DNA of 57,952 nucleotides. Origin: Minwuia sp. (GTDB taxonomy: Bacteria > Pseudomonadota > Alphaproteobacteria > Minwuiales > Minwuiaceae). The stretch is from NCBI GenBank assembly GCA_029210175.1, contig JARGPL010000028.1:1-57952 (forward strand), written 5' to 3'. Shown here one piece after another: positions 1 through 57,952 of the stretch. Both the position numbers and the translations under genes were made by a program. Position 1 is the stretch's first letter. Each line of letters opens with the position of its first letter. Under the pieces are notes generated by a model that did not search any database, was not told the origin of the DNA, and saw nothing but the letters and a program-made list of their open reading frames with translations.

Positions 1-529
1 TTCCCAGTGTCTCCGCTATGTCACTGATATCACCTCGGGTGGTATCGAAGGCGCGATAGGTCGAGGCATAGCGATCAACATCGCAGAAGGGTACCTCGAC
101 ATAGCTCATGTCGAACTTCTCTTCCGGCGGTTCGAACATCAATTGCTTCAGCCTTCGCCACCCCTTCTTCCTCTCGTAGGGGTGGTTCGCCTTCCGCGCT
201 TCGATCTGTTCGTGAAGCAGTTCCGCATCCAGATCGCCACCGGCATCACGGCGCACCGATGTGCCGGGCAGCCGGTCGAACCGGCGCTTCGGGTCGTAGC
301 TCTTGACCAGTTCGGCCAGGCCATCGACCCGCCCGCCGTAGACCACGCAGAACGAATTGGGGTCGTTGGGATAGCCCTTCGTGATCGCCACGCGCCACTG
401 CACGCGGTCGCCATCGCGCCGCCACATGGACTTGCCCACCTTGCGGAATCCATGCCGCATGACGATGTCGCCGAAGCCCGCGTCGGCCACCCGGTGCCAG
501 GCCTTGATGTCTGTTTCGTCTGCCATCAT
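1..529 (-). CDS. Hypothetical protein, 3' end outside the window
   Basis: An open frame runs from an ATG at 529 (a second ATG follows at 526) to the window edge without a stop, giving at least 176 residues. The N-terminal part contains HGFRKVGKSMWRR followed by a predicted strand (VQWRVAITKG), loosely like DUF4304-type small proteins, but I do not recognise the family with confidence. The middle is charged (KKGWRRLKQL). It lies 38 bp downstream of the FIST-domain gene on the same strand, so co-transcription is possible. No signal peptide or membrane segment is visible. The C-terminus is missing, so full length and function cannot be judged. Confidence 0.6.
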   Translation of the reverse strand, partial: MMADETDIKAWHRVADAGFGDIVMRHGFRKVGKSMWRRDGDRVQWRVAITKGYPNDPNSFCVVYGGRVDGLAELVKSYDPKRRFDRLPGTSVRRDAGGDLDAELLHEQIEARKANHPYERKKGWRRLKQLMFEPPEEKFDMSYVEVPFCDVDRYASTYRAFDTTRGDISDIAETLG

Positions 530-567
530 GCAACCCTAGCATGTGTGGCCTTCACGCTGCAAAGGGG

Positions 568-1653
568 TCAGAGGAAGAGGGACAGGACGCCGGTGTAGGC
601 ATAGAGGCGGCTGTTGGCGATTTCGCCATTGCCGAAGAACCCCACAAGCGGCAGGTCGGGAAAGCGTTCCCGGATCATCGCGGCTTCCGACCGGTCTTCC
701 CCGAACAGGCTTGGCCCGCGCCCGAGGCAGGAGAAATAGAGGCCCCCGCGCGGAATCACGTCGGCAGATCGCTCCCCCAGGGCATCCAGCATTCGGGTCA
801 TGTCGGTGGTGGCGGCACCGGCGTCGCGGCGGCAGAACATCACCCGCTCCCCCACCGTCACATCCTGCGGCACCGCGACAAGGCCGTGCTGGGGGTCGAC
901 GCCCGCGATGTCACGCACCAGATAGTCACCGCCATCGCTGCCTGCGTGGGACAGGCCGGCGAAGATGAAGCCGGGAATGCGGTTCAGGTTGCGGGCCAGC
1001 ATCTCGCCGATCTCTGCCCGAAAGACCTCGAACGCCGGTTCGCCGTCCAGTTCGACGATGATGTTGCGCTCTGCCTTCGTGATTTCCCGCGATGGCCCGA
1101 TCGGCGAGCAGCCCTGGGTCAGGGCGGTGATGATGGGCACGTCGTCGGAGAAGGCGACGCCAGCAGCGCCGCCGCTGACCAGCGATCGCGCGATCACCGG
1201 GTGTGGCCCGCGCGAGGCCGCCAGTCCTCCGACCCAATAGCCGCCGGGCTCGCTTTCCAGCGCCGCAAGCTGTTCGGGCAGACCCTCCAGCGTCGGGTCG
1301 GCGTGGGTGACGCCGAACCACGGGCGGAAACCGGCGTCCAGCGGTTTCGCAGGGGTCAGCAATTGCCGCGCGGCTGCGGGAACCGATGCAGTCATGATGG
1401 CAAGGGCCGGGGTGTCGAAGAACTGCTGCCCGTTGGCGACGATGCCGATGCCGGTGGTGCCGACCCAGTCGTCGATGCCGGTGCGGCCCCGCAGCACGGT
1501 CAGAATACTGCTGGCATCGCCGGAGAGGTGATCGGACAGATAGACGAAACCGAGGTTGGCATCCGCTGCCGCAGGCTCGACCTGCTCAAGACATTGCCCC
1601 AGGGCATTGCGCCAGTCGTCGTCTGCACCCCAGCCAACCTTGAAACGTTCCAT
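568..1653 (-). CDS. FIST domain (FIST_N/FIST_C) signal protein
   Basis: The 361-residue product matches the overall pattern of FIST proteins, soluble sensor domains thought to bind small ligands such as amino acids. The N-terminal half carries GRTGIDDWVGTTGIGIV and the C-terminal half ends in PLVGFFGNGEI, the typical FIST_C motif region. I chose the ATG at 1653 (MERFKVGWGA), preceded by GAGAG; a longer in-frame start at 1728 would add 25 low-complexity residues and overlap the upstream divergent gene. No output domain (kinase, GGDEF, methyl-accepting) is fused, so it probably acts as a stand-alone sensor or with an unlinked partner. The divergent small lipoprotein gene begins about 100 bp upstream. 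Confidence 0.85.
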   Translation of the reverse strand: MERFKVGWGADDDWRNALGQCLEQVEPAAADANLGFVYLSDHLSGDASSILTVLRGRTGIDDWVGTTGIGIVANGQQFFDTPALAIMTASVPAAARQLLTPAKPLDAGFRPWFGVTHADPTLEGLPEQLAALESEPGGYWVGGLAASRGPHPVIARSLVSGGAAGVAFSDDVPIITALTQGCSPIGPSREITKAERNIIVELDGEPAFEVFRAEIGEMLARNLNRIPGFIFAGLSHAGSDGGDYLVRDIAGVDPQHGLVAVPQDVTVGERVMFCRRDAGAATTDMTRMLDALGERSADVIPRGGLYFSCLGRGPSLFGEDRSEAAMIRERFPDLPLVGFFGNGEIANSRLYAYTGVLSLFL

Positions 1654-1753
1654 GTTGCTCTCATGCCTCTGTGTCGGGGTGGTGCGGGCCGGATGCGCGG
1701 CGGTCACACCTTTTGACATTCTTTTCAAGGGCCGCCCGGCCTATGCTTGGCCG

Positions 1754-1885
1754 ATGCACAGAATGATCCTCATCACCACAATGCTTGCCGGGCTGGTCCT
1801 GCTTTCGGGTTGTGAAACGCTGAACGTGAAGCTGGACGGCGGCAGCAGGTCCGGTCTGGACTGGGCTGTCGGCGTGCGTTTCTGA
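1754..1885 (+). CDS. Very small lipoprotein (43 aa)
   Basis: A 43-residue frame starts MHRMILITTM and has a hydrophobic stretch followed by the lipobox LLSGC at about residues 16-20, so it looks like a signal-peptidase-II substrate. The mature part would be only about 24 residues (CETLNVKLDGGS and then a short tail ending GVRF). No family is recognised. It is divergent from the FIST gene and convergent with the mccA stop at 1935. The lipobox and clean stop make it credible, but nothing else supports expression. Confidence 0.5.
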   Translation: MHRMILITTMLAGLVLLSGCETLNVKLDGGSRSGLDWAVGVRF

Positions 1886-1934
1886 CGGTTCATCTGTTGA
1901 TGGGATCGCCCCGGCCCCTTCGTTCAGCGGCTCC

Positions 1935-3971
1935 CTACCCCTCCGCCTCGATGGCCAGCAGCACGGTGCCCTCTTCCACCTGATCACCTTCGGCGAAACT
2001 CATGGCACTGACCGTTCCGGCATGCGGGGCTGAAATGGTGTGTTCCATCTTCATCGCTTCCAGGATCAGCAGGGCGTCGCCCTTCTTCACCTTCTGGCCA
2101 TCGGCTGTCATGACACGGATCAGCTTGCCGGGCAGCGGGGCGGTGATGGCACCACCGGCCTGGGCATCGTCCATGTCCGCATCCATCGGGTCCACCAGTT
2201 CCAGCTTCCACTGGCCGGTTTCACGCAGCACGGTCAGGCTGTTGCCGTCGCGGGCGACAAGGGCGTTCACCCGATGCCCGTCCAGCCGTGCCATCAGTTC
2301 ACCACTGGCATCCAGCTGGGCATCAGCCATGACGGATGTGCCGCCGGGCAGGTCCAGCACCATGCCGCCACCGCGGCTGTAGCGCACGGCAACCTCTGCG
2401 GTGGTGTCCTTGGCGACGAAGGTCATGACCTCCCGCCCGTCATCGTTCAGTCGCCAGCCGACAACACTGTCCCAAGGGCTGTAGGGGTCGTTCACGTGGG
2501 CGCTGCTGGCCGCGGCCTGCCGCTCCGCGATCACTGACAGGGTGGCAAGAGCCAGCACGGTGTCATCGGTCTCGGCCGGGGGCGGCAGCAGGTCATCGGT
2601 GAAGCGTTCGATGAAGCCGGTATCCAGGTCCGCCGCATCGAAGGCCGGGTGAGTGACAAGCTGTTTCAGGAAGAAAACATTGGTGACCAGCCCGGCGACG
2701 CGCGTCCGCTCCAGCAGGCCCGCCATCCGGCGAATGGCCTCGGCGCGGTCCTTGCCGTGCACGATCAGCTTGGCGATCATCGGGTCGTAGAACGGGGTGA
2801 CGCTGTCGCCCTCCCGCACGCCGGTATCCACACGCAGGCCATTGCCGCCGGGGCCGGTGTCGCCATCGGGGAACCGCAGGCGGGTCAGCTTGCCGGTGGC
2901 CGGCAGGAACATGCGGTCGGGGTTCTCGGCATACAGCCGCGCCTCCAGCGCGTGACCGTTGATGGACAGGTCTTCCTGCGCCAGGGGCAGGGGTTCGCCC
3001 GACGCGACACGGATCTGCCATTCGACAAGGTCCTGCCCGGTGATCAGCTCCGTCACCGGATGTTCCACCTGCAGGCGGGTATTCATCTCCATGAAATAGA
3101 ACCGGTCAGGGCTCAGCCCGTCCGACACGTCGGCGATGAATTCGATGGTCCCCGCGCCGTGGTAGTCGATGGCCCGGGCTGCTGCGACCGCTGCCTCGCC
3201 CATGGCCTTGCGCATCTCCGGCGGCATGTCGGGGGCGGGGGCTTCCTCGATCACCTTCTGGTGGCGGCGCTGGATCGAACAGTCACGCTCGAACAGGTGC
3301 ACCGCATTGCCATGTGTGTCGCCGAAGACCTGCACCTCGATATGGCGCGGCTTGACCAGATATTTCTCGATCAATACCCGCTCGTCACCGAAGGCGTTCT
3401 TGCCCTCCCGCATGGCGCCTTCCAGCGCCTTGGCGAAGTCATCCGCCTTGTGCACCTGGCGCATGCCCTTGCCGCCACCACCGGCGACGGCCTTGATCAG
3501 CACGGGGTAACCGATCTTCTCCGCTTCGGCGGCCAGATCAGCGGGGTCCTGGCCCTTGCCATGGTATCCGGGCACCACGGGCACACCTGCATCCACCATG
3601 ATCGCCTTGGCGGCATCCTTCAGACCCATGCGGCGGATGGAGTCCGCGCTGGGGCCGATGAAGGTCAGCCCGGCGGCGGCAATCGCCTCCGCAAAAGCCG
3701 CATTCTCCGACAGGAAGCCATAGCCGGGATGGATGGCCTGAGCGCCGGTACGTTTCGCGGCGTCCAGCACCCGGTCGGCCAGCAGGTAACTCCTGGTCAC
3801 TTCGGATTCACCGATGCGCACGGCCTCGTCCGCCATGGCCACATGCATGGCATTGGCGTCGGCATCGGAATGCACGGCCACGGTGCGGATGCCCATGTGG
3901 CGGGCGGTGCGGATGACGCGACAGGCGATCTCGCCACGGTTCGCGATCAGGATCTTGTCAAACAAAGCCAT
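1935..3971 (-). CDS. mccA: Methylcrotonoyl-CoA carboxylase, biotin-containing alpha subunit
   Basis: This 678-residue protein has the layout of the alpha subunit of biotin-dependent acyl-CoA carboxylases. The biotin carboxylase domain begins KILIANRGEIACRVI, has the ATP-grasp glycine loop AGGGGKGM at residues 163-170 and the MEMNTRLQVEHPVTE motif. A linker follows, and a C-terminal biotinyl domain carries EAMKMEH, with the biotinylated lysine near residue 641. The beta subunit gene lies immediately upstream (13-bp gap), and that subunit is of the 3-methylcrotonyl type, so the pair should carboxylate 3-methylcrotonyl-CoA in leucine/isovalerate degradation. Propionyl-CoA carboxylase is the main alternative; pairing with the MccB-like beta subunit argues against it. 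Confidence 0.92.
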   Translation of the reverse strand: MALFDKILIANRGEIACRVIRTARHMGIRTVAVHSDADANAMHVAMADEAVRIGESEVTRSYLLADRVLDAAKRTGAQAIHPGYGFLSENAAFAEAIAAAGLTFIGPSADSIRRMGLKDAAKAIMVDAGVPVVPGYHGKGQDPADLAAEAEKIGYPVLIKAVAGGGGKGMRQVHKADDFAKALEGAMREGKNAFGDERVLIEKYLVKPRHIEVQVFGDTHGNAVHLFERDCSIQRRHQKVIEEAPAPDMPPEMRKAMGEAAVAAARAIDYHGAGTIEFIADVSDGLSPDRFYFMEMNTRLQVEHPVTELITGQDLVEWQIRVASGEPLPLAQEDLSINGHALEARLYAENPDRMFLPATGKLTRLRFPDGDTGPGGNGLRVDTGVREGDSVTPFYDPMIAKLIVHGKDRAEAIRRMAGLLERTRVAGLVTNVFFLKQLVTHPAFDAADLDTGFIERFTDDLLPPPAETDDTVLALATLSVIAERQAAASSAHVNDPYSPWDSVVGWRLNDDGREVMTFVAKDTTAEVAVRYSRGGGMVLDLPGGTSVMADAQLDASGELMARLDGHRVNALVARDGNSLTVLRETGQWKLELVDPMDADMDDAQAGGAITAPLPGKLIRVMTADGQKVKKGDALLILEAMKMEHTISAPHAGTVSAMSFAEGDQVEEGTVLLAIEAEG

Positions 3972-3983
3972 GATACGACCCCC

Positions 3984-5591
3984 TTACATCCGGAACACGC
4001 CGAAGGAAGTATCCTCCAGCGGCTTGTTGATTGCGGCAGACAGGGCCAGCCCCATCGTCATGCGGCTGTCGACCGGGTCAAGCAGCCCGTCATCCCAGAG
4101 CCGCGAGGTGGCGAAATACGGGTCGGACTGTTCTTCGAACTGGTCGATGATGGGCTGCTTGAAGGTTTTTTCCTCATCTGCCGACCATTCCTTGCCCTGG
4201 CGTTCATAGTTGGCGCGGGTGACGGTGGCGAGCACGCCTGCCGCCTGTTCCGAGCCCATCAATGCCAGTCTGGCAGATGGCCACATCCACAGGAAACGCG
4301 GGCTGTACGACCGCCCGCACATGCCGTAGTTGCCGGCACCGTATGATCCGCCGACGACCATGGTGAACTTCGGCACCTTCGTGGTGGCCACGGCGGTCAC
4401 CAGCTTGGCGCCATCCTTGGCAATGCCACCGGATTCATACTTCCGCCCGACCATGAAGCCGGAGATGTTCTGCAGGAACAGCAGCGGTACGTGCCGCTGA
4501 CTGCAGAGTTCGATGAAATGCGCGCCCTTCTTGGATGACTCCGAGAACAGGATGCCGTTGTTGGCAACGATACCCACCGGATAGCCCATGATGCGGGCGA
4601 AGCCGCAGACCAGGGTCTGGCCATAGAGCTTCTTGAACTCGTCGAACTCCGACCCGTCCACCATGCGCGCGATCAGTTCGCGCACGTCGTAGGGCTGGCG
4701 CACATCACGGGGCAGGATGCCATAGAGCTCCTCCGGGTCGAACGCCGGGGCCACAGGCGCGGTGCATTCCAGGCTCGGCGGCTTGATGCGGTTCAGGTTG
4801 GCGACGATGTTGCGGGCCATGGCCAGCGCGTGCGCGTCGTTGACCGCATAGTGGTCGGTGACGCCCGACGTGCGCGAATGGACGTCCGCGCCGCCGAGAT
4901 CCTCGGCGCTGACGACCTCCCCCGTTGCGGCCTTCACCAGCGGCGGGCCACCCAGGAAGATCGTGCCCTGCTGGCGGACGATGATCGCGTCGTCGGACAT
5001 GGCGGGCACATAGGCCCCGCCTGCCGTGCAACTGCCCATGACGACGGCGATCTGCGGGATGCCGCGGGCCGACATGTTGGCCTGATTGTAGAAGATGCGC
5101 CCGAAATGCTCCCGATCCGGAAACACGTCCGGCCACTGGGGCAGGTTCGCGCCGCCGCTGTCGACCAGCGAGATGCAGGGCAGATTGTTTTCCAGCGCCA
5201 CTTCCTGCGCGCGCAGGTGCTTCTTCACGGTTTCGCGGTAATAGGTGCCACCCTTCACCGTCGCATCATTGCAGATGATGATGCATTCGCGCCCGCAAAT
5301 CCGACCGATGCCGGTGATGATGCCGCCGGACGGCACTTCGCCGTCGTACTGGCCCCAGGCAGCCAGCTGGTTCAGTTCCAGGAACGGTGCACCGGGATCG
5401 ACCAGCGCGCGGATGCGTTCCCGTGGCAGCATCTTGCCGCGTTCGAGATGGCGCAGGCGCGACCGCTCACCGCCGCCCTGCTTGATCTCTGCCACCCGGT
5501 CCTTCAGGCGCGCGATCTCGTCGCGCCAGTGCGTTGCATTGGCCTTGAACGCGTCGGACCGCGTATTGATCTCGGATTTCAGCACAGGCAT
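3984..5591 (-). CDS. mccB: Methylcrotonoyl-CoA carboxylase beta subunit
   Basis: The 535-residue carboxyltransferase contains the acetyl-CoA-carboxylase-type CT domain. The features [32 protein letters not shown] and the C-terminal [14 protein letters not shown] are characteristic of the methylcrotonyl-CoA branch. It transfers carboxylate from biotin on MccA to 3-methylcrotonyl-CoA, giving 3-methylglutaconyl-CoA, in the cytoplasm. It is first in a two-gene operon, with mccA 12 bp downstream. An isovaleryl-CoA dehydrogenase, often adjacent, is not here; the next upstream gene on the strand is an unrelated EAL protein 97 bp away. Start ATG at 5591 follows a GGGGGA-type ribosome site and gives a normal family length. 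Confidence 0.95.
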
Positions 5592-5688
5592 CTGCCACGT
5601 TCCCCCACGGACGTTTCTCTGTTGTCCGTCTGTTGTAGATCATGTTCGCAGCAGGGGGAAACACTGCTGTCTGGCGTGGCCGTCGCTT

Positions 5689-7947
5689 TCAGGACTCCCG
5701 TGCGTGCATCAGGGCCGCGATATCCACGCTGCCGACCTTTACCAGTTCTGTCGCATCGGCTGCAGGCATGGGACGCCCCAGCAGGAACCCCTGCCCGTGG
5801 GTGGACCCGTGCGTGCGCACGAAGTTGAGCTGATCAGCGGTCTCGATCCCTTCGGATACCGTATCGATCCCCATCTTGGTGGCCATTTCCAGGATCGAAC
5901 TGGTGATGGCGTGACTGTCCTTGTCCTTGCCGATGGAGCGGACAAAGATGTGGTCGATCTTTACCTCATCTGTGGGAAGCGACATCAGGTTGGTGAGGGA
6001 CGCATAGCCGGTGCCGAAGTCGTCCAGCGATATGCCAATGCCATGTTCGCGCAATGTCGCGATGTTGCTGTCGACGCGCGACTTGTGGTCGTCGAGCAGG
6101 ACATTTTCCGTCACTTCCACCTTCAACAATGACGGCGACACGTTTCTGGCTGCCAGCGCCTGCAGCAGGTCATCGTACATGCCGCCACTGGACAGGTCCG
6201 ATGTGGTGGCGTTCAGCGACACACGGGGCACGTCCAGACCAGCCGTCTGCCATTGCGCCAGCTGATCGATGATCGTGTCGCGCATGATGAAGCCGACCCG
6301 GCGCGCGATGTGCGCGTCCATCAACGCGGGCCAGAAATCGGCCGGGCCGGCGATGGAGCCATCCGCCAGGCGGATCCGGATCAGTGCTTCGAATGCTGCC
6401 AGATGGCCATCCGACAGCCTTATGATGGGCTGGAAGTATGCGACCACGCGGCCTTCGTCGATGGCGTCCTGCAGAAACCCCGATGCATTTTCGCGCACTT
6501 CGAACCGGTCGAGCATCGTGGCATCGAAGAGCGCCACGCCCGCGTCAGGATCGTCGCATGCGGCGTGGAAGGCCAGATCTGCGGCGCGCAACAGGTCGAC
6601 AGGCATCTGCCCGTCTGACGGAAACTGCGCAATCGCACCCTGGGGTTCGATGTCCAGTCGACGTCGCAGGACCGTGACCTTCAGGTTCAGCAGCTGCAGG
6701 ATTCCGGTTACACGGTCGCGCAGCATATCCGGGCCAATGTTCTGATCGGTCAGCAGGGAAAATGCCTCGAACGACGTGCGCGCCAGAATTTCTCCGTCTT
6801 CAAGCTGTGACTGCAACGCATCGGCCATTTCGCGCAGCATCATGTCGGTCAGCGACATGCCGAGTGACTTGCGAACCGTCATGATCTCCGGGACACCAAT
6901 TGTGATCAGGGTAAAGGCGTCGCGTTCGCCATCACCGACCCAGTTGGCCAGCAGCTTCTCGAACGACTGGCTGTTGCGGACCCGCGTCACGGGGTCGTTT
7001 TCCATCGCGGCATTCAGCTGATTCTGAGTTTCCTGCCGATCGGTAATATCCTGGAAAATGCCGGCTAGCCGGGGGTTGCCCGATTCCGGCACGATCTTTT
7101 CGCCCCGCACCCGGACTTGACGCGTGTCTTGCCGGGCATCGATGAAATGGGCCGTGATGTCGAATGATCGACCGGACTCAGTGGCGCGTTTCAGGCTGGC
7201 AATGATGCGTTCCCGTTCAGGCACAGGGTAGAATGACAGAGCTTCTTCAAGGGTGGGTTCCCGGTCGGCAGCAATGCCATGGAGGCTGAAGACGCCCTTG
7301 CTCCAGGTCAGCTTGTCGGTCACCAGGTCCAGTTCCCAATGACCGACGGCGAGGTTGGTTTCCAGCCGATCCACATTTTGCAGCAGATGCTGCTGTTCCG
7401 ACCGCACCGTATCGATCAGTGCCTGTTCCTCTGACGCCCTGATGCCATACTCGACATTGGCGAACAGCCGCTCCACCAGGCTGGCGAACCGGCACAGGGT
7501 GGCCGTCTGATCCTCGTCTATCGACCGTGGCTGAGTGTCGGCGACACAGATCGTGCCTATCCTGTGTCCATCCAGCGTGCGCACAGGCGTACCGGCATAG
7601 GCCCGCAGGTGCGGCTCACCAGTGACAAGCGGATTGTCGCTGAACCGTTCGTCCAGCAAGGCATTTTCCACCACCATTGGCACTTCATCGCGAATGGTGT
7701 GGGTGCAGAAGGAGATGTCGCGTGGGGTTTCCTGAACATCAAGCCCGTGCATGGACTTGAACCACTGCCTGTCTTCATCGATCAGGGAGATGTACCCTAT
7801 CGGGAAGTTCAGGGTCTTGATCAGGTGATTGATGAGTTGATCAAGATCGCTGTCGCGGGGGCTGTCGATCAGATTCATCTTGCGCAGCGCTGCAAGTCTC
7901 TCACGCTCCAAGGCTGCCGTTGTATTTTCGGCGAACGCGGTATCCAT
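5689..7947 (-). CDS. GAF-PAS-degenerate GGDEF-EAL c-di-GMP phosphodiesterase
   Basis: The 752-residue protein has an N-terminal GAF domain (about 25-170, with ISFCTHTIRDEVPMVV), a PAS domain with PAC tail (about 205-315, ending GIFQDITDRQ), a GGDEF-fold region and an EAL domain. The GGDEF signature is replaced by TSFEAF, so it should not make c-di-GMP. The EAL domain keeps EALIRIR, the Asn of LNATTSDL, VEVTENVLL, the DDFGTGYASL loop, VKIDH, SEGIE and QGFLLGRP, so c-di-GMP hydrolysis is expected. No membrane segment is seen, so it is probably a cytosolic sensor. I prefer ATG 7947; an upstream TTG at 7998 would add 17 residues. Confidence 0.9.
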   Translation of the reverse strand: MDTAFAENTTAALERERLAALRKMNLIDSPRDSDLDQLINHLIKTLNFPIGYISLIDEDRQWFKSMHGLDVQETPRDISFCTHTIRDEVPMVVENALLDERFSDNPLVTGEPHLRAYAGTPVRTLDGHRIGTICVADTQPRSIDEDQTATLCRFASLVERLFANVEYGIRASEEQALIDTVRSEQQHLLQNVDRLETNLAVGHWELDLVTDKLTWSKGVFSLHGIAADREPTLEEALSFYPVPERERIIASLKRATESGRSFDITAHFIDARQDTRQVRVRGEKIVPESGNPRLAGIFQDITDRQETQNQLNAAMENDPVTRVRNSQSFEKLLANWVGDGERDAFTLITIGVPEIMTVRKSLGMSLTDMMLREMADALQSQLEDGEILARTSFEAFSLLTDQNIGPDMLRDRVTGILQLLNLKVTVLRRRLDIEPQGAIAQFPSDGQMPVDLLRAADLAFHAACDDPDAGVALFDATMLDRFEVRENASGFLQDAIDEGRVVAYFQPIIRLSDGHLAAFEALIRIRLADGSIAGPADFWPALMDAHIARRVGFIMRDTIIDQLAQWQTAGLDVPRVSLNATTSDLSSGGMYDDLLQALAARNVSPSLLKVEVTENVLLDDHKSRVDSNIATLREHGIGISLDDFGTGYASLTNLMSLPTDEVKIDHIFVRSIGKDKDSHAITSSILEMATKMGIDTVSEGIETADQLNFVRTHGSTHGQGFLLGRPMPAADATELVKVGSVDIAALMHARES

Positions 7948-8148
7948 GTTGATGTACCAACTGTGCAGAAAGTTTGGCGCGGAAGCGCCAGTTATCAAGT
8001 GTCACGATACCGCCACAATGGTTAACGGAAATATAATGACGTGAGTCGTTCGTCACGTTACTCGCGTTTTGGTTAGATCGACGATTAATCCGATGACCAT
8101 TGCATTGCGGGGATCCAGAATGAACCAACGAATCGAGATACTTGATAT

Positions 8149-8739
8149 TCAGTCGAAGCGTGGACGGGTGTCCGCTTCCAGGGTCGCGAACAGCAGGTGG
8201 TCGCGCCAAAAGCCTGCAATGCGCAGGTATTTCCTGGCATAACCCTCTTCCTCGAAGCCGCACTTGCGCAGCAGATTGGTGCTCGGAACGTTCTCCGGCA
8301 GGCACGCGGCCTCCAGTCTGTGCAGGCCCATTTCCCCGAACGACCAGTCACAGATCTGGGTGATGGCAGCGGCCATGTATCCCCGCTGTGCATGATGCTG
8401 GCCCATCCAGTACCCGATCGTTGCCGCCTGCGTCACGCCGCGCCGGACATTGGACATGGTGATGCCACCAAGCAGCGCATCGTCACCGTTGCGAAAGATC
8501 AGGAAGGCATGGGCGAGGTCGGCGCGGGCATCGCGCTGATACAGGCGCAGACGGCGGCGAAAGGAAAACCGCGACAGGGCATCCGCCGGCCATGTCGGCT
8601 CCCACGGTTCCAGGAACGCGCGGCTTTCGGTACGCAGCTCGGCCCAGGCACGCCAGTCCAGCGGCAGGGGCGGACGCAGGTATATGCGCCGTCCCCGCAG
8701 CAACGGCCGCGCGTCATCTGTTGCCATGCTCGCGAACAT
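8149..8739 (-). CDS. GNAT N-acetyltransferase, RimJ/RimL type
   Basis: A 196-residue GNAT-fold protein resembling ribosomal-protein alanine acetyltransferases. It has the motif pattern IGYWMGQHHAQRGYMAAA (acetyl-CoA loop region), GLHRLEAACLPENVPSTNLL and CGFEEEGYARKYL, in the order normal for RimJ/RimL proteins. The start at ATG 8739 is preceded by GGAGG five bases upstream; a GTG at 8766 is the longer alternative. It lies downstream of the M16 protease on the same strand, a pairing common in alphaproteobacteria. The substrate cannot be told from sequence; protein N-terminal acetylation is the family default. Confidence 0.85.
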   Translation of the reverse strand: MFASMATDDARPLLRGRRIYLRPPLPLDWRAWAELRTESRAFLEPWEPTWPADALSRFSFRRRLRLYQRDARADLAHAFLIFRNGDDALLGGITMSNVRRGVTQAATIGYWMGQHHAQRGYMAAAITQICDWSFGEMGLHRLEAACLPENVPSTNLLRKCGFEEEGYARKYLRIAGFWRDHLLFATLEADTRPRFD

Positions 8740-8800
8740 GGGGCCTCCATCGTGCGTCCAGGACACGTATTGCGGACCTGTCCACCAAATTCATTCCGCC

Positions 8801-10081
8801 TCACGCAAAGTGTGCGGCGAAGGCCTCTGCCGTGGCAAGCTGTTCCGTGTCACCGACAGCCGCGAGGGCCAGCGGTTTGCCGCTTTCGAACAGCCTGGCA
8901 GCCACCCGACGGGTCGCCTGAAAATCCACTTCATCCACCCGCGCCAGCAGGTCAGCCGTTTCAAGGGGCTTGCCGTGGACCAGGACCTGACGCGCAATCT
9001 GTTCCAGCCGCGCCGAGGAGCTTTCCAGCGACATGACAAGCCCCGCCTTCATCTGCGCGCGGGCGCGGGCAGTTTCCACTTCGTTGGCATCCTCGGCCAC
9101 GCGGCGGATTTCCCCGGCCAGCACCGGTCCCAGCTCGGCGACACTCTCCGGCCCGGACGCGGCATAGACACCGACCATGCCGCCGTCGGCCATGGCGCCG
9201 GCAAAACTGAACACCGAATAGGCCAGGCCGCGCTTCTCACGGATTTCCTGGAACAGGCGCGATGACATGCCCCCGCCCAGCAGGTTGGACACCACCTGTG
9301 CGGTGATGAAGTCCGGGTCATGGATCGCGATGCCATCGAAGCCGAGGGCCAGATGTGTCTGTTCCAGCGACCTGGTATCGATGATGGAACCGCCTTTCCA
9401 GACCGCAGCCTCCGGCGCATCGGTCTCCACCGCGCCCACATCGGCGAACAGCTTCTCGATGGCCTTGACGAACGTGTCAGGATCCACCGCACCTGCGGCT
9501 GCGACCACCATCCGCTCCGCGCCGTAGCCACGTCCCAGAAACCCCTGCAGATCGCTGCGGGCAAAGGTGGACACCCGGTCCGGCAGGCCCAGGATGGACC
9601 GGCCCACAGGCTGGTCGGGATAGGCTGCGGCCTGCAGGTGATCGAAGATCAGATCGTCGGGGGTGTCGTTCACCTGCGCGATTTCCTGGCGCACCACCTC
9701 GCGTTCCCGCGCCAGTTCATCCTCCGGGAAGGTCGAATCCAGCAGGATATCGGCAATCAGTTCGATGGCCAGGTCGGTGTCGTCGCGCATGACGCGGGCG
9801 TAATAGGCGGTCTGTTCACGGCTGGTGTAGGCGTTCAGATAACCGCCCACATCCTCGATCTCCTCCGCGATGCGCAGGGCGGATCGCCGGGTAGTGCCCT
9901 TGAACGCCATATGCTCCAGCATGTGGGCCAGCCCGTTTTCCTCAGGCCGTTCGTGTCGGCCGCCGACATCCACCCAGACGCCGACCGAGACGGTCTCGAC
10001 GCCGGGCATCGGGGCAACAGTGACACGCAGGCCGCTGGGCAGGGTGTGCAGCATTCCGGAATTCACTGTCTCGACCCGCAT
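8801..10081 (-). CDS. M16 family zinc protease (mitochondrial processing peptidase-like)
   Basis: The 426-residue protein carries the inverted zinc motif HMLEHMAFKGT (HxxEH) near residue 50 and the downstream acidic helix EREVVRQEIAQ, giving the full zinc ligand set of pitrilysin-family peptidases. Length and order (two M16 domains, the second inactive) match bacterial homologues of the mitochondrial processing peptidase beta subunit. No signal peptide is apparent. Its ATG overlaps the thrC stop codon by one base (TGATG), indicating translational coupling. The thrC-M16-GNAT order is frequently conserved in alphaproteobacteria. The substrate is unknown. Confidence 0.92.
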   Translation of the reverse strand: MRVETVNSGMLHTLPSGLRVTVAPMPGVETVSVGVWVDVGGRHERPEENGLAHMLEHMAFKGTTRRSALRIAEEIEDVGGYLNAYTSREQTAYYARVMRDDTDLAIELIADILLDSTFPEDELAREREVVRQEIAQVNDTPDDLIFDHLQAAAYPDQPVGRSILGLPDRVSTFARSDLQGFLGRGYGAERMVVAAAGAVDPDTFVKAIEKLFADVGAVETDAPEAAVWKGGSIIDTRSLEQTHLALGFDGIAIHDPDFITAQVVSNLLGGGMSSRLFQEIREKRGLAYSVFSFAGAMADGGMVGVYAASGPESVAELGPVLAGEIRRVAEDANEVETARARAQMKAGLVMSLESSSARLEQIARQVLVHGKPLETADLLARVDEVDFQATRRVAARLFESGKPLALAAVGDTEQLATAEAFAAHFA

Positions 10082-11487
10082 CAGGACGCGTCCTGTGCGA
10101 TGCGGGCGTGGGTCTGCAGGTGGCGCTGAATGGCACCGAGATCATTGGGCAGGGTGATGCTCCGTTCCTTGCGGTCGTGCAGGTCGGCCAGCCGCTCGGG
10201 CAGTGCCGGATGAATGCCGATGGCCCGCTTGACGGCGTCCGGGAACTTCGCCGGATGCGCGGTTGCCAGGCTGACCGTCGGCACATGGTCCGCGATGCGC
10301 CTGTCGATCCGGGCCTGACGGGCCGCCGCGGTGCCGATGGCGCTGTGCGGGTCCAGGATCTCGCCGGTTTCACGATGGACCCGGCGCATCTCGGCCAGGG
10401 TCGCATCCTCATCTATCCGGCGGGCCATGAACGTCTGTTGCGCCCGGGCAAAGGTGTCTTCCGGCGCGGTGAAACCACCGGACTGCTTCAGGTTGTCCAT
10501 CAGGCCCTGAACGCGGGGGCCATCGCGTCCCACCATGTCGAACAGCAGCCGTTCGAAATTCGATGAAACCTGAATGTCCATGGACGGGCTCATGGTCGCG
10601 GTCACGCCCCGGGTGCGATATTCGCCCGTGTCGAAGAACCGGGTCAGGATGTCGTTGACGTTGGTCGCGATCAGCAGGGTATCGACCGCCAGTCCCATCC
10701 GGCGCGCGACTTCGCCCGCGAAGACATTGCCGAAATTCCCCGACGGCACGGAGAACGCCAGGGGGCGTCCGCCCAGGGCCATGCTGGCGTGAACGTAATA
10801 GACGACCTGTGCTGCGACCCGTGCCCAGTTGATGGAGTTCACGGCGGACAGCCGCATCCTGTCCCGGAACTGCAGGTCGTTGAAAGCGGCCTTCACCAGC
10901 GCCTGGCAGTCGTCGAAATCGCCTTCGATGGCGATGGCGTGCACGTTGGCATCCTCCACCGTCGTCATCTGGCGACGCTGCACGTCGGACACCCGGCCCT
11001 GCGGATACAGGATGAAGATATCGACGGCTTCCCGGCCGCGACAGCCCTCGATGGCGGCCGACCCGGTGTCCCCCGATGTGGCACCCAGGATCGTCACCCG
11101 CTCCCCCCGGTCCGACAGCACCCGGTCGAAGAACCGCCCCAGTGCCTGCAGGGCAAAGTCCTTGAACGCCAGGGTGGGGCCGTGAAACAGCTCCATCACC
11201 CAGTCGTTCGCGCCGATCTGCTTCAGCGGCGCCACCGCAGTGTGATCGAAGGCGGCATAGGTGTCCGCCATCATCTGCCGGAAATCGGCGCGTGGAATGC
11301 TGTCCCCGGTCAGGGGGCCAAGCACTTCTGTCGCCAGATCGGCGTAGCTCAATCCCTGGCACGCCGCCAGGTCCAGCGCAGGCAGGGTTTCAGGCACATA
11401 CAGACCACCGTCCCTTGCCAGACCGGTCAGCAGCACGTCGTCGAATTCCAGAACCGGGGCAACCCCCCGGGTGCTCACATAGCGCAC
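10081..11487 (-). CDS. thrC: Threonine synthase
   Basis: The 468-residue PLP enzyme converts O-phosphohomoserine to threonine. It begins RYVSTRGVAPVLEF, the usual N-terminal motif, and has HGPTLAFKDFALQ with the PLP-binding lysine, plus GATSGDTGSAAI and SVPSGNFGNVFAG for phosphate binding. I chose GTG 11487 because AGAGG sits about seven bases upstream and the protein then starts at the conserved motif; the frame stays open to 11607 but the extra residues are arginine/serine-rich and not family-like. The M16 protease gene overlaps its stop codon. Confidence 0.95.
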   Translation of the reverse strand: MRYVSTRGVAPVLEFDDVLLTGLARDGGLYVPETLPALDLAACQGLSYADLATEVLGPLTGDSIPRADFRQMMADTYAAFDHTAVAPLKQIGANDWVMELFHGPTLAFKDFALQALGRFFDRVLSDRGERVTILGATSGDTGSAAIEGCRGREAVDIFILYPQGRVSDVQRRQMTTVEDANVHAIAIEGDFDDCQALVKAAFNDLQFRDRMRLSAVNSINWARVAAQVVYYVHASMALGGRPLAFSVPSGNFGNVFAGEVARRMGLAVDTLLIATNVNDILTRFFDTGEYRTRGVTATMSPSMDIQVSSNFERLLFDMVGRDGPRVQGLMDNLKQSGGFTAPEDTFARAQQTFMARRIDEDATLAEMRRVHRETGEILDPHSAIGTAAARQARIDRRIADHVPTVSLATAHPAKFPDAVKRAIGIHPALPERLADLHDRKERSITLPNDLGAIQRHLQTHARIAQDAS

Positions 11488-11530
11488 GGGGACCTCTTGC
11501 TTTTCTGCGGGGTGAGGGTGCGGTTCGCGG

Positions 11531-11998
11531 TCAAGCAGACAACTGCCTGAGCTCGCCCTTGATGACATAGGCGAGGATTTCGACCACCTGCTCCGGCGTC
11601 TCCGCAACGGCCAGGGCGGCGGCGTCCACTTCCTTCAGCGGATGCGTCAGGGACGGGTCATGCTGCACGATCAGCGGGGTATTCATCGCGGCGGCATAGC
11701 CGGCGTCGAAGGCCGCGTTCCACTGCTTGTACTTGTCGCCGAAGCGGACGACGACGACATCGGCGCGCTCGATCAGGGTACGGGTGCGGATGGCGTTGAT
11801 CTTGGCGCCCTTGTGATCCTTCCAGAAGCCGTTGTTCTCGGCCCCCAGGATCGACACACCGCAATCATCGCTGGACCCGTGATCGGTGACGGGTGCCGTG
11901 AATTCGATGTCGAGACCGGCGGTGGCGGCACCGGCTTCGATGCGTTCACGCCAGTCGGTGTGGATTTCACCGGACAGATAGACGGAAAGGTCACTCAT
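11531..11998 (-). CDS. YtoQ family protein
   Basis: The 155-residue product matches the small YtoQ family: VYLSGEIHTDWRERI near the N-terminus, the central TAPVTDHGSSDDCG and ILGAENNGFWKDHKGAKIN, then a nucleoside-deoxyribosyltransferase-like segment RADVVVVRFGDKYKQWNAAF. The biochemical role of the family is not established; the fold resembles nucleoside 2-deoxyribosyltransferases. It lies 43 bp upstream of thrC on the same strand and may be co-transcribed. Confidence 0.85.
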   Translation of the reverse strand: MSDLSVYLSGEIHTDWRERIEAGAATAGLDIEFTAPVTDHGSSDDCGVSILGAENNGFWKDHKGAKINAIRTRTLIERADVVVVRFGDKYKQWNAAFDAGYAAAMNTPLIVQHDPSLTHPLKEVDAAALAVAETPEQVVEILAYVIKGELRQLSA

Positions 11999-12099
11999 GA
12001 CTCAGGTCTCCCTTGGCAAGATGTTGCCTTCCAATGCCATATCGGCCTGGCGCTGTCATCCATGGGCTGGGGCGGGGCGCATGTCGGGGGATCGCCGGT

Positions 12100-12555
12100 C
12101 TATTTCCGCAGCGCGGCCTGAACCATGGTTTCAAGCCGGTTGAGATAGTTCGACCGGTCCGCCTTGTTGAATGGTCGGCCGCCGCCGCCTGCGGCCAGCG
12201 GATTGGCGGCGCGCAGGTCGGCCTTCAGGTCCCGCATGGCCAGCTGGTGTCCGATGTTCTCCCGCGTGAACGGGTCGCCGTTGTGGCGTATCGCGTCGCC
12301 ACCCTGCTCCAGGCAGCGGGCAGCCAGCGGGATGTCGCCGGTGACGCAGATGTCGCCGGGCTTGATCCTGTCGGCGATCCACATGTCTGCGGCGTCCGGT
12401 CCCTCCGGCGCGATGATTGTGGTCACCAGCGGGTCCTGGCTGGGCCGGATACCACCGTTCGATACCATGTAGAGCTGCAGGCGATGGCGGCTGGCCACCC
12501 GCAGGGTCTCGTCCTTCACCGGGCAGGCGTCGGCGTCGATGTAGATGCTTGTCAT
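12100..12555 (-). CDS. YaiI/YqxD family protein (DUF188)
   Basis: A 151-residue protein with the family signature IYIDADACPVKDE at the N-terminus, VVTTI-type core strands, then GDICVTGDIPLAARCL and the C-terminal GGGGRPFNKADRSNYLNRLE. These proteins have a PIN-like fold and their function is unknown. The ATG at 12555 gives the normal family start; the upstream extension to 12627 lies in the 3' part of the MetE-like gene. The upstream gene stop is at 12563, so the two are separated by only 7 bp and are probably in one transcript. Confidence 0.88.
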   Translation of the reverse strand: MTSIYIDADACPVKDETLRVASRHRLQLYMVSNGGIRPSQDPLVTTIIAPEGPDAADMWIADRIKPGDICVTGDIPLAARCLEQGGDAIRHNGDPFTRENIGHQLAMRDLKADLRAANPLAAGGGGRPFNKADRSNYLNRLETMVQAALRK

Positions 12556-12562
12556 GCCTCGA

Positions 12563-13597
12563 TCAGTTCCCTTCGACCTCTCGGCGGACGATCGCGGCAC
12601 CGTCCGCCAGCGCGGCGAGCTTTCCACATGCGACCTGTCGCGTCAGGTACTTCATGCCACAATCCGGTGCGGCAATGATGCGGCCCGGACCGGCATGCCG
12701 CACCGCACCGCGCAGCCTGTCGGCCACCAGTTCAGGGGTTTCCACATCGTCGGTGCCCAGATCGATGACGCCATAGACGATCTGCTTCGACGGCAGCCGG
12801 TCGATGATCGACGGGTCGAGGCGGGGTTGCGCGGCCTCGATGGAGATGGCGGTCGCATCACAGGCATCCAGTTCCGCCAGGAATGAATAGCCGGACGGCT
12901 TGTCGCGCACGACATAGGCATAGCCGAAGCAGACGTGCACGATGGTGATGCCCGGCACGCCGTCAAACGCCTGATTGATGGCATCGACACCATAGCGGCG
13001 CGCGTCTTCCGGGTGCGCCTGCATGTGGGGTTCGTCAATCTGGATGATGTCGGCTCCGGCGGCCTTCATCTCCTGAATCACGGCATTCAGCACAGCCGCA
13101 TAGGCATCGATGAGACGACCCTGATCGCCGTAGAACTCATCCTTGGCCATGCGCGCCATCGTGAAGGCACCGGGGATCGTCACCTTGATCGGACGGTCGG
13201 TCTGCTGGCGCAGGAAGGCGACATCACCCACCTGAACGCCGGTTGTCCGCGTGATCGGCCCGGTGACACGCGGCACGCTGGTGGGCTTCCCCGTGCGGCC
13301 CGGCATTTCGCCCGGGTTGTTGATGTCGATTCCACCCAGCGCATTGGCGAAATGGCTGAAGTAGCTTTCGCGCCGGCATTCCCCGTCCGAGACGATGTCT
13401 ATGCCGGCCCGTTCCTGATCCCGCAGCGCCAGCAGGCAGGCGTCGTCCTGCGCCTCCTGCAATGTCTCGGGACCAGGGCACCAGACATCCCGCATCCTGA
13501 CCCTTGGCGGCGCGTTGCCCAGCAGGACGTCGCGATTGACCAGCCAGGCTGGTTGCGGATAGCTGCCGACCAGCATCGTTGGAATTACCTGGTTCAT
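12563..13597 (-). CDS. MetE C-terminal domain-like (cobalamin-independent methyltransferase superfamily)
   Basis: This 344-residue TIM-barrel protein corresponds to the C-terminal catalytic half of cobalamin-independent methionine synthase but lacks the N-terminal half. Zinc-site features HVCFGYA and APDCGMKYL and the substrate-binding IIQIDEPHMQ are present, as is ERAGIDIVSDGECRRESY. Such short MetE homologues act on various methyl or thiol substrates and are not always methionine synthases. Two in-frame ATGs (13606 and 13597) follow a GGGGGGA box; spacing favours 13597. It is divergent from the glutamine-synthetase-like gene, with only about 110 bp between them. Confidence 0.85.
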   Translation of the reverse strand: MNQVIPTMLVGSYPQPAWLVNRDVLLGNAPPRVRMRDVWCPGPETLQEAQDDACLLALRDQERAGIDIVSDGECRRESYFSHFANALGGIDINNPGEMPGRTGKPTSVPRVTGPITRTTGVQVGDVAFLRQQTDRPIKVTIPGAFTMARMAKDEFYGDQGRLIDAYAAVLNAVIQEMKAAGADIIQIDEPHMQAHPEDARRYGVDAINQAFDGVPGITIVHVCFGYAYVVRDKPSGYSFLAELDACDATAISIEAAQPRLDPSIIDRLPSKQIVYGVIDLGTDDVETPELVADRLRGAVRHAGPGRIIAAPDCGMKYLTRQVACGKLAALADGAAIVRREVEGN

Positions 13598-13708
13598 GTC
13601 GTGCATTCCCCCCGGACAGATGTGCCAGCCTGTTGCGGGCACGGCGACAGTATGCTTTGGCTGAGAACTGGTAAGCCAATACTTCCTTCTGCGTTGTGGG
13701 AGAACGAC

Positions 13709-15073
13709 ATGCCCGGCAATCTGACCATGGATCAACTGGCCGCAGCCGTTGCGGACGGGACCATGGATACCGTTCTGGTCTGCATGGTCGACATGCAGGG
13801 GCGTCTGATGGGCAAGCGGTTCCAGGCGGAGTTCTTCCTGGACAGCGGGTGGGAGGAAACCCACGCCTGCAATTACCTGCTGGCCACTGATCTGGAGATG
13901 GTCACGGTGGAAGGCTTCGCCGCCGCAAGCTGGGCGAACGGCTACGGTGACTATGTGATGAAGCCGGATCTGACTACATTGCGCAGGGTGCCCTGGCTGG
14001 AAGGCACGGCGCTGGTGCTTTGTGACGTGCTCGACCATCATCACCAGCCGGTGTCGCATTCGCCCCGCGCGGTGTTGCAGCGCCAGATCCAGCGCCTCGC
14101 CGGGCTTGGCTATACGGCCATGATGGCGTCCGAACTGGAATTCTTCCTGTTCGAGGAATCATACGAACAGGCGGCGGCAGGCGGTTATCGTGAACTGAGC
14201 ACCTTCAGCCGCTACAACGAGGACTATCACATCTTCCAGACCACGAAGGAGGAACCTGTGATGCGGGCGCTGCGCCGTGGCCTGCAGGGCGCAGGGATTC
14301 CTGTGGAGAACTCGAAGGGGGAGGCAGACGCGGGGCAGGCGGAAATCAATGTCCGCTATGGACCCGCGCTCGACATGGCCGATACCCACGCGATCATCAA
14401 GAATGCAGCCAAGGAAATCGCCTGGGCCAGGGGTCGCGCGCTGACGTTCCTTGCCAAGTGGCATTCGAAGTCGGCGGGCAGCTCCAGCCACATCCACCAG
14501 TCCCTGCAGGACAGGGACGGCAACCCGGTGTTCCATGATCCGGATGCGCCATACGGCATGTCCGAGGTGATGCGGCATTTCCTGGCCGGGCAATTGGCCC
14601 ATGCCAGCGAGATCACCTGGTTCCTGGCCCCCTACGTGAACAGCTACAAGCGGTTCGAGGCGGGCACGTTTGCCCCGACCGCCGCAGTCTGGTCACGTGA
14701 CAACCGGACAGCGGGCTATCGGCTTTGCGGTGAGGGGACGAAGGCCGTTCGCGTGGAATGCCGGGTCGGTGGTGCCGACCTCAATCCCTATCTCGCCATG
14801 GCCGCGCTGCTGGCCGCCGGTATTGCCGGAATAGAGCAGAAGCTGGAACTGGAACCGGCGTTCGAAGGCGATGCCTACACGGGAAGGCGCCTTGGGCGCA
14901 TCCCGGAGAACCTGCGCGATGCCACGGTGGCGTTGCGCAAGTCGAAGATGCTGCGCGCGGCGATGGGGGACGATGTGGTTGATCACTATGTCCATGTCGC
15001 CGTCTGGGAACAGCAGGAACACGAACGCGCGGTAACCGACTGGGAAGTCAGTCGCGGTTTCGAGCGGGCCTGA
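13709..15073 (+). CDS. Glutamine synthetase family protein (PuuA/gamma-glutamyl ligase-like)
   Basis: The 454-residue protein has the glutamine synthetase catalytic fold: metal-binding SELEFFLFEE, the SHIHQSL motif, AGTFAPTAAVWSRDN and the VRVECRVGGADLNPYLAMAA region. The N-terminal beta-grasp domain starts VLVCMVDMQGRLMGKRF. Overall it resembles gamma-glutamyl-amine ligases (PuuA/IpuC type) rather than housekeeping GlnA, which has a different N-terminus and adenylylation loop. It would ligate glutamate to an amine using ATP. Start ATG 13709 follows GGGAGA. It is divergent from the MetE-like gene, which hints at a shared, unknown catabolic route. Confidence 0.88.
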   Translation: MPGNLTMDQLAAAVADGTMDTVLVCMVDMQGRLMGKRFQAEFFLDSGWEETHACNYLLATDLEMVTVEGFAAASWANGYGDYVMKPDLTTLRRVPWLEGTALVLCDVLDHHHQPVSHSPRAVLQRQIQRLAGLGYTAMMASELEFFLFEESYEQAAAGGYRELSTFSRYNEDYHIFQTTKEEPVMRALRRGLQGAGIPVENSKGEADAGQAEINVRYGPALDMADTHAIIKNAAKEIAWARGRALTFLAKWHSKSAGSSSHIHQSLQDRDGNPVFHDPDAPYGMSEVMRHFLAGQLAHASEITWFLAPYVNSYKRFEAGTFAPTAAVWSRDNRTAGYRLCGEGTKAVRVECRVGGADLNPYLAMAALLAAGIAGIEQKLELEPAFEGDAYTGRRLGRIPENLRDATVALRKSKMLRAAMGDDVVDHYVHVAVWEQQEHERAVTDWEVSRGFERA

Positions 15074-15103
15074 CGTCGGTTCAGGCAGCGGCCGCCCGGC
15101 GGC

Positions 15104-15478
15104 TCAGGGCATCTTTGACTGGATGTAGGCGATGACGTCGGCGCGGTCGTCCGCTTTCTTCAGACCGGGAAAGGGCATCTTGTTGCCGGGTACGAACGTC
15201 TTCGGGCTGGTGAGATAACTGTCGAGGGCTTCAGCCGTCCAGGCGAAATCCGCCGCCTTCATGGCCCTGGAATACCTGTAGCCATCAGCCGTTCCAGCAG
15301 TCCGCCCGATCACGCCACTCAGGGCCGGGCCGATCTTGTTCTTGCCGCCGACGTCAACCGTGTGACAGGCGGCGCATTTTCGAAATACCTTCTCGCCAGC
15401 CACCGCATCTGCCGCCTTTGCCTGCAGCGGCATCAGCAGGGGAACTAGCAGGGGAAGAGCGCGGACAAGTCGCGTCAT
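15104..15478 (-). CDS. Class I cytochrome c
   Basis: A 124-residue secreted cytochrome: a signal peptide (LVRALPLLVPLLMPLQAKA) ends near residue 22, and the mature part has the haem motif CAACH with the following TVDVGGKNKIGPALSGV. The distal methionine is in NKMPFPG. Length and motifs match mitochondrial-type cytochrome c2 or c-550 electron carriers. It sits 103 bp downstream of the P460 cytochrome on the same strand, so it may accept electrons from it; that is inference from position. The start is ATG 15478. Confidence 0.92.
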   Translation of the reverse strand: MTRLVRALPLLVPLLMPLQAKAADAVAGEKVFRKCAACHTVDVGGKNKIGPALSGVIGRTAGTADGYRYSRAMKAADFAWTAEALDSYLTSPKTFVPGNKMPFPGLKKADDRADVIAYIQSKMP

Positions 15479-15518
15479 GGCAATTGGATCCTTGATGGTG
15501 CTGGGGCAGGCAAAGGCC

Positions 15519-15563
15519 CGCCGACCGACCGCCGCAAGAGGGCGGGACGGTGATCGGTCGGCG
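15519..15563. other. Intergenic inverted repeat between the P460 and cytochrome c genes
   Basis: A perfect 10-bp inverted repeat (CGCCGACCGA / TCGGTCGGCG) encloses 25 bases in the 103-bp gap between two same-strand cytochrome genes. No T-tract follows on either side, so it is not a classic terminator. It could stabilise or partly attenuate a joint transcript. Confidence 0.5.
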
Positions 15564-15581
15564 GCAGTTCGTCCAGACTGG

Positions 15582-16694
15582 CTAGTTGCTGATACGCAGA
15601 TCGTCGGGCAGGAAGAACAGGTGATCCTGATCCTCGCCAACCGCGGCGTGGCAGGCGATGCAGAACTCCACATTGCCACTGCCCTGGCCGTTGGTGACCC
15701 CGGCGATGGCCCCGGTCGGCATGATCATCGTGTACTTCCAGTCACCACTCTCGACCCGGAAACCCGGCTTCATCTTTTCCATCAGGAACAGGGGACCGAT
15801 GGCTGCCTTGCCGCCGGGTGTCACCTGGAAACTGGGTTTGGCGAGCACCGAGCCGACGGGCAACTTTCCTGCGTTCTCGAACTTGCCATAGGCGCTGCCC
15901 TTCGCGTTGGCATAGTTGTTGACGAACCGCCCGCCGTGGGTCGCTGACGGATAGGCATGGACGCTGTAGCGTGACCAGTTGCCATAGTTTGCGGCCTTCA
16001 ATCCGGACTTGCCGTAGGCAGCGATCATCTCCTCAGCCAGACAATCCTGCAGGGCAATGGCCTCGGCTCCGGTCAGTTCGACAGGTTCACCGGCCGCACA
16101 GGGGTTGCATGGGTTCGCCGCGCAGGGGTTCCTGGCTGCGCAAGGATTGCATGCCTTTGCTGCACAGGGGTTCCTGGCTGCACACGGGTTACAGGCCTTC
16201 GCCGCGCAAGGGTTCCTGGCGGCACAGGGGTTGGCGGCGGCAAGACGGGGCACGTTGCAGGTGCTGGAATAGCTCTGGCTGGCACCCGCGCCGCAGGGGT
16301 TGCAGGGATTTGCCGCACACGGGTTTGCCGCGCACGGATTGCAGGCTTTGGCGGCGCAAGGGTTCCTGGCTGCACATGGGTTGCAGGCCTTTGCGGCGCA
16401 GGGGTTCTTTGCGGCGCAGGGATTGCACTTGGCCGCGCAAGGGCTGCAGGCACTGCGTTCGCTGGCCTTGTGGGCCCCGGCGAGATGGCGCATGGCCGGG
16501 CGTTGCTGCGCCTGCGGGTTGGCCAGGGTGAGAGCCATGGGCTGGATGGACCGCGCCGCAGGTTGCGCCGCCCGGGCTGTCATGTCGCCCAATGAAACAG
16601 CGCTGATGATCACCGCGCCACTGGCCAGCAGGGTGAGGCCAGCGACCGAGCGTATCGCCGTGCTGGAAAGCAGGTGCGTGGGGTGTCTCTTCAT
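15582..16694 (-). CDS. Cytochrome P460 family protein with N-terminal Cys-rich NPCAAK repeat region
   Basis: A 370-residue exported protein in three parts. Residues 1-43 are a membrane-anchor or signal segment (VAGLTLLASGAVIISAVSL). Residues 83-199 hold 24 cysteines in degenerate repeats such as CNPCAARNPCAAKA, including eight CxxC pairs. Residues 205-370 form a cytochrome P460 domain with the haem motif CIACH at 345-349 and GDWKYTMI before it. P460 proteins bind an unusual haem c and oxidise hydroxylamine or detoxify NO in characterised members. The Cys array looks suited to metal binding, which is inferred. ATG 16694 has GGAGGG seven bases upstream. Downstream lies a cytochrome c, a likely redox partner. 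Confidence 0.88.
   Translation of the reverse strand: MKRHPTHLLSSTAIRSVAGLTLLASGAVIISAVSLGDMTARAAQPAARSIQPMALTLANPQAQQRPAMRHLAGAHKASERSACSPCAAKCNPCAAKNPCAAKACNPCAARNPCAAKACNPCAANPCAANPCNPCGAGASQSYSSTCNVPRLAAANPCAARNPCAAKACNPCAARNPCAAKACNPCAARNPCAANPCNPCAAGEPVELTGAEAIALQDCLAEEMIAAYGKSGLKAANYGNWSRYSVHAYPSATHGGRFVNNYANAKGSAYGKFENAGKLPVGSVLAKPSFQVTPGGKAAIGPLFLMEKMKPGFRVESGDWKYTMIMPTGAIAGVTNGQGSGNVEFCIACHAAVGEDQDHLFFLPDDLRISN
16098..16448 (-). repeat. Tandem repeat encoding CNPCAA(R/K)NPCAAKA units
   Basis: This coding stretch inside the P460 gene is built from degenerate units of 15 to 42 bases giving NPCAAR, NPCAAKA and CNPCAA. It is in two blocks (about residues 83-134 and 155-199) separated by a non-repetitive spacer around SYSSTCNVPR. 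The number of units is probably variable through slippage or recombination. Confidence 0.85.
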
Positions 16695-16939
16695 CGGATG
16701 TCCCTCCATGTCTTCGGTTCCGGGCCGGGTCTGTGACCGGTTGTGGAGGATCAGACTGTCATCTTCCCCGCGTTGGCCGAAGTCACGCTGACTCACTAGG
16801 CGGTGACGGCTGTCTGCGCCTTTTGACCCCTCAGCCCGGTCGGTTGCCAGGTAACGGCCTTGCAGCGAACGCAATTGACCGGCTGGAAACATCGGGGCTG
16901 TATGGCGCGTGAATGCAACGAACCAGAAGGCCAACAGCA

Positions 16940-18169
16940 ATGTCCGATTCGCTCGCCAGTCCGCTCGTCCTGCCCTGTGGCGCGATCATCAAGAACCGTT
17001 TTGGCAAGGCGCCGCTGACCGAAGGGCTGGCGGATGAACTGAACCGGGCCACCGCGCGGCACGCAGAGCTGTATGGACGTTGGGCCGATGGTGGCTCCGG
17101 TGTCGTCGTCACCGGCAATGTGCAGGTCGATCGCCGATATCTGGAACGCCCGGGCAACGTGGTGATCGATGGCCCGCAGGATGAGGCGGCGCTGACGGCG
17201 CTGCGTGCCTATGCAGCAGCGGGAACCGCGAAGCGCACCCACCTTTGGATGCAACTCAACCACCCGGGCCGACAGACGCCGCGCCGGGTCTGCGACAAGC
17301 CTGTGGCACCGTCCGCCGTGCCGCTGGCGCTGCCGGAAGTGGCCTTTGCCCACCCGCGCGCCATGACCGGTGACGAAGTGACGGATGTCATCGAACGCTT
17401 CACCCATGCGGCACTGGTGGCACAGCAGACCGGTTTCACCGGCGTTCAGGTCCATGCGGCGCACGGTTACCTGCTGAGCCAGTTCCTCACGCCGCTGGTG
17501 AACAAGCGCGACGATGAATGGGGTGGCAGCCTGGAGGACCGGGCACGGCTGCTGCTTTCCGTCGTGCGATCGATCCGTGCGGCCTGCGGGGCAGAATTTC
17601 CGATCTCGGTGAAGCTGAACTCCTCGGACTTCCAGAATGGCGGGTTCAGCAGCCAGGATTGCCTGACGGTGGTGCAGTGGCTGGAAGAGGCAGGCATCGA
17701 CCATCTAGAGATCTCGGGCGGGAACTACGAGGAACCCAGCATGATGGGGTCGAAGAACACCGAAGGTGACACGGTCGCCGACAGCACGGTGCGCCGGGAG
17801 GCCTATTTCCTCACCTATGCGGAAGAGATCAGGAAGGTGACCAGCCTGCCCCTGATGGTGACTGGCGGTTTCCGCACCCGTGCAGGCATGGAGGAAGCGC
17901 TGGCCTCCGGCGTGCTGGACATGATCGGTCTTGGTCGCCCGATGTGCGTGGAGACGGATACACCCAACAAGCTGCTCGGCGGCGCAGATGCCTGCGGCGC
18001 ATGGGAGAAGCAGATCCGCCCCGCAAAGGCGGGCCTCGGCTGGTTCTGCCTGGCGCTGATCAACCATGGTGAAGGCAAGGACCCGGACACCGCGATGACC
18101 GGCGAAGACGCCATGAAGCGGTTCATGGCCAATGAGGAAGCGACGGCGGCAGCACTCGTCGGGCGTTGA
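16940..18169 (+). CDS. NADH:flavin oxidoreductase, Old Yellow Enzyme family
   Basis: The 409-residue TIM-barrel flavoprotein has the OYE-family motifs: IIKNRFGKAPLTEG at the N-terminus (FMN contact), WMQLNHPGRQ, the catalytic/flavin-binding VQVHAAHGYLLSQFLTPLVN segment with NKRDDEWGGS, and the C-terminal MVTGGFRTRAGMEEALASG plus MIGLGRPMC for FMN phosphate. There is no C-terminal iron-sulfur/FAD extension, so it is a simple FMN ene-reductase. The physiological substrate is unknown. It is divergent from the P460 gene across about 245 bp. Start ATG 16940 lacks a strong ribosome site but begins at the family N-terminus. Confidence 0.9.
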   Translation: MSDSLASPLVLPCGAIIKNRFGKAPLTEGLADELNRATARHAELYGRWADGGSGVVVTGNVQVDRRYLERPGNVVIDGPQDEAALTALRAYAAAGTAKRTHLWMQLNHPGRQTPRRVCDKPVAPSAVPLALPEVAFAHPRAMTGDEVTDVIERFTHAALVAQQTGFTGVQVHAAHGYLLSQFLTPLVNKRDDEWGGSLEDRARLLLSVVRSIRAACGAEFPISVKLNSSDFQNGGFSSQDCLTVVQWLEEAGIDHLEISGGNYEEPSMMGSKNTEGDTVADSTVRREAYFLTYAEEIRKVTSLPLMVTGGFRTRAGMEEALASGVLDMIGLGRPMCVETDTPNKLLGGADACGAWEKQIRPAKAGLGWFCLALINHGEGKDPDTAMTGEDAMKRFMANEEATAAALVGR

Positions 18170-18200
18170 TCCGCAGGCGTATCCCGGTGAAAGGGGATGC

Positions 18201-19502
18201 TCAGGTGGGGCCGATCACATGGGCGAAACTGCCGGAGACGGAACCTTTGATGCGACCCATGGGGGGGCGGTTTTCACCAAGCGCGTCGGTTGCCTGAAAC
18301 AGGGGCGTTCCCTCACCCTCCCTGACGACGGTGGCGTAATGGAATTCATGTGCTGCCAGTTCAACAGGCCAGGGCAGCCCGCTTGTGTGCTTCAGCCTGC
18401 GGTAGCCCAGATGCAGGCTGCGCGTGGCAAAGCTGGTTTCCACCGGCAACAGCCCCGCCATCTGATGGGGTACGCCACCGGCATCGGTCAGTTGTTCGCC
18501 CAGCACCATGTAACCGCCGCATTCACCATGGATCGGGATGTCCCGTCGTGCCGCGTCGCGCAGGCCGGTCAGGAATGCGGTGTTCGATGCCAGTCGTCCG
18601 GCGTGCAGTTCCGGGTAGCCGCCAGGCAGCAGGATGAAATCGGTATCCGCTGGCGGGCTGGCATCGTCGAGGGGCGAAAAGAACCTGATTTCGGCCCCTG
18701 CCTGCTGCCAGTGCTGCAGCAGATGCGGATACATGAAACAGAACGCGGTATCGCGCGCGATGGCGAGGCGCTGTGCGGGTGGCGGCAGCAATCGTGCAGG
18801 CCCGCTCGCCGCGATGATCGGACCAGCGAGACCCATCAGCCGATCAAGTGACAGGCATGCGGACATGGTCTCGCCCAGCGCCGCCAGTGATGTTTCAAGG
18901 TCCGCCAGTTCGGCCGCCGGAACCAGTCCCAGATGCCGTCCCGGCAGGTGAAGCCGGTCATCCCTTGCGACAGCGCCGAGCACGGGAACACCGACAGGTT
19001 TCAGGGCTGCGCGCAGGATGCTCTCATGGCGCGCGCTGCCCACCCGATTGAGGATCAGCGCAGCAATCCTGACGTCGGCCCGATGGTGCATGAAACCTTC
19101 CACCAGGGCAGCAACCGACTGCGCCTGCCGGGCGCAATCCACGATCAGGACAACCGGCAGGTCGAGGGTCGCAGCCAGATCACCCGTTGACCCGCGCCCG
19201 TCGGCACCGCCGTCGAACAGTCCCATCACACCTTCGATGACCAGCAGGTCCGTGCCTGCCGCCTGTTGCCATGCCAGCGCGCGCAGGGTGGTGGCATCCA
19301 TCGCCCAGGGGTCCAGATTGATCGAAGACTGACCGAGGACAGCGTGATGCAGGGTGGGATCGATGTAATCAGGACCACATTTCGCTGCCGAGACCGCGAC
19401 ACCCTGTTGCTTCAGGGTGCCAAGCAATCCTGCCGTCAGGCTGGTCTTTCCCGCACCGGAGTGGGGGGCGGCCAGAATCAGCCCACGCGGGTGACGCTGC
19501 AT
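18201..19502 (-). CDS. cobB: Cobyrinate a,c-diamide synthase
   Basis: The 433-residue amidotransferase amidates the a and c side chains of (hydrogeno)cobyrinic acid in corrin synthesis. The N-terminal P-loop AAPHSGAGKTSLTAGLL and KCGPDYIDPTLHH belong to the synthetase domain; the C-terminal class I glutaminase domain has PGGYPELHA and the nucleophile in IHGECGGYMVLG. The start overlaps the cobA stop (TGATG), so the two are coupled. Length is normal. The motif set fits CobB/CbiA and not the larger cobyric acid synthase CobQ. Confidence 0.95.
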   Translation of the reverse strand: MQRHPRGLILAAPHSGAGKTSLTAGLLGTLKQQGVAVSAAKCGPDYIDPTLHHAVLGQSSINLDPWAMDATTLRALAWQQAAGTDLLVIEGVMGLFDGGADGRGSTGDLAATLDLPVVLIVDCARQAQSVAALVEGFMHHRADVRIAALILNRVGSARHESILRAALKPVGVPVLGAVARDDRLHLPGRHLGLVPAAELADLETSLAALGETMSACLSLDRLMGLAGPIIAASGPARLLPPPAQRLAIARDTAFCFMYPHLLQHWQQAGAEIRFFSPLDDASPPADTDFILLPGGYPELHAGRLASNTAFLTGLRDAARRDIPIHGECGGYMVLGEQLTDAGGVPHQMAGLLPVETSFATRSLHLGYRRLKHTSGLPWPVELAAHEFHYATVVREGEGTPLFQATDALGENRPPMGRIKGSVSGSFAHVIGPT

Positions 19503-20362
19503 CAGCCCGATAGCTGGTCGCGCCGGTCCAGCCGCGCGGCCAGGCTGACGGGGTCGGCGAATCTGCCGTCGACCCAGTTCAGGCTGGCGCGCAACCCGAC
19601 AACGCCGCCGACCACGACCAGGGCGGGCGGCCTCAGCCCTTCCCGGGTAACGATATCCGCCGCATCGGCGAGCGTTGTTTCGACCACGCGCTGGGTCGGC
19701 AGGGTGGCATCGGTGACGATGGCGACCGGTTCCCCGCCTGTCCGCCCACCGGCGATCAGGCTGTCGGCGATCTGGCCCAGATGTTTCACGGCCATGTACA
19801 TGACAATGACAGGTGATCCGCGTGCGATGGCGGTCCAGTCCACCTTGGACGGGGTCAGGCCGTTCTGGTCGTGCCCGGTCAGAAATGTGACCGACTGATT
19901 GACGTCGCGATGGGTCACCGGAATACCGGCATAGGCCAGTCCGCCGACACCTGCCGTGACACCGGGGATGATGCGGAACGGCACACCCGCATCCACCAGC
20001 GCGAGCGCTTCCTCACCACCGCGCCCGAACACGAACGGGTCACCACCCTTCAGCCGCAGCACGCGCTTGCCCGCCTGTGCCAGCGCGATCAGACGCAGGG
20101 TGATGTCGCGCTGCTTCGGGGACGGCTTGCCGCCGCGCTTGCCTGCGAACTCGATCAGGGTGCCGGGCCGTGCCCAGCCGAGAATCCGCGAATCCACCAG
20201 CGCATCATAGACAATCACATCCGCCTGCTGCAGCGCCGACAGCGCATGCAGCGTCAGCAGGCCCGGATCACCGGGCCCGGCACCCGCCAGCCATACCCAG
20301 CCAGCCTGAAACACGGGCCAGTCGCTGCCAGGGGGCAGGGTGATGTCGCTTGTCCGATCCAT
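19502..20362 (-). CDS. cobA: Uroporphyrinogen-III C-methyltransferase
   Basis: The 286-residue SAM-dependent methyltransferase makes precorrin-2 from uroporphyrinogen III, the branch point to cobalamin and siroheme. Visible motifs are VWLAGAGPGDPGLLTLHAL, VIVYDALVD, RLKGGDPFVFGRGGEE and PFRIIPGVTAGVGGLAYAGIPVTHR, all typical of SUMT. There is no fused CysG dehydrogenase/ferrochelatase domain. The cobB start overlaps its stop. About 150 bp separates it from the divergent cbiD. I saw no convincing cobalamin riboswitch there. Confidence 0.95.
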   Translation of the reverse strand: MDRTSDITLPPGSDWPVFQAGWVWLAGAGPGDPGLLTLHALSALQQADVIVYDALVDSRILGWARPGTLIEFAGKRGGKPSPKQRDITLRLIALAQAGKRVLRLKGGDPFVFGRGGEEALALVDAGVPFRIIPGVTAGVGGLAYAGIPVTHRDVNQSVTFLTGHDQNGLTPSKVDWTAIARGSPVIVMYMAVKHLGQIADSLIAGGRTGGEPVAIVTDATLPTQRVVETTLADAADIVTREGLRPPALVVVGGVVGLRASLNWVDGRFADPVSLAARLDRRDQLSG

Positions 20363-20514
20363 GCATGCCTTCTAGCACGCAACCGCTTTCGGGGAACACA
20401 TCTCGCGCGGCACCGGCTGCTGTGGCTGCGACGCCGCTTCTGTCAGGTCGTCGATTGCCTGGAAGGTTTCAGCTGGTGATTTCACCTGCCCACCGCTTGC
20501 TCTAGTCTGCGGCC

Positions 20515-21600
20515 ATGGCGGAACGTCCCACGGGCAAACTCAGAACAGGCTGGACCACCGGGGCATGCGCCACGGCGGCGACGCGGGCGGCGTATCAGGC
20601 GCTGCTGACAGGCGTGTTTCCTGATCCCGTTCAGATCACCCTTCCGAAGGGCCAGACGCCTTCCTTCATGCTCGCCTATCAGGGGCTGAGCCGTGGCGAA
20701 GCCTGTGCCGGGATCATCAAGGATGCCGGGGACGACCCGGATGTCACTCATCAGGCGCTGATCATCGCCACGGTCCGGCGCGGGAAACCCGGCAGCGGTG
20801 TGACGTTTCGCGCGGGCGTCGGCGTCGGCACGGTGACCCGCCCCGGGCTGCCGATACCGCCCGGCGAACCTGCGATCAATCCGGTGCCGCGGGACATGAT
20901 GCGCACCGTGATCTACGACGTGGCGGACCGGTTCGGCGGCACCGGCGATGTGGAGATCGAGGTTTCGGTGCCTGACGGTGAAACGCTGGCCAGACGCACA
21001 TGGAACGGTCGGCTGGGGATCGCGGGCGGCCTGTCGATCCTGGGGACGACCGGCATCGTCCGCCCGTTCTCCTGCGCGGCCTGGATCGCATCCATCCACA
21101 GGGGCGTCGACGTGGCACGGGCGTCGGGTACGACCCATGTCGCGGCGGCTACCGGATCCACGTCGGAAGGGGCGGTGATCCGCCGCTATGGGCTTGAGAC
21201 ATCCGCCATCCTCGACATGGGGGACTTCATTGGCGGCACGCTGAAATACCTCCGCGGCCACCCCGTGCCGCGCCTGACCATCGCCGGTGGCTTCGGGAAA
21301 CTGGTGAAGTTCGCGCAGGGTGCCAATGACCTGCACTCGGGTCGCAGTCAGGTGGATCTGGCCGACCTTGCGCGAACGGCGCGGGGGCTTGGTGCGTCGG
21401 AGGCGGTGGCGAGCCGGATTGCGGCGGGCAACACCGCCAAGCAGGCGTTGGACATTGCAACGGAGGCCGGGATCGATCTTGCCGGAACCATCGCCCGGGA
21501 AGGGCGGCAGCGCGCGCTGCAGCAACTCGGGTCTGCGCCGATCACCGTTGATCTGATGATCACGGACCGACAGGGTCAGGTCGTCGCCCATGCCGAATAG
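20515..21600 (+). CDS. cbiD: Cobalt-precorrin-5B (C1)-methyltransferase
   Basis: The 361-residue protein starts KLRTGWTTGACATAAT, the CbiD signature, and contains GEPAINPVPRDMM and GLSILGTTGIVRPFS in the expected order. CbiD performs C-1 methylation in the oxygen-independent cobalamin route and is found in some hybrid alphaproteobacterial pathways instead of CobF. The downstream cobK begins 11 bases before its stop, so the genes are translationally coupled. Start ATG 20515 is the family start. Confidence 0.95.
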   Translation: MAERPTGKLRTGWTTGACATAATRAAYQALLTGVFPDPVQITLPKGQTPSFMLAYQGLSRGEACAGIIKDAGDDPDVTHQALIIATVRRGKPGSGVTFRAGVGVGTVTRPGLPIPPGEPAINPVPRDMMRTVIYDVADRFGGTGDVEIEVSVPDGETLARRTWNGRLGIAGGLSILGTTGIVRPFSCAAWIASIHRGVDVARASGTTHVAAATGSTSEGAVIRRYGLETSAILDMGDFIGGTLKYLRGHPVPRLTIAGGFGKLVKFAQGANDLHSGRSQVDLADLARTARGLGASEAVASRIAAGNTAKQALDIATEAGIDLAGTIAREGRQRALQQLGSAPITVDLMITDRQGQVVAHAE

Positions 21601-22345
21601 GCCTGCGTTGAAGATCCTGCTGCTTGCAGGCACGGCGGAGGCTGCGTCCCTTGATGCCGCCCTGTCCGGCGACCCGCGGTTTCAGGTGACTGTGGCGCTG
21701 GCAGGGGTGACAGCCAGTGCCCGCCCGTTTCATGGCGCGGTGCGCCGCGGTGGATTTGGCGGCACGGAGGGTCTGATGGCCTACCTGCGGGACGCCGGGA
21801 TCGATCTGGTGATCAATGCCACCCACCCTTTCGCTGCCCGGATGACCGAACAGGTGCGCGCGGCAACGGCGGCCCTGGCGGTTCCGATGCTGCGCCTCTG
21901 CCGGATGGCCTGGCAGCGCCCGGACAATGCCGAATGGTCCTCTGCAGATGACCTGCCGCATGCGGCTGCGCTGCTACCCCCGGACTCGGTAGCGTTCCTC
22001 GCCCTGGGACAGCGCCACCTTGCGGCGTTTCAGGACCATCCCGCCCGGCTGATCGTGCGCAGCATCGACCCGCCACCGCCGGGACTGCTACCCGCCGCCC
22101 ACTGGATCATCGGTGCGCCAGGGCAGACGGTTGATGTGGAGGTGGCCTTGCTGCGGGACCTTGGTGTGACGCATCTGGTCGCCCGCAACAGCGGCGGAGC
22201 AGCAGGCTGGCCGAAGATCGCTGCTGCGACCCGGTTGGAACTGCCTGTCATCATGATCTCCCGACCCGGCGGCGCATCATCCGAGATGGTCACGACGGCT
22301 TCAAACGCGCTGGCCTGGTTGCACCAGCAGGCGGCAAGGCAGTGA
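21590..22345 (+). CDS. cobK: Precorrin-6A/cobalt-precorrin-6A reductase
   Basis: This 251-residue reductase has the CobK/CbiJ pattern: ILLLAGTAEAASL near the N-terminus, the GGFGGTEGLMAYLRDAGID segment, DLVINATHPFAARM and the C-terminal VARNSGGAAGWPKIAAA. It uses NAD(P)H to reduce the precorrin-6A macrocycle. The start lies within the cbiD 3' end. The ogt gene begins at its stop (GTGA overlap). Neighbouring cbiD acts just before it in the pathway. Confidence 0.93.
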   Translation: MPNRPALKILLLAGTAEAASLDAALSGDPRFQVTVALAGVTASARPFHGAVRRGGFGGTEGLMAYLRDAGIDLVINATHPFAARMTEQVRAATAALAVPMLRLCRMAWQRPDNAEWSSADDLPHAAALLPPDSVAFLALGQRHLAAFQDHPARLIVRSIDPPPPGLLPAAHWIIGAPGQTVDVEVALLRDLGVTHLVARNSGGAAGWPKIAAATRLELPVIMISRPGGASSEMVTTASNALAWLHQQAARQ

Positions 22346-22842
22346 AGAACATCGCGCTTTCCTATTGCTACCTGGAAACCCCGATCGGGCGATTGCTGCT
22401 GGCCGGGGATGATCTGTCGCTGCATTTCCTCAGCTTTCCCGGCGGGCACAAGGCCTTTGGCCCGCAGCCGGCATGGGTGCGATCCGATGCACCGTTCGTG
22501 GAGGCCACGGCCCAGTTGCGCGCCTACTTCGCGCGAGAAACCGATACATTCGATCTGCCGCTGACCCTGCATGGCACGGCCTTCCAGAAGCGTGTCTGGA
22601 CCCTGTTGCAGGCGATACCGTTCGGTCAGACAACCACCTATGGCGCGCTTGCCAGGCAACTCGATGCGCCGCGATCCAGTCGTGCCGTCGGAACGGCAAA
22701 CGGGGCAAATCCGCTGCCGATCATCATCCCCTGCCATCGGGTGGTTGGATCGAACGGCGCTTTGACAGGGTTTGGCGGCGGGCTGGAGACCAAGCAGTTC
22801 CTGCTGAGACACGAAGGCGCGACAGGTTTCAAATCCGGTTGA
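22342..22842 (+). CDS. ogt: Methylated-DNA--protein-cysteine S-methyltransferase
   Basis: A 166-residue DNA-repair protein that removes alkyl groups from O6-alkylguanine onto its own cysteine. The acceptor is in NPLPIIIPCHRVVGSNGALTG... of which PCHRV is diagnostic; upstream are FQKRVWTLLQAIPFGQTTTYG and the helix-turn-helix region SSRAVGTANGANP. It starts with GTG overlapping the cobK stop by a GTGA junction, so it is translated from the cobalamin operon. Its 3' end overlaps the convergent cobC by 14 bp. No AdaA domain is fused. Confidence 0.95.
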   Translation: MKNIALSYCYLETPIGRLLLAGDDLSLHFLSFPGGHKAFGPQPAWVRSDAPFVEATAQLRAYFARETDTFDLPLTLHGTAFQKRVWTLLQAIPFGQTTTYGALARQLDAPRSSRAVGTANGANPLPIIIPCHRVVGSNGALTGFGGGLETKQFLLRHEGATGFKSG

Positions 22843-23413
22843 TGTAGTCCGCAGCCCAGCCGCTGGCACCGTGATCGGTCAGCGCTGTCACAGACAGGGG
22901 CGCAATGGCGACACTCAGGCCGCGATGGACCGGCAGGTCGAGGGCATGGGCCACGGCTGCGCGGATGACACCGGCGTGCGCGATGACGGCGACGGTCCGT
23001 TCTGCGTCTGCGGGACCATTCTGCGCACAGAAGCGTGCCATGCGTGCCACCACGTCGCGAAACGATTCTCCGCCAGGCGGGCGCAGGTCGGCCATCGCGG
23101 CAAGGTCCAGCCCGTCCCAGGCCCGGGTCGCATGGTGATCCTTGCCCTCCCAGTCGCCGAAATGCTGTTCCATCAGGACGTCGTGGAATGTCGCTTCGGG
23201 CAGGGCAGGGCGCTGTCGGCGCAGCAGGTCGAGGGTTGCCCGACAGCGCGTCAGCGGGCTGCAGAACACCACATCGGCGGACGCGATGCGCGCGGCGGTG
23301 CGTGCCAGATGATCGCAGTCAGGCGGCAGGATGGGGATGTCGGTATGACCGATGATGCGTCCGGCCGGATCCGTTGGTGCATGCCGGACCCAGAGCCAGC
23401 GGGTCAGGCCCAA
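22829..23413 (-). CDS. cobC: Histidine phosphatase family protein, probable alpha-ribazole phosphatase
   Basis: The 194-residue protein has the phosphoglycerate-mutase-like catalytic motif WVRHAPTDPAGR (RHA in place of RHG), VVFCSPLTRCRATLDLL, a downstream FGDWEGKDH and the second histidine in VAVIAHAGVIRAAV. Its place among cobalamin genes suggests it dephosphorylates alpha-ribazole phosphate (CobC), but the family is broad. The only start that fits the family N-terminus is TTG 23413. It lies 19 bp after the D,D-carboxypeptidase gene on the same strand. Confidence 0.8.
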   Translation of the reverse strand: MGLTRWLWVRHAPTDPAGRIIGHTDIPILPPDCDHLARTAARIASADVVFCSPLTRCRATLDLLRRQRPALPEATFHDVLMEQHFGDWEGKDHHATRAWDGLDLAAMADLRPPGGESFRDVVARMARFCAQNGPADAERTVAVIAHAGVIRAAVAHALDLPVHRGLSVAIAPLSVTALTDHGASGWAADYINRI

Positions 23414-23432
23414 CTCAGTACCCGGTGCGCAT

Positions 23433-24665
23433 TCAGGATCCCTGGCCAGTCCGGATCACCAGGCAGTCGACCCGACGGTCCTTCAGCGCACGACAGGCGG
23501 CGCGCGCATCGGATGCATTGAATGCCAGCAGACGTGCCCGATAGAGCTTGCCCTTGCGGGTATTGACCTTGTTCACGTCGATCGGGCGGTTGCGCAGCAG
23601 GTCCGGTGCCGCAGCCACCGCCTGGCGAATGGCCGTGTCAGCGCGCGCGGTCGATCCGAAGGCGCCGACCTGGATGCCGTGGTCGCCGATGGGCATGGCA
23701 ACGGCTTCTGTTGGTGCCGTTGCGGCATTGGCTTCCGCGATCAGGTTCAGGTTGCGCAGGCTGGCCAGAACCGATGGTTTGCCGGTTGTGCCCGGCTTGA
23801 CCGGTGGCAGGTTCGCAGCGATCCGCAGTTGCCCCTGGGCAGCGCGCTCAGTCGCGCGGCGGAATCCCATGTCGATCAGGCGCTGCATCTGGGTGTCGCG
23901 ACGCTTCGCTGTTCTGCCGCCGATGACAACCGCCACCAGTCGCCGGCCACCGCGTTCCACGGTGGTGACGAGATTGAAGCCGGATGCGTTGATATAGCCG
24001 GTCTTGATGCCGTCAACGCCACGGGTCCGCCCCAGCAGCCTGTTGGTCGAGCCGTATTTCCGGCCTTTCCAGGCGAAGGTGCGCGTGGCGAAAAGCGGAA
24101 ACAGCTCAGGAAAGTCGCGCTGCAGGGCTATGGCCAGGTTGGCCATGTCCCGCGCAGTCGAGACCTGACGCCGATTGGGCAGTCCGTTGGCATTGCGGAA
24201 ACTGGTGGAGACGAGCCCGAGCTTCCGCGCCATGGCGGTCATGCGCCGTGCAAAGACCACTTCCGAAGGCGCCAGCGCCTCCGCCACGACCGTTGCCACA
24301 TCGTTGGCCGACTTCACGATCAGGGCCTTGATCGCGTCGCGTGCCAGAATGGTGGTGCCGTTGCGCAGGCCCAGTTTCGATGCCGGTTTTCCGGCCGCAT
24401 TGCGCGAGACCCGCAGCGGGCTGTCCATGTCGAGCTTGCCTTGCCGCATGGCGTCGAACAGCATGTAGAGGGTCATCATCTTGGTCAGTGACGCGGGATG
24501 GATCTGACGGTCAGCCTTGTGTTGGTAGAGGGTCTGCCCGGTCTGCTGATCAACGACGATACCGGTATAGACCCGTTTCGCCGCCGCAGGGGCCGTGAAG
24601 GATGCCATTGCCAGCGTCACCATGATGACGAGCGCGAACCATCCCCAATGTCGTGCAACCGTCAT
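23433..24665 (-). CDS. D-alanyl-D-alanine carboxypeptidase (S11) with C-terminal SPOR domain
   Basis: The 410-residue exported protein trims the terminal D-Ala of peptidoglycan stem peptides. After a signal peptide (ending FTAPAAAKR) it has the penicillin-binding motifs HPASLTKMMTLY (SxxK), KSANDVATVV (SxN) and DGIKTGYINASGF (KTG). The C-terminal 75 residues, beginning IQVGAFGSTARAD, form a SPOR domain that binds denuded glycan strands at the division septum. This architecture is common in alphaproteobacteria. Start ATG 24665 gives a normal signal peptide; an upstream ATG at 24728 would add an unlikely leader. The clpS gene is divergent about 300 bp away. Confidence 0.93.
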   Translation of the reverse strand: MTVARHWGWFALVIMVTLAMASFTAPAAAKRVYTGIVVDQQTGQTLYQHKADRQIHPASLTKMMTLYMLFDAMRQGKLDMDSPLRVSRNAAGKPASKLGLRNGTTILARDAIKALIVKSANDVATVVAEALAPSEVVFARRMTAMARKLGLVSTSFRNANGLPNRRQVSTARDMANLAIALQRDFPELFPLFATRTFAWKGRKYGSTNRLLGRTRGVDGIKTGYINASGFNLVTTVERGGRRLVAVVIGGRTAKRRDTQMQRLIDMGFRRATERAAQGQLRIAANLPPVKPGTTGKPSVLASLRNLNLIAEANAATAPTEAVAMPIGDHGIQVGAFGSTARADTAIRQAVAAAPDLLRNRPIDVNKVNTRKGKLYRARLLAFNASDARAACRALKDRRVDCLVIRTGQGS

Positions 24666-24962
24666 TTGTGTGCCGAGTCCCTGCCGCCAGACGCATCGAT
24701 TCGTCAAGAATTTAGCTGAACCGATCATGGCGGTCCATTCCCTTCTTAACCTTGTTTGGTAACTGTGGTGACCAAGGTGCCATTGATTCTGTTGAATTTC
24801 CCGATTCCCTGCCCCCCTACCCTCTCGGGGAATACGACTTATATGTAGGGGGTGCCCCGCACCATCAGCCCCTGGTTTCACATCTTGCCCGATCCCCCTT
24901 TCCCCCCGGTCGGTTCCACCATAGTGTTTTGTTCTGAATATCTCGGGAGACCCGTCGGAGAC
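24666..24962. other. Divergent intergenic region between the carboxypeptidase and clpS
   Basis: About 297 bp that should hold promoters for both genes. I see CTTATAT at 24838-24844, a possible -10 element toward clpS, but no matching -35, and a short inverted repeat CCTTG...CAAGG near 24750-24778. No gene or RNA is recognised. Confidence 0.4.
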
Positions 24963-25292
24963 ATGACCGACAAGCGTAATGACAATAATGGTGACGACGA
25001 AATCGGTGTCGTCACCAAGACCCGGCCCCGGACCAAGCAGCCATCCCTGTGGCGTGTGCTGATGCTGAATGACGACTACACCCCCATGGAGTTCGTCGTC
25101 TACGTGCTGCAGCGCTACTTCAACAAGGATTCGGATGCGGCCACGCAGATCATGTTGCACGTCCATCAAAAGGGCGTCGGCGTCTGCGGGGTCTTCCCAT
25201 ACGAGGTCGCGGAAACCAAGGTTACCCAGGTGATGAACCTGGCCAAGGACAACCAGCACCCCCTGCAATGTACACTTGAGAAGGCGGAATAG
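24963..25292 (+). CDS. clpS: ATP-dependent Clp protease adaptor ClpS
   Basis: The 109-residue adaptor delivers N-degron substrates to ClpAP. After a polar, disordered N-terminal tail ([11 protein letters not shown]) the folded domain has [20 protein letters not shown], the substrate-pocket residues in [10 protein letters not shown], and [20 protein letters not shown]. It is followed five bases later by clpA, so both are co-expressed. Start ATG 24963. Confidence 0.96.
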
Positions 25293-25296
25293 ACGC

Positions 25297-27726
25297 GTGC
25301 CATCGCTCTCCAGACATCTCGAAGAAACCCTGCGCCGTGCCCTCAACCTGGCCGGTGAACGCAATCATGAATATGCCACGCTGGAGCATCTGCTGCTCAG
25401 CCTGATCGACGATCCTGACGCGGTTGCGGTCATGCGTGCGTGCAATGTCGACCTCGGCAAGCTGTCGAAGGATCTGACCAGTTTCATTGATGAGGATCTG
25501 AAGGATCTGGCGCAGCCGCTGGAAGAAGATGCGAAGCCGACCCTCAGCTTTCAGCGGGTCGTGCAGCGTGCCCTGATCCATGTGCAGTCCTCCGGCCGCG
25601 AGGAAGTGACGGGCGCCAACATTCTGGTGGCCATCTTTGCCGAGCGCGAGAGCCATGCCGCCTATTTCCTGCAGCAGCAGGACATGACCCGGCTGGATGC
25701 CGTCAGCTACATCAGCCATGGCATCGCCAAGGCACCGGGCATGAATGCGGAACGCGCCGTCCGTGGTGCCGACGATGACGGTGACGAAGATGATGACGAT
25801 GGCATGCAGGAAGCCGGCGAAGCCGAGGCTGAAGCCCCTGAGAACGAGGCGCTGGCCCAGTACTGCGTGAACCTGAACGAGAAGGCGAAGGCCGGCAAGA
25901 TCGACCCGTTGATCGGGCGCGCGATGGAGATCGATCGCACCATCCAGATTCTGTGCCGCCGCACCAAGAACAACCCGCTCTACGTCGGTGAGCCCGGTGT
26001 CGGAAAGACGGCGATCGCCGAAGGCCTGGCCCGCCGCATTGTCGAAGGCAATGTGCCCGATGTGCTGGCAACCGCCACGATCTATGCGCTCGACATGGGC
26101 GCACTGCTGGCCGGAACCCGCTATCGCGGCGACTTCGAGGAACGGCTGAAGGCCGTGATGCGGGAAATCGAGGGCATCGACAACGCGGTGCTGTTCATCG
26201 ACGAGATTCATACCGTGATCGGTGCCGGGGCGACCTCCGGCGGTGCGATGGATGCGTCGAACCTGCTGAAGCCCGCGCTGGCGTCCGGCACCATCCGCTG
26301 TGTCGGTTCCACCACCTACAAGGAATACCGCGGCTATTTCGAAAAGGACCGGGCCTTGCTGCGCCGGTTCCAGAAGATCGATGTGAATGAGCCGACGATC
26401 GAGGATGCGATCAAGATCATGAACGGCCTGAAGCCGTATTATGAAGAACATCACGGTGTCCGCTACACCAGTGAGGCGATCAAGTCCGCGGTGGAACTGG
26501 CCGCCCGCTACATCAATGACCGCAAGCTGCCTGACAAGGCCATCGATGTGATTGATGAAGTCGGTGCCGCCGAGATGCTGAAACCGGCCAGCCGCCGCAA
26601 GAAGGTGATCGGCGTCCGCGATGTCGAGGCCGTGGTGTCGAAGATTGCGCGCATCCCGCCGAAGTCGGTGACCAAGAAGGACGAGAATGTCCTCGCCAAC
26701 CTGCAGGACGACCTGAAGCGTGTGGTCTTTGGTCAGGACGTGGCCATCGAGGCGCTGGCGTCAGCCGTGAAGCTGTCGCGGGCTGGCCTGCGGGAACCGG
26801 AAAAGCCCATCGGTTCCTATCTCTTCTCCGGCCCCACGGGCGTCGGCAAGACGGAGGCGGCGAAACAGCTGGCCGATACCATGGGCCTGACGCTGCACCG
26901 GTTCGACATGTCGGAATACATGGAACGGCACACGGTCAGCCGCCTCATCGGCGCGCCGCCGGGCTACGTCGGGTTCGACCAGGGTGGCCTGCTGACCGAC
27001 AGTGTCGACCAGCATCCGCACTCGGTCCTGTTGCTCGACGAGATCGAGAAGGCCCATCCGGACGTCTTCAACCTGCTGCTGCAGGTCATGGACCATGGCA
27101 AGCTGACGGACCACAACGGCAAGAAGATCGATTTCCGCAATGTCGTGCTGATCATGACCACGAACGCCGGTGCGGCAGAAATGCAGAAGCACGCGATCGG
27201 CTTTGGCCGGGGCATGCGCACCGATGAGGATTCGGAGGCGATCAAGAAGCTGTTCACGCCGGAGTTCCGCAACCGCCTCGATGCCATCATTCCGTTCGCG
27301 CCGCTGGCACCGGAAGTGGTGGGTCTTGTGGTCGACAAGTTCGTGCTGCAGCTGGAAGCCCAGCTGTCGGATCGCGATGTCACGATTTCCCTGACCGATG
27401 CGGCCCGTACCTGGCTGGCTGACAAGGGCTATACGCCGGAATTCGGTGCCCGCCCGCTTGGCCGGATCATTCAGGAGCACATCAAGCAGCCGCTGGCGGA
27501 AGAATTGCTGTTCGGCATCCTGAGGAAGGGCGGGCATGTGAAGATCCGTCTGGAGCAAGGCAAGCTGATGTTCGATTCGGAAGCTGCTGCACCCAGGGCC
27601 GAGCCGAAGAAGGCAAAGGCCGCGAAGGCCAGATCCGGAAGCGCCTCGGCCAAGGGTGGCCCGGCCAAGGGTGGCCCGGCCAAGGGGGGGGCAGCCAAGG
27701 GCACGGTGCCGGAGACCAGCAAGTAG
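25297..27726 (+). CDS. clpA: ATP-dependent Clp protease ATP-binding subunit ClpA
   Basis: The 809-residue AAA+ unfoldase has an N-terminal ClpS-binding repeat domain (1-145), a strongly acidic linker with ADDDGDEDDDDG, and two AAA+ modules with Walker A motifs GEPGVGKT near 230 and GPTGVGKTEAAKQ near 511. The C-terminal module includes the GARPLGR sensor-2 motif. Beyond the usual end there is an Ala/Lys/Gly-rich tail with three AKGG-type repeats. The start is GTG 25297, directly after the clpS stop. Function: unfolds proteins for ClpP in the cytoplasm. Confidence 0.96.
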   Translation: MPSLSRHLEETLRRALNLAGERNHEYATLEHLLLSLIDDPDAVAVMRACNVDLGKLSKDLTSFIDEDLKDLAQPLEEDAKPTLSFQRVVQRALIHVQSSGREEVTGANILVAIFAERESHAAYFLQQQDMTRLDAVSYISHGIAKAPGMNAERAVRGADDDGDEDDDDGMQEAGEAEAEAPENEALAQYCVNLNEKAKAGKIDPLIGRAMEIDRTIQILCRRTKNNPLYVGEPGVGKTAIAEGLARRIVEGNVPDVLATATIYALDMGALLAGTRYRGDFEERLKAVMREIEGIDNAVLFIDEIHTVIGAGATSGGAMDASNLLKPALASGTIRCVGSTTYKEYRGYFEKDRALLRRFQKIDVNEPTIEDAIKIMNGLKPYYEEHHGVRYTSEAIKSAVELAARYINDRKLPDKAIDVIDEVGAAEMLKPASRRKKVIGVRDVEAVVSKIARIPPKSVTKKDENVLANLQDDLKRVVFGQDVAIEALASAVKLSRAGLREPEKPIGSYLFSGPTGVGKTEAAKQLADTMGLTLHRFDMSEYMERHTVSRLIGAPPGYVGFDQGGLLTDSVDQHPHSVLLLDEIEKAHPDVFNLLLQVMDHGKLTDHNGKKIDFRNVVLIMTTNAGAAEMQKHAIGFGRGMRTDEDSEAIKKLFTPEFRNRLDAIIPFAPLAPEVVGLVVDKFVLQLEAQLSDRDVTISLTDAARTWLADKGYTPEFGARPLGRIIQEHIKQPLAEELLFGILRKGGHVKIRLEQGKLMFDSEAAAPRAEPKKAKAAKARSGSASAKGGPAKGGPAKGGAAKGTVPETSK

Positions 27727-27774
27727 TGCCCGTTCAGCGACCCTGATGGCGGCGATGCCGGCAGATTCCACGCC

Positions 27775-28803
27775 ATGCTGATCCAGTTCTTCACGCTGCG
27801 ACCCGTTGCGGCGGTCAATGACATACGTGTGCATCAGCCTGCGGCGGCCCTCGCACGGCTTCCCGGGGTGCGATGCCATGTCTTCGGTGCCGGGCAGGCC
27901 ATGGTGCAGCCGGAACCGGGGGAGGACAGCGTCTTCGTCTGGCAGCGCCAGATCCTTGATCCCGCCCGGGCCGATGATCACCTGCGCCTGCTGCGTCAGG
28001 GGCATCTGGTGATATCCGAATGGGATGATGATCCGCGCATCTGGCCACAGGTCCTGAACACGAACTATTTCTGCCTGCGCGCCAGTCACGCGGTGCAGAC
28101 ATCGACCAGTGCCCTGGGCAGCTTCATCCGCCAGCACAATCCGCATGTCGGCGTCTTCCCCAACCAGCTGGCCAGCATCCCGCCGCGCGTCGAACCCGAA
28201 GATGGTCCCGGTGGACCGGTCACCCTGTTCTTCGGTGCCCTGAACCGGGAACCGGACTGGCAGCCGCTGATCGCGGAACTGAACGCTGTGCTCAAGATCC
28301 ATGGCGACCGCGTGCGGGTCACGGTCGTGCATGATCGGGCGTTCTTCGATGCGCTGGAAACACGGCAGAAGACGTTTCACGCCACCTGTCCGCATGACCG
28401 CTATCGCGACCTTCTGGGCGCTGCTGACATCGCCCTGCTGCCGCTGGAGGACAGTGCGAAGAACCGGCTGAAGTCCGACCTGAAATTCATCGAGTGCGCG
28501 GCGGAGGGTACTGTCGCCCTGGCATCGCCCGTGGTTTACGAGGGCACGATCCGACACAATGAAACCGGTCTGATCTTTCGCACGCCGCGCCAGTTCGGAC
28601 TTAAGCTGAGGGCACTGATCGGAGACCGTTCGCTGCGGCTGCGATTGTCGCGGGCGGCCCACGCCTATGTGTCGCGTGAACGCCGGCTGGAGGATCACGT
28701 GACGCCACGGATTGACTGGTACCGAACCCTGCTGGATCAGCAGGCGCAACTGGACGCGGCGATGCGTGGCCGTTGCCTCGACATACCGGCGGTGCGCTGG
28801 TAA
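27775..28803 (+). CDS. Glycosyltransferase-like protein (GT-B fold)
   Basis: The 342-residue protein has the C-terminal organisation of family 1/4 glycosyltransferases: TLFFGALNREPDW as the start of the nucleotide-sugar domain, a YRDLLGAADIALLPLEDS loop, SDLKFIECAAEGTVALASPVVYEG in the donor-binding position and NETGLIF. The N-terminal half is divergent. No signal or membrane segment. It sits between clpA and ileS on the same strand but with 48 and 168-bp gaps. Acceptor and donor cannot be deduced. Confidence 0.75.
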   Translation: MLIQFFTLRPVAAVNDIRVHQPAAALARLPGVRCHVFGAGQAMVQPEPGEDSVFVWQRQILDPARADDHLRLLRQGHLVISEWDDDPRIWPQVLNTNYFCLRASHAVQTSTSALGSFIRQHNPHVGVFPNQLASIPPRVEPEDGPGGPVTLFFGALNREPDWQPLIAELNAVLKIHGDRVRVTVVHDRAFFDALETRQKTFHATCPHDRYRDLLGAADIALLPLEDSAKNRLKSDLKFIECAAEGTVALASPVVYEGTIRHNETGLIFRTPRQFGLKLRALIGDRSLRLRLSRAAHAYVSRERRLEDHVTPRIDWYRTLLDQQAQLDAAMRGRCLDIPAVRW

Positions 28804-28971
28804 AAGCCCCGCCATGCACACCGTCAATTCAGCGCGCATGGCCGCACGGCGAATTATCAACCCGGTCCTGTAATCCAGGGCCGGGCCGAACTGCCTTCGA
28901 CTTACCTCGGATCTGCGCGAACCAACATCTGGTGCCGCGCCTGATGCCAAGACCACAAACGAGTTCCAGAC

Positions 28972-31758
28972 ATGACCCAGGACTACAAGGACACCGTCTT
29001 CCTGCCGAAGACCGATTTTCCCATGCGTGCGGGCCTGCCCCAGAAGGAGCCGGAGATCCTGCAGCGCTGGTACGACATGGACATCTGGGGCCAGCTGCGC
29101 CGCGCGTCCGAGGGGCGGGAGAAGTTCATCCTGCATGATGGTCCGCCATATGCGAATGGCGACATCCATGCCGGACACGCCCTCAACAAGATCCTGAAGG
29201 ACGTCATCAACCGCTCGCGCCAGATGCTGGGCTACGACGCCAATTACGTGCCGGGCTGGGACTGTCACGGCTTGCCGATCGAATGGAAGATCGAGGAGAA
29301 ATACCGCAAGGCCGGGAAGAACAAGGACCAGGTGCCGGTGAAGGAATTCCGCCAGGAATGCCGCGAATTCGCCGAACACTGGATCGATGTGCAGCGGGAC
29401 GGCTTCAAGCGGCTCGGCGTGTTCGGCGACTGGGACCGCCCCTACATGACGATGGCCTATGAATCAGAGGCCATCACCGTGCGTGAATTGCTGAAGTTCC
29501 TGATGGACGGCAGCCTCTACAAGGGGTCCAAGGCGGTCATGTGGTCCGTGGTCGAGAAGACCAGCCTGGCCGAGGCGGAGATCGAGTATCACGACCACAC
29601 GTCGTTCACCATCTGGGTCCGGTTCCCGGTCATTCGCACCGAAGACCCGGCGCTGGAGGGCGCGTCGATCCTGATCTGGACCACAACCCCCTGGACGATC
29701 CCCGGAAACCGCGCGCTCGCCTATGGTGAGGATATCGCCTATGGCGTCTATCAGGTCGACGCGGTCGAGGAAGGTTCCCTCGCCGTCGTGGGGGAGAAGC
29801 TCGCCCTGGCTGATGCACTGGCGGAGGAAGTCCGCGCGAAGGCCGGGATCACTGCCTGGACCCGCGTCGCCGAGGTCACGAAGCCGGAAGGCACGGTCTG
29901 TCGTCATCCCTTGAGCGCGCTTGGCTATACCTATGAGGATCGCCTGTTGCCCGCCGACTATGTCACCACCGATCAGGGCACCGGCTTTGTCCATATCGCG
30001 CCGGGGCATGGCGCGGAAGACTTTGACCTGGGGCGCGAACATGGCGTCGAGGTACCGGACACGGTGGGACCGGACGGGGTCTATTATCCGCATGTGCCGC
30101 ATTTTGCCGGGCATCATGTGTTCAAGGCGCATGGGCCGGTGATCGAGACACTGACCGCACACGGCGGCCTGCTGGCCCATGGCAAGATCGTGCATTCCTA
30201 TCCGCACAGCTGGCGGTCGAAGGCACCGCTGATCTTCCGCAACGCGCCGCAGTGGTTCATCTCCATGGAGAAGAACGGCCTGCGGGAAACCGCACTGAAG
30301 GCCATCGACGAGACGGCGTTCTATCCGATCTCCGGCAAGCGCCGCCTGCGTGACATGATCGAACGGCGGCCGGACTGGCTGCTGTCGCGGCAGCGGGTCT
30401 GGGGCGTGCCGATCACCGTCTTCGTTGACAAGCGGACGGGTGAACCGCTGCGTGATCCGGCGGTCAATGAACGCATCGCCACCGCCATCGCAAGGGACGG
30501 CTGCGACGCCTGGTTCGAATCCGACCCGGCTGTCTTCCTGGGACCGGACCACGACCCGGACAACTTCGAGCAGGCGCGCGACATCCTGGACGTCTGGTTC
30601 GATTCCGGCACAACGCACGCGTTCTGCCTGGAACCGCGCGACGACCTGCAGTCCCCGGCGGACCTGTATCTGGAAGGCTCCGACCAGCATCGCGGCTGGT
30701 TCCACTCCTCCCTGCTGGAAAGCTGCGGCACCCGTGGCCGTGCACCCTACAAGGGCGTGCTGACCCACGGTTTCCTGCTGGATGAGAAAAAGGAGAAGAT
30801 GTCGAAGTCGGTCGGCAACACGATCTCCCCGCAGGAAGTCATGAAGCAGTATGGCGCCGATATCCTGCGCCTGTGGGTGGTGGCATCCGATTTCTCCGAG
30901 GACCTGCGTTTCGGGCCGAACATCATCAAGGCCACGGCGGATTCCTATCGCCGCCTGCGCAACACGCTGCGCTTCCTGCTGGGCAATCTGGATGGCTGGT
31001 CGGCGGATGAGGAACTGCCGGTGGCGGAAATGCCGGAGCTGGAACGCTACATCCTGCACCGCCTCGCGGTCATGGACCGGGACCTGCGGCGCAATCTGGA
31101 TGTCTATGACTTCCATCGTATCCAGGTGGAACTGTTCAACTTCTGCACCGTCGAACTCTCGTCGTTCTATTTCGACGTGCGCAAGGACGCGCTCTATTGC
31201 GATGCGGCGACATCCGTACGCCGCCGCGCGGCGCGGACCGTGCTGGACCGGCTGTTCAACGCGCTGGTGACCTGGTTTGCCCCTATCCTCAGTTTCACGG
31301 CGGAGGAAGCCTGGCAGACCCGCTACAACGACCCGACCAACAGCGTGCATCTGAAGCTGTTTCCGGAAATTCCGGCTGAATGGCTGAACGATGCCCTGGC
31401 GACCAAGTGGGACCGCATTGCCCGCATCCGTCGTGTCGTGACCGGCGCGCTGGAGGTGGAACGTCGGGAGAAGCGGATCGGCGCCAGCCTGCAGGCGGCC
31501 CCCGTGCTGCACCTGGACGCAGACGACGCGGCCTTGTTGCAGGGGCTGGATGTGGCGGAGATCTGCATCACGTCCGACATCACCATCACCACGGACCCGG
31601 CACCGGAAGGGGCCTTCACTCTGGAAGACGTCGAAGGCGTCGCCGTGGTGCCTGCCCCGGCCGCTGGCGGCAAGTGCCAGCGCTGCTGGATGGTGCTGCC
31701 CGAAGTGACCGAAACCCAGGATATCTGCAACCGCTGCACGGACGCCGTCGCCGCCTGA
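28972..31758 (+). CDS. ileS: Isoleucyl-tRNA synthetase
   Basis: The 928-residue class I synthetase charges tRNA-Ile. Catalytic motifs are the HIGH-equivalent HAGH in GDIHAGHALNKIL near residue 65 and KMSKS in EKMSKSVGN near 608. The editing domain has WTTTPWTIPGNRALAY and the C-terminus has the zinc knuckle CQRCW...CNRC, as in bacterial-type IleRS. Length is normal. The lspA gene that often follows ileS is not here; a 375-bp region with a long inverted repeat follows. Confidence 0.97.
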   Translation: MTQDYKDTVFLPKTDFPMRAGLPQKEPEILQRWYDMDIWGQLRRASEGREKFILHDGPPYANGDIHAGHALNKILKDVINRSRQMLGYDANYVPGWDCHGLPIEWKIEEKYRKAGKNKDQVPVKEFRQECREFAEHWIDVQRDGFKRLGVFGDWDRPYMTMAYESEAITVRELLKFLMDGSLYKGSKAVMWSVVEKTSLAEAEIEYHDHTSFTIWVRFPVIRTEDPALEGASILIWTTTPWTIPGNRALAYGEDIAYGVYQVDAVEEGSLAVVGEKLALADALAEEVRAKAGITAWTRVAEVTKPEGTVCRHPLSALGYTYEDRLLPADYVTTDQGTGFVHIAPGHGAEDFDLGREHGVEVPDTVGPDGVYYPHVPHFAGHHVFKAHGPVIETLTAHGGLLAHGKIVHSYPHSWRSKAPLIFRNAPQWFISMEKNGLRETALKAIDETAFYPISGKRRLRDMIERRPDWLLSRQRVWGVPITVFVDKRTGEPLRDPAVNERIATAIARDGCDAWFESDPAVFLGPDHDPDNFEQARDILDVWFDSGTTHAFCLEPRDDLQSPADLYLEGSDQHRGWFHSSLLESCGTRGRAPYKGVLTHGFLLDEKKEKMSKSVGNTISPQEVMKQYGADILRLWVVASDFSEDLRFGPNIIKATADSYRRLRNTLRFLLGNLDGWSADEELPVAEMPELERYILHRLAVMDRDLRRNLDVYDFHRIQVELFNFCTVELSSFYFDVRKDALYCDAATSVRRRAARTVLDRLFNALVTWFAPILSFTAEEAWQTRYNDPTNSVHLKLFPEIPAEWLNDALATKWDRIARIRRVVTGALEVERREKRIGASLQAAPVLHLDADDAALLQGLDVAEICITSDITITTDPAPEGAFTLEDVEGVAVVPAPAAGGKCQRCWMVLPEVTETQDICNRCTDAVAA

Positions 31759-32133
31759 GGCGCTTGGCTGACGTCGGACGAAGGCCAGGTCGGGCGTGGG
31801 CGGTCGTACCGCAGCATCGCCATGCGCCCGCTCGGCAAGCGGGACACGGAAGCGTTCCTTGCCCCGGGCGGTGCAATCGCCGATGATGGTTGTAATGGCG
31901 AAGCGGCGCCTTGCCCGCCTTAGATCTGTCCATCAAGTGATGGAATCGCGCCAGCCCGCTTCCCCACCCGGCCACCCATTCAGGATGATCCAGTGGGTGG
32001 CCGGGTGGGGGAGCGGGCTGGTGATGCAATCTGACAGTGGAACGATCCAGGACCTCAAATGAATACGCCCGATTGGACGAAACCCGCAGCTGGCGGTGGC
32101 CTGAGGGCCGCGCGCGAAGCCGGTGCAACCTGA
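31759..32133. other. Intergenic region after ileS without a recognised gene
   Basis: This 375-bp stretch holds a short inverted repeat (CCATCA/TGATGG at 31930-31943) and a 71-bp long hairpin described separately. Open frames cross it on both strands but none has a recognisable product or ribosome site. Confidence 0.6.
31951..32021. repeat. Long inverted repeat, 28-bp arms with 15-base loop
   Basis: Arms at 31951-31978 and 31994-32021 (CCAGCCCGCTTCCCC... and its complement) match in 27 of 28 positions, the exception giving a G.U pair in RNA from one strand. The central 15 bases are TTCAGGATGATCCAG. There is no T-tract after either arm, so a simple terminator is unlikely. Possibilities are a transcript-end stabiliser for ileS or a remnant small mobile hairpin. 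Confidence 0.85.
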
Positions 32134-32940
32134 ATGCTTGTCAGTCTGGGATGCCGCTTTCGCTACAACCTGCAGCAGCCGACGCCGATGATCGCGTTGC
32201 TCAATGTGCACTATTCGCGCTTCGGTGATCTGGAGCGACCAGATCATCTGATCACGAACCCCGGCGTGCCGCTGGAAAGCTATCGTGACGGTTTCGGTAA
32301 CTGGTGCACGCGGCTGCTCGCGCCCGCCGGTGAGTTTGTCCTGTCAACGGATGGCGTCATTCGTGATTCAGGTGCCCTGGACCCGGTCGCCCCCTCCGCG
32401 TGGCAGCACGCGGTTCAGGATCTGCCTTTCGATACACTGGTCTATCTGCTCGGCAGCCGATATTGCGATACGGACCTGCTGTCCAATGAAGCCTGGCGCC
32501 TGTTCGGTGCGACGGAGCCGGGATGGGCGCGGGTGCAGGCAATCTGTGACCATGTCCATCACCACGTGCGTTTCGGCTACGAATTTGCCCGGTCCACCCG
32601 GACCGCTTCCGAAACGCTGGCAGAACAGCGCGGCGTCTGTCGTGATTTCACCCACCTGGCCATTGCCTTCTGCCGCTGCATGAACATCCCGGCGCGGTAT
32701 TGCACCGGGTACCTGAGCGACATCGGCGAGCCGCTGCCGCATCCCTCCGGCGATTTCGCCGCCTGGATGGAAGTCTATCTGGGCGGTCAGTGGTGGGTCT
32801 TCGACCCGCGCAACAACACGCCCCGGATTGCCCGGATCCTGATGGCACAGGGTCGCGATGCCGCCGATGTTCCGCTGACCCAGACATTCGGTCCGAACGA
32901 CCTGGTGGAATTCAAGGTCTGGACAGAAGAAGCCAGCTGA
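32134..32940 (+). CDS. Transglutaminase-like family protein
   Basis: The 268-residue protein has the bacterial transglutaminase-like core with the nucleophile in EQRGVCRDFTHLAIAFCRCM and the following ARYCTGYLSDIGE. Where the family usually has a His-Ala-Trp catalytic histidine, this protein reads DFAAWMEVYLGGQWWVFDPRN, so the histidine is Ala. The N-terminal part is a beta-rich domain typical of this subfamily. No signal peptide. It stands alone, between the hairpin region and the nos relic. Whether it is a protease, a cross-linker or inactive cannot be said. Confidence 0.85.
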   Translation: MLVSLGCRFRYNLQQPTPMIALLNVHYSRFGDLERPDHLITNPGVPLESYRDGFGNWCTRLLAPAGEFVLSTDGVIRDSGALDPVAPSAWQHAVQDLPFDTLVYLLGSRYCDTDLLSNEAWRLFGATEPGWARVQAICDHVHHHVRFGYEFARSTRTASETLAEQRGVCRDFTHLAIAFCRCMNIPARYCTGYLSDIGEPLPHPSGDFAAWMEVYLGGQWWVFDPRNNTPRIARILMAQGRDAADVPLTQTFGPNDLVEFKVWTEEAS

Positions 32941-33227
32941 CCTGTTGGCGGTGCCCTGACCTTCACGGGTGGTCCAGAGCCTGTCCGGGGCGCATCCTTG
33001 TCCGGTGGGCCATATCTGGTTGTCGTGGCCCCTGACGACGATGGCCAGCCGGGCCACCCGCTCGCCTTCCTTGCTGCTGGCCTTGTCTGATGGTGCCGTG
33101 TTCGCCGTGGTCGACAGGATCGGGTCCGGTGCCAACCGCGAAGAGCAGCGGTTGTCGCCACCGGTCATCGTGACAGTCGGGTCGCAAGGATAGATCTGCT
33201 CTGAACCCGGCAGTCGTGATGCCGGCC
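32941..33227. other. Region between transglutaminase gene and nos relic, no confident gene
   Basis: The 287 bp lie between convergent genes. Both strands contain open frames (plus 32969-33193; minus from 33231 running into the transglutaminase gene), but neither shows a recognised motif. It may be degraded sequence flanking the nos remnant. Confidence 0.4.
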
Positions 33228-34076
33228 TCACGAAAGATGCTCAAGTCGCGCCCCTTGAAAACGGGCGAGTGCGGCCTTGATGTCCTCGTGGCGCATGAGA
33301 CTGAACGCCGTGGACAATGCGTCGGCGACCGCCGCGCGCCTGTCCGATACCGAGACCAGTTCCCACTGCCCGCCGGGTTCGCCAGGGCGCGGGTCGATGA
33401 TGTGGTTGGGCTGAATGCCATTGGCCGGTGCTGCTGCCGGGACCGGTGCTGCCAGGACCGGTGCTGCCAGGGCCGGTGCTGACAGGGCCGGTGCGGAGGT
33501 CGCGAGCGCGCGGTCCGACAGTTCGACCGTGCCGACGGTTGCGCCGTCAGGGCGACCCATGCCGACCTGCCACGGCACATCTGCCGCGCGATGTCCCCGG
33601 GCGCTGATTTCGCCCATGTCGATCAGCACATTGGAAAAGCCGTGCGCCCGGAGCAGGTTCGACACCCGATCCGCCACGTAACCTTGTGCAATGCCATTGA
33701 AGGTCAGGGCCATGCCCCCGCGCACATCAGCGCCCACAACAAACAGGGCCTGATCCGCGTTGATCCAGTTGCTGGCACCCGGCTCGGCCCAGCTCGGGGC
33801 CGCCCCCATGTCGGAGACGTAGACAGCGACAACGGGCGCAGTCCGTTCAGGCCCCATCAGATAAGCCAGGCCGTCCCGCACCTGGGCGAAGAAGATGGGA
33901 TGGGCATGGCCTTCCAGATGTATCTGGGCCTTTGGCCCGCCATGTTCGATGACCTGCATCTGGCAGAAGTGACTGAGTGCGTCTGCCGTGAGGGGAACCG
34001 GCCCGGGCATTTCCGCCTGTTCTTCCTGACAGGCTGCAAGGACCAGAAGACTGGCGATGATCAGCAGTGCTCTCAC
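33228..34076 (-). pseudogene. nosL-'nosX fusion remnant (NosL lipoprotein joined to C-terminal half of ApbE-like NosX)
   Basis: A 282-residue open frame joins two genes. Residues 1-121 match NosL, the copper chaperone lipoprotein for N2O reductase: lipobox VLAAC, HFCQMQVIEHGGPKAQIHL and YVSDMGAAPSW. At about residue 121-124 it passes directly into the C-terminal half of NosX, an FMN transferase: LTFNGIAQGYVADRV, VLIDMGEISARG, SDRALATS, HIIDPR and VADALSTAF. The NosL C-terminus and NosX N-terminus are missing, consistent with one in-frame deletion. An Ala/Pro repeat (33427-33489) expands NosX after ALATS. The GTG start overlaps the upstream nosY stop, as in intact operons. Probably non-functional. 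Confidence 0.8.
33427..33489. repeat. 15-bp tandem repeat inside the nosX remnant
   Basis: Four adjacent units (one of 18 and three of 15 bases) based on GGTGCTGCCAGGACC. In the minus-strand frame they encode alternating SAPAL/AAPVL-type residues inserted between ALATS and the DPR motif. The expansion keeps the frame open. Confidence 0.85.
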
Positions 34077-34405
34077 AGCTCGACCCGCCTGAAGAACCCC
34101 TGCGCGATGGCCAGAGCCAGAATGGGCCAGACAATCAGCGAAAGCGTGCCGCGTTCGACTTCACCGGCGATGGCATCGAAGACGATCAGCAGGGCAAGCA
34201 GGGGCGTCAGGTAGACGGCGAGCGTGGTCATGGACGCCACGGAAACGGTCAGCAAATCAACGCCCAGCGCTGCGGTTGGTCCGGCGCCCGCAAAGGTCAG
34301 CGCCAGCGAGAAGGCGAGCATGAGCAGCGTTGCCATCAGCGCCCAGCGGTTGCGCAGGGCAATGCGGATCTCGATCGCGGAGATCGCCAGGATACGCGCC
34401 ATCAT
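34073..34405 (-). pseudogene. Internally deleted nosY (ABC permease) remnant
   Basis: A 110-residue frame begins like the permease NosY: MARILAISAIEIRIALRNRW, two hydrophobic segments, then FDAIAGEVERGTL. Around residues 88-93 it jumps to a short end, WPILALAIAQGFFRRVEL, which resembles the extreme C-terminus of NosY. Intact NosY is about 270 residues with six membrane spans, so roughly 160 residues are missing, with frame kept. The start overlaps the stop of the upstream remnant (ATGA) and its stop overlaps the nosL start (GTGA). It should not form a working permease. Confidence 0.78.
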
Positions 34406-35265
34406 GTCAGCCCCTCCCCCGAGTAGTGGCGGTAGATGTCGTCCAGGCTGGGGTCATGCAACTGGACATCGGACACCAGATCGCCGAGGTCGGTGACACT
34501 GGCCAGCAGGGCCAGCTTGCCGTCCTGCAGGCAATTCAATTCGACGGAGGCACCATTGACCCGCCGCCCGCCCAGCCTCTCGTGAACCGCTTCTGTCCGT
34601 CCGTCTTGCGCCGTAACAACGATCCGGATCGGCAATCCGGCCCGCATTCTCAGGTTTCCCAGCCTGTCGTTGGCAATCAGACGACCCTTGCTCAGGATCG
34701 CGATCCGGTCTGTTCTTGCCTCGACTTCAGTCAGGGCATGGCTGGCGATGACAATCGTTGTGCCCTGTGCGTTCCAGACATAGACGCCATTGCCACGGTC
34801 ATTCACGCGGTGGTCGCGGCGCCCTTCGATGACATTGCCGATCACAGCTGCATCATGTGCGCCGTGGACATCGACACCGTAGAGATTGCCGATCAGGTGA
34901 TTGCCCACCACCCGCGAATTCCTGGCCTTCTTGCCGAGCCTGATGCCGGCATCGCGGGTTTCATGCGATGATCCGGAGCCGCGAATGGTCAGGCTGCGGA
35001 TCGTCACGTCCGGAACCTGAACGACAATGACGCTGCCTTCGCCGCTGCCCTCCACGGTCGTGTTCCCGGCATCGCCCGGCAGCACCAGCGGACGGTCGAT
35101 GACAACCGGCCCTGCATGGACGCCGGGTGCCAGCCGCAGCACGTCACCGGGCGCTGCCGCCTGGATGGCGGATACAAGCGCACCGGGCCGCGCCGGCACG
35201 TCCACTTCCGCCGCCCAGAGGGGCGACGCAATGAACACCAGCATGGCCGCGGCGCGCTTGATCAT
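34402..35265 (-). pseudogene. nosD'-'nosF chimera (periplasmic beta-helix protein joined to ABC ATPase tail)
   Basis: The 287-residue frame starts as NosD: signal peptide (LVFIASPLWA), then beta-helix repeats ending DRGNGVYVWNAQG near residue 168. It continues as the C-terminal part of the ABC ATPase NosF: IASHALTEVEARTDRIAIL (H-loop region) and the end SLDDIYRHYSGEG. The NosD C-terminus and the NosF Walker A, Q-loop, signature and Walker B are absent. NosD is periplasmic and NosF cytoplasmic, so a fusion carried by a signal peptide makes no topological sense and supports a deletion event. It starts three bases after the nosZ stop. Confidence 0.82.
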
Positions 35266-35268
35266 GGC

Positions 35269-35376
35269 CTAGGCCGAACGCGGCTCGACGAACATCCGTC
35301 CACGCATCTCCATGTGCAGCGCATGACAGAACCACTGGCAATCGAACCAGTGAACGCCAGGCCGTTCTGCGGTGGC
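35269..35376 (-). pseudogene. nosZ 3' remnant (CuA-site end of nitrous-oxide reductase)
   Basis: Reading the minus strand to the TAG at 35269 gives about 34 codons matching the C-terminus of Nos[21 protein letters not shown] and then [10 protein letters not shown]. The CuA ligand pattern C-x-W-x-C-x3-H-x2-M is complete. All upstream nosZ sequence, including the CuZ propeller, is missing: beyond about 35376 the sequence becomes a transposase relic. No start codon or ribosome site is associated, so it cannot be expressed as a protein in its own right. Confidence 0.85.
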
Positions 35377-35380
35377 TCTG

Positions 35381-35520
35381 TTTGTTTGAACAACGCCAGG
35401 CGGTTTCGCTGGTGGATTTCCGCCCTGTCTGCGACGGTGCCGGAATTGGCTGCTGCTTGAGATATGCCTGATCGGGCGTCTGGCCGCCGAGCGATGAATG
35501 TGGCCTCACATATAGAGCGA
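35381..35520 (-). mobile_element. Relic of an IS3-type transposase C-terminus
   Basis: In one minus-strand frame the sequence reads [20 protein letters not shown], the conserved C-terminal end of IS3-family (rve-type) transposases, followed by about 25 degenerate residues. The catalytic DDE domain and terminal repeats are absent. It directly abuts the nosZ stump, suggesting that an insertion-sequence event removed most of nosZ. A 9-bp repeat CCTGGCGTT lies in both the relic end and the nosZ stump. Confidence 0.65.
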
Positions 35521-35766
35521 CCAAGGATAGCAGAGGAAACACGCAAACTGTGTTGGGCTGGACGTCAGACACGCCTGGGCCTACGCGCGCGCAAGCCCCC
35601 CTTTTGGATTGATGGGGGGATAGAGGGGGCGGTTCGCTGCGATATCGAACAACGCCACCGTTGGACGAAACTGATTGCGCCAATGAGCGTGCGAATTTCA
35701 ATAGTGGTTGATTTCGTGAGTAAGAATGCGGATAGACAAAAATATATCAATAAAAACAAGGGGTGT

Positions 35767-35854
35767 TGGCGGAGGGAGCGGGATTCGAACCCGCGAGGGC
35801 TTGCGCCCCACACGCTTTCCAAGCGTGCGCCTTAAGCCACTCGGCCACCCCTCC
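35767..35854 (-). tRNA. tRNA-Ser(GGA)
   Basis: The minus strand folds as a serine tRNA. The acceptor arm pairs GGAGGGG with TCCCTCC (one G.U), the anticodon stem CACGC/GCGTG encloses loop TTGGAAA with anticodon GGA, there is a long variable arm, and the T arm is GCGGG-TTCGAAT-CCCGC with encoded CCA at 35767-35769. Its 3' end faces the IS/nos relic, a typical integration site position; no second att-like copy was found in the window. Confidence 0.95.
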
Positions 35855-35988
35855 TGCGGCGCCGGACTATAGCCATTCAGAAGCGGTTGGCAATGTGTGC
35901 CGGAGGGGGGTGCAGCATTTTTTCGGTTCGGGTGTGGCATGCCTGTGCCGGTGCCGTGCCGGTGCCGTGCCGGTGTCTGCGGCCCTGT

Positions 35989-36933
35989 TCAGGCCTTTGC
36001 GGATGCGTCGCGGGCGCGGGCGTAGGTCGCGTAGAGGCTTTCGGTGTCGACTTCCGTATAGATCTGGGTGGTTGACAGTGATGCATGGCCCAGCAGTTCC
36101 TGGATGCTGCGCAGGTCACCGCCCGCCCCGAGCAGGTGGGTGGCAAAGCTGTGGCGCAGGGCGTGCGGGGTGACCGTGTCGGGCAGGCCCAGGCTGCCAC
36201 GCAAACGGCGCACGGCTGCCTGCACGATCTCCGGCCGCAACTGACCACCGCGTGCGCCGAGGAACAGCGCGCGGTCGGGTGTCTCATCGAAAGGACAGGC
36301 GGCCCGACAGGCCTCCACCGCGGCACGGACCTGCGGCAGGACGGGTACGATGCGTGTCTTGTTGCCCTTGCCGGCCACCCTCAGGGTACGGGGCAGGGGC
36401 GCGTCGGCAACGGTGAGTGCCAATGCTTCCGAGATGCGCAGACCCGCCCCGTAAAGCAGGCTGAGGACAGCATGGTCGCGCAGTGCCTGCCACCCGGCTC
36501 CGGCTCCCGCCCCCGCCCCCGCCCCCGCCCCCGCCCCTGTATCGACAGGTGCCGCAATCATGTCCAGGGCCTGATCGGGCGTGATCGCCCTGGGCGTCCG
36601 GTGCGGACGCTTGGGGGCTTGCAGCGACAGGGCGATGGCATTGTGGACAAGCCCGGTCCGGTCGAGCCTGCGGAAGAAACTGCGGACTGCTGAAATGGCC
36701 CTGGCGTTTGACGTGGCGCTCATCCCGCGCCGCCGGCGCGCCGCAATCCAGGCGCGGAAGTCGGCATGGGTCAGATCGGCGAGGGCCTGTCGGTCCAGGG
36801 GAGCGCCCAGATGCGACACCAGAAAGTCCGTCAGATCATCCAGGTCGCTACTGTAGGCGGTGATGGTGCGCGCCGCCGCGCGGCGCTCGGTTTCCAGCCA
36901 GGTCAGCCAGTCCTTGCGCGCGGCGGCATACAT
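35989..36933 (-). CDS. xerC: Tyrosine recombinase XerC
   Basis: The 314-residue recombinase resolves chromosome dimers with XerD at dif. The N-terminal SAM-like domain (TITAYSSDLDDLTDFL) is followed by the catalytic domain with R in GAGLRISEAL, K in AGKGNKTR, the HALRHSFATHLL box, H in LGHASLSTTQIY and the tyrosine at its end. A run of alternating Gly-Ala (about eight GA pairs) lies just before WQALRDHAVLSLLYGAGLR, in the interdomain region, encoded by a CCCGCC-type hexanucleotide repeat (36496-36539). DUF484 and RidA-like genes lie upstream, as is common. Confidence 0.93.
   Translation of the reverse strand: MYAAARKDWLTWLETERRAAARTITAYSSDLDDLTDFLVSHLGAPLDRQALADLTHADFRAWIAARRRRGMSATSNARAISAVRSFFRRLDRTGLVHNAIALSLQAPKRPHRTPRAITPDQALDMIAAPVDTGAGAGAGAGAGAGAGWQALRDHAVLSLLYGAGLRISEALALTVADAPLPRTLRVAGKGNKTRIVPVLPQVRAAVEACRAACPFDETPDRALFLGARGGQLRPEIVQAAVRRLRGSLGLPDTVTPHALRHSFATHLLGAGGDLRSIQELLGHASLSTTQIYTEVDTESLYATYARARDASAKA
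36496..36539. repeat. GC-rich hexanucleotide microsatellite in xerC
   Basis: About seven copies of a CCCGCC/CTCCGG-type unit encode a Gly-Ala run between the two domains of XerC. The unit length is a multiple of three, so gain or loss of copies keeps the frame. Confidence 0.85.
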
Positions 36934-36944
36934 GGCTGGTCCGA

Positions 36945-37340
36945 TCAGCTTTCCACCAGCTGCGCCACCACCTTGATCTCGCAGATCGCCGGGGGCACGG
37001 CCAGGCTGGTGATGCCGATGGCGGTCCAGCAGGGGAACTTCGGCCCAGGCAGGAACTGGTCCTTCACGGCCATGAAGGTCTTCATCTGGGCATCAAGGTC
37101 ACAATGATAGGACAGGATGTCGACGATGTGTTCCATGTCGCTGCCGGATGCCTGCAGCGTTTTCGAGATCGTCTTGAAGGCGGCGACCATGGCGGCCTCC
37201 ATCGCTTCCGGGCCTTCCTTGGTCTGCAGGGCAACAACCCCCGACATCCAGACCATGCCGTTGGCGACCATGGCTGGCGCCATGTGGAAATCCTTCGGGG
37301 CCCATTCCTGGCCTTCCGGAACGATCATTTCGGTGCTCAT
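36945..37340 (-). CDS. RidA/YjgF-like family protein
   Basis: The 131-residue protein has the RidA fold signature: VANGMVWMSGVVALQTKEGPEA near the middle, QASGSDMEHIVDILSYHCDL, and a C-terminal CEIKVVAQLVES. The arginine that binds the imine carboxylate in RidA (usually followed by PxxxVEIEAIA) is absent; the position reads PCWTAIGITSLAVPP. It is therefore more like Rid family members without the classic deaminase site. ATG 37340 follows GGGGAGA. It lies between xerC and DUF484 on the same strand. Confidence 0.8.
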   Translation of the reverse strand: MSTEMIVPEGQEWAPKDFHMAPAMVANGMVWMSGVVALQTKEGPEAMEAAMVAAFKTISKTLQASGSDMEHIVDILSYHCDLDAQMKTFMAVKDQFLPGPKFPCWTAIGITSLAVPPAICEIKVVAQLVES

Positions 37341-37382
37341 CACTGTCTCCCCTGAATGATTCCCGGGTGCCGGGTTTGTCCT

Positions 37383-38123
37383 TCAGCCCGTCGGCAGATC
37401 GAGCCAGCGCCCAAGACACCTCTCCAGCACGCCAGCCAGAAACCCGAGCAGTTCCGTGCCCTGGCCCGCGTGAAACCGGTCCTGTTCGCGGCTGCCCACG
37501 GCCAGCAGGGCCAGCGGTGCCTTCGGGTTCACGGCCAGTCTGGCCAGAGCATCTGATGCCACCAGGCCAGCGGCAGGGCCGTGTACCGCTTCACTGTCGG
37601 ATATCCGGTCACGCAGCAGGATGCGGGTGCCGTTACCCAGCAACGCATCGACCTGCCCGCGCGCCATGGCCCGGACGCCCGGCGTGGCGGATGCGCCATC
37701 CCGCGCGTCGGATTCAACGCACAGGGTGACGGTATCGACATTCAGGATCAGCGGCAGTTCATTGGTGACGATATTGATGAAATGGGCAAAGTCGCGCGCA
37801 TCCAGCACGGCAAGCGCACACTGGTGGATCTGCCCCTGACTGGACAGGTTGGACCGCGCGGAACTGATCAGGGCATCATGATTGTCACGCGCCCGTTCCA
37901 GATCGGACTGCAGGCGACTGACCATGAACCCCTGCATGTCGACCACGCGGTTGGCTTCTTCTTCATCCTCGAACCGCGAGGGCGGCGCGAGGTGACGCAC
38001 CAGATCGGGGTGGCGCTGCAGGAAGTCCGGATTGGCCAGCAGATAGGCCTGGACCGCTTCGTCTGACAGGGGCGTGTCCGCCACCTTCTCACCCTTGGCC
38101 TTCTCACCTTTGGCGCGGGCCAT
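37383..38123 (-). CDS. DUF484 family protein
   Basis: The 246-residue protein begins with a Lys-rich leader, then DEAVQAYLLANPDFLQRHPDLV, the DUF484 hallmark, followed by a coiled-coil-like stretch (EEEANRVVDMQGFMVSRL) and a GAF-like C-terminal domain. The family is usually found just upstream of xerC, as here with RidA between; its role is unknown. No signal peptide. Stop of the transaldolase gene upstream (38129) is six bases from its ATG. Confidence 0.88.
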   Translation of the reverse strand: MARAKGEKAKGEKVADTPLSDEAVQAYLLANPDFLQRHPDLVRHLAPPSRFEDEEEANRVVDMQGFMVSRLQSDLERARDNHDALISSARSNLSSQGQIHQCALAVLDARDFAHFINIVTNELPLILNVDTVTLCVESDARDGASATPGVRAMARGQVDALLGNGTRILLRDRISDSEAVHGPAAGLVASDALARLAVNPKAPLALLAVGSREQDRFHAGQGTELLGFLAGVLERCLGRWLDLPTG

Positions 38124-38128
38124 GGCGA

Positions 38129-38803
38129 TCAGACCTTCTGCGTGTCAGGGTCAAGGATCGACTGGCCGGTGGCCTGCCAGTCGGCGAGGAACGCCGCCAG
38201 GCCCTTGTCGGTCAGCGGATGGTCCGCCAGTTTCTTCAGCACATCCGGGGGCAGGGTCACCACGTCCGCGCCAAGCTTGGCCGACTGCAGCACGTGCACC
38301 GGATGACGGACAGACGCGACCAGCACCTCCGTCTCGAACGTGTAGTTGTCGTAGATCTCCACGATGTCGGCGATCAGCTGCATGCCATCCTGGCCCAGAT
38401 CATCCAGCCGCCCGACAAAGGGGGAAATGAACGTGGCACCGGCCTTTGCCGCCAGCAGGGCCTGGTTGGCGGAAAAGCACAGGGTGACATTCACCATGGT
38501 GCCTTCGTTGGTCAGAGTACGGCAGGCCTTCAGCCCATCCATGGTCAACGGCACCTTGACCGCGATGTTGTCGGCAATCAGGGCGAGCTTGCGCCCCTCC
38601 GTGATCATCGTCGGGGCGTCGGTGGCCGTGACTTCCGCGGATACCGGACCGTCGATCAGGCCAGCGATCTCGGTCACGACCTCGACGAAGTCGCGACCGC
38701 TCTTGGCGATCAGTGACGGGTTGGTCGTGACACCATCGACCAGGCCGGTCTCATTCAGTTCGCGAATGGCATTGATGTCCGCGCTGTCGACGAAGAACTT
38801 CAT
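38129..38803 (-). CDS. Fructose-6-phosphate aldolase / small transaldolase
   Basis: The 224-residue protein is a type 3B transaldolase (FSA/TalC type). It starts [13 protein letters not shown] and has [11 protein letters not shown], the Schiff-base lysine in [30 protein letters not shown] and SPFVGRLDD. It interconverts sugar phosphates in the pentose phosphate pathway, or cleaves fructose-6-phosphate; the sequence does not settle which. ATG 38803 begins the conserved N-terminus. It is divergent from priA about 80 bp away. Confidence 0.93.
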
Positions 38804-38886
38804 GTTTTCTGCTACCTTGCGATTACGCAACAGGGGTCAGGCCTGATTCGGCCCCGATTCGTTGATTATCCCTGAGTTGGCAGAAT

Positions 38887-41112
38887 ATGAAACCCCCCGC
38901 TCCCGCCTCCGAATCACCTGTGCAGTCCCCTGTTCGGGTCCGGGTCCTGCTGCCATTGCCGCTGGGGGCGGCGTATGACTATCTCGTGGCCGATGGTGAC
39001 CCGGTGCCAGTCCCCGGCACGCTTGTCCGCGTGCCCCTTGGGCCCCGCGAAGTGTCGGGGGTGGTCTGGGATGAGGATTCGGCCCCCGACGCAACCAGGC
39101 CTGACCCGCAGAAGCTGAAGCCCGTGCTGGGCATTGTCGCCGATGTCCCGATGCTGCATCACGAAATGCGGCGGTTCGTAGACTGGGTCGCCCGCTATTA
39201 CCTGCGCCAGCCCGGGGACGTGCTGTCCATTGTCCTGCGCCGGTTCAGCCTGCTGCGGCCGCCGCGGCCGGTCATCGTGCATCGACCGACCGGCGCCGAG
39301 TTGCCGCGCATGACCCCGGCGCGCCAACGGGTCATGGAACTGGCGTCGGAGGGACCGCCGCGGACGGCGAAGGATCTGGCCGAGATTGCCGGTGTCGGCG
39401 TGTCGGTGGTCCGGGGGCTGGTCGGCAAGGGCGTGCTGGAGGCATTCACCCAGACCCGCGAACAGTCGGCGAGGGTGCCACAGCCGGACTTTGCCACGCC
39501 GCGACTGGAAGCGGACCAGATACATGCCGCAGATGCCCTGCGCGCGTCTGTCGGTCAGGGTTTCTCCGTCACGCTGCTGGAAGGGGTGACCGGGGCAGGC
39601 AAGACGGAAGTGTTCTGCGAGGCCGTGGCCGAAGCCCTGCGCCAGGACCGCCAGGTGCTGGTCCTGCTGCCTGAGATTGCGCTGACGCAGCAGATCCTCG
39701 GGCGGTTCCGGGATCGCTTTGGCGCTGACCCGACCGCCTGGCATTCCGGCCTGTCGGATCGGGACAGGCGCACGGCCATGCGTGACGTGGTGTCGGGCAG
39801 GGCACGCATCATCGTCGGCGCGCGCTCCGCGCTTTTCCTGCCCTGTGCGGACCTTGGCCTGATCATCGTCGATGAGGAGCATGACGGGTCCTACAAGCAG
39901 GAAGATGGGCTGCATTATCACGCGCGCGACATGGCGGTGCTGCGCGGATCCATTGGCGGGTTTCCTGTCATCCTGTCGTCGGCGACCCCGTCGCTGGAAA
40001 GCCTGTCCAATGTGCAGTCCGGCCGGTACGGGCATCAGAAGCTTGCCCGGCGCTATGGCGCGGCGGAACTGCCGCAGGTGCAGATCATCGACATGTGCGG
40101 CGACCGGCCACCGAGCGGGCGCTGGATCGGCGGGCAACTGGAAAAGGCCGTGCATGAAACGCTTGCGGCGGGGGAGCAGGCATTGCTGTTCCTCAATCGC
40201 CGCGGCTACGCACCGCTGACCCTGTGCAACACCTGTGGCCACCGGATGCAGTGTCCGCACTGCACGGCCTGGCTGGTCGAACACCGCTATCTCGGGCGGC
40301 TGCAGTGCCACCACTGCGGCCATGACGTTCGACGTCCGGCGGCCTGCCCGAAATGCGGCGACACCGACAGTCTGAAGGCCTGCGGCCCGGGCGTGGAGCG
40401 TCTGGCGGAGGAGGCGAAGGTCGTCTTTCCCGATGCGCGGGTGGCTTTGATGACGAGCGATCTGGTGACAGGGCCTGCCGCCGCGGCCGAAATCATCGGC
40501 GCGATGGCGCGGCAGGAGATCGATCTGCTGATCGGCACCCAGATCGTCGCCAAGGGCCACCATTTCCCGCATCTGACGCTGGTCGGCGTGATCGACGCGG
40601 ACCTGGGACTGGCGGGCGGTGACCTGCGGGCGGGGGAGCGGACGTGGCAGTTGCTGCATCAGGTTTCAGGCCGGGCAGGGCGTGCCGAAAGCCCCGGGCG
40701 TGCCCTGATCCAGACGCATCAGCCGGACGCCCCTGTGTTCAAGGCTCTGGCCGCGCACGATTCGGCGGGGTTCATCGCGGCGGAAATGGCGGCGCGGCAG
40801 TCAGCCGGCATGCCGCCGTTCGGACGGCTGGCCGCGCTGATCCTTTCCGCGCCGGACCGGGCGCAGGCGCAGGATCTGGCAACGGCGCTTGCCCGACGCA
40901 TCCCGACCACGAGCGCCGCCAGCGGCATCCGTGTCCTCGGCCCGGCACCAGCACCGATCGCCGTGGTGCGCGGGCGGCATCGCTTTCGCTTTCTGGTGGT
41001 CAGTCGCCATGGCCAGCCGCTGCAGCGTTTCCTCACCCGATGGCTTGAAGGATTCAGGCTTCCGGGGAAGGCGCGCCTCGCCATCGATGTCGACCCGCAA
41101 TCGTTCCTGTGA
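38887..41112 (+). CDS. priA: Primosomal protein N' (replication restart helicase PriA)
   Basis: The 741-residue helicase reloads the replisome at stalled forks. It has the N-terminal DNA-binding domain (VRVLLPLPLGAAYDYL), Walker A LLEGVTGAGKTEVF near residue 235, Walker B/DEAH-box VDEEHDGSYKQEDGLHYH, and the zinc-binding cysteines in CNTCGHRMQCPHC and CHHCGHD...CPKCG. Motif V/VI GTQIVAKGHHFP and QVSGRAGRA are present. Length is normal. Start ATG 38887. A 292-bp gap separates it from atpH. Confidence 0.96.
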   Translation: MKPPAPASESPVQSPVRVRVLLPLPLGAAYDYLVADGDPVPVPGTLVRVPLGPREVSGVVWDEDSAPDATRPDPQKLKPVLGIVADVPMLHHEMRRFVDWVARYYLRQPGDVLSIVLRRFSLLRPPRPVIVHRPTGAELPRMTPARQRVMELASEGPPRTAKDLAEIAGVGVSVVRGLVGKGVLEAFTQTREQSARVPQPDFATPRLEADQIHAADALRASVGQGFSVTLLEGVTGAGKTEVFCEAVAEALRQDRQVLVLLPEIALTQQILGRFRDRFGADPTAWHSGLSDRDRRTAMRDVVSGRARIIVGARSALFLPCADLGLIIVDEEHDGSYKQEDGLHYHARDMAVLRGSIGGFPVILSSATPSLESLSNVQSGRYGHQKLARRYGAAELPQVQIIDMCGDRPPSGRWIGGQLEKAVHETLAAGEQALLFLNRRGYAPLTLCNTCGHRMQCPHCTAWLVEHRYLGRLQCHHCGHDVRRPAACPKCGDTDSLKACGPGVERLAEEAKVVFPDARVALMTSDLVTGPAAAAEIIGAMARQEIDLLIGTQIVAKGHHFPHLTLVGVIDADLGLAGGDLRAGERTWQLLHQVSGRAGRAESPGRALIQTHQPDAPVFKALAAHDSAGFIAAEMAARQSAGMPPFGRLAALILSAPDRAQAQDLATALARRIPTTSAASGIRVLGPAPAPIAVVRGRHRFRFLVVSRHGQPLQRFLTRWLEGFRLPGKARLAIDVDPQSFL

Positions 41113-41404
41113 ACCGGCCTGCCGACACCATCCGGGATTTCTTTGCTGCTGATCGAAAATGGCCAAACCCGCGCGAAACCCATGTTCTGCGCCTTCCGTG
41201 AGCCTGTGCGGCGGTTTTGGGACAGAATGCCGCAAAGATTCGTCGTTGCCGGGTTTCAAGGCAGCGTGTTAGGAACCGCGCGTTCGTTAGGTCAATGGCT
41301 TCCGTTGATCGCGCGCTCATGTCTGGGAACCGCGGGCCTGCGGGTTTGTACTGACCGAGGGGGCTGGTACGGCCTGACGCCCCTGAACCTTCGAGGACTG
41401 TTTC
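41113..41404. other. Intergenic region before atpH, promoter region of the ATP synthase operon
   Basis: This 292-bp gap must carry the promoter for atpHAGDC. No clear -35/-10 pair stands out and no RNA or gene is recognised. GAGGA at 41395-41399 serves atpH. Confidence 0.4.
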
Positions 41405-41965
41405 TTGGCTGGCGATACGTCTGTTGCATCCGGCATAGCCGGACGATACGCAAAAGCCCTGTTCGAGATGGCGAACGAGCAAGGGGCGCTGGACGCTGTG
41501 CGTGACGATCTCGCGCAGATTCAGTCCCTTCTCGATGAAAGCGATGACCTGCGCAGGGTCGTCCATTCGCCCGTTCTGGACAGGACACAGCAGGGCAAGG
41601 CGATGCTGGCAGTGCTCGACGCTGCCGGGATCAGCGCGCTCGTGCGCAACTTCATCGGCGTGGTGGCCCAGAACAGGCGCCTGTTCGCACTGCCCCCGAT
41701 GATCAAGAATTACAACGACATGCTGGCGGATTTCCGTGGTGAGGTGGTGGCTGAGGTCACCGCCGCGACGCCGCTGACCGACGCCCAGCAGGACAAGATC
41801 GCGGCGACGCTGAAAAGCGCCATGGGCCGTGATATAAACATCGAAACCAGGGTTGATGAAAACCTGATCGGCGGGATGGTCGTACGTATCGGCTCCCGTA
41901 TGGTGGACTTCAGCCTGGCAACGAAACTCCAGGGTCTTCGACTTGCGATGAAAGGGGTTGGATGA
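41405..41965 (+). CDS. atpH: F1Fo ATP synthase subunit delta
   Basis: The 186-residue delta subunit links F1 to the peripheral stalk. It has the family N-terminus [21 protein letters not shown] and the C-terminal [16 protein letters not shown] and [23 protein letters not shown]. The start is TTG 41405 with GAGGA upstream. Its stop overlaps the atpA start (ATGA), the usual coupling. First gene of an F1-only operon; Fo genes are not in the window, the split typical of alphaproteobacteria. Confidence 0.96.
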
Positions 41966-43494
41966 TGGACATCCGCGCCGCCGAAATTTCCGACATTCTC
42001 AAGAATCAGATCGCCAACTTTGGCACTGAGGCTGACGTTTCCGAAGTTGGCCAGGTGCTGGCCGTCGGTGACGGTATTGCCCGCGTGTACGGGCTGGACA
42101 ATGTCCAGGCCGGTGAGATGGTCGAGTTCCCGAACGGGATCAAGGGCATGGCCCTGAACCTGGAAAGCGACAACGTCGGCGTCGTGATCTTCGGGTCGGA
42201 TCAGCAGATCAAGGAAGGCGACACCGTCAAGCGCCTCGGCACCATCGTGGACGTGCCCATCGGGCGTGGCCTGCTGGGCCGTGTGGTCGATGGTCTCGGC
42301 AACCCGATCGATGGCAAGGGTCCGCTGGAAGACGTCGTCCGCAGCCGTGTGGAAGTGAAGGCCCCTGGCATCATCCCGCGCAAGTCGGTGCATGAACCCA
42401 TGCAGACCGGCCTGAAGGCGCTGGACGCCCTGGTCCCCGTTGGCCGCGGCCAGCGTGAGCTGATCATTGGTGACCGCCAGACCGGCAAGACCGCCGTCGC
42501 GATCGATACCTTCATCAATCAGAAGGGCATCAACGCCGGCGACGATGAATCGAAGAAGCTGTATTGCATCTATGTCGCGATCGGGCAGAAACGCTCCACC
42601 GTGGCGCAGGTCGTGAAGGCGCTGGAAGAAGCCGGCGCGATGGAATATTCCATCGTCGTTGCCGCCACGGCGTCCGAACCGGCTCCGCTGCAGTTCCTGG
42701 CGCCCTATACCGGTTGCACCATGGGCGAGTTCTTCCGCGACAACGGCATGCATGCCGTGATCGTGTATGACGATCTCTCCAAGCAGGCCGTGGCCTATCG
42801 CCAGATGTCCCTGCTGCTTCGCCGCCCGCCGGGTCGTGAAGCCTATCCGGGTGACGTTTTCTACCTGCATAGCCGTCTGCTGGAACGCGCCGCGAAGATG
42901 GGTGATGAGGCCGGTAACGGCTCCCTGACCGCCCTTCCGGTCATCGAGACCCAGGGTGGTGACGTTTCGGCCTTCATTCCGACGAACGTCATTTCCATCA
43001 CCGACGGCCAGATCTTCCTGGAAACCGACCTGTTCTACCAGGGTGTGCGTCCTGCCATTAACGTCGGCCTGTCGGTCAGTCGTGTGGGTTCTGCCGCTCA
43101 GACAAAGGCGATGAAGAAGGTGTCCGGCTCGATCAAGCTGGAACTGGCGCAGTACCGCGAGATGGCGGCATTCGCGCAGTTTGGTTCCGACCTTGATGCC
43201 TCGACGCAGCGCCTGCTCAATCGCGGTGCCCGACTGACCGAACTGCTGAAGCAGGGTCAGTTCTCACCAATGAGCGTCGCGGAGCAGGTTGTTTCGATCT
43301 TCGCCGGTGTGAATGGCTTCCTGGACACCATCGACACCGCAAAGGTGACGGATTTCGAGAAATCACTGCTCGACGAGATGCATGCGAAGCATCAGGACGT
43401 GCTGGATGACATCGAGAATTCGGGTGCGCTGTCTGACGATACGACAGAGAAGCTGAAGAGCATTCTTGGCGATTTCGTCAAGACCTTTGCCTGA
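41962..43494 (+). CDS. atpA: F1Fo ATP synthase subunit alpha
   Basis: The 510-residue alpha subunit has the non-catalytic nucleotide site with Walker [16 protein letters not shown] near residue 170 and the N-terminal [16 protein letters not shown] typical of alphaproteobacteria. The signature [17 protein letters not shown] is present. Two adjacent ATGs (41962 and 41965) are possible starts. Part of atpHAGDC, inner face of the cytoplasmic membrane. Confidence 0.98.
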
Positions 43495-43525
43495 GGATAA
43501 CGGACCGGGTCGGAGCAGATAGCCA

Positions 43526-44413
43526 ATGGCAAATCTCAAAGCCCTGCGCGGCCGGATCACTTCGGTCAAGTCGACGCAGAAAATCACCAAGGCCATGAAC
43601 ATGGTTGCCGCCGCCAAGCTGCGCCGGGCGCAGGATGCTGTCGAAGCGTCCCGTCCCTACGCGGTGCGGATGGAGCGGGTGATCGGAACGCTGGCCTCTG
43701 GCATGGTCGGTCGCGATGACGGGCCGAAGCTGCTGGCGGGTACGGGCAATGACCAGAAGCATCTGGTGATTGTCGCGACGGCCGAACGTGGTCTCTGCGG
43801 CGGTTTCAACACCAATATCGTCAAGGCCGCCCGCGCCAGGATCGTCGAACTGCAGTCGGCAGGCAAGGACGTGCAGATCCTGTGCGTCGGCCGCAAAGGG
43901 CGTGACGCGCTGCGTCGGCAGTACGGCAGTCTGATCATCGAAACGATCGAGTTTGCCGGTGTCCGCAATATCGGCTTCGAACATGCACAGCCCGTCGCGC
44001 AGAAGGTGCTGGGCATGTACGAGGACGGTGCGTTCGACATCTGCCATCTGGTCTATTCGAAGTTCGAATCCGTGCTGGCCCAGGTGCCGACGGTGGCGCA
44101 GCTCATCCCCGCGCAGGTCGCGGATGCGGATGAGATCGAGCAGCCTGACCTGGACGGCGCGGTCTACACGTACGAACCGGATGAAGAAGACATCCTGCGC
44201 GCGCTGTTGCCGCGCAATGTCGCGATCCAGATCTTCAAGGCGATGCTGGAAAATGCGGCGTCCGAGCAGGGCGCGCGCATGACCGCGATGGACAATGCGA
44301 CCCGTAATGCGGGTGACATGATCGACAAGTTGACGCTGATCTACAACAGACAGCGCCAGGCGGCGATCACCACTGAATTGATCGAAATCATCTCGGGTGC
44401 GGAAGCACTCTAG
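43526..44413 (+). CDS. atpG: F1Fo ATP synthase subunit gamma
   Basis: The 295-residue rotary shaft subunit begins [20 protein letters not shown] and ends with [22 protein letters not shown], the N- and C-terminal coiled-coil helices. [13 protein letters not shown] lies in the Rossmann-like middle domain. It sits between atpA and atpD with gaps of 31 and 54 bp. Confidence 0.97.
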
Positions 44414-45892
<1,479 letters not shown>

Positions 45893-45955
45893 TCATTCGT
45901 CTCTGAGCCGCCGGGCAACATGCCCGGGACTGAATAGCAAACGGGAGCTGAAGCC

Positions 45956-46378
45956 TTGGCCGACAGAATCCAGCTCGAACTGGTATCGCCCGCGCGACTG
46001 CTGACCTCCATGGAGGCCGACATGATCGTGGTGCCGGGGACCGAAGGTGACTTCGCTGTCCTGCCCGGACACATGCCTGTCGTTTCCACGCTGCGCCCCG
46101 GTGCGGTGGACGTTTACAGCGGCAGCACCGACAAGCCGTCGGAACGATTCTTCGTTGCAGGCGGCTTTGCCGAGGTCGCGCTGGACACCTTCACGGTGCT
46201 GGCGGAGACGGCAATCCCGATGGCTGATCTGGACCGCAGTGATCTGGAACAGGAAATCACCGATACACGCGAAGATCTGGAAGACGCCAAGTCGGATGAG
46301 GATCGCCAGGCTGCGGAAGAGCGACTGAGCCAGTTGGAAGACATGCTGGACAGCCTCGCGGAGTTCACCAAGGTCTGA
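45956..46378 (+). CDS. atpC: F1Fo ATP synthase subunit epsilon
   Basis: The 140-residue epsilon subunit has RIQLELVSPARLLTSMEADM, VVPGTEGDFAVLPGHMPVVS and ERFFVAGGFAEV, the beta-sandwich motifs, followed by a helical C-terminal hairpin (DLEDAKSDEDRQAAEERLSQ). The start is TTG 45956 with GGGAGC upstream. It is the last gene of the operon and is followed by a terminator. Confidence 0.95.
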   Translation: MADRIQLELVSPARLLTSMEADMIVVPGTEGDFAVLPGHMPVVSTLRPGAVDVYSGSTDKPSERFFVAGGFAEVALDTFTVLAETAIPMADLDRSDLEQEITDTREDLEDAKSDEDRQAAEERLSQLEDMLDSLAEFTKV

Positions 46379-46390
46379 TGGGGTTCGCGT

Positions 46391-46408
46391 CGCGTGCCAT
46401 GGCACGCG
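46391..46408. other. 18-bp perfect palindrome after atpC
   Basis: CGCGTGCCATGGCACGCG is self-complementary over its whole length and begins 12 bp after the atpC stop. It may be an additional hairpin ahead of the terminator or a protein-binding site. Confidence 0.55.
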
Positions 46409-46421
46409 TTGCACGGAAGTC

Positions 46422-46457
46422 AGGGCGCGTCCTGCTGATCGCAGGGGCGCCCTTTTT
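46422..46457 (+). terminator. Rho-independent terminator of the atp operon
   Basis: A GC-rich stem (AGGGCGC / GCGCCCT and inner CCTGC / GCAGG, small bulges) with a TGATC loop is followed by five T. It lies about 45 bp after the atpC stop. Confidence 0.85.
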
Positions 46458-46509
46458 CGTGGTCCATGGCGGTGTGGTGTCTCGGTCGACCCGATGCCTC
46501 GACCAGACG

Positions 46510-48146
46510 TCAGCCGTTTGCTGCACGGGTCCTGGCACCGGATGACGTGTCTGCCGCCGGCCAGGAAACAAGACTGGCCGGGACATGAAGGGTCGCGATG
46601 GTGCCCTTGCCGGGCGTGCTGGTGATTTGCAGGTGCGTGCCCTGAAGCGCGGCGAGTTCCTGCGCGATGCTCAGACCAAGGCCGATCCCCTCGACATTGG
46701 CGTGTTGGGGGTCGCCGACGTGCTCAAAGGGCAGCAGGATGCGTTTCAGGTCCCGGGCCGGAATGCCAACACCATTGTCGCGCACCTCGATATCGACGCC
46801 GTTCTGGCCGGCCCCGGCAATGACCCATATCTCGGCCCTGTCACCGGCACACTGGATGGCGTTGCCGAGCAGGTTGCCGAGTATGCTCCGCAAGGCCTTT
46901 CGGTCCATGTGAATATCGGGCGTGGATGGCGGTATGACCAGCGTGACCGGATGCGGGAATTCATTGATCAGCGGCATCATGGTCAGTTCGAGTCGCCGGA
47001 ACTCCGGCTCCAGCGTGATACGGGTCTGATCCAGGTCTATCTTCCCGGTTTCGATATCGGCATGACTGACCATGCTGTCGATCAAGGACAGCAGTCGCTT
47101 TCCGCTCTGATGGATGTCCCCGGCATATGTCACGTATTTCGGGTTTCCGACCTCGCCCAGGGCCTGATGCGAGATCATTTCCGAGAAACCGAGGATCGCA
47201 TTCAGGGGCGTCCGCAACTCATGACTGATGTTGGCCATGACCCTTGTCTTGCTGGCGTTGGCAGATTCAGCAGCCTCGCGCGCGATGTTGAGCTTCATGT
47301 TCCGTTGTGCGGCGGTCCGGAGCAACATGTTCAGACGCGGGAGCAGCATGAACATCAGTGTCGTGACGCCCAGCAATGCCCCGACCAGTTCAAGCATTGT
47401 GACGACCGTCGCGGTATCGAACGGCACAGCGCTCTTGCCAAATCCCGGCAGCAGCGCAGGCAGTGTCACGACAACGGTCTGTGCGCCACCAACATCACCG
47501 GCCACCCAGTCACGGCGGGGCGAAAGCGGGTCGGCATTGTGGCAGGCAACGCAGGCGGCCCGCAGACGACGGGTTCCGCATAGCGAAGGATACCCCCTCG
47601 CAGATCGGCCTCGACCTGTATGATGGGGGGACTGTCGGCTGTGGTGGAAGTGTCGACAGCGCGCTGTTCGAAGGCATCTCGCGGACCACCGTCTGCGCGA
47701 TAGGGATAGGGCCAGGCGCTGTAGAACCGCATTCGCGCAGGCGAACCCGCATCGTCCATCCGCTGACCAAGCTCGATCGACAGCGTGGCGGGCATGGGGA
47801 TCGCACCTGGAGTCCTGGTGTAGGCGTGGCTGACCTGGGCCCTGCCTCCCGCGCGCGGCACGATCTCCTGCGTGTAATATTCCCGGACGAGTTCCATGGA
47901 TGCGACATAGGAACGTGCCGTCTCCGTGGCCGCGCGGGGACGCAGGCTTTCCAGAATCTGCCATGTGAGGATGCCGGTCAGGACAAAGCCCGCCATGAGG
48001 AACACGGCGGCGCTGAACAACGGACGCGCGGCGATGGGCTGCTTAACAAACTGTCCCGCCGTGAGCGGCACAGTCTGCCGTGAGGAATTGGGCCCCGGCC
48101 CGCGTGCGAACAGGTATCGGGCGTCGCACATCGGGGCGGAAGCCAT
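46510..48146 (-). pseudogene. Frameshifted sensor histidine kinase with Tll0287-like (DUF3365) haem domain
   Basis: Two overlapping frames together make one protein of about 545 residues. The first (from ATG 48146) has a membrane segment (FSAAVFLMAGFVLTGI) and a Tll0287-like domain, reading to ILRYAEP. The other continues with RAACVACHNADPLSP (CxxCH haem motif), a second membrane segment, HisKA box MANISHELRTPLNAILGF and ATPase motifs DNGVGIP and GIGLGLSIAQELA. The shift is at or near the GGG run 47571-47573, where one extra base restores a single frame. It may be a true pseudogene or a homopolymer error. It is divergent from the sugar kinase relic. Confidence 0.85.
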
Positions 48147-48164
48147 TGGACGAAAGTGGGCGCA

Positions 48165-49263
48165 ATGATCCTTGGAGCAATCGCTGATGACATGACCGGC
48201 GCGACCGATCTGGCGCTGATGCTGGCAAAGAGCGGCATGTCGACAGTTCAGGTGATCGGACCGGAATCCGTTGCGCTCGCCCCCGCAGATGCTGATGCCG
48301 TGGTCGTCGCCATGAAGTCACGGACCAATCCGCCAGACGAGGCGGTGGCGATGTCGCTGCAGGCTCTGACCGGGTTGCGGGAAGGCGGCGCATCCCAGAT
48401 ATTCTTCAAGTACTGCTCCACGTTCGATTCGACAGATCAGGGCAACATTGGCCCCGTCGCGGACGCTCTGCTGGATGCGTTGACCGCCCCGATTGCCGTC
48501 GCCTGTCCCGCGTTTCCGGATGCCGACCGCACGATCTATCAGGGTCATCTGTTCGTTGGCGACCGGCTGCTTTCGGAATCAGGGATGCGCCATCACCCGC
48601 TCACCCCCATGACCGATTCCGACCTTGTCGCTGTGCTGGGTCGCCAGAGCGGGAATTCTGTGGGTCTGGTCGATCTGGCAACTGTCCGGTCCGGGGTTGC
48701 TGCCATTCGTGCCCGACTGCAAGACCTGCAGGATGACGGCACACGGCTGGCCATTGCCGATGCGGTTGCGAACGATGACCTGAGGCTGATCGGCGCCGCA
48801 CTGAGTGACGCAAGGCTGGTGACAGGTGGATCAGGCATTGCGATGGGGTTGCCGCAGAACTTTCGCGCACAGGGCCGACTGGGACCCATGACAGCTGCGG
48901 CCGTGCCCGAAGTGTCTGGTCCATGCGACGGAGAGCGCTGACCGCGTCAGCGCCGTGCAGCAGGCGCTGGGTTGGGAACAGGAGGGTCTGCTGGTCGAGC
49001 AGGCCATGGCGACGATTGCATCCGCGCTGGCCGTGGAGGGTTACCGGCGGTTCATCGTGGCAGGGGGGGGAACGTCCGGCGCAGTGATACAGGCCCTTGG
49101 CGTCAAGGCACTGCGCATCGGGCCGGAGATCGCGCCGGGAGTTCCCTGGACCGAGACTGTCGGCGCGAATCCCTCGCTCGCGCTGGCACTGAAATCAGGC
49201 AATTTTGGCGGGTCGGGCTTCTTTTCGGATGCGGTCGCGATGTTTGACCCGGACACGCGCTGA
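48165..49263 (+). pseudogene. Broken four-carbon acid sugar kinase (OtnK/DUF1537 family)
   Basis: The N-terminal fragment (to a TGA at 48941) has the DUF1537 signature GAIADDMTGATDLALML, FKYCSTFDSTDQGNIGP, AVACPAFPDADRTIYQGHLF and VTGGSGIAMGLP. The C-terminal fragment, in another frame (readable from about 48920 to 49263), has ADRVSAVQQALG, the VAGGGTSGAVIQALG nucleotide-binding motif and SGNFGGSGFF. Intact proteins are about 420 residues; here the central part between VPEVSG and ADRV (roughly 70-90 residues) is missing and the frame is lost at the junction. Substrates of the family are 3-oxo-tetronate-type sugar acids. The start ATG is only 18 bp from the divergent kinase start. Confidence 0.85.
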
Positions 49264-49266
49264 GGC

Positions 49267-50556
49267 TTATTCCGTGTTGCCCGTGTTGTCGCCGCCCGTC
49301 GCCCTTTCGCGACCCTGCTCGCGCGCCTGGGTTTCCATTTCGCCTTCACTGTCGCCCTGGCGCGGGCCATCAAGACGGTGGGCGTCGCCGGACTTTCCCC
49401 CGCCTTCGTCCTTCTCGCCTTGCGAGGGGACGGACTCCGGCTTGCCGAACGGCAGGGTCTCGACATAGAGCGACGACGACGGGAACGCGAAGCCTGTCCC
49501 GGCATCTTCGACCAGCGTCTTCAGGTGATAGAGCAGATCTTCCTTCACCTGCATCCAGACGGCCCACTTGGTGGTCTTGGTGAAGCAGTAGAGCATGATG
49601 TCGATGGATGAGCTGTTGAAGCTGTCAGCGTGGATCAGCGTCGATACCTTGGTCGGGTCGGTCTCGAATGCATCGCTGTTGCGGATGTAGTCGTTCAGTC
49701 CATCGACAACGTGTTTCAGCTGATCGTTCGTCGTGCGGTATTCCAGCCCGACCATCCAGTAGATGCGCCGGTTCGTCATGCGCGAGAAGTTGGTGACCGC
49801 ATTGTCGGCCAGGTCGGAGTTCGGCACCGTGACCAGGGCCTTGTCGAAACGGCGGATCTTCGTCGTGCGAAAGCCAACGGTCTCGACCGTGCCTTCCACA
49901 TCGTTGGTCTTGATCCACTCCCCTTCGGTGAAGATCTTGTCGACGAAGATCGCAACGCCGCCAAACAGGTTCGAGATCAGGTTCTGTGCGCCGAAGGCGA
50001 CGGCCATGCCGATCAGGCCGAGCCCGCCCAGAACTGCCCCGATGTTGAAATCCCATTCCTGCAGGATCGCTGCAGCGCCAAAGACGACGATGATCACGCG
50101 GATCAGCCGGACGGCAAAATTCTTCAGGGTTGCAGCCATGTTCGCGCCGCCGACGGACGTGACGACCCGATCCAGTATGAATGACATGGGCCCGACACAG
50201 CGGTACATGGTCCAGAAGATCGTGAAGGCGATCAGCGAGCGCACGACCTTGGCCATGGCAGCATCGATGTCTTCCGGCAGGGGTGCCACGCGCGTGGCGA
50301 GAAACAGCCCGACAACCAGGAACACAAAGCGGATCGGGCCGCTCAATGCGTCGACCAGTGCGTCGTCGAAGTGATTGCTGCTGCGCCCCACCAGCTTTTC
50401 GAGCATGGTCAGCACGAACCGGCTGACGAACCCGCGCAACAGGACAAAGGCCAGGAAGACAACGATGGCCAGGATGATGCGGTCTGTCTCGACGCCGAAT
50501 GCGCCCTGATCCCAGACGTTCCTGGCCTCGTCCCAGAATTCCATCAGTCCGCTCAT
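49267..50556 (-). CDS. MscS-family mechanosensitive channel
   Basis: The 429-residue membrane protein has several N-terminal helices and then the MscS pore/beta core: NIGAVLGGLGLIGMAVAFGA followed by QNLISNLFGGVAIFVD, and GTVETVGFRTTKIRRFDKALV. The C-terminal soluble domain includes NRRIYWMVGLEYRTTNDQL and is followed by a polar, disordered tail rich in Gly, Glu and Gln. It probably releases solutes on osmotic downshock in the inner membrane. The family is broad and the closest subtype (YnaI/YbdG-like) is not certain. Confidence 0.9.
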   Translation of the reverse strand: MSGLMEFWDEARNVWDQGAFGVETDRIILAIVVFLAFVLLRGFVSRFVLTMLEKLVGRSSNHFDDALVDALSGPIRFVFLVVGLFLATRVAPLPEDIDAAMAKVVRSLIAFTIFWTMYRCVGPMSFILDRVVTSVGGANMAATLKNFAVRLIRVIIVVFGAAAILQEWDFNIGAVLGGLGLIGMAVAFGAQNLISNLFGGVAIFVDKIFTEGEWIKTNDVEGTVETVGFRTTKIRRFDKALVTVPNSDLADNAVTNFSRMTNRRIYWMVGLEYRTTNDQLKHVVDGLNDYIRNSDAFETDPTKVSTLIHADSFNSSSIDIMLYCFTKTTKWAVWMQVKEDLLYHLKTLVEDAGTGFAFPSSSLYVETLPFGKPESVPSQGEKDEGGGKSGDAHRLDGPRQGDSEGEMETQAREQGRERATGGDNTGNTE

Positions 50557-50691
50557 CTTGGCATCCTCTTGTGTTCCGCCGATCCGCCTGGTTCACGCCT
50601 GGTCCTGACCCGTTCGAAAACGACGAAACCACCTGCAGCATGCGCTGCAAGTGGTTCCCGCCAGTATTCGTGCCCCGGCCCGAAAGGTCTA

Positions 50692-51027
50692 TCAGGCAGC
50701 TTCGTTGAAGGCGACGCCCTTTTCCCGGAACAGCTGCGGCAGCTCACCGGATTCGGCCATCTCGCGCACGATATCGCAGCCACCGACGAACTCGCCCTTC
50801 ACGTAGAGCTGCGGGATGGTCGGCCAGTCGGAATATTCCTTGATGCCCTGGCGGATGTCAGCGTCTTCCAGCACGTTGACGGAGCTGAACTTGACACCGA
50901 AGTGGCTGAGGATCTGCACCGTTGCTGCGGAAAATCCGCACTGCGGGAAAACCGGCGTGCCCTTCATGAAGAGCACGACTTCATTGGATTTCACTTCGGT
51001 GTCGATGCGGTCTGTGGTCTCGGTCAT
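50692..51027 (-). CDS. grxD: Monothiol glutaredoxin Grx4 family
   Basis: The 111-residue protein has the CGFS active site in [20 protein letters not shown] and the glutathione-binding [20 protein letters not shown]. Such proteins carry [2Fe-2S] clusters and work with BolA in iron-sulfur trafficking; bolA lies directly upstream. ATG 51027 starts at the family N-terminus. Confidence 0.96.
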
Positions 51028-51076
51028 GGTGGATATCCTTCTCGGACAGTGATTTCGGGAGGGCTGTTCAAACAGC

Positions 51077-51310
51077 TCAGGCAGGGGCCGAGGTCTGCAG
51101 GGCGAGGGCATGGAGTTCTTCACCCATGCGACCGCGCAGGGCCTTGTAGACCAGCTGGTGCTGTTGCACGCGGGATTTTCCGGCGAATGCGGCCGATATC
51201 ACGTGGGCGGCATAGTGATCCCCGTCCCCGGCAAGGTCGGTGATCGTCACTTCCGCATCGGGCAGAGCATCGCGGATCATGGCCTCGATCTCGCCCGGGT
51301 CCATCGCCAT
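51077..51310 (-). CDS. BolA family protein
   Basis: The 77-residue protein matches the short BolA type (IbaG/BolA2): [41 protein letters not shown] (shown in part) with the conserved H, and [18 protein letters not shown]. It interacts with monothiol glutaredoxins in Fe-S metabolism, consistent with grxD next to it. The purL-bolA-grxD order is conserved in alphaproteobacteria. Confidence 0.93.
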
Positions 51311-51367
51311 ATCAATTCTCCATCCAGTAACGCAGCATCAATCCCGTCGCCTGACACCGGTCCGGGC

Positions 51368-53575
51368 TCAGGACCCGGCCATGTGTTCAGGCAGGGTCCG
51401 TTCATGCCGGTCCTTCAGTGTCGCGACGGATATGGTCAGGCTGCCGTTCACAGTCAACTCGGTTCCGCCGGTTTGTCCCAGCACCGTCGCAGGTACGCCA
51501 CTTGCGTCCGCCATCGACAGGATGACTTCAGGCTGGGTGGTGGTCACCAGATATCGTGCCTGATCTTCGCCGAACAGGAAAGCATGCGGCGCGATTTCCG
51601 ACTGTGGCAGGTCGATCGTTGCGCCGATGCCGCTGGCGATTGCCATCTCGGCAAGCCCCACGGCCAACCCGCCATCGGCAAGGTCATGGCACGCGGTGGC
51701 CAGGCTGCTGCGGATCATGCCGCGCACGATGTCGCCGGTCCGGCGCTCCCGCGCCAGATCCACGGGCGGTGGTGGTCCCTCCGCCCGGTCAAGCACATCA
51801 CGCAGATAGAGGCTCTGCCCCAGGTGTCCGCGCGTCTCGCCCAGCAGGACAATGGTCTCGCCCTCGGTGGTGAAGGCCATGCCGGCGCGCTGATCGGCAT
51901 CCTTCAACAGCCCGACACCGCCAATCGCGGGGGTAGGCAGGATGCCGACGCCGTTGGTTTCGTTGTACAGCGACACATTGCCGGAAATCACCGGGAACTG
52001 CAGCGCCGTGCAGGCCTCTCCCATGCCTGCGATGCAGCCCACCAGTTGCCCCATGATCTCGGGGCGCTCCGGGTTGCCGAAGTTGAGGCAGTCGGTCACC
52101 GCCAGCGGTGTCGCGCCCACAGCGGTGATGTTGCGCCAGCACTCGGCCACGGCCTGGCGTCCGCCCTCGACCGGATCGGCAAAGCAGTATCGCGGCGTCA
52201 CGTCCGTCGATATCGCCAGCGCCTTCCTGGTGCCGTGCACCCGCACCAGTGCGGCGTCGCCGCCGGGCCATGCGATGGTGTCCGCCATGACCATGTGGTC
52301 GTACTGTTCCCAGATCCAGCGACGCGAACAACCGTCGAAGCCACCGATGAGCTGCAACAGCGCTTCACCCATGTCATTCGGCGCAGGGGCATCGGCTTCG
52401 GCCAGCTGCACACGCGGTTCCGTGCGCTCCCACGGGCGTTCATAGCTCGGTGCGTCATCGACGAGCGGGCGGACGGGAATGTCGCCGACGATCTTGCCGC
52501 CCTGTTTCAGCGTGAAGCGGCCCGTGTCCGTCAGGTGGCCGACAACGGCGAACTCGACACCCCACTTGGCGAAGATCTGGCGGGCGACGTCCTCGCGCGC
52601 CGGGTCCAGCACCATCAGCATGCGTTCCTGACTTTCCGACAGCATGATCTCGTAGGCACTCATGCCGGTTTCGCGCTGGGGCACCTTGTCCAGATCGAGT
52701 TCCAGCCCGACACCGCCCTTGTCCGCCATCTCGACGGAAGAGCAGGTCAGGCCCGCCGCGCCCATGTCCTGAATGGCGACGATGGCATCTGTGGCCATCA
52801 GTTCCAGACAGGCTTCCAGCAACAGCTTTTCGGTGAAGGGATCTCCGACCTGCACCGTCGGGCGTTTCTCTTCCGACTGGTCGTCGAACTCCGCCGATGC
52901 CATTGTCGCGCCGTGAATGCCGTCGCGCCCGGTGCGCGAGCCAACATAGACCACGGGATTGCCGATGCCGGCGGCGGCGGAATAGAAGATGCGGTCGGTC
53001 CGGGCCAGTCCGACACACATGGCATTGACCAGAATGTTGCCGTTGTAGGCGGGATCGAAGTTGACCTCTCCACCCACGGTCGGCACGCCCATGCAGTTGC
53101 CATAGCCACCGATGCCGGCCACGACACCGTTCACCAGCTGCCGCGTCTTGTGATGGTCCGGGCTGCCAAACCGCAGCGCATTCATGTTGGCGACCGGGCG
53201 TGCGCCCATGGTGAATACATCCCGCATGATACCGCCAACACCGGTGGCCGCCCCCTGATAGGGTTCGATGAACGATGGATGGTTGTGACTTTCCATCTTG
53301 AAGATGGCGGCATCACCATCGCCGATGTCGATGATCCCGGCGTTCTCGCCCGGGCCGCAGATCACCCACGGGGCCTCTGTCGGCAAGGTCTTCAGCCAGA
53401 CGCGTGATGACTTGTAGGAACAATGCTCCGACCACATGACGGAGAAGATGCCCAGTTCCGTGCGGTTGGGTGTGCGTCCCATGGCACCGAGGATACGGTC
53501 GTACTCACCCTTGGTCAGGCCATGCTCGGCAATGATCTCCGGCGTGATCTCGATCTCGTTGGGGTCGGTGCTCAT
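51368..53575 (-). CDS. purL: Phosphoribosylformylglycinamidine synthase subunit II
   Basis: The 735-residue synthetase subunit of the small-subunit (PurLQS) type. Motifs: [13 protein letters not shown]-like [14 protein letters not shown] at the start, [37 protein letters not shown] and the PurM-like SEAQ-type [11 protein letters not shown]. It makes FGAM in purine synthesis with PurQ and PurS. Its start overlaps the purQ stop by four bases (ATGA). Confidence 0.97.
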
Positions 53576-54237
53576 GACAGCGTCTCCACCATCGATGTGA
53601 ACAGGGCTGCGCCATCCATGCCACCAAGGGCGGGGTCGGCGGCTCTTTCCGGATGGGGCATCATGCCAAGCACGCGGCGGTTCGCCGACAGGATCCCGGC
53701 AATATCACGGCGGGATCCGTTGGGATTGTCGTTGTCATAGCGGAACGCGACCAGGCCTTCGCCTTCCAGCCGGTCCAGCGTTGCATCATCGGCGAAGTAG
53801 TTGCCATCGTGATGGGCGACGGGGATGGATACCCGCTGGCCGGAGGCATACCCGCTGGTGAACGGACTGTCTGCCGTCTCTACCCGCATCGCCACGTGCC
53901 GGCAGACGTACTTGCCGGCGGCGTTGTTCATCAGCGCGCCGGGCAGCAGGCCCGCTTCGCACGCCATCTGGAAACCATTGCAGACCGCGAATACTGCACC
54001 GCCCCGTTCGGCATGCGCACGAACAGCGGCCATGATGGGGCTGAGGGCGGCGATGGCGCCCACGCGCAGATAATCGCCATAGGAAAATCCGCCCGGCAGG
54101 ACCACGAGGTCGAGGTCCGGCAAGGCGCTCTCCCCATGCCAGATCATGGCAGGGGCGGTGCCGGAGGCCTGATGCAGCGCCACAGCGACGTCCCGATCGC
54201 AGTTGCTGCCGGGAAAGACGATGACTGCTGCCTTCAT
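53572..54237 (-). CDS. purQ: Phosphoribosylformylglycinamidine synthase subunit I (glutaminase)
   Basis: The 221-residue class I amidotransferase supplies ammonia to PurL. Motifs are [32 protein letters not shown], the nucleophile in [19 protein letters not shown] and MMPHPERAA. Start ATG 54237 overlaps the purS stop; its own stop overlaps the purL start. Confidence 0.97.
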
Positions 54238-54488
54238 GATGCGTCCTGGCCGCCAATCTCGATACGGTAATTCTCGATGACCGTATTGGCGAGCAAGCGC
54301 TCGCACATCATCTTGAGGCGTTCGCGGGCGCTGTCGGCGTCCATGTCGGCAAGCTCGATCTCGAACATCTTGCCCTGACGCACCTTTTCCACCCCGTCAT
54401 GGCCGAGGCCCTTCAGGGCCTGTTCGATGGCCTTGCCCTGGGGGTCGAGCACCCCGTTCTTCAATGTGACGAAAACCCGTGCCTGCAT
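54234..54488 (-). CDS. purS: Phosphoribosylformylglycinamidine synthase subunit PurS
   Basis: The 84-residue protein bridges PurL and PurQ. It starts [20 protein letters not shown] and has [15 protein letters not shown], standard for PurS. ATG 54488 gives the family length; an open frame to 54560 would add 24 residues not seen in homologues. It is 75 bp from purC. Confidence 0.95.
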
Positions 54489-54563
54489 CGGCCCCACATC
54501 CTCTGTCTCGAAAACGATTTCTGGTTCACGTGTTACCGGATCGGCCGGCAGCACGGGCATGGA

Positions 54564-55325
54564 TCAGTGGACCAGCTTCGGCCCGTTGAATTCTGCCTGG
54601 TTCTCCGGCATGACGCCGAGACGGCGCGCGACTTCCTGATAGGCTTCCTCGATCCCGCCCATGTCGCGGCGGAACCGGTCCTTGTCCATCTTCTCGTTGG
54701 TTGTCGCGTCCCAGAGGCGGCAACTGTCGGGGCTGATCTCGTCGGCCAGGATGATGCGCATCATTTCGCCTTCCCAGGCGCGACCGAACTCGATCTTGAA
54801 GTCGACCAGGCGGATGCCGATGCCCAGGAACAGGCCCGTCAGGAAGTCATTGATCCTGATTGTCTGCGCCATGATGTCATCGATTTCCTGCGGTGTGGCC
54901 CAACCGAAGGCGGTGATGTGTTCCTCGGTGACGAAGGGGTCGCCCATCTCGTCGTTCTTGAAACAGAATTCGATGATGGAGCGCGGCAGGGCGGTTCCCT
55001 CTTCCAACTTGAAGCGTTCCGAGAAGGAGCCGGCGGCCACGTTGCGCACGATCACTTCCAGCGGCACGATCTCCACTTCGCGCACCAGTTGTTCACGCAT
55101 GTTCAGGCGGCGGATGAAATGTGTCTGCACGCCAATCTCTGACAGGCGCGTCATCAGGAATTCCGAAATACGGTTGTTCAGAACGCCCTTGCCGGTGATC
55201 TCGCCCTTCTTCTGGGCGTTGAACGCGGTAGCGTCGTCCTTGAAGTACTGAACAATGGTGCCAGGCTCGGGGCCTTCGAAAAGGATCTTCGCCTTGCCCT
55301 CATAGAGCTTTCTGCGACGGGCCAT
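54564..55325 (-). CDS. purC: Phosphoribosylaminoimidazole-succinocarboxamide synthase
   Basis: The 253-residue SAICAR synthetase begins [20 protein letters not shown] and has [30 protein letters not shown] and [15 protein letters not shown], all typical. It joins aspartate to CAIR in purine synthesis. Start ATG 55325. It is divergent from the DUF1476 gene (about 230 bp), the conserved alphaproteobacterial arrangement. Confidence 0.97.
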
Positions 55326-55558
55326 CTGTTGATCGCTTTCCCGGATTGGCGGTGGGGTTACCCTGAAGCCGCGGGAACATACAGAAGCCGCACGTGATCC
55401 GCAATCACGCAGGCTGGCGACACTGTTCGTGCGCGCGAAATGCCGCGCCGGGCCGCTTGCATCGCGCGGCGAGTTGAACCTGTCTCGATCCCGGACTATG
55501 TGGTGGGTAAGGGTCACGCGCCCCTGACCGGGGCAATCATTTTCAGATGGGGGCAGAT

Positions 55559-55879
55559 ATGGCCGGATTTGACGAACGCAAGAACGCTGCTGAAGGCAAG
55601 TTCGCGCTGGATGGCGAGAAGGAATTCAAGGCAACCGCGCGGCGCAACAAGATGCTGGGCCTGTGGCTGGCGGAACAGATGGGAATGTCCGGGGCGGATG
55701 CCGATGGCTATGCCCGGGAAGTCATCGCCTCTGATTTCGAGGAGCCGGGTGACGAGGACGTCTACCGCAAGGTGAAGGCCGATATCGACGCCAAGGGGCT
55801 GGATATTTCCGAACACCGCCTCCGTCGGCAGATGGTTGAACTGCTGGAGGAAGCCCGGCGCCAGATCGCCGCGGAGTAA
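55559..55879 (+). CDS. DUF1476 family protein (F1-ATPase zeta-type inhibitor)
   Basis: The 106-residue helical protein matches DUF1476, which includes the zeta inhibitor of alphaproteobacterial F1Fo-ATPase: [20 protein letters not shown] and [17 protein letters not shown], then a C-terminal [15 protein letters not shown]. In Paracoccus zeta blocks ATP hydrolysis; whether this one does is inferred from family. ATG 55559 is preceded by GGGGGCAG; an earlier in-frame ATG at 55547 adds four residues. Confidence 0.9.
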
Positions 55880-56247
55880 TCGACCGCCCGCTGAACCGGG
55901 CTGAAACACGGAATGTCTGATTGGCAGGGGCGCGCATGCGGCTCTGCCAATTTCGTTTCTGGCCTGGCTTCGTTGCATCTCCTCGCGCGCATGCCGTGTG
56001 TGATTCGGGGTGCGATACAATTTTCGCTATCGGGACTTCGTGATCACGGTCATTTACGCCACGGCCCTGGCCCTGCCATAAGGGCTGCCATGTGGTCGAT
56101 TTGCTTCAGTACATCCTTCAACTTCGCTCCGGCGGTGCGGGTTGCTTGTGAATTCGCGTTGATTCGCAGTAGTCTGGGCGAAACACCTGTTTCGGGTTGC
56201 CGGAACAGGTGATGAGGGATTCGGCCAGACAAGATGGGAAATCGATC
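55880..56247. other. Intergenic region upstream of the TolC-like gene
   Basis: About 368 bp. I see an inverted repeat CCTGTT/AACAGG around 56187-56210 just before the gene, and TTGATT with TAGTCT 11 bases on, too close for a standard promoter. No gene is recognised on either strand. Confidence 0.45.
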
Positions 56248-57645
56248 ATGCTGATCAGGACATGGGGCGGCGTGGCGCGGGCAATGACGGGGATTGCACT
56301 GGCGCTGACGATACTGCCTTGGAGCGGTGTGAGCGCGGAATCGCTGCGTAATGAGGTCCGGGGACTGGTGGGTGACCATCCGCAGATCAAGGCCGCCCGC
56401 AGCGCCGTCACGGCGAGCGAGGAGGGTATTCGCCGCGAACGTGCCGGGTACCTGCCGACGCTGACCGGTACGGCAGGCGCGGGTTACGAACATACTGATT
56501 CGCTGGCGACACGGGCTGCGGGCCAGGACAATCAGCAGTTCTTTGCGACCAATGCGACACTGGAAGCGCGCCAGAACCTGTTCAATGGTCTGGGCACGCA
56601 GTCTGGTATCAGCAGCGCCAAGGCCCTGACCCGCGCGTCCGAGGAAACGCTGACCGCCGTCACGCAGAACGTCCTGCTGGAAGCGGTCACGACCTATCTC
56701 AACGTGTTGCGCAATCGCGAGATCGTGCGCCTGAACCGAGGCAATGAACGCGCCATTCAGGACCAGCTGCAGCTGGAAGACGAGCGCGTGCAGCGCGGTT
56801 CAGGTATCGCGGTCGATGTTCTGGAGGCCAAGAGCCGTCTGCAGATCGCGCGGGAGCAGCGGGTCGCATTCCAGGGCGCGCTGAGCGACACCATTTCGAA
56901 TTACGTGCAGGTCTTTGGCCATGCACCGGTGCTGGACGAGATGCAGGCCGTGACGCCGGTTGCAGCCGCCTTGCCAGCCACCAAGGAAGAAGGCGTCAGC
57001 CTGATCCGCAAGGGCAATCCGGTGGTCCAGATTGCCGAGGCGCAGATCGATTCCGCCAAGCATGAGCGGGGGCGGGCCGAATCCACCTACTGGCCGTCAG
57101 TTGACCTTGTGGGCAAGGCCAACATCGAAAACAACCTGTCCGGTGTCGAGGACGTGCGCCACGACTATTCCATCAAGCTGGAAGCCCGCTGGGTGTTCTT
57201 CGATGGTCTGCTGACGCCTGCAAACAGCGCCGCCGCTGGCGCGCGCTATCAGGAAGCCATCCAGAACGGGCGCAACGTAACGCGCAAGACCATCGAGCTG
57301 ATGGAAACATCCTGGCATCAGATGGAAGTCGCCAATGAGCGTGCGGACCTGCTGCGCAACGCCATGAACATTGCCGCTGAGGTCTTTGCGTCGCGTCTGG
57401 AATTGCGCGAAGCGGGCAAGGAAACGGCGATCAACGTGCTGGATGCGCAGAGCCAGCTCTACAGCGCCTGCATCAATTTCGTGAATGCGGTCTTCGATTC
57501 GGAGGTCGCAGCGTATCGGGTGCTGAACACGCTTGGACGTCTTGACCGGGGGGCGGTCGAGAATTCCGAGCCTGTGCAGCAGTCAACTGTGGTTGATCAG
57601 TGCGGTTTCACCGAGGGTGATGGCGAATACCGCGTTGGGAACTGA
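56248..57645 (+). CDS. TolC-family outer membrane channel (type I secretion, LapE-like)
   Basis: The 465-residue protein has a signal peptide (AMTGIALALTILPWSGVSA) and the repeated TolC helix-barrel pattern: NEVRGLVGDHPQIKAARSAV, ATLEARQNLFNGLGTQSGIS-type segments and the second repeat YSIKLEARWVFFDGLLTPAN with LDAQSQLYSACINFVNA. It forms the outer-membrane exit duct of a type I secretion or efflux system. ATG 56248 has GGGAAA upstream and gives a normal signal peptide. The next gene starts 57 bp downstream and may be its secreted substrate. Confidence 0.9.
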   Translation: MLIRTWGGVARAMTGIALALTILPWSGVSAESLRNEVRGLVGDHPQIKAARSAVTASEEGIRRERAGYLPTLTGTAGAGYEHTDSLATRAAGQDNQQFFATNATLEARQNLFNGLGTQSGISSAKALTRASEETLTAVTQNVLLEAVTTYLNVLRNREIVRLNRGNERAIQDQLQLEDERVQRGSGIAVDVLEAKSRLQIAREQRVAFQGALSDTISNYVQVFGHAPVLDEMQAVTPVAAALPATKEEGVSLIRKGNPVVQIAEAQIDSAKHERGRAESTYWPSVDLVGKANIENNLSGVEDVRHDYSIKLEARWVFFDGLLTPANSAAAGARYQEAIQNGRNVTRKTIELMETSWHQMEVANERADLLRNAMNIAAEVFASRLELREAGKETAINVLDAQSQLYSACINFVNAVFDSEVAAYRVLNTLGRLDRGAVENSEPVQQSTVVDQCGFTEGDGEYRVGN

Positions 57646-57701
57646 TTAACCCGAAAGTGTTTTAACTGGAGTGGTCGGGGCCTCCAGCGGAGTAACGGAT
57701 C

Positions 57702-57952
57702 ATGTCCAAGAACGATTTGCCACCGATCTCTGGTGATGGCGCCGCGGCGCCTGAATTCGTTTCTGTCATAGATGCGTCCGGACTGGACAGTCTGGTCATT
57801 GATCAGGGGCTTCTGCTTCTGACGGCTGATTTTGTCCGTTCCGGGCCTGACCTGATTCTGGTCGGCAAGGACGGCAGCCGTGTCCTTGTGATCAACTTCT
57901 TCAATTCCGAAACACCACCCGATCTCTACACGCTGAACGGTGCCCGCATCAG
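57702..57952 (+). CDS. N-terminus of a probable large secreted adhesin (LapA/BapA type), cut by window end
   Basis: An open frame from ATG 57702 runs to the window end (83 codons). The start SKNDLPPISGDGAAAPEF is polar, followed by a beta-rich segment with DLILVGKDGSRVLVINFF and PPDLYTLNGARI, the style of N-terminal retention or prefix modules of giant RTX/BapA adhesins. This and the adjacent TolC-like gene suggest a surface adhesin exported by type I secretion. Only the beginning is visible, so the call is tentative. Confidence 0.5.
   Translation, partial: MSKNDLPPISGDGAAAPEFVSVIDASGLDSLVIDQGLLLLTADFVRSGPDLILVGKDGSRVLVINFFNSETPPDLYTLNGARI

Follow-up and report, generated by a model that had tools for sequence, protein, structure and literature searches.

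The closest described systems to the locus reported here are the clade I nosRZDFYLX operons, such as those of Paracoccus (L114), Phaeobacter (L115) and Aliiroseovarius (L119) plasmids, together with the NosDFY complex (7o0y) and NosL (2hpu, 7osf), whose structures have been solved. In the Ruegeria pomeroyi megaplasmid (L113), nosRZDFYL is followed by a cytochrome c gene, and nosX is not annotated alongside. Relics have also been described. Strains of Methylacidiphilum fumariolicum carry nos accessory genes without nosZ, for which acquisition followed by loss of key genes was suggested, and truncated nosZ in two other cases was attributed to genome fragmentation (PMC11102522). Corrupted denitrification genes are present in Bacillus bataviensis, including a qnorB with a 217-aa deletion (PMC3475470). 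A literature search covering titles and abstract openings of the open-licence papers listed returned neither a nos operon reduced in the way described below nor a report of the codon-phase bias discussed here.

The window, i.e. the whole stretch of DNA that was analysed, is a contig of 57952 bases (C13) from a Minwuia genome of 4.085 Mb in 43 contigs (G000, completeness 99.99%). On its minus strand, positions 35376-33228 hold the end of nosZ, a nosD'-'nosF fusion, a shortened nosY and a nosL'-'nosX fusion. This remnant shows the order, junction spacing and protein families of the plasmid operons listed above, and its retained NosD, NosF, NosY and NosL parts align with the solved structures. 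Compared with the former, however, the site lacks nosR, almost the whole of nosZ and the central portions of the other genes; compared with the latter, it has no ATPase core, little of the permease and less than half of NosD. The M. fumariolicum relic is of the same kind, but section 6 of its description (PMC11102522) contains no in-frame shrinkage or fusion; the B. bataviensis relics (PMC3475470) likewise concern denitrification genes but not a nos operon.

The nosZ remnant (35269-35376, minus strand) comprises about 35 codons and a stop, and was recognized by profile search and by alignment to intact NosZ ends. Its match to TIGR04244 is confined to model positions 597-627 of 627, at 35376-35284; four more codons are followed by the stop codon TAG (35271-35269), the bases gcc and the nosD start codon ATG at 35265. 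The NosZ tail is 76-94% identical to nine intact NosZ ends, and contains a 12-residue stretch that we take to be the CuA site. Three open frames, all on the minus strand and free of frameshifts and stops, were found by ORF calling. The first (35265-34402, 287 aa) joins NosD up to about residue 171 to the C-terminal part of NosF (about 118 aa): the family search recognized NosD and then the C-terminus of an ABC ATPase, and in the structure search 7o0y_A (NosD) aligned to query residue 172 and 7o0y_B (NosF) from residue 166. The second (34405-34073) encodes an internally deleted NosY of 110 aa, as opposed to 276 aa in the solved protein, of which about the first 92 and the last 18 residues are left; 7o0y_D aligned over residues 7-95. 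The third (34076-33228, 282 aa) joins NosL up to about residue 122 to about 160 C-terminal residues of an ApbE-type NosX, with 2hpu_A (NosL) aligning over residues 18-123 and ApbE/NosX over about 119-276. This last product contains a lipobox-like LAAC and a CQM motif. The gene junctions have been kept, namely the 3-bp nosZ-nosD gap, an ATGA overlap at 34405-34402 and a GTGA overlap at 34076-34073; a 3-bp gap and 4-bp overlaps are also seen in intact operons, though not in every one, and gene order and junction spacing are those of a functional clade I nos operon. A first-pass annotation, made from the sequence alone, had already described the order nosZ-D-F-Y-L-X with intact junctions, the same four pieces and the lack of any frameshift or stop, and it is borne out on all these points by the open frames, the family and structure matches and the alignment to intact operons.

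The remnant can hardly yield a working enzyme system, because the body of NosZ, the nucleotide-binding part of NosF, most of NosY and the N-terminal half of NosX are lost, and more than half of NosD is also gone. Only the tail is left of NosZ, and a full-length NosY permease is lacking. The nucleotide-binding domain of NosF, with its Walker A, signature and Walker B motifs, is incomplete, and its retained part starts at about the H-loop. The whole assembly contains no further match to the NosD-F queries or to the clade I NosZ model, and thus the intact copy that the first-pass annotation had asked about was not encountered by these searches. Such a loss of essential parts, with no intact copy found elsewhere by the NosD-F and clade I NosZ searches, is that of a decayed operon. 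A search of the genome for NirK gave a best score of 33.4 bits, far under the cut-off of 296.3 bits, and a search for NorD gave no match. A 375-aa open frame (L126, G000:C16:25539-26075) showed a weak match to PF02239 (cytochrome d1), scoring 29.1 bits against a cut-off of 25.5 bits and spanning model positions 40-218 of 368.

Relative to the intact operon L062, about 1.3 kb have been lost from nosD to nosF, 0.44-0.5 kb within nosY and 0.67 kb from nosL to nosX. Because identity between the remnant and the closest intact operons is just 62-64% over the retained protein, relatives had to stand in for the parent sequences, and the bases shared at the joins are deduced from them. At the first join (34770-34759, minus strand), GGGC appears common to both parents, and seven of nine bases are shared with L062 as the stand-in; at the second, within nosY (34142-34130, minus strand), TCGCT is present in both L119 parents and TCGCTG in the remnant; at the third, between nosL and nosX (33716-33710, minus strand), GGCATGG is common to the two parents in L012 and in L065, while L062, L063 and L119 have fewer common bases there. 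Judged from these relatives, the contiguous bases common to the parents at the three joins number about 4, 5-6 and 7, and lie in the same codon phase. The joins fall close to the positions first proposed (about 34765, 34135 and 33710). Comparison with intact loci, which had been expected to give the exact deletion ends and any microhomology, provided approximate ends and about 4-7 contiguous shared bases. The joins probably arose by short homology between direct repeats.

At the other side of the nosZ tail, positions 35371-35507 (minus strand) are the end of an IS3-family element. Pfam gave no match in 35144-35701, and the IS end was recognized instead from copies in the congeneric genome G002, where 13 copies of equal length among the matches listed are 72% identical to it; one of the copies, in L111, codes for a transposase of the IS3 type that has rve and HTH_21 domains. 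The IS homology stops at 35371, and the nosZ homology starts no more than a few bases away. Insertion of the IS, or a deletion beside it, would account for the missing body of nosZ.

We consider it probable that the locus is a dead nos operon in early decay, shaped by an IS3 end at nosZ and by three deletions at short repeats, with its frames left open without selection. The order of events that we infer would start from a nosZDFYLX operon of clade I that was located beside a tRNA-Ser gene and resembled Roseobacteraceae-type operons more closely than the operon of the sister species. An IS3-family end would then have come to abut the nosZ tail, most of nosZ and anything upstream of it being lost from the site. 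Three more deletions would have followed, each probably via short direct homology, joining nosD to nosF, the ends of nosY to each other, and nosL to nosX. Since codon-position composition puts half or more of the short repeats in phase, such deletions would often be in frame, and the frames could stay open with no selection acting on them.

The last step rests on a count of exact direct repeats lying 200-2500 bases apart in eight annotated intact nos operons. In-phase pairs made up 27909 of 56067 (50%) at 5 bases, 8630 of 16173 (53%) at 6, 3276 of 5416 (60%) at 7, 1143 of 1753 (65%) at 8 and 372 of 529 (70%) at 9. In shuffle controls the in-phase share was 33-34% when whole sequences were shuffled, and still 47-60% when bases were shuffled by codon position; therefore, much of the phase bias stems from base composition at the codon positions. 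The bias varies with GC3, the 7-base fraction being 0.46 in L115 (GC3 0.60) and 0.74 in L117 (GC3 0.92); the GC3 of the remnant frames is 0.72-0.82. Among the 32 long ORFs of the window, which were picked by length, 1470 of 2520 7-base pairs were in phase, and two cyanobacterial loci showed a weaker bias (356 of 671 and 460 of 924).

Deletions were also simulated in seven operons, three at a time and of 400-1400 bases, with 28000 trials per setting. All three were in frame in 3.7% of the trials when the ends were random, and in 9.8, 13, 16, 22 and 29% when the ends shared at least 4, 5, 6, 7 and 8 bases, respectively. Single operons ranged from 5.8% (L115, 4 bases) to 47.5% (L117, 7 bases), and in L115, the least biased, all three deletions were in frame in just 6-10% of the trials. 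Three in-frame deletions out of three are thus a 10-22% outcome at the homology sizes seen here, and not the commonest result. The earlier view that three in-frame joins are improbable holds for random ends, but much less so for ends that share 4-7 bases. Likewise, the recombination under selection for frame that had been offered to account for them is not needed, since half or more of the short repeats are in codon phase, so that a deletion between two of them frequently preserves the frame. The array of 4.2 copies of a 15-bp unit at 33432-33494 (minus strand), in frame within the nosX part and occupying a stretch that reads GTTFD in both aligned relatives, is a fourth in-frame change; it falls outside the model of three deletions, and a 15-base unit preserves the frame by itself.

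These figures bear on the best-surviving alternative, namely that deletions preserving the frame had an advantage as long as the operon retained some use, out-of-frame ones being harmful, for instance through polar effects or bad products. The 3.7% obtained with random ends would be in its favour, but the phase bias lifts the odds to 10-22%, and each deletion alone removes the core of a maturation protein, so that little function would have been left to protect. We therefore regard it as unlikely.

The retained parts have changed little. At positions where all the other sequences agree, the remnant retains the otherwise invariant residue in 84 cases out of 86 (22/23 in the NosZ tail, 19/20 in NosD, 5/5 in NosF, 10/10 in NosY, 13/13 in NosL and 15/15 in NosX, the last figure omitting the columns displaced by the tandem array). 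The comparison included, with the remnant counted, 18 sequences for NosZ and NosD and 40-41 for the other parts. Several intact NosD genes score worse than the remnant, and in the NosZ tail the remnant is the worst of the 18 by one change. Its terminal branch (0.457) is inside the range of intact operons, but longer than that of G340 (0.317). The retention of 84 of 86 residues implies either that little time has passed since the loss of function or that selection continues, and the former is simpler. The decay is probably recent, as the first-pass annotation had proposed in one of its readings; the retained residues, the branch length and the absence of frameshifts and stops all agree with it.

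Continuing selection would mean that at least one fused product is retained for a function, the likeliest being NosL'-'NosX, which may have retained copper binding at the membrane. Every frame is indeed open, and the NosL part that keeps all of its 13 otherwise invariant residues is also the part that aligns to 2hpu_A. Nevertheless, NosZ is gone, and the tandem array lies within a NosX stretch common to the relatives. In a scan limited to the consensus, no sigma-70-like match was found on the minus strand from the IS end to nosD, the nearest one being upstream of the tRNA-Ser gene. Moreover, the phase bias makes the open frames unsurprising, and recency accounts equally well for the conservation. 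A selected product is, in our opinion, very unlikely. An assembly artefact, with three false joins in the draft assembly (43 contigs) of a strain that has an intact operon, had also been raised but is very unlikely, in that it needs three separate errors within about 1.1 kb, the parents in relatives share just about 4-9 bases at the joins, which is short for assembler confusion, no other NosZ or NosD pieces were found in the assembly with the NosD-F and clade I NosZ queries, and the contig continues for at least 22 kb on both sides.

The operon that decayed appears to be of a different origin from that of its sister species. In the seven genomes of the genus, this one included, NosD is present in G001 and G005, a remnant in G000, only weak ABC-type matches in G003 and G004, and no match in G002 and G006. 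Over the retained parts, identity to the remnant is 64% for Ruegeria pomeroyi (over fewer positions), 62% for G340, 58% for Shimia, 54-55% for the family members G007 and G008, and 45% for the sisters. An unrooted tree of 18 sequences separates the remnant and G340 from all the others with 88% support, and unites the sisters with Azospirillum with 100% support. Acquisition separate from that of the sisters' operon is the likeliest reading, though not a proved one. The Nos segments of G336, a genome of the same class (Alphaproteobacteria), are indistinguishable from those of a Phaeobacter plasmid.

The tRNA-Ser(GGA) gene beside the remnant (35767-35854, minus strand) has a downstream flank that varies among the relatives: a phage-type integrase (4.5 kb off) is found near it in G002, a Type ISP restriction enzyme in G006 and a D5-type primase in G001. 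To judge from this gene content, the flank is a variable spot.

This is a real, probably recent and ordinary case of an operon dying, and codon-phased short repeats can account for its tidy appearance. An open frame is commonly read as evidence of a living gene; here, the three frames match NosD, NosY and NosL/ApbE, and automatic annotation could wrongly ascribe components of an N2O sink to the organism. More generally, it is conceivable that a strong bias by codon position places half to two-thirds or more of the short direct repeats within genes in phase, and that deletions shrink or fuse genes in frame far more often than the one time in three that is usually assumed, a generalization that we put forward tentatively and with slightly less than even confidence. 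If it is true, open, chimeric and shrunken genes are a common stage in the death of operons, and their frames are no sign of selection. The measured phase bias supplies a null model for weighing in-frame shrinkage elsewhere.

Some minor features of the neighbourhood may be added. The genes ileS, transglutaminase and tRNA-Ser(GGA)-xerC are adjacent in the window (28972-36933), but in G002 they are far apart, at about 1.26, 1.43 and 2.11 Mb. In G003, a tRNA-Ser(CGA) gene is found about 150 bp from the end of the transglutaminase gene. The transglutaminase gene of G006 (L082, G006:C34, 34691-35492) matches as two overlapping pieces that differ in frame, as if frameshifted. The gap between ileS and the transglutaminase gene contains a dispersed palindromic repeat (31914-32052), REP- or MITE-like, which among the matches listed has many copies in G000, G002, G003 and G006, one in G004 and none in G001 and G005. 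Finally, the gap between xerC and the tRNA-Ser gene contains a short 11-bp tandem array (35940-35975).
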